Positions 1 to 15,414 of a DNA stretch of 15,414 bases are shown in pieces. This stretch comes from Natrinema soli (lineage in GTDB: Archaea; Halobacteriota; Halobacteria; Halobacteriales; Natrialbaceae): positions 1 to 15,414 of the forward strand of contig NZ_JAQIVI010000054.1 in assembly GCF_028618695.1 (NCBI RefSeq). The letters are read 5' to 3'. Position numbers and translations under genes: made by a program. Under the pieces are notes generated by a model. The model did no database searches. It saw only the letters and a list, made by a program, of their open reading frames with translations, and was not told the origin of the DNA. Position 1 is the stretch's first letter. Each line of letters opens with the position of its first letter.

Positions 1-10
1 TCGAAACCAG

Positions 11-52
11 AGCCCGGCAGCACAGCGACCACCGGGAGCGAGCAGCCCGGAA
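11..52 (+). repeat. Dispersed direct repeat, copy 1
   Basis: The left arm AGCCCGGCAGCACAGCGA and the right arm GAGCGAGCAGCCCGGAA both recur, in the same order and orientation, at 4336-4383. The spacer between the arms differs in length and sequence. The arms carry AGCCCGG twice and can pair partly with the CCGGG inside the element. The DNA to the right of both copies also shares a looser pattern (a GTGAT about 20 bases on). The nature of the element is unknown; it could be a recombination or attachment site, or a small repetitive element of the host genome. Confidence 0.6.
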
Positions 53-204
53 TGGTCGGTCGCGAGTGATGCAGAGGGAGGGAAGGCGAGCGGGGCGTGC
101 CGTAACCACACACCAGTCGAGGGACAACTACAGCATCTCCACCTTCAGCTCAGCCTGGCGGGCTTCGAAAGGGCGAGGTCGACTCGGTCGTCCCCCGCCG
201 ACGT

Positions 205-252
205 CTCCGCGAGCGGAGCGAGCGGAGGCCAGCGAGAGCCACGGCTCTCGCT
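205..252. repeat. Pair of GC-rich hairpins (REP-like palindromes)
   Basis: Two perfect inverted repeats lie close together: CTCCGC/GCGGAG (205-210 with 213-218) and a 10-bp stem AGCGAGAGCC/GGCTCTCGCT (231-240 with 243-252), each with a 2-base centre. They sit in a block of GAGCG repeats reaching to about 330. This resembles intergenic repetitive extragenic palindromes. There is no adjacent coding end, so a role as a terminator is unlikely. Confidence 0.5.
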
Positions 253-683
253 CGGCAAGCACCGCAACGACCGAGCGTAGCGAGGGAGTGAGGCGCGCAG
301 CGAGGCGCGGGATGCCGAGCAGCCGAGGGCTTTCGGCGGTAGTGTACTCCTCTCTCCTCAACGACGTCGTCTCCCTCACAACCACCCCTCCGTCACGATC
401 TTCCCCTCATTCTACGTTCCTCTTCGTCCTCCCCTCCTCGAGCGTCACCTCCACGCTAACCCCACTCTGCCCTACGCAATCCGAGCAATTCACACGTCTA
501 TCCCCACTCCCGCAACATCGTCTTCGTCTCTCTCCCAACGTACCAATGTACTACCATCCCGCGTGTACTGCCTTCTCGAGTGCCCCGTTCACTACCGACA
601 TCGATCCCGTCGATCGTCCACGCCGCCTCCTCTATCAGAATCGTCCACTGTCCAACACTCGGGCTACCGTCGAGGCGAATATT

Positions 684-821
684 CTGCTTTTGCGGTGACC
701 AAACGTTCTTTCTCTGGTATGGTGGTCGAGCTACAAACTCTTCTGAGTAGTCGCTGAATTCCGTTATCCGGAACTCGCTGGAGATGAAATTGTATTTGGT
801 CTTCGGATCGAAACTTAGCAT
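684..821 (-). pseudogene. Truncated DUF262 (GmrSD-type) gene, N-terminal fragment
   Basis: Starting from the ATG at 821, about 46 residues read as a normal protein. They include the run EEFVARPPYQRKNVWSPQKQ, which matches the N-terminal signature of DUF262 proteins (a PxYQRxxVW core followed by a K/Q helix). In that family this is the start of a ParB/Srx-like nucleotidase or DNase domain, found in GmrSD-type type IV restriction enzymes and other defence proteins. After about residue 46 the similarity stops and the frame runs into low-complexity sequence to a stop near 498. The DGQQR motif and everything downstream are missing. A TATA-like box lies 26 bases upstream of the ATG, so the 5' end looks intact while the body is deleted. 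The family call rests on a short stretch read by eye. Confidence 0.55.
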
Positions 822-842
822 ACGTGACCTGTCTCATTATAC

Positions 843-850
843 TAATAAAT
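843..850 (-). promoter_or_regulatory. TATA box for the truncated DUF262 gene
   Basis: On the minus strand TTTATTAG is centred about 26 bases before the ATG at 821. That is the usual archaeal TATA-to-start distance and would give a leaderless transcript. It is divergent from the promoter of the ATPase operon, with about 240 bases between the two start codons. Confidence 0.45.
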
Positions 851-1033
851 AACTGATAGTTCTGAAATTCGTAGAATGGTGTGGAATTAGCTGTTGAGTG
901 GTTACCAGACCTGTTTTCCCTGTGTTCTTCGGGTCCCCTGATAGCTCGGCGCGGAAAACTGATAGTGTGCTTGGGCAGGGTCTTGTGGGTTCAGCCACCT
1001 ATATTAGTTAATTAGTGGACTTATTGGAATAGC

Positions 1034-1042
1034 TTTATGTTA
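1034..1042 (+). promoter_or_regulatory. TATA box for the small-protein/ATPase operon
   Basis: TTTATGTTA is centred about 27 bases upstream of the ATG at 1065, as expected for a leaderless haloarchaeal transcript starting at that ATG. This supports 1065 rather than the GTG at 1056 as the start of the first gene. Confidence 0.5.
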
Positions 1043-1064
1043 TCCCGGTAGAAGGGTGGTATAT

Positions 1065-1253
1065 ATGTCGGACGAGTCGGGGTCGCTTGAGGAGAGTATC
1101 GTAGACAAATTTTTAGACAATCTGGAGTCGTCCGATGAAATCTCGGAACAAGTGTCAGCTGTTATTTCTGGGGCTTCTGAGGAAGATGATTTCGGAGGTC
1201 GGGACCAAGTCGCGAAACAAGTTCTGGAGGCGGTGAGTGAAGATGAAGATTGA
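1065..1253 (+). CDS. Small acidic protein coupled to the SMC-like ATPase
   Basis: A 62-residue protein if translation starts at the ATG at 1065, preferred because of the TATA box 27 bases upstream; a GTG at 1056 would add three residues. It is very acidic, begins MSDESGSLEES and ends SEDED. It is predicted mostly helical: one helix around residues 5-40 and another around 47-60, separated by a Gly/Asp-rich link. I recognise no known domain. Its last 11 to 17 bases overlap the start of the ATPase gene, and the GGAGG serving that gene lies inside this one, so the two are almost certainly translated together. It may be a partner, chaperone or regulator of the ATPase; that is inference from position only. 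Confidence 0.6.
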   Translation: MSDESGSLEESIVDKFLDNLESSDEISEQVSAVISGASEEDDFGGRDQVAKQVLEAVSEDED

Positions 1254-3708
1254 GGAACTCAAGATCAACAACTTCCGAGGAATCACTGAACTCGAGAAAC
1301 GGCCGGAAGGTAAGAATATTGGGTTAGTTGGGCCGAACGGCTCTGGGAAAAGCTCCGTAATGGATGCCATCGACTTCCTCTTAACCGGAACCGTACAAAG
1401 AATGACCGGCGAGGGCACAAGCGATCTCTCAATCGAGGATCACGGGCCTCACGTTGACAGCGAGCCTGAAGATTCCTGGGTGGAAATCACGTTTGCGGAT
1501 GAGACCGAGCAGATCACACTAAAGCGTACAGTCGAGGACAACTCGCTGGAGTATGATGGCGAAGTCCCAGATTCACTTGAATTGCTTATCGATTCTGCAA
1601 AGAGAGGACAGCATCTGTTGTCCCGAAGTGAGATTCTCAACTTTATTGTAGCGCGGAAACAATCCCGTTCAGAGCAACTCCGTACACTCCTTAAACTAAC
1701 CAGTATCAAGGAAAAGCGTTTAGAGCTCCAAGGTGCCGCGGACCAACTGGATACTGAGGCCGACCGGAAAGAGAGGGAATACAACAGCAACCGACAACGC
1801 CTTTTCACCCTCTTTGAGGAGGAGGCGAAGTCGTTAGAGGAAGTACAGCAGAAGGTCAACGAACTAAGAGAAGAACTGGACGGTGAGCCTTTAGATGAGC
1901 TTCATCCGGATACTGCATTTCGGAACGAGTTGGAGTCACCCACCGAACGGGCAAGTGCCAGCCCTATCCAGTCGAAGCAAACCAAGGAACTCCTAGCTAA
2001 AATATACGAATGGTTCGAAAACGATGCCGAAGAGTTCATAGAACTGGAGGATGATCTAAGGAAGAAAGCTGAGGTAATAAGGTCTGACGAGGAGGCGCTA
2101 CGTGATTTGGATGTTTTAGAGTTAATCCGGGATGGCAGACAGTTCCTTGACGAGGATGCGGACTGTTGTCCGCTCTGCTTAACGAATTGGGATGCAGAAG
2201 AACTCGAAGAACTTCTGGAAGAAAGAGAAGAAAAAGCAGCCAAAGCCAACAAGAAACTGGAGGAGCTTGATAACATTCGACAGAAGCTCCTCCCTCTACT
2301 CACGGAAATCCGGACCGCAGTAAATTCCCTCAGCAACGTCTTAGGACCGCATGATAACTTCGGTACAGACGATCTCGAAGACTTCCTTGCGGATCTAGAA
2401 GAATATGAGAACCAATTGGAAGGCAGTATCGTCGATGAGTTACCTTATGAGGAGTCTACAAGAGAAGAACGGGAACAAGTACTGAGGCCTGAAAGTACTA
2501 TTGAGTACGTTTCCGAACTGAAGAGTCGTGCCGAGGACCTTCCTGATCTCGATGCACTTCAGAATGTATGGGACGTACTAAATTCTGCCTACGAAAACTA
2601 CCAAGATATAGTGCGGCTGGAGACCGTGTCGGAAGAGTACCGGGAGACAGCCGATCAGATGACCGAAGTACAGAAAGAGTTCATCAATGCGCGTGACAGC
2701 GTCCTAAATGAGACTTACGAGGCTATCTCAGAGCAGTTTGAAGAATACTACAAGACGATACATGGAGAAGAGGAAGAGTTCTCACCTGAAATAAGTCCGA
2801 CTGAAACCGGGCTCGACATCCAAGTCGGTTTCCACGGAAGGGGAAAACATCCGCCTCACGCACTCCACAGCGAAGGCCACCAAGACAGCATGGGCCTCTG
2901 CCTCTATTTGGCCCTCTGCGATTACTTGGAAGGCGGAAATCTTCCTCTCATAATGCTTGATGACGTCGTTATGTCTGTAGACGCGGAACATAGACGGCCT
3001 CTCGCAAACCTGCTGGAGAAAGAAATCTCTTCAGACTTCCAGATCTTGATGACCACCCACGACGAACTCTGGTACCGTCACCTGAAAACCGTCGGCGTGC
3101 TTTCCCGGAGTAGCACAATCAAGTTCTCCAGTTGGTCTCTCGATGATGGACCACAGATAATCGGCCGATCTGGCGATGAATGGGACCGTATTGAAGAACT
3201 CATGGACGAGGGTGACGTCCAGGCCGCTGCTTCTCGTCTCAGGCATACAGCAGAGTGGTTCCTCCGCGAAACCTGCCATCAACTGGGTGCGCGTGTAAGG
3301 TTTAAATCGGATTCACGTTGGACATTAGGCGACTTCTCCGATCCCGCCATGTCTCGGTTTAAAGAGCTTCTCAAACAATCGAAACGGGCAGGAAACTCAT
3401 GGGGAAACGATATCTCGGATATTAACGGACTTGACGATAAGCGAAGTGATGTCTACACAGGGTTCCACGATGAGATGGGGGCAGTCAATCCGAACGTACA
3501 CTTCAACGCAGACGAGTGGGCGACCTTCACCATCGCAGAACTCCAACCTGCCGTAGATGCATTCAAAGAACTCTACGATCTGTTCTGGTGCAGCAACTGT
3601 AACTCCTGCCTATCCGTAGTCGAGGAAGGTCACAAAGAAGTCGCACTCAAGTGTTCTTGTGGAGGCAAAGCACATTGGACTTTAGAAGAAAATAGAGATT
3701 CAACGTAG
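1237..3708 (+). CDS. Rad50/SMC-like ABC ATPase with zinc hook and C-terminal HEPN-like domain
   Basis: An 823-residue protein. GTG at 1237 is preferred because GGAGG lies 6 bases upstream; ATG at 1243 would remove two residues. Order of parts: ATPase lobe with Walker A GPNGSGKSS (32-40); coiled coil; CPLC zinc hook (C311, C314) near mid-length; second coiled coil; ABC signature HSEGHQDSMG (544-553); Walker B LIMLDDVVMSVD (571-582) with two Asp; H-loop TTHD (606-609). A C-terminal region (about 645-780) holds RLRHTAEWFL (667-676), whose R-xxx-E-x-F-L spacing resembles the Arg/Glu of PrrC/RloC anticodon nucleases, and NVHFN (753-757), a possible active-site His. A zinc ribbon follows (C785, C788, C791, C806, C808). 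No Mre11-like gene is adjacent. A defence ATPase of RloC-like logic is the best guess; a DndD- or Lamassu-like SMC protein is the alternative. Codon use is AT-richer than in the right-hand operon, suggesting transfer. Confidence 0.92.
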   Translation: MKMKIEELKINNFRGITELEKRPEGKNIGLVGPNGSGKSSVMDAIDFLLTGTVQRMTGEGTSDLSIEDHGPHVDSEPEDSWVEITFADETEQITLKRTVEDNSLEYDGEVPDSLELLIDSAKRGQHLLSRSEILNFIVARKQSRSEQLRTLLKLTSIKEKRLELQGAADQLDTEADRKEREYNSNRQRLFTLFEEEAKSLEEVQQKVNELREELDGEPLDELHPDTAFRNELESPTERASASPIQSKQTKELLAKIYEWFENDAEEFIELEDDLRKKAEVIRSDEEALRDLDVLELIRDGRQFLDEDADCCPLCLTNWDAEELEELLEEREEKAAKANKKLEELDNIRQKLLPLLTEIRTAVNSLSNVLGPHDNFGTDDLEDFLADLEEYENQLEGSIVDELPYEESTREEREQVLRPESTIEYVSELKSRAEDLPDLDALQNVWDVLNSAYENYQDIVRLETVSEEYRETADQMTEVQKEFINARDSVLNETYEAISEQFEEYYKTIHGEEEEFSPEISPTETGLDIQVGFHGRGKHPPHALHSEGHQDSMGLCLYLALCDYLEGGNLPLIMLDDVVMSVDAEHRRPLANLLEKEISSDFQILMTTHDELWYRHLKTVGVLSRSSTIKFSSWSLDDGPQIIGRSGDEWDRIEELMDEGDVQAAASRLRHTAEWFLRETCHQLGARVRFKSDSRWTLGDFSDPAMSRFKELLKQSKRAGNSWGNDISDINGLDDKRSDVYTGFHDEMGAVNPNVHFNADEWATFTIAELQPAVDAFKELYDLFWCSNCNSCLSVVEEGHKEVALKCSCGGKAHWTLEENRDST

Positions 3709-3722
3709 TTAGGCCTTAATAG

Positions 3723-3736
3723 AAAATTCCAATTTT
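3723..3736. terminator. Weak AT-only palindrome after the ATPase gene
   Basis: AAAATT-CC-AATTTT begins 15 bases after the ATPase stop codon and ends in four T. Archaeal termination usually relies on T-runs, so this AT-rich stretch is the most likely end point of the operon, but the run is short. Confidence 0.25.
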
Positions 3737-3756
3737 ATATGTGACAATACAAATAC

Positions 3757-3766
3757 TTTTTATAAA
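3757..3766 (+). promoter_or_regulatory. TATA box upstream of two very short ORFs
   Basis: TTTTTATAAA is a good archaeal TATA element. A transcript would begin near 3785-3790. The first plausible start codon on it is the ATG at 3815, preceded by GGAG at 3807-3810. Confidence 0.4.
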
Positions 3767-3785
3767 CACTGGAGGTATATTTCTC

Positions 3786-3797
3786 TTGGAAATCCAA
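3786..3797. promoter_or_regulatory. Palindrome at the predicted transcription start (operator-like)
   Basis: TTGGA-AA-TCCAA is a perfect 5-bp inverted repeat located about 25 bases after the TATA box, where a bound repressor would block initiation. No regulator gene is seen next to it, so the role is inferred from position alone. Confidence 0.3.
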
Positions 3798-3814
3798 ACG
3801 AAGGATGGAGACCA

Positions 3815-3934
3815 ATGGAAGCGCAGAGAGACCACCACAGAGCCGTTAATACAGTTGACTCTTCGTCAAATTCAGTCTATCGGGAAAAGCGGAAATGGTT
3901 ATTAGTAAGTGAAGGAAAAATAGTCCTCTTGTGA
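3815..3934 (+). CDS. Possible 39-residue protein
   Basis: A short frame behind the TATA box at 3757 and a GGAG at 3807. It begins MEAQRDHHRAV and ends KWLLVSEGKIVLL, with a basic then hydrophobic C-terminus. Its TGA overlaps the ATG of the next ORF by one base, the type of junction used for coupled translation. I recognise no family. It is short enough to be chance; the promoter, GGAG and coupling are the only support. It could also be the remnant of a longer gene in this decayed region. Confidence 0.3.
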   Translation: MEAQRDHHRAVNTVDSSSNSVYREKRKWLLVSEGKIVLL

Positions 3935-4068
3935 TGACTGAAACACCTCCACTAAACGGTGAAGAAGAACCGTTTACTCAATCTTCTTTCGAACTTACGG
4001 AGGAACCGATCGGGAGGTATACTACACTGAAGGGTGTCATAGAACGGTTCGCGTACCAGTTGCGTTGA
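3934..4068 (+). CDS. Possible 44-residue acidic protein or gene remnant
   Basis: Begins MTETPPLNGEEEPF and ends GVIERFAYQLR. The acidic first half followed by a regular-looking helix is typical of haloarchaeal proteins, so I judge it more likely coding than its length suggests. It starts at an ATG overlapping the stop of the preceding short ORF. After its TGA the same frame stays open through the 18-bp tandem repeat to about 4223, so it may be the N-terminus of a larger gene broken by a stop codon. No family is recognised. Confidence 0.35.
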   Translation: MTETPPLNGEEEPFTQSSFELTEEPIGRYTTLKGVIERFAYQLR

Positions 4069-4080
4069 CCCCGACGAGTG

Positions 4081-4116
4081 TTACGTACAGTCAATGCATT
4101 ACGTACAGTCAATGCA
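4081..4116 (+). repeat. 18-bp tandem direct duplication
   Basis: TTACGTACAGTCAATGCA occurs twice with no gap (4081-4098 and 4099-4116) and no mismatch. The unit contains GTAC and TGCA palindromes. An exact duplication of a multiple of three bases suggests a recent slippage or target-duplication event. It lies 12 bases after the stop of the 44-residue ORF. Confidence 0.85.
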
Positions 4117-4117
4117 C

Positions 4118-4243
4118 TTAGTGATTGTCAGTACCATTTCTCCCTTTATGCTGAACGATTTCACCGTCAATTGTGGCCGACACGCGCTGTATGTTTAACA
4201 CGGCTCTGTCAACATCACCGATAGCTGATGGAAGCACCAGCGA
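4118..4243 (-). pseudogene. Possible C-terminal gene remnant
   Basis: On the minus strand 41 codons without a start codon of good context read as plausible protein (containing AIGDVDRAVLNIQRVSATID and ending GTDNH) before a TAA at 4118. Immediately upstream, in the same frame, is a TGA. The residue pattern is more natural than that of the plus-strand frame through the same DNA. No family is recognised, and chance cannot be excluded for so short a stretch. The surrounding 4069-4335 holds nothing else I can support. Confidence 0.2.
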
Positions 4244-4335
4244 TCAATAAGCCCACCTACATACCAGCTGATTCACTGGAGTATGGAGTGAAACCAATCT
4301 TTGAGAAGAACCTCTGACACCCTGCACTGGGGGAA

Positions 4336-4383
4336 AGCCCGGCAGCACAGCGAACTCGAAGAGAGCGAGCGAGCAGCCCGGAA
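4336..4383 (+). repeat. Dispersed direct repeat, copy 2
   Basis: Same two arms as the copy at 11-52 (AGCCCGGCAGCACAGCGA and GAGCGAGCAGCCCGGAA), in the same orientation, with a spacer 6 bases longer. Together the copies enclose the truncated DUF262 gene, the ATPase pair and the debris after it. To its right the plus strand again becomes pyrimidine-rich, as it does after copy 1. Confidence 0.6.
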
Positions 4384-4511
4384 CCTGGAGGAAGGCGGGT
4401 GATCGTGGGAGGGCGGTGCTGTTCGAGGCGGTCCGCCCGTCGTCCCTCCCTCCAGACTCACCTACCTCACTCACCACTCTCATCCATTCCTCCTCAAATC
4501 GCACCGATCCC

Positions 4512-5099
4512 CTACCTTCTGTACGGCTTCCGGATCCAGGACTTCATCGAACTGCCCCATGCTCGCAGCTGTACTCGGATCGCTCGCCGCAGATCCTGCC
4601 GTAGCACCGCCACTTCCGTATAGTACGATCGCGCACTCCTCGGTAATTCATGGAACCGTTCCTGACACTTGAGACACGTGTACTCGAACTCTGCCCGGAC
4701 GTTGTTCTGGTGCCCCTCGAGCGTGCCCTCCTCGTTATAGTGGAACTCCTCATACACGAGCTTCTTCGAGACGAATTTCCGACCATCACACCGCGGGCAC
4801 TGGTTCATCATCAGCGGCTCGTCCGATCCCTGCCTCGAGACAGTACCCGATCTCATCGATGCTGCCCTGGCCGGTTCACCCTCACTATCCTCGGCTGAAC
4901 TCTCGGCTTCGTCCACTGTGGTATCAGCTTGGTCTGCCTCCGATTCGTCTTCCTCGCCTGGCGCTGCTCCTTCTCGAACCCAGTCGTCGAATTCCTCGCT
5001 CAGGATCTGGTCGTCGTCCTCTGCCTCTTCCGTCTGGTGTTGATCTGTCCAGCTCATATCCCGACTCACCCCTCTCAGGTGGGCGAACAACACTGCCAT
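4512..5099 (-). CDS. Acidic zinc-ribbon protein of unknown function
   Basis: 195 residues from the ATG at 5099. The ATG at 5057 (giving 181 residues, starting MSWTDQHQTEEAEDDD) is at least as likely, because the first 14 residues are not acidic and a GGGGTGAG lies just upstream of 5057. Residues 15-90 are an Asp/Glu-rich, probably disordered region. Residues 100-146 form a four-Cys zinc ribbon (C101/C104 and C142/C145, as CPRC and CLKC) with a 37-residue finger. The C-terminus (150-195) is basic, with many Arg. The acid-ribbon-basic layout suggests binding of nucleic acid or of the transcription machinery, but no family is recognised. It is co-oriented with the primase/transfer operon but separated from it by about 1.2 kb, a T-run and its own upstream promoter. 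Confidence 0.65.
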   Translation of the reverse strand: MAVLFAHLRGVSRDMSWTDQHQTEEAEDDDQILSEEFDDWVREGAAPGEEDESEADQADTTVDEAESSAEDSEGEPARAASMRSGTVSRQGSDEPLMMNQCPRCDGRKFVSKKLVYEEFHYNEEGTLEGHQNNVRAEFEYTCLKCQERFHELPRSARSYYTEVAVLRQDLRRAIRVQLRAWGSSMKSWIRKPYRR

Positions 5100-5119
5100 C
5101 GCGATCGCCTAGCCTGACG

Positions 5120-5720
5120 TCCTCCTAGCTGCTCTTCACTCACCACCCTCCTCGAGTACCACCTCACCGTCGACGTCCTCGCCCACGGCCACATTCCTCC
5201 TCTCGAGGAGAGCAACCCACCCTCCGTCACCACCCCTTCCAGGTCCGCTCTATCCTTATCCTCGAGTGCTCTTCCAAACTCCCGTCACGGCCTGGCTCCT
5301 AACCTATACGTTCCTCCCACTCTCACCCCTCCTCAGCTTCATCTCCAGTCCCTTGATCCAGTCCTCTACCCCACCCCTCTCCACTCCGACCACACTCTAC
5401 CCTGTTCTCCGTCCTTCACTCCATTCTCCAGACCTCCCTCTCTTTTCTCCCTCTCGCCTCGAGCACCATCCTCTCTCTACTTCTCCCACCCCTCTTCTTT
5501 CTCTATTGGTCCCTCACATTCGGCTTTCTTCTCAACTTTCTCTCACATCTATTACCTCGTCTCACACCCCGTCCCCTCCCACCTCTCTACCGCTCTCCAC
5601 TCTCCCACTGATCGTGTTCTAAAAATGCTTCTCACTCCTCTCTCATTCCCCTTCCGACCACCTCCTTGTACTGCCTCACACTCCACCCGTCCCCACACTC
5701 AACTCAATCCCTCCATTCTC
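5120..5720. other. Long pyrimidine-rich (purine-rich on minus strand) tract, no gene
   Basis: By hand count 5281-5700 contains 91 purines in 420 bases, so about 78% of the plus strand is C or T, rising to about 82% in 5401-5580. Open frames on the plus strand translate to Pro/Leu/Ser/Thr strings forced by this composition and have no recognisable domain. The minus strand has no sizeable frame between 5100 and 5700. If transcription starts at the TATA box near 5897, the tract would be a purine-rich leader of the zinc-ribbon gene. Such DNA can form triplexes or R-loops; a function is not shown. Confidence 0.7.
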
Positions 5721-5748
5721 GAGTCCGCACACTCCTCCAGACCGTACC

Positions 5749-5865
5749 TCAAGTTTCTGATGGATACACCTTCCCTTGCCCTCTGAACTCTCCATGTCTC
5801 ACTACCCGTCGCACACACCTCTGTTTCTGCACAAACCCCCATTCCTTTGGACGAAAAATCGTCAT
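5749..5865 (-). CDS. Possible 38-residue basic protein behind a TATA box
   Basis: The ATG at 5865 lies about 30 bases downstream of the minus-strand TATA box at 5893-5901, close to leaderless spacing. The product starts MTIFRPKEWGFVQKQ and is Arg/Lys-rich, unlike typical acidic haloarchaeal proteins, and matches no family I know. Its coding status is doubtful; it may simply be the first frame on a leader RNA. Confidence 0.2.
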   Translation of the reverse strand: MTIFRPKEWGFVQKQRCVRRVVRHGEFRGQGKVYPSET

Positions 5866-5892
5866 TCACGGCCGGTCTTACGGCCTTACGTC

Positions 5893-5901
5893 TATTTAAA
5901 A
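5893..5901 (-). promoter_or_regulatory. TATA box abutting a repeat copy, minus strand
   Basis: On the minus strand TTTTAAATA directly follows TGCGCGACGGGG (repeat copy 1, 5902-5913), so the repeat occupies the position where TFB contacts DNA upstream of the TATA box. Transcription would begin near 5870 and run through the purine-rich tract towards the zinc-ribbon gene. Confidence 0.4.
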
Positions 5902-6132
5902 CCCCGTCGCGCATATCTAAGGTCGTTATTGTGTGCGCGACGAGTTCGGGTTTCGGAGCTGAAATCAAGAACGTGCGCGACGGAAGGGTGAAACCGCCGA
6001 TATTGGGATGATCGGTGTGTTATGTTTAATGAAAGTAATAATCAGACAGTCAATTTTGGAGAAGAGTTCCGTACGTAAAACCCGTCAATTAGGGTTTTCA
6101 GCAGTTTCAGCCCTCAGATCGTGCGCGACGGG
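5902..6132. repeat. Four copies of TGCGCGACGG (iteron- or operator-like)
   Basis: Copies: minus strand 5902-5913 (TGCGCGACGGGG), plus strand 5934-5942 (TGCGCGACG), 5974-5983 (TGCGCGACGG) and 6122-6132 (TGCGCGACGGG). The second and third copies start exactly 40 bases apart, about four helical turns, so they face the same side of the DNA. The copies lie between two converging gene sets, beside the primase genes and an AT-rich stretch. Origin iterons or operators for a shared regulator are both possible. Confidence 0.6.
6077..6098. repeat. Inverted repeat in the putative origin region
   Basis: AAAACCC (6077-6083) and GGGTTTT (6092-6098) form a perfect 7-bp inverted repeat with an 8-base centre. 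It lies between the third and fourth copies of the TGCGCGACGG repeat. A second, near-perfect palindrome, TTTCGGAGCTGAAA, lies at 5951-5964. Confidence 0.5.
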
Positions 6133-6244
6133 ATGTGTCCATCTTATATGTGATTAGAATTAATATATATCATGTTACCCATATATGTCGGGGCAGTGGC
6201 ACAGAATCCTGATTTTAAATCCGTCATATGATGGTGGAATAATA

Positions 6245-6265
6245 CCCATGTAGATGGGGGTTTTT
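6245..6265 (+). terminator. Hairpin plus T-run, plus strand
   Basis: CCCAT-GTAG-ATGGG followed by GG and five T, an intrinsic-terminator-like arrangement. It falls at the end of a possible 22-codon ORF (6185-6253) that starts about 20 bases after the AATATATAT stretch. A short plus-strand transcript from about 6185 to 6265 is therefore possible. Confidence 0.35.
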
Positions 6266-6269
6266 CTTC

Positions 6270-6275
6270 AAAAAA
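6270..6275 (-). terminator. T6 run at the end of the primase operon
   Basis: On the minus strand six T occur 8 bases after the TAG stop of the PriL-like gene, followed shortly by a second A/T-rich stretch. Oligo-T runs are the usual termination signal in archaea. Together with the hairpin at 6245-6265 it separates the operon from the repeat region. Confidence 0.45.
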
Positions 6276-6283
6276 TGTTTGCT

Positions 6284-7831
6284 CTAAGAGTGTGAGAAAA
6301 AGTCGTCAGTCTGCTCGAGTTGGTCGTACATGTCGTCGGGGAATGGGAGGCTGCCATAGATTGAGTAGGGACACTGCTCTTTGCCGATACAGTACCGTTG
6401 CATATCGTCATTATTACAATTCATCGGCAGGGGCGTGTCCCCTTCGGGGCCAATGCCACGATCGCCCCGTCGGGCTTCGTACTTGATCTGGTAGGCAGAG
6501 ATCTCTGGATCAAACCATGGCCACCGGCTGAACAGATCTTTGAGTTCATCAGTGATCGCGTCAATGGGTTTCTCGCGGTACTGCGGAAGCCACATTACCA
6601 TCCGAACAAGGTTGAAGAGGTCTTTTCGAACTGGTTTCTCCTCTTGGAGCCGCTCGTCAAGTGCTGCCAGACAAGGCAGTTCAAACAGGTCTTCGAGTTC
6701 CGTAATCTCGAGTGGGCGTGATCCACCACCCGAGTGGCCAATCCGATACGTGTTGACGCGATCACTCCGATCGATCGTCACCGCCCGGTGCGACTCAGAA
6801 TTAACAAGCGTTTTGGCGACGCTACGGTGGTTGGACAGTTGCCCCAACTGAGCTTTCTCACCCTCGTTCTCTGGGTCGTATGCCTCGAGCGCGTCGGACA
6901 ACTCCTGAGCAGTATGAAACTCGCCGATCTGAGTCTGGGGTGACGCTCGCACCGCATTTTGGAGCAGTCGGACGATCTGCTCGCCCCGGTCCCAATTTTT
7001 CCACACCTTCTCGTACTGACCGATCTCGAGGGCGTAGTCAGTCCGCTCGGTGATCGCCGTCTCATGCTCTCGAAGCCACTTGCGTTGTGGTTCACCGAGT
7101 TCCTGGTCTTGGACTGCCTGTAACCGGCCAAAACACCGCTTTGCGTACGATCGATAGGTGTCATGGAGGTGGTCGAGCGGAACGTAGAGATGGTTGTTCT
7201 TGACCTGCGTTCGAATCTCGCCCGTCTCATCGCTACTTGCCGCTTCGGTGGATGCTCGCGCGAGACACTTTCGAGAGGCAGCCGCCATTGGGATTTCTAC
7301 GTAGAGACCGGACTCATTTTCGGCAGTCTCCTCCTCGTCGAATTCGGGCACCGGTTTGACGCCCGTACAAACGCGACCCGGGTGGGGACCATCCTGACTG
7401 GGGCCTTTCGCGTAGAGGACCTCAGCAATATCCTGATACAGAGTCGGATCGTCGTACTCATGCACAAGTGCGAGGAGATTGGTCGCGAACAGCTTGCGGA
7501 TGTTATGAAGGACTTGATTCTGCCGAGACGGCGTGTCTTCGAAGCGAGGTTGTTCGCTCACGCAAACTGTACTGAGAGTAGCCAGCAAAACGAGCGTGGC
7601 GGGCTCGTCGACGAACGGGTACTCGAGCGGGCGGTTACGCTGGGAGCTCTTGAACACAGCAGTCCCGAACCGTTCGATATCCGAAAGCAGCGTCTCTCGG
7701 TCTGGCGTATTCTCGACGACATAGCGGTCGTACCCGCGGGTGAACAGTCGAACGATCTCGTTATCGGTGTAGTTGGTTGGGATCGCTGCAGCGAGGTAGG
7801 CGTCTCGGTCAGTCTCTCGTGGGTCAATCAT
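6284..7831 (-). CDS. priL: Primase large-subunit (PriL)-like protein with Fe-S domain
   Basis: 515 residues from the ATG at 7831, chosen because it overlaps the PriS-like gene by 8 bases, the coupling seen throughout this operon; an in-frame ATG at 7918 would add 29 basic residues lying wholly inside the upstream gene. The C-terminal domain (about 380-500) carries the PriL pattern: LPC (C387), then a helical stretch with FNLVRMVMWL, then MNC (C472), YC (C481) and QCP (C487), four Cys placed as the ligands of the PriL 4Fe-4S cluster. In that family this domain helps bind template and initiating nucleotide and is needed for primer initiation. A segment around 295-366 (LSNHRSVAKTL, then YRI) looks like a winged helix. 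The protein is longer than typical archaeal PriL (roughly 350-400), and its N-terminal 280 residues are helical without a recognised domain. It is probably the partner of the adjacent PriS-like protein. Confidence 0.85.
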   Translation of the reverse strand: MIDPRETDRDAYLAAAIPTNYTDNEIVRLFTRGYDRYVVENTPDRETLLSDIERFGTAVFKSSQRNRPLEYPFVDEPATLVLLATLSTVCVSEQPRFEDTPSRQNQVLHNIRKLFATNLLALVHEYDDPTLYQDIAEVLYAKGPSQDGPHPGRVCTGVKPVPEFDEEETAENESGLYVEIPMAAASRKCLARASTEAASSDETGEIRTQVKNNHLYVPLDHLHDTYRSYAKRCFGRLQAVQDQELGEPQRKWLREHETAITERTDYALEIGQYEKVWKNWDRGEQIVRLLQNAVRASPQTQIGEFHTAQELSDALEAYDPENEGEKAQLGQLSNHRSVAKTLVNSESHRAVTIDRSDRVNTYRIGHSGGGSRPLEITELEDLFELPCLAALDERLQEEKPVRKDLFNLVRMVMWLPQYREKPIDAITDELKDLFSRWPWFDPEISAYQIKYEARRGDRGIGPEGDTPLPMNCNNDDMQRYCIGKEQCPYSIYGSLPFPDDMYDQLEQTDDFFSHS

Positions 7832-8750
7832 GTGTGAGTTCACTCTCGGTTTCAAGGAACTGTGGTCGGGCTTCCGTTTGCGGATCGAACGCTGGGCTCT
7901 CGATCGGCTGGACGACACGGCAGACGTCTGCGTGCAACGAGTAGGGCACTCGAAGGAGACGACTCCGGTCAGCGGTCACAACGGGATCGATCGGAATCTC
8001 GAAGCGCTCGAGCAAGAGGTCGTTCAGCACTTCTCGGCTTTTCTCATCGTACCCGTATTCAAGATCGTCGTCGAGAAGGTAGACGTGGACGCCTTGACCG
8101 GAATAGACGACCATCGTCTCCTCGGCAACAAACACATCCATGAAGATATCGCGCGTTTTGAAGCCGTACTCGATTGCACGGTTGATGTCCTCGAATGAGT
8201 AGGGATACCCCGTTGGATCGGCGTCACGAATCTCGGACTCGGCGAGCAACGCATCGTCACGACTCGTATCTGTTGATTGGATCACGAGGTCAGTCTCATC
8301 AAGTTCGCGTTCAGCGCGTGCTGTCGCGATGTCTTTCGCATCGATATCAACCGCAAGAACCCACGGTCGGTCCCAGTTGTCTAACCCGTAGTAGACGCCA
8401 TCCGAAATCGGATCACTCTTCTCGAGCAAATCGGGATCAGCCAACGCGTACTCACTTCCCTGGAACGGGTCGTACCGTGCGGGAGATTGGATGAACGAGA
8501 CGAGTTCCTCGAAATCGCTGAAGTTCTGTGCAATCGGCTCGCCACCAGAATCGGTACGCCACGTCGGCCGTCGAATGAAGTCGCGATCGGGGCGCTCCGC
8601 TTTGCGGATGGGATGGCGTTCGCGGAAGCTGATTCCGAACTCTTTCGGTGCCGTTGGTGTGATGAACGGCGGCAACTGGTCTACGTACTTGGGGAACTCC
8701 TCGGTGTAGAACGCATAGACCTCGTCGCGAGTTGCCTGTCGCCAACTCAT
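7824..8750 (-). CDS. priS: Archaeo-eukaryotic primase catalytic subunit (PriS-like)
   Basis: 308 residues. All three catalytic motifs of the archaeo-eukaryotic primase superfamily are present: VDID (D135, D137, metal-binding), SGQGVHVY (217-224, with the essential His222) and IDPVVTADRSRLLRVPYSLH (254-273), which supplies the third acidic residue and the RLxRxPxSLH signature of PriS. The enzyme would synthesise RNA or DNA primers on single-stranded DNA. The protein has a single Cys (C277), so the zinc-binding insertion usual in chromosomal PriS is absent. The start codon overlaps the upstream ATPase stop as ATGA, with GGAGG 6 bases before it. It is divergent from chromosomal PriS, so it is an element-specific copy rather than the host's own gene. 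Confidence 0.92.
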   Translation of the reverse strand: MSWRQATRDEVYAFYTEEFPKYVDQLPPFITPTAPKEFGISFRERHPIRKAERPDRDFIRRPTWRTDSGGEPIAQNFSDFEELVSFIQSPARYDPFQGSEYALADPDLLEKSDPISDGVYYGLDNWDRPWVLAVDIDAKDIATARAERELDETDLVIQSTDTSRDDALLAESEIRDADPTGYPYSFEDINRAIEYGFKTRDIFMDVFVAEETMVVYSGQGVHVYLLDDDLEYGYDEKSREVLNDLLLERFEIPIDPVVTADRSRLLRVPYSLHADVCRVVQPIESPAFDPQTEARPQFLETESELTHD

Positions 8751-11700
8751 GAGGAGCCTCCTGTCACCTTTTCGTCCAGTTTTCGAAGAGTTTGAACCGT
8801 TGTCATCCCATCAGATTCAAACGACTCGACTCGCTCCTGGATCTGTGCAAGTGAGCGCCCATCCCGCCCACTCACGGTGCCGGGAAGCCGTCCTGCATCG
8901 GCAAGCATCTTCACAGTTCCTCGACCATCATCACGGGACGGAAACACCCACACTGCATCCGCGTCGACAGCAGCCATCTTGTCATAATCACTCACCACTG
9001 CCTCTGCGTTGTTTGAGGCCATCTCAACCTCTCCAACCCATACGAGTTCGTCATCAGCATCGACTGCCGCGACATCGAAAATCGTTTCAGGAGTGTGCTG
9101 ATAATATCGGTAGACCTGTTCAACTACCTCGAACTCGGTGAGCCAGTCCCAGAGGAGTTCTACCCCGACTTTGTGCGGTGTCTTTTCACCGAGATCACCG
9201 ACGCCTTCCTCAGCAGTCAGTGTCTCGTCTAAGAGCTCTCGTCCAGCTGGAAGAACCGTATAGTATGTGTGACGGTTCACCGTCTCCTTCTCGAGGAGCC
9301 CCTGTTCAAGGAGAACCTGCGTATCAAGTCCGTCAAGGTCCTCTTGCAACTCACCCATTCCCTCCAAGAGCGTATACCCCGGACGGTCACGGTTCATCGC
9401 GTCGAGGACGCGTTTGAGGAAGATCGCATCGTCTTGCGAGAGCCCCCGCCGCCGGAGTTCATCGTCCGAGACTGGGCACTCCTCTTCGTCCGTGGCCGGA
9501 TCGAAGAAGGCGGCTCCATTTGCAACGCCAACCGGATCATCATCGGTGGTCTCCGCGTCACTGCTGTCGTGACCGATCTCGCTTACGTCTGTGTCAGCTG
9601 TGAGATCGCGATCGTCTCGATCATCGTGCTGATCGTCGGCCCCATCGTCAAGGCTAGTCTTCTCGAGCGGCTGCTGGCCGTCTGCGTCCTCACTCTTTTC
9701 GTCGAACTCTACCATCTTTTCACTCTCGTCCTCATCCAACGCCGGCGACGCGCCAGCCCGCCGATCTGTGTCGCTCCAATTCGACCACTCCATCGCGTCC
9801 TCGTGGGACGGTACGTACAACCCGTACTCCTCCTCAGTCCGCTCGAGTACTTCCGGCAGAAGCTCTTCGTCGAACTGTTGCTGTTCGGCCGCCGTCAACG
9901 GCTCGTCGCTTTCTGGGTGCCCGCTTATGATCGGGGGCGAGTGCAAGGTCAACGGCGCTGGCCGATCCTCACCGAATCCAGGGGAGACGAGTTTCGTGAA
10001 CCACTCGCCCGCTGCCATCCGGTTGTTCCGGTTCCGGACATCCTCCACAGACAACTCGTCGTGCGTGAACGTCTTCGCGAACCGATCCTTCATCGAGATA
10101 TCACCAATCAGTTTCGTATGCACCTCCGTCAGCAGTTCCTCGTATGCACCGGTCCCATTGTGGTACTTCTTGACCTGCTCGGGGTACTGCATGATGAACC
10201 CGAGACTCAGTCCCGACGATCGTCCCTGGGGGAGCAGTTGATCGGCGACCAGTTCAGTCGCGACGAACGGTGCAGCCTCTTCCATGATGACGTTGACCAC
10301 GTTCTCAGGGTTCGTCCGCCGCCGTCGTTGGATCGAGTGCCACAGATCACTCAGCATGACTGTGGTGAACCCACGCTGGGCGTCGAGCGTGAGATCGCCG
10401 AGGTCGAACAGAATCGTGACATCTTCATCGAGGAACTCACTGAAGTCGAAGTGGGTCTCCTGCTGGTGGAAGCCGTAGAGATCGTCTCCGGTGGATTCGG
10501 CTTCGCGACCGGGTTTGTGTCGAAGCATCCAGTGAAGGTGGCGATCCTCTTTCAGTTTGTTCAGCCGGTTCATCACCGCTCCCATCGTCGTGTCGAACTG
10601 GTTTTCGTCCTTGGCAAACTGCGCGGCGAGTGAATCGTGGATGTCGGCATTGATCTCCGAAACCTCCGGCAGCTCCTGATGATGGTGCATTCGCGTCGCG
10701 GCCTCGACAAGATCATCCAACCCGAAGACGTCGTCACCGTGTTTCGGATCGAACAACGCTTGGATCAGGAACGTCAGAATTTCGTTCGCCACGAACGCCT
10801 GCTCGTACTTCTCCGCTCCCATGATCATCCGCATCAGCTCATGGAAGTGATCGACTTTCTCCTTGACTGCCGTCTCCCGATCGTTCCCCTCGAGCGCTGA
10901 TCGAATATCGAAGAACGAGATGGCTGGCAGTGTTCCTGGCTCCCGGAAGTAGTACACGTCGTCGAGATTCCCGAATCTCTTGTAGTGGGCCATCAGGTAG
11001 TTCTTACACATGTTGTCACCTTTCGGGTCGAAGAGGACGTTCGGCCCTGGTGTCGTCTCGGCGAGCGAGCGCAACATGTGATACGTAACTTGGCTTTTCC
11101 CGCTCCCAGTCGCGCCACAGAGCAACCAGTGGCGCGACTGACGGTTTGGTGGTAACCGAAGCGGGCCCTCGACAGCACTGTTGGCGTCCTGACCGAGGAC
11201 CATCCCCGTGGTATACTGACGGCGTTGGGCGGTGTCCAACCCAGGAAGGGTCGTGCGGCTTTCGGGATTCGCATGGGTCTCTTTGACCGCCTCGTCGGTG
11301 AGATGCTCGGTACTGGGGACGATGACCATGTTGCAGAGTTCGGCGGGATCGAGATGGAGGTCGGGTTCGGAGCGGCTCACCCGCCCACCAGCGACGACCT
11401 CACCCTCGAGAAACCGATTGAAACAGCGTCGTGAGCGCTTGCGCCGACTGCGCTCAAGTACTCCTTTCTCGTGGAGGGTTTCGCTCTCGAGTTTATAGTA
11501 GTCACCAGCAAGCGGATCGAACACGGTACTCAGGTTCCGGAGGTCGTGTTCGATTTCGGATGTATCGCTCAGAGACAAGTTCGTAGGGACAGTCACCGCC
11601 CGCAGGTTGGTCGTGAACGTATGTCCCCAGTCTTCGTTTTTGATCTCGTCGATGCGCTCAGATCGAGATTCACTGAGTGACTCTGACCGCGATGAGGACG

Positions 11701-13315
11701 ACTCACTATTCTTTGGACCGCGTAGAAGCTCTTCAAGGGCTATGGCGGCTTCACCCCACAGCGTCTCGCGTCCCTGTTCGATTTCGTCGATGTGGTATTC
11801 ACCCTCTTTCGTCAGATCGGGCTCGCCTTCGAACGCGGCCTGGAAGACGATCGGGTGATCCGTGCTTGCAAAATGATCGATCAGCACGGTCAGCGGCGCG
11901 TGTGAGCTCGCCTTCGACCGATCGTCCTCACCCATCTGCCCATCGAACTTCTTGATCGCCGCCATTGGATCTCCACTGCCGGTCCACCGCAACCCATACG
12001 GTTCAACTTCATCCGGATGTGGCCGAGCGAGTACTCCCTCACCGGTATCGACTGGCGTCTCGAGGGAGAACGTGAGCGACCCTGGATCGCGGTTTTCTGC
12101 GTTCTCTTTCGCACGGAGTGCATCAAGGTCAACACTCGGGAGTTGCGTGCCGAGTGGGAGATTGGAATCGGACTCCTCCGTACTGGTGCTCTCGTCGGCA
12201 GTGTCCTCTGTAGTGATCCGCTCACCCATGGCCGTTGCTCCTCCGTCAGCAACGGTCGGGTTGGAACCCTGGACACGAACGAGCGCCTCGACTTCAGCCA
12301 GTGTACACTGGAGTGTCCCGTTCTCGAGAGCGGTCTCGAACTCGTCGTAGGAGTACTGCTGTGGAGTGATGAGCTTCTCCGCAAAGTCAACAGTCACACG
12401 TTCGATTTCCACGGAGTCGGGGTAGGCCGAGTTGAGCCGATCGTAGAGCGTGGACAGGTGTTGCTCGCAGGTGTAGTAGAATTCGATCGGAGAGTCCGTC
12501 CCGTCGCTGTAGATTACAAACTCGAACGTGAGCGGATCGGGATCCGAAAGCGGGTTGAGCTGTTGCCACCACGACAGTCCACCTCGTCGGACGTCGTGCA
12601 AGGGACGGATCTGGTTGATGACTTCCCGTGGCGCTCGTTCGCCCGTCGATGGAACGACTCGGATGTACTCTTGTTTACGCTCAAGTGGCGAGGCAGCGGA
12701 GGCTTCGAGTTCGAGAACGGTCTCGTGAAGCTCTGTTGGGTCCTCGATCGCCCAGCACTGGATTTCGGGCGACGTGTGGTCGAACGTACTGAACGTGACG
12801 GTGCCATACGACAACAGCTGGCCGATGGGGGACTGCTGAAAAGTAGTGTCGACGACACGGTCGAGCGGGAGTTTCGTGAATCCATCGCCACGAATTCCCC
12901 GCGTGCGGACGTAGAGTTTCTCCGACGTGAGGACGTACGTCGTGCGAAGCGCCCGAACAATCGGACGCACACCGATCGCGACGCCTACCAGGCCAATCAG
13001 AATGGGGACAGCACTCAGCCACCAGAGTGGAATCTCGGCAGTGATGAGTGCTGTCTCGAGCGTGTAGGGCTCGAGTCCGACGAGCGACGGTCCTGTTGTA
13101 ACCCCGGCGATGCTTTCGGTCGCAAGAGCGAGCGCGACCGCCACGAAGCCGAGTGCGACCAAATACGTCCGAAATCCGCCTCGAAACAGTGGTGTGCCGG
13201 TCCACTGCACGTCCAGGTCGGAGACCTGCTTCACTTGCTCGTCCTCTGCAACGATCCACTCGAGCGACTCAGCGTCGCTGTTGGGGGTACTCTCGGTTTT
13301 CTCAGTCGTCTGCAT
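8747..13315 (-). CDS. VirD4/TraD/HerA-like ATPase with N-terminal PH domain and C-terminal nuclease-like domain
   Basis: 1522 residues. Two membrane helices (about 50-68 and 98-118) are followed by a bacterial-type PH domain (bPH2/DUF304 pattern, about 120-205, with VLTSEKLYVRTRG and a GTVTF strand). Residues 210-720 are a long region of unknown fold. The ATPase core has Walker A GATGSGKSQ (734-742), FDPKGDN (762-768), Walker B-like VNVIMEEA (1007-1014, Glu-Glu instead of Asp-Glu) and a sensor FIMQYPEQ (1040-1047), as in coupling proteins and HerA/FtsK relatives. An acidic linker (about 1195-1262), a winged-helix-like segment (1285-1365) and a possible restriction-endonuclease-like fold (1385-1480; FDVAAVD, then VGEVEM) end the protein. 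It probably feeds DNA to a membrane transfer channel. GGAGGTGA lies 9 bases before the ATG, which overlaps the upstream gene by 14 bases. Confidence 0.9.
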   Translation of the reverse strand: MQTTEKTESTPNSDAESLEWIVAEDEQVKQVSDLDVQWTGTPLFRGGFRTYLVALGFVAVALALATESIAGVTTGPSLVGLEPYTLETALITAEIPLWWLSAVPILIGLVGVAIGVRPIVRALRTTYVLTSEKLYVRTRGIRGDGFTKLPLDRVVDTTFQQSPIGQLLSYGTVTFSTFDHTSPEIQCWAIEDPTELHETVLELEASAASPLERKQEYIRVVPSTGERAPREVINQIRPLHDVRRGGLSWWQQLNPLSDPDPLTFEFVIYSDGTDSPIEFYYTCEQHLSTLYDRLNSAYPDSVEIERVTVDFAEKLITPQQYSYDEFETALENGTLQCTLAEVEALVRVQGSNPTVADGGATAMGERITTEDTADESTSTEESDSNLPLGTQLPSVDLDALRAKENAENRDPGSLTFSLETPVDTGEGVLARPHPDEVEPYGLRWTGSGDPMAAIKKFDGQMGEDDRSKASSHAPLTVLIDHFASTDHPIVFQAAFEGEPDLTKEGEYHIDEIEQGRETLWGEAAIALEELLRGPKNSESSSSRSESLSESRSERIDEIKNEDWGHTFTTNLRAVTVPTNLSLSDTSEIEHDLRNLSTVFDPLAGDYYKLESETLHEKGVLERSRRKRSRRCFNRFLEGEVVAGGRVSRSEPDLHLDPAELCNMVIVPSTEHLTDEAVKETHANPESRTTLPGLDTAQRRQYTTGMVLGQDANSAVEGPLRLPPNRQSRHWLLCGATGSGKSQVTYHMLRSLAETTPGPNVLFDPKGDNMCKNYLMAHYKRFGNLDDVYYFREPGTLPAISFFDIRSALEGNDRETAVKEKVDHFHELMRMIMGAEKYEQAFVANEILTFLIQALFDPKHGDDVFGLDDLVEAATRMHHHQELPEVSEINADIHDSLAAQFAKDENQFDTTMGAVMNRLNKLKEDRHLHWMLRHKPGREAESTGDDLYGFHQQETHFDFSEFLDEDVTILFDLGDLTLDAQRGFTTVMLSDLWHSIQRRRRTNPENVVNVIMEEAAPFVATELVADQLLPQGRSSGLSLGFIMQYPEQVKKYHNGTGAYEELLTEVHTKLIGDISMKDRFAKTFTHDELSVEDVRNRNNRMAAGEWFTKLVSPGFGEDRPAPLTLHSPPIISGHPESDEPLTAAEQQQFDEELLPEVLERTEEEYGLYVPSHEDAMEWSNWSDTDRRAGASPALDEDESEKMVEFDEKSEDADGQQPLEKTSLDDGADDQHDDRDDRDLTADTDVSEIGHDSSDAETTDDDPVGVANGAAFFDPATDEEECPVSDDELRRRGLSQDDAIFLKRVLDAMNRDRPGYTLLEGMGELQEDLDGLDTQVLLEQGLLEKETVNRHTYYTVLPAGRELLDETLTAEEGVGDLGEKTPHKVGVELLWDWLTEFEVVEQVYRYYQHTPETIFDVAAVDADDELVWVGEVEMASNNAEAVVSDYDKMAAVDADAVWVFPSRDDGRGTVKMLADAGRLPGTVSGRDGRSLAQIQERVESFESDGMTTVQTLRKLDEKVTGGSS

Positions 13316-15414
13316 CGGTTGTCACCTCCGTGCTCGAAGAAGCGTCACCACTCGCGGTCTCCGGTTCACACATCGTGCTGGCAGCATCAGCCCACTCATC
13401 AAGCAGCGTGAGCGGGATCGACGTCTCCTCTGAAAGAGACTTAATATCTGCCACAGCGAGCTCGCCAACCGTCTCGACACCTGCGTCGGCGAGATATCCT
13501 GCGTACGTCTCGCCGACTCCAGTGATCGTGGAGAGATCGTCACCTCGATCTTCTGCCGCTTCAGCACGCGAATCCTCCGCTCCCTTCTCATGCGGTTCCT
13601 CCGCTCCCTCATCTGCAGCTGCTGTCGCTCCTTGACTGGCCTCAACAGTCTCACTAACGTCTCTTTCGTGATATTCGGTCTCCACATCGGCTCGCTCCCG
13701 ATCGGCGTGCTCGACGACCGCCTCATCGGTCTCGAGCTCAGGCTCCTTGTCGATCTCATCCAGATCCACCTCCTCGAGCACCGACTCCGGAATCTCGTAC
13801 TCATCGAGTCGGCTCTCTGCAGCAAGGAATCCGGCGTCGTCGGCGTCGATATACCGGTTCTCGGCGAGATACTCCCACGGATCGAGGTCATCGTCGAGGA
13901 CGCTGACTTCGTAGTCGTTCACGTGGAGTGCGAGTGGTTTCGACCACTCATTGACTTCGAGCAGAAACTCCGAGTAGCCCCCGTCTTCGCCAGTCTGGGC
14001 CGTCGTCAGGAACGTTTGCTCCGAGGGGGTGAGGTCGTGGAAGTCGATCATCTCGTTGCTGACCGACTCGTGGTGGAAGATTTGCCTGATATCACAAAGA
14101 TTGTACACGTTGCGCGCTTTCTCGGCGGCCTCCTTGGTCTGGTCGTCCGATTGGGCGACGAACTCATCGACAGTCTGGGAGATGAGTGTGATTGCTGTGT
14201 TGAAGTGGCGACTGTGCCGGATGAACAGATCGATCATGTCTGTCGTCGCTGCCCGCCGCAACAGGTAGTGCGCCTCGTCGATCGTCACCTGGGTCCGGCG
14301 GTCGTGATCGCTGGCCGCTCGCTGGTAGATCCAGTCGAACATCACGTGCATGAACAGTGGTGCCTGCCCCGTGTCAGAGAACATCGACATGTCAATGACG
14401 ACCAGACGATTGTCGAGTTCAACGTTCGTCCGGCCGGTCAGATTGTCGTTCTCGCCGCCTTTCTGGAACGCCTCGAGACCAAGCAACAATTGGTAAGCGT
14501 ACTGCTCGTCGCCATCCCGAAACCGCGTCTCGAGCTGGTCAATCTCGGGCCAGACCCGCTCGTCGTTCGCATCCTCGTGCAGTTCCAGGAAGTCCGATGG
14601 TAGGCCACCGTCTGCGATTTCTGAGAGGATATCAAGGAGGTCCTTGATCGTCGGGCTCGTGTTCTCGTGGGTCGCCGTCTCTTCTGTGATGCCGTACTGG
14701 AGGTAGGCGAGTCGGACCGCTCGCCGCAGGATCCCCTCCTGCTCCTTGCTCAACGACTGCTCGGCCACCGCCGAGAAATGGATGCGAAACAGCTCCATCA
14801 CCGAGCGCAATTTCTTCTTAAACGGATCGTCCACAGTGTCGTCGATACCGCGCTGGATCTCAAGCGGATTGACTGTGTTGTCGCCGCCGAAGCGGATCAC
14901 TTGCCCACCAAGATCGTTCGCGAAGTCGACGAAGTCTGCAAGCGGATCGAGAACCAACATCTCGATTTCGGGATCCATCATCAACCGATGGTACATCTCG
15001 TGTTTCTCAGCAAACGTCTTTCCGGAGCCCATTGTGCCCGCAATCGCTTTCGAGTACGAGGAGAGCTCGTATCTGTCGAGGATAACAGGCGTGTTCGTTG
15101 CGTCAAACCCATAGAAGATTCCCTCGGGATCGGTGATCACCGGCTCGATGAACGGAAACATCGTGCCGATGGCGGTTTCCTGCATCAACTGGGTCGACTT
15201 GATCGGATCGTCACCGAGCGGGCCGAGTGCGTCCTGTGATTCGACCTGGCGCTTCTCGAGGGGGACTGCTTCCGCGTTCGCGGTACTGAGCGAATCGACG
15301 ACGCGTTCGGTTGCTTCGTTGAGTTCCTGTTCGGTGTCGGCGACCACCTCGATGTAGATCGCGAAGTCGAACAGTTTCGTCTCCCCGAGGATGATATCCC
15401 AGATCAACTCCTGG
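13302..15414 (-). CDS. VirB4/TraC-type conjugation ATPase, 5' end outside the window
   Basis: The frame is open to the window edge, so the true start lies beyond 15414; the codons near 15407 are internal. The visible ~703 residues begin in the part of VirB4 just before the ATPase. Residue numbers here count from the TTG at 15407. Walker A is GTMGSGKT (124-131), followed by LVLDPLADF (151-159). Walker B is QVTIDEAHYLL (373-383), followed by SRHFNTAITLISQ (399-411), the usual VirB4/TraG sensor region. The C-terminus is unusual: an acidic linker (about 540-622) and then a helix-hairpin-helix domain (about 624-676; TITGVGETYAGYLADAGVET). VirB4 proteins power the transfer channel of type IV secretion systems at the inner face of the membrane. 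It is the first visible gene of a four-gene overlapping operon. Confidence 0.92.
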   Translation of the reverse strand, partial: QELIWDIILGETKLFDFAIYIEVVADTEQELNEATERVVDSLSTANAEAVPLEKRQVESQDALGPLGDDPIKSTQLMQETAIGTMFPFIEPVITDPEGIFYGFDATNTPVILDRYELSSYSKAIAGTMGSGKTFAEKHEMYHRLMMDPEIEMLVLDPLADFVDFANDLGGQVIRFGGDNTVNPLEIQRGIDDTVDDPFKKKLRSVMELFRIHFSAVAEQSLSKEQEGILRRAVRLAYLQYGITEETATHENTSPTIKDLLDILSEIADGGLPSDFLELHEDANDERVWPEIDQLETRFRDGDEQYAYQLLLGLEAFQKGGENDNLTGRTNVELDNRLVVIDMSMFSDTGQAPLFMHVMFDWIYQRAASDHDRRTQVTIDEAHYLLRRAATTDMIDLFIRHSRHFNTAITLISQTVDEFVAQSDDQTKEAAEKARNVYNLCDIRQIFHHESVSNEMIDFHDLTPSEQTFLTTAQTGEDGGYSEFLLEVNEWSKPLALHVNDYEVSVLDDDLDPWEYLAENRYIDADDAGFLAAESRLDEYEIPESVLEEVDLDEIDKEPELETDEAVVEHADRERADVETEYHERDVSETVEASQGATAAADEGAEEPHEKGAEDSRAEAAEDRGDDLSTITGVGETYAGYLADAGVETVGELAVADIKSLSEETSIPLTLLDEWADAASTMCEPETASGDASSSTEVTTDADD

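Follow-up and report, generated by a model that had tools for sequence, protein, structure and literature searches.

PriS- and PriL-like genes conserved downstream of a VirD4-like coupling ATPase in haloarchaeal plasmids

Gene content and organization of the operon

The window analysed here (the whole stretch of 15,414 nucleotides from Natrinema soli, contig NZ_JAQIVI010000054.1) carries, on its minus strand, one operon of VirB4-, VirD4-, PriS- and PriL-like genes, in which successive genes overlap by 14, 4 and 8 bases. This layout, already given in the preliminary description, was confirmed at the positions listed below.

6284..7831, minus strand: PriL-like "primase-associated protein" (NF038197), 515 aa from the ATG at 7831
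6371..6691, minus strand: homology to the PriL iron-sulphur C-terminal domain, residues 381-487, with C387, C472, C481 and C487
7824..7831, minus strand: PriS/PriL overlap, 8 bases
7824..8750, minus strand: PriS-like catalytic primase subunit, 308 aa, matching TIGR00335 and PDB PriS entries
8747..8750, minus strand: VirD4/PriS overlap, 4 bases (ATGA)
8747..13315, minus strand: VirD4/TraD-like coupling ATPase, 1522 aa (TrwB_AAD_bind, DUF87)
8750..9217, minus strand: C-terminal VirD4 domain predicted to be a PD-(D/E)XK-like nuclease, with E, D and ExE conserved
9221..9469, minus strand: predicted winged-helix domain at the VirD4 C-terminus
12719..12946, minus strand: bPH_2 domain in the VirD4 N-terminal region, residues 124-199, found in 6 of the 19 family members scanned
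13302..13315, minus strand: VirB4/VirD4 overlap, 14 bases, with the ribosome site GGAGGTGA
13302 to beyond 15414, minus strand: VirB4-like ATPase, C-terminal part (NF045971, VirB4_plasma, DUF87 and TraG P-loop matches)

Ribosome sites of the GGAGG type precede the VirD4 and PriS genes, and the PriL gene has none. Of the loci that could be measured, 38 of 49 have the VirD4/PriS overlap of 4 bases; for PriS and PriL, the overlap is 4 bases in 39 and 8 bases in 7 of 54. The 11 loci closest to the window have a gap of 55-307 bases between the VirD4 stop and PriS, and thus the 4-base overlap of the window is not common to its nearest kin. As a whole, the four-gene arrangement is far beyond chance. 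The VirB4 gene is cut by the window edge, its full-length counterparts in close relatives having about 884-923 codons, so the operon extends rightward past 15414. A PHROGs search gave nothing useful for the operon.

The coupling ATPase and the channel genes

The VirD4-like protein matches TrwB_AAD_bind (E 8.4e-7) and DUF87, both over their cut-offs, as expected of a VirD4-type coupling ATPase, and DUF87 was present in all 19 family members scanned; the nuclease-like region had no Pfam match. The C-terminus has the secondary structure of an alpha-beta-beta-beta-alpha-beta core, with weak to middling fold matches to NucS/EndoMS, AF1548, YaeQ, Can2 and the BspD6I nickase. Residues E117, D154, E169 and E171 (numbered in the 262-aa piece of VirD4) are invariant in 29 rows. 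A nuclease domain is a model-based prediction for this region.

The VirB4-like protein matches the NCBIfam model NF045971 (E 7.8e-55, under the curated cut-off) and VirB4_plasma (E 2.2e-45), as well as DUF87 and the TraG P-loop; such a VirB4-type ATPase was found at 45 of the 50 loci identified through the PriL-like gene that have enough upstream DNA. More mating-channel genes, for which the preliminary description had pointed to the right of the window, were indeed found in relatives, upstream and in the same direction, past what would be the right edge of the window, each in a different operon type. These are a VirB6-like gene in locus L066 (TrbL_3, PF19590, E 1.1e-138) and a VirB2-pilin-like gene in locus L067 (TrbC/VirB2, PF04956, E 5.3e-5, under cut-off).

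The primase subunits

The PriS-like protein matches TIGR00335 (E 2.6e-9, under cut-off) and PDB entries of PriS. The DxDxK, SGQGxH and VTAD..R..P.SLH positions are invariant in 35 of 35 rows, including the catalytic-motif residues D135, D137, S217, H222, D261, R267 and H273. A recent paralogue of the host primase was considered and rejected: apart from family members and their fragments, the hits of the PriS profile across 194 genomes scored no more than about 20-28 bits, and most of them covered the final motif of longer frames, which are presumably the chromosomal PriS.

The PriL-like protein is a member of NF038197 (prim_adj_arch; 748.2 bits against a cut-off of 100). The preliminary description had called it PriL-like, a label that holds for the C-terminal ~105 residues, as divergent homology to the iron-sulphur domain, but is not demonstrable for the remainder. 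Compared by HHalign with 29 chromosomal-type PriL sequences (kept from 48 extracted frames by length and cysteine count), it gave a probability of 94.9% and E 4.2e-8, with 3 of the 4 cysteines covered; none of 20 column-shuffled and one reversed control did better than E 0.025. An earlier comparison with a shallow alignment had reached a probability of only 4%, which rose to this value with the deeper one. All four cysteines are conserved in 38 of 38 diverse rows. The first ~375 residues had no profile matches, a solved-structure search with the PriL-like profile returned nothing relevant, and the AlphaFold2 model (pLDDT 47.5) was too poor for use. Because the Pfam PriL family PF04104 does not match the protein (0 Pfam families at E ≤1), the label of an ordinary PriS/PriL pair was dropped and only divergent homology is claimed.

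Linkage and co-inheritance in haloarchaea

The linkage of primase and ATPase genes on which the preliminary description depended was strongly borne out. Among 194 haloarchaeal genomes, each of the 48 full-length PriS-like genes, which are spread over 42 genomes, directly follows the VirD4 C-terminal domain; none was found apart from VirD4, and the 47 strong VirD4 C-terminal places all have PriS (47/47). PriS is present at 56 of the 59 loci identified by their PriL-like gene; loci L137-L139, when examined, proved to hold fragments or to have no cassette. The cassette linkage is a fixed feature of one haloarchaeal plasmid family. Random insertion of the primase genes is not what the PriS and VirB4 counts show, and these counts, with the invariant motifs, rule out a chance or decayed insertion.

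The link is to VirD4, and it is looser to VirB4, which diverges while VirD4, PriS and PriL stay together. In 662 pairs of loci with PriS at least 70% identical, VirB4 falls below 40% in 35 pairs and VirD4 in none. The window and L067 share 83% in VirB4 and 58% in PriS, whereas the window shares 73% in PriS with L008 and L056 and only 25-26% in VirB4. Pairwise-distance correlations, whose observations are not independent and which are weak evidence alone, were 0.975 for VirD4-PriS, 0.961 for VirD4-PriL and 0.976 for PriS-PriL, and 0.922, 0.902 and 0.883 for VirB4 with VirD4, PriS and PriL, respectively. The primase is thus linked to the coupling protein VirD4, not to VirB4, and VirD4 and the primase genes are co-inherited. 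Of the solitary VirD4 relatives, all 12 sampled lack both VirB4 and a primase in their surroundings.

The PriS-like search placed the cluster on 78 plasmid records. A relaxase, also sought following the preliminary description, was not found intact: PF03432 was absent from the 8 plasmids searched, the archaeal relaxase PF25227 was found in one of the 8 as a partial copy with a stop, and MOB-suite typed 86 of 86 records as non-mobilizable. The cluster is therefore not classed with the bacterial-type conjugation systems.

Proposed role of the cassette

Here it is proposed, with a probability of roughly 0.55, that VirD4, PriS and PriL form the DNA-processing cassette (pump, nuclease and primase) of a relaxase-less haloarchaeal type IV system, which would move single-stranded DNA and prime the second strand. 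VirD4 would act as the DNA pump, and its predicted C-terminal winged helix and PD-(D/E)XK-like domain may bind, and probably cut or resect, the substrate, so that one strand would enter the channel of VirB4, VirB6 and pilin. The PriS/PriL-like primase would then prime complementary-strand synthesis in the recipient and possibly also replacement-strand synthesis in the donor. Single-stranded transfer, the cell in which the primase works and the role of the nuclease are inferred here. More tentatively, this would be a relaxase-less haloarchaeal conjugation in which the VirD4-nuclease fusion both makes and pumps the single strand, and in which a dedicated eukaryote-type primase, inherited with VirD4, restores the second strand once it is in the recipient. 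If true, conjugative DNA processing would have a further, separate solution here, and archaeal conjugation would consist in the movement of single strands.

The primase could instead serve vegetative plasmid replication, as PolpTN2 and the PrimPol-helicase proteins of archaeal elements are thought to do, and merely share an operon with transfer genes. In the passages cited (PMC3973330, PMC6563490), primases carried by archaeal mobile elements figure as replication proteins, and one genome has divergent PriS/PriL-like pairs without clear VirD4 or VirB4 neighbours. Between transfer and replication, the sequence evidence leans to transfer without settling the choice, because in 8 of 8 plasmids examined the Orc1/Cdc6 initiators sit elsewhere, at least some 14.5 kb away from the primase. 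All 25 genomes sampled from the class also have a canonical PriL (PF04104), and full-length PriS-like genes keep to VirD4 throughout the 194 genomes, which makes the replication reading rather unlikely. Still less probable is a system of DNA import or exchange, like the crenarchaeal Ced/Ted, or of cell-fusion mating, in which the primase would turn incoming single strands into duplex DNA that feeds repair or recombination and not the spread of the plasmid. Archaeal VirB4-type systems can be importers, most likely moving single strands, according to the portion of the literature cited (PMC9905601), and some copies of the cluster lie on multi-megabase contigs (G109:C1, G006:C1), not plasmids; yet the many plasmid records count against this, as do the scores for CedD (18.0 bits, cut-off 600) and CedB (11.6 bits, cut-off 700), which are far under the cut-offs. 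The weak PADLOC matches of VirD4 (mad8, E 6.5e-11; HerA, E 2.5e-6) and the existence of solitary VirD4-nuclease relatives speak for a cluster that serves defence or DNA processing, instead of transfer, with a HerA/VirD4-type pump and a nuclease. This reading is nonetheless very improbable, given that relatives carry VirB4, VirB6-like and pilin-like genes in one gene run and that PLSDB types 7 of the 9 retrieved plasmid regions as MPF_T.

Comparison with known systems

NF038197 is named "primase-associated protein", with its neighbour annotated as "DNA primase", which suggests that the adjacency to a primase had been noticed earlier; in the literature searched, no description was found of a PriL iron-sulphur domain, of an operon with VirD4 and VirB4 or of a role in transfer. 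Sog of ColIb-P9 and TraC of RP4 are primases of bacterial conjugative plasmids and, together with the primase domains of MOBQ relaxases, they likewise represent dedicated primases encoded with transfer functions. The PriS of the window is not a member of this group, since it is of the archaeo-eukaryotic type and is accompanied by a PriL-like protein. The bacterial proteins have a different primase fold. The primase domain of the MOBQ relaxase is described as required for transfer (PMC12857230).

Archaeal conjugative plasmids, in the accounts cited, have no recognised relaxase (PMC12857230, PMC9905601). As here, the Sulfolobus plasmids, Thermococcus pT33-3 and the thaumarchaeal ICEs are described with VirB4 and VirD4 and no recognisable relaxase, and the thaumarchaeal elements also have VirB6 homologues (PMC6563490, PMC12857230). 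The latter differ in having as primase a PrimPol-helicase fusion, which is presented as a replication protein, and the sections of these accounts drawn on here make no mention of a separate VirD4-coupled PriS/PriL-like pair. In a 53-kb region of Haloferax volcanii, homologues of VirB4 and VirD4 were described as a possible DNA secretion system, an account that, in the part cited, draws no link to a primase (PMC2841640). PolpTN2 of the Thermococcus plasmid pTN2 is also plasmid-encoded, with PriS-like and PriL-like parts, four iron-sulphur cysteines and primase activity demonstrated there; however, its parts are fused in a single polypeptide, to which a role in replication is ascribed, whereas the window has two genes in a transfer operon (PMC3973330).

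Accounts of the strandedness of archaeal conjugation differ, double-stranded DNA having been suggested (PMC6563490) and single-stranded DNA argued for (PMC9905601) in the passages cited. That dozens of haloarchaeal plasmids have a primase locked to VirD4 argues for single-stranded transfer. It would also mean that transfer-linked primases arose a second time, from the eukaryote type, in parallel with the bacterial ones.

Operon organization in the window

The operon of the window comprises the following genes:

VirB4, minus strand, truncated by the window's right edge
VirD4, minus strand, 1522 aa
PriS-like protein, minus strand, 308 aa
PriL-like protein, minus strand, 515 aa

As the preliminary description had stated, they lie in the same direction and overlap successively by 14 (VirB4/VirD4), 4 (VirD4/PriS) and 8 bases (PriS/PriL). 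Across the wider family a 4-base VirD4/PriS overlap predominates, occurring in 38 of the 49 loci where it could be measured; in 11 loci close to the window, a gap of 55-307 bases separates the VirD4 stop from PriS, so the overlap is absent from the nearest kin. In the plasmid collection, the window is closest at the DNA level to large Natrinema and Haloterrigena plasmids, five records covering at least 80% of positions 6000-15414 at 89.8-93.4% identity. The VirB4 C-terminus (13302-15414, minus strand) has a helix-hairpin-helix match at residues 625-662 (E 1.7e-5), slightly below the cut-off.

Outside the operon, an 823-aa SMC/RecF-type ATPase (1237-3708, plus strand) has a strong PADLOC match to LmuB of Lamassu (E 8.3e-33). 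It has no relative in the 64 loci compared by tblastn and is therefore likely to be cargo, possibly with a defence function. Twelve of the 64 loci, all near the window's own clade, keep behind the primase the 195-aa protein encoded at 4512-5099 (minus strand), whose paired CxxC motifs are zinc-ribbon-like. Positions 5001-6000, downstream of the operon, show strong strand asymmetry (GC skew -0.49).

Conservation and co-inheritance of the primase genes

The test suggested in the preliminary description, whether PriS/PriL genes stay linked to VirB4/VirD4, came out strongly in favour of linkage. Searching from PriS in 194 genomes of the class gave 48 full-length matches in 42 genomes, and each of the 48 follows the VirD4 C-terminal domain immediately, in the same orientation; conversely, 47 of 47 strong matches to this domain were accompanied by PriS. 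Among 196 genomes sampled across the phylum, all PriS matches of at least 300 bits fell in genomes shared with the class sample, and only weaker ones beyond them. Among 59 loci in genome contigs, collected via the PriL-like gene and thus conditioned on it, PriS lies immediately upstream in 56; where upstream DNA sufficed, VirD4 was present in 49/52 and VirB4 in 45/50. The exceptions to the linkage are decayed copies or fragments (L049, with a PriS piece only, L050, L057 and L059) and L013, in which VirB4 was not found. By tblastn, 78 plasmid records contain the PriS-like gene and 86 the PriL-like one, the matches listed being from haloarchaeal genera. On pNRC100 of Halobacterium (L061:19986-21509), a PriL-like gene lies beside an ISH8-type element with neither PriS nor VirD4 within the region examined, and is apparently a remnant.

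Compared with locus L067, the window's VirB4 is 83% identical, but PriS 58%, PriL 48% and VirD4 37-38%; compared with L008 or L056, VirB4 is 25-26% identical, but PriS 73%, PriL 67-68% and VirD4 63-64%. Across 49 complete loci, 662 pairs (not mutually independent) have PriS at least 70% identical, with VirB4 below 40% in 35 and VirD4 in none. These identities suggest that the VirB4 side has been exchanged more than once, with no VirD4-primase exchange seen in the 49 loci.

No description of the VirB4-VirD4-PriS-PriL operon was found among the literature matches listed, in a search mainly of openly accessible papers; the NCBI model name of NF038197, "primase-associated protein", suggests that the primase adjacency was known beforehand.

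Primase proteins

All tested positions of the PriS motifs DxDxK, SGQGxH and VTAD...R...SLH are invariant in 35 aligned rows. The Q of SGQGxH, at the position of R in the Pyrococcus PriS compared (SGRGYH), is a useful signature of the family. The PriL-like protein has no Pfam match; in 38 diverse rows it has 14 invariant positions, four being cysteines (C387, C472, C481 and C487). By HHalign, this cysteine region matches 29 chromosomal-type PriL proteins (probability 94.9%, E 4.2e-8; best E 0.025 among twenty column-shuffled controls, 0.55 for the reversed control), whereas the N-terminal ~375 residues gave no profile match.

The weaker phylum-wide matches include two divergent PriS/PriL-like pairs of one genome, outside the main family:

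L131:8125-10456, divergent PriS/PriL-like pair
L132:6831-8611, divergent PriS/PriL-like pair

The first has no VirD4/VirB4 profile match across the ~19 kb examined; the second has a short PriS frame and a HerA-like ATPase ~4 kb from PriS. These pairs speak against an exclusive transfer role of the primase. A Cys/His cluster absent from the window's PriS is kept in the PriS of L131. Solitary VirD4-like proteins (L069-L080, ~1160-1450 aa) carry the same predicted nuclease tail, with neither VirB4 nor primase nearby; L069, the one scanned, gave weak mad8/HerA defence matches.

Upstream channel genes and relaxase

The window stops within VirB4, and in relatives the gene run extends upstream of it. 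One operon type was analysed in L062 and L066 (L064 is annotated with the same layout); it encodes a protein with five helices, which in L066 matches TrbL/VirB6 (PF19590, E 1.1e-138) and in L062 is 81% identical to the L066 protein. A further product of this type, 137-139 aa long, has about three hydrophobic segments. The second type includes the window, L060 and L067, the latter two encoding a 111-112-aa protein (TrbC/VirB2 pilin match in L067, E 5.3e-5, below the cut-off), a 96-128-aa membrane protein and a polytopic one of 493-520 aa. Also inside this transfer operon is an AAA+ ATPase resembling Cdc48/PAN, for which membrane helices are predicted (L067:9739-11124). PLSDB typing gave MPF_T for 7 of 9 retrieved plasmid regions and non-mobilizable for 86 of 86 records. 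Of the additional components that the preliminary description suggested looking for, channel genes (VirB6-like and pilin-like) were found in relatives, and an intact relaxase was not: PF03432 was found in 0/8 plasmids, and the archaeal Rep-Arvir family PF25227, which occurs on some integrative and conjugative elements according to the part of PMC13107129 consulted, in 1/8, as a piece with a stop.

Possible role in transfer

A VirD4 pump with a predicted nuclease tail and an adjoining primase would be the equipment needed by relaxase-less single-strand transfer, in which a strand would be made or selected, pumped, and its complement then primed. Replication alone, as the reason for the VirD4-primase linkage, explains it less well, because all eight plasmids examined encode Orc1/Cdc6 initiators themselves (distance to the primase, from annotated regions, ~14.5 kb in one plasmid and at least ~39 kb in the other seven) and canonical PriL is present in 25/25 sampled genomes of the class. 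As for strandedness, the portions consulted of PMC9905601 make the case that Ced/Ted most likely transfers single strands, and those of PMC6563490 restate a suggestion that DNA moved by archaeal systems may be double-stranded. The proposed single-strand source in Ced/Ted is a separate HerA-NurA pair (PMC9905601, same portions).
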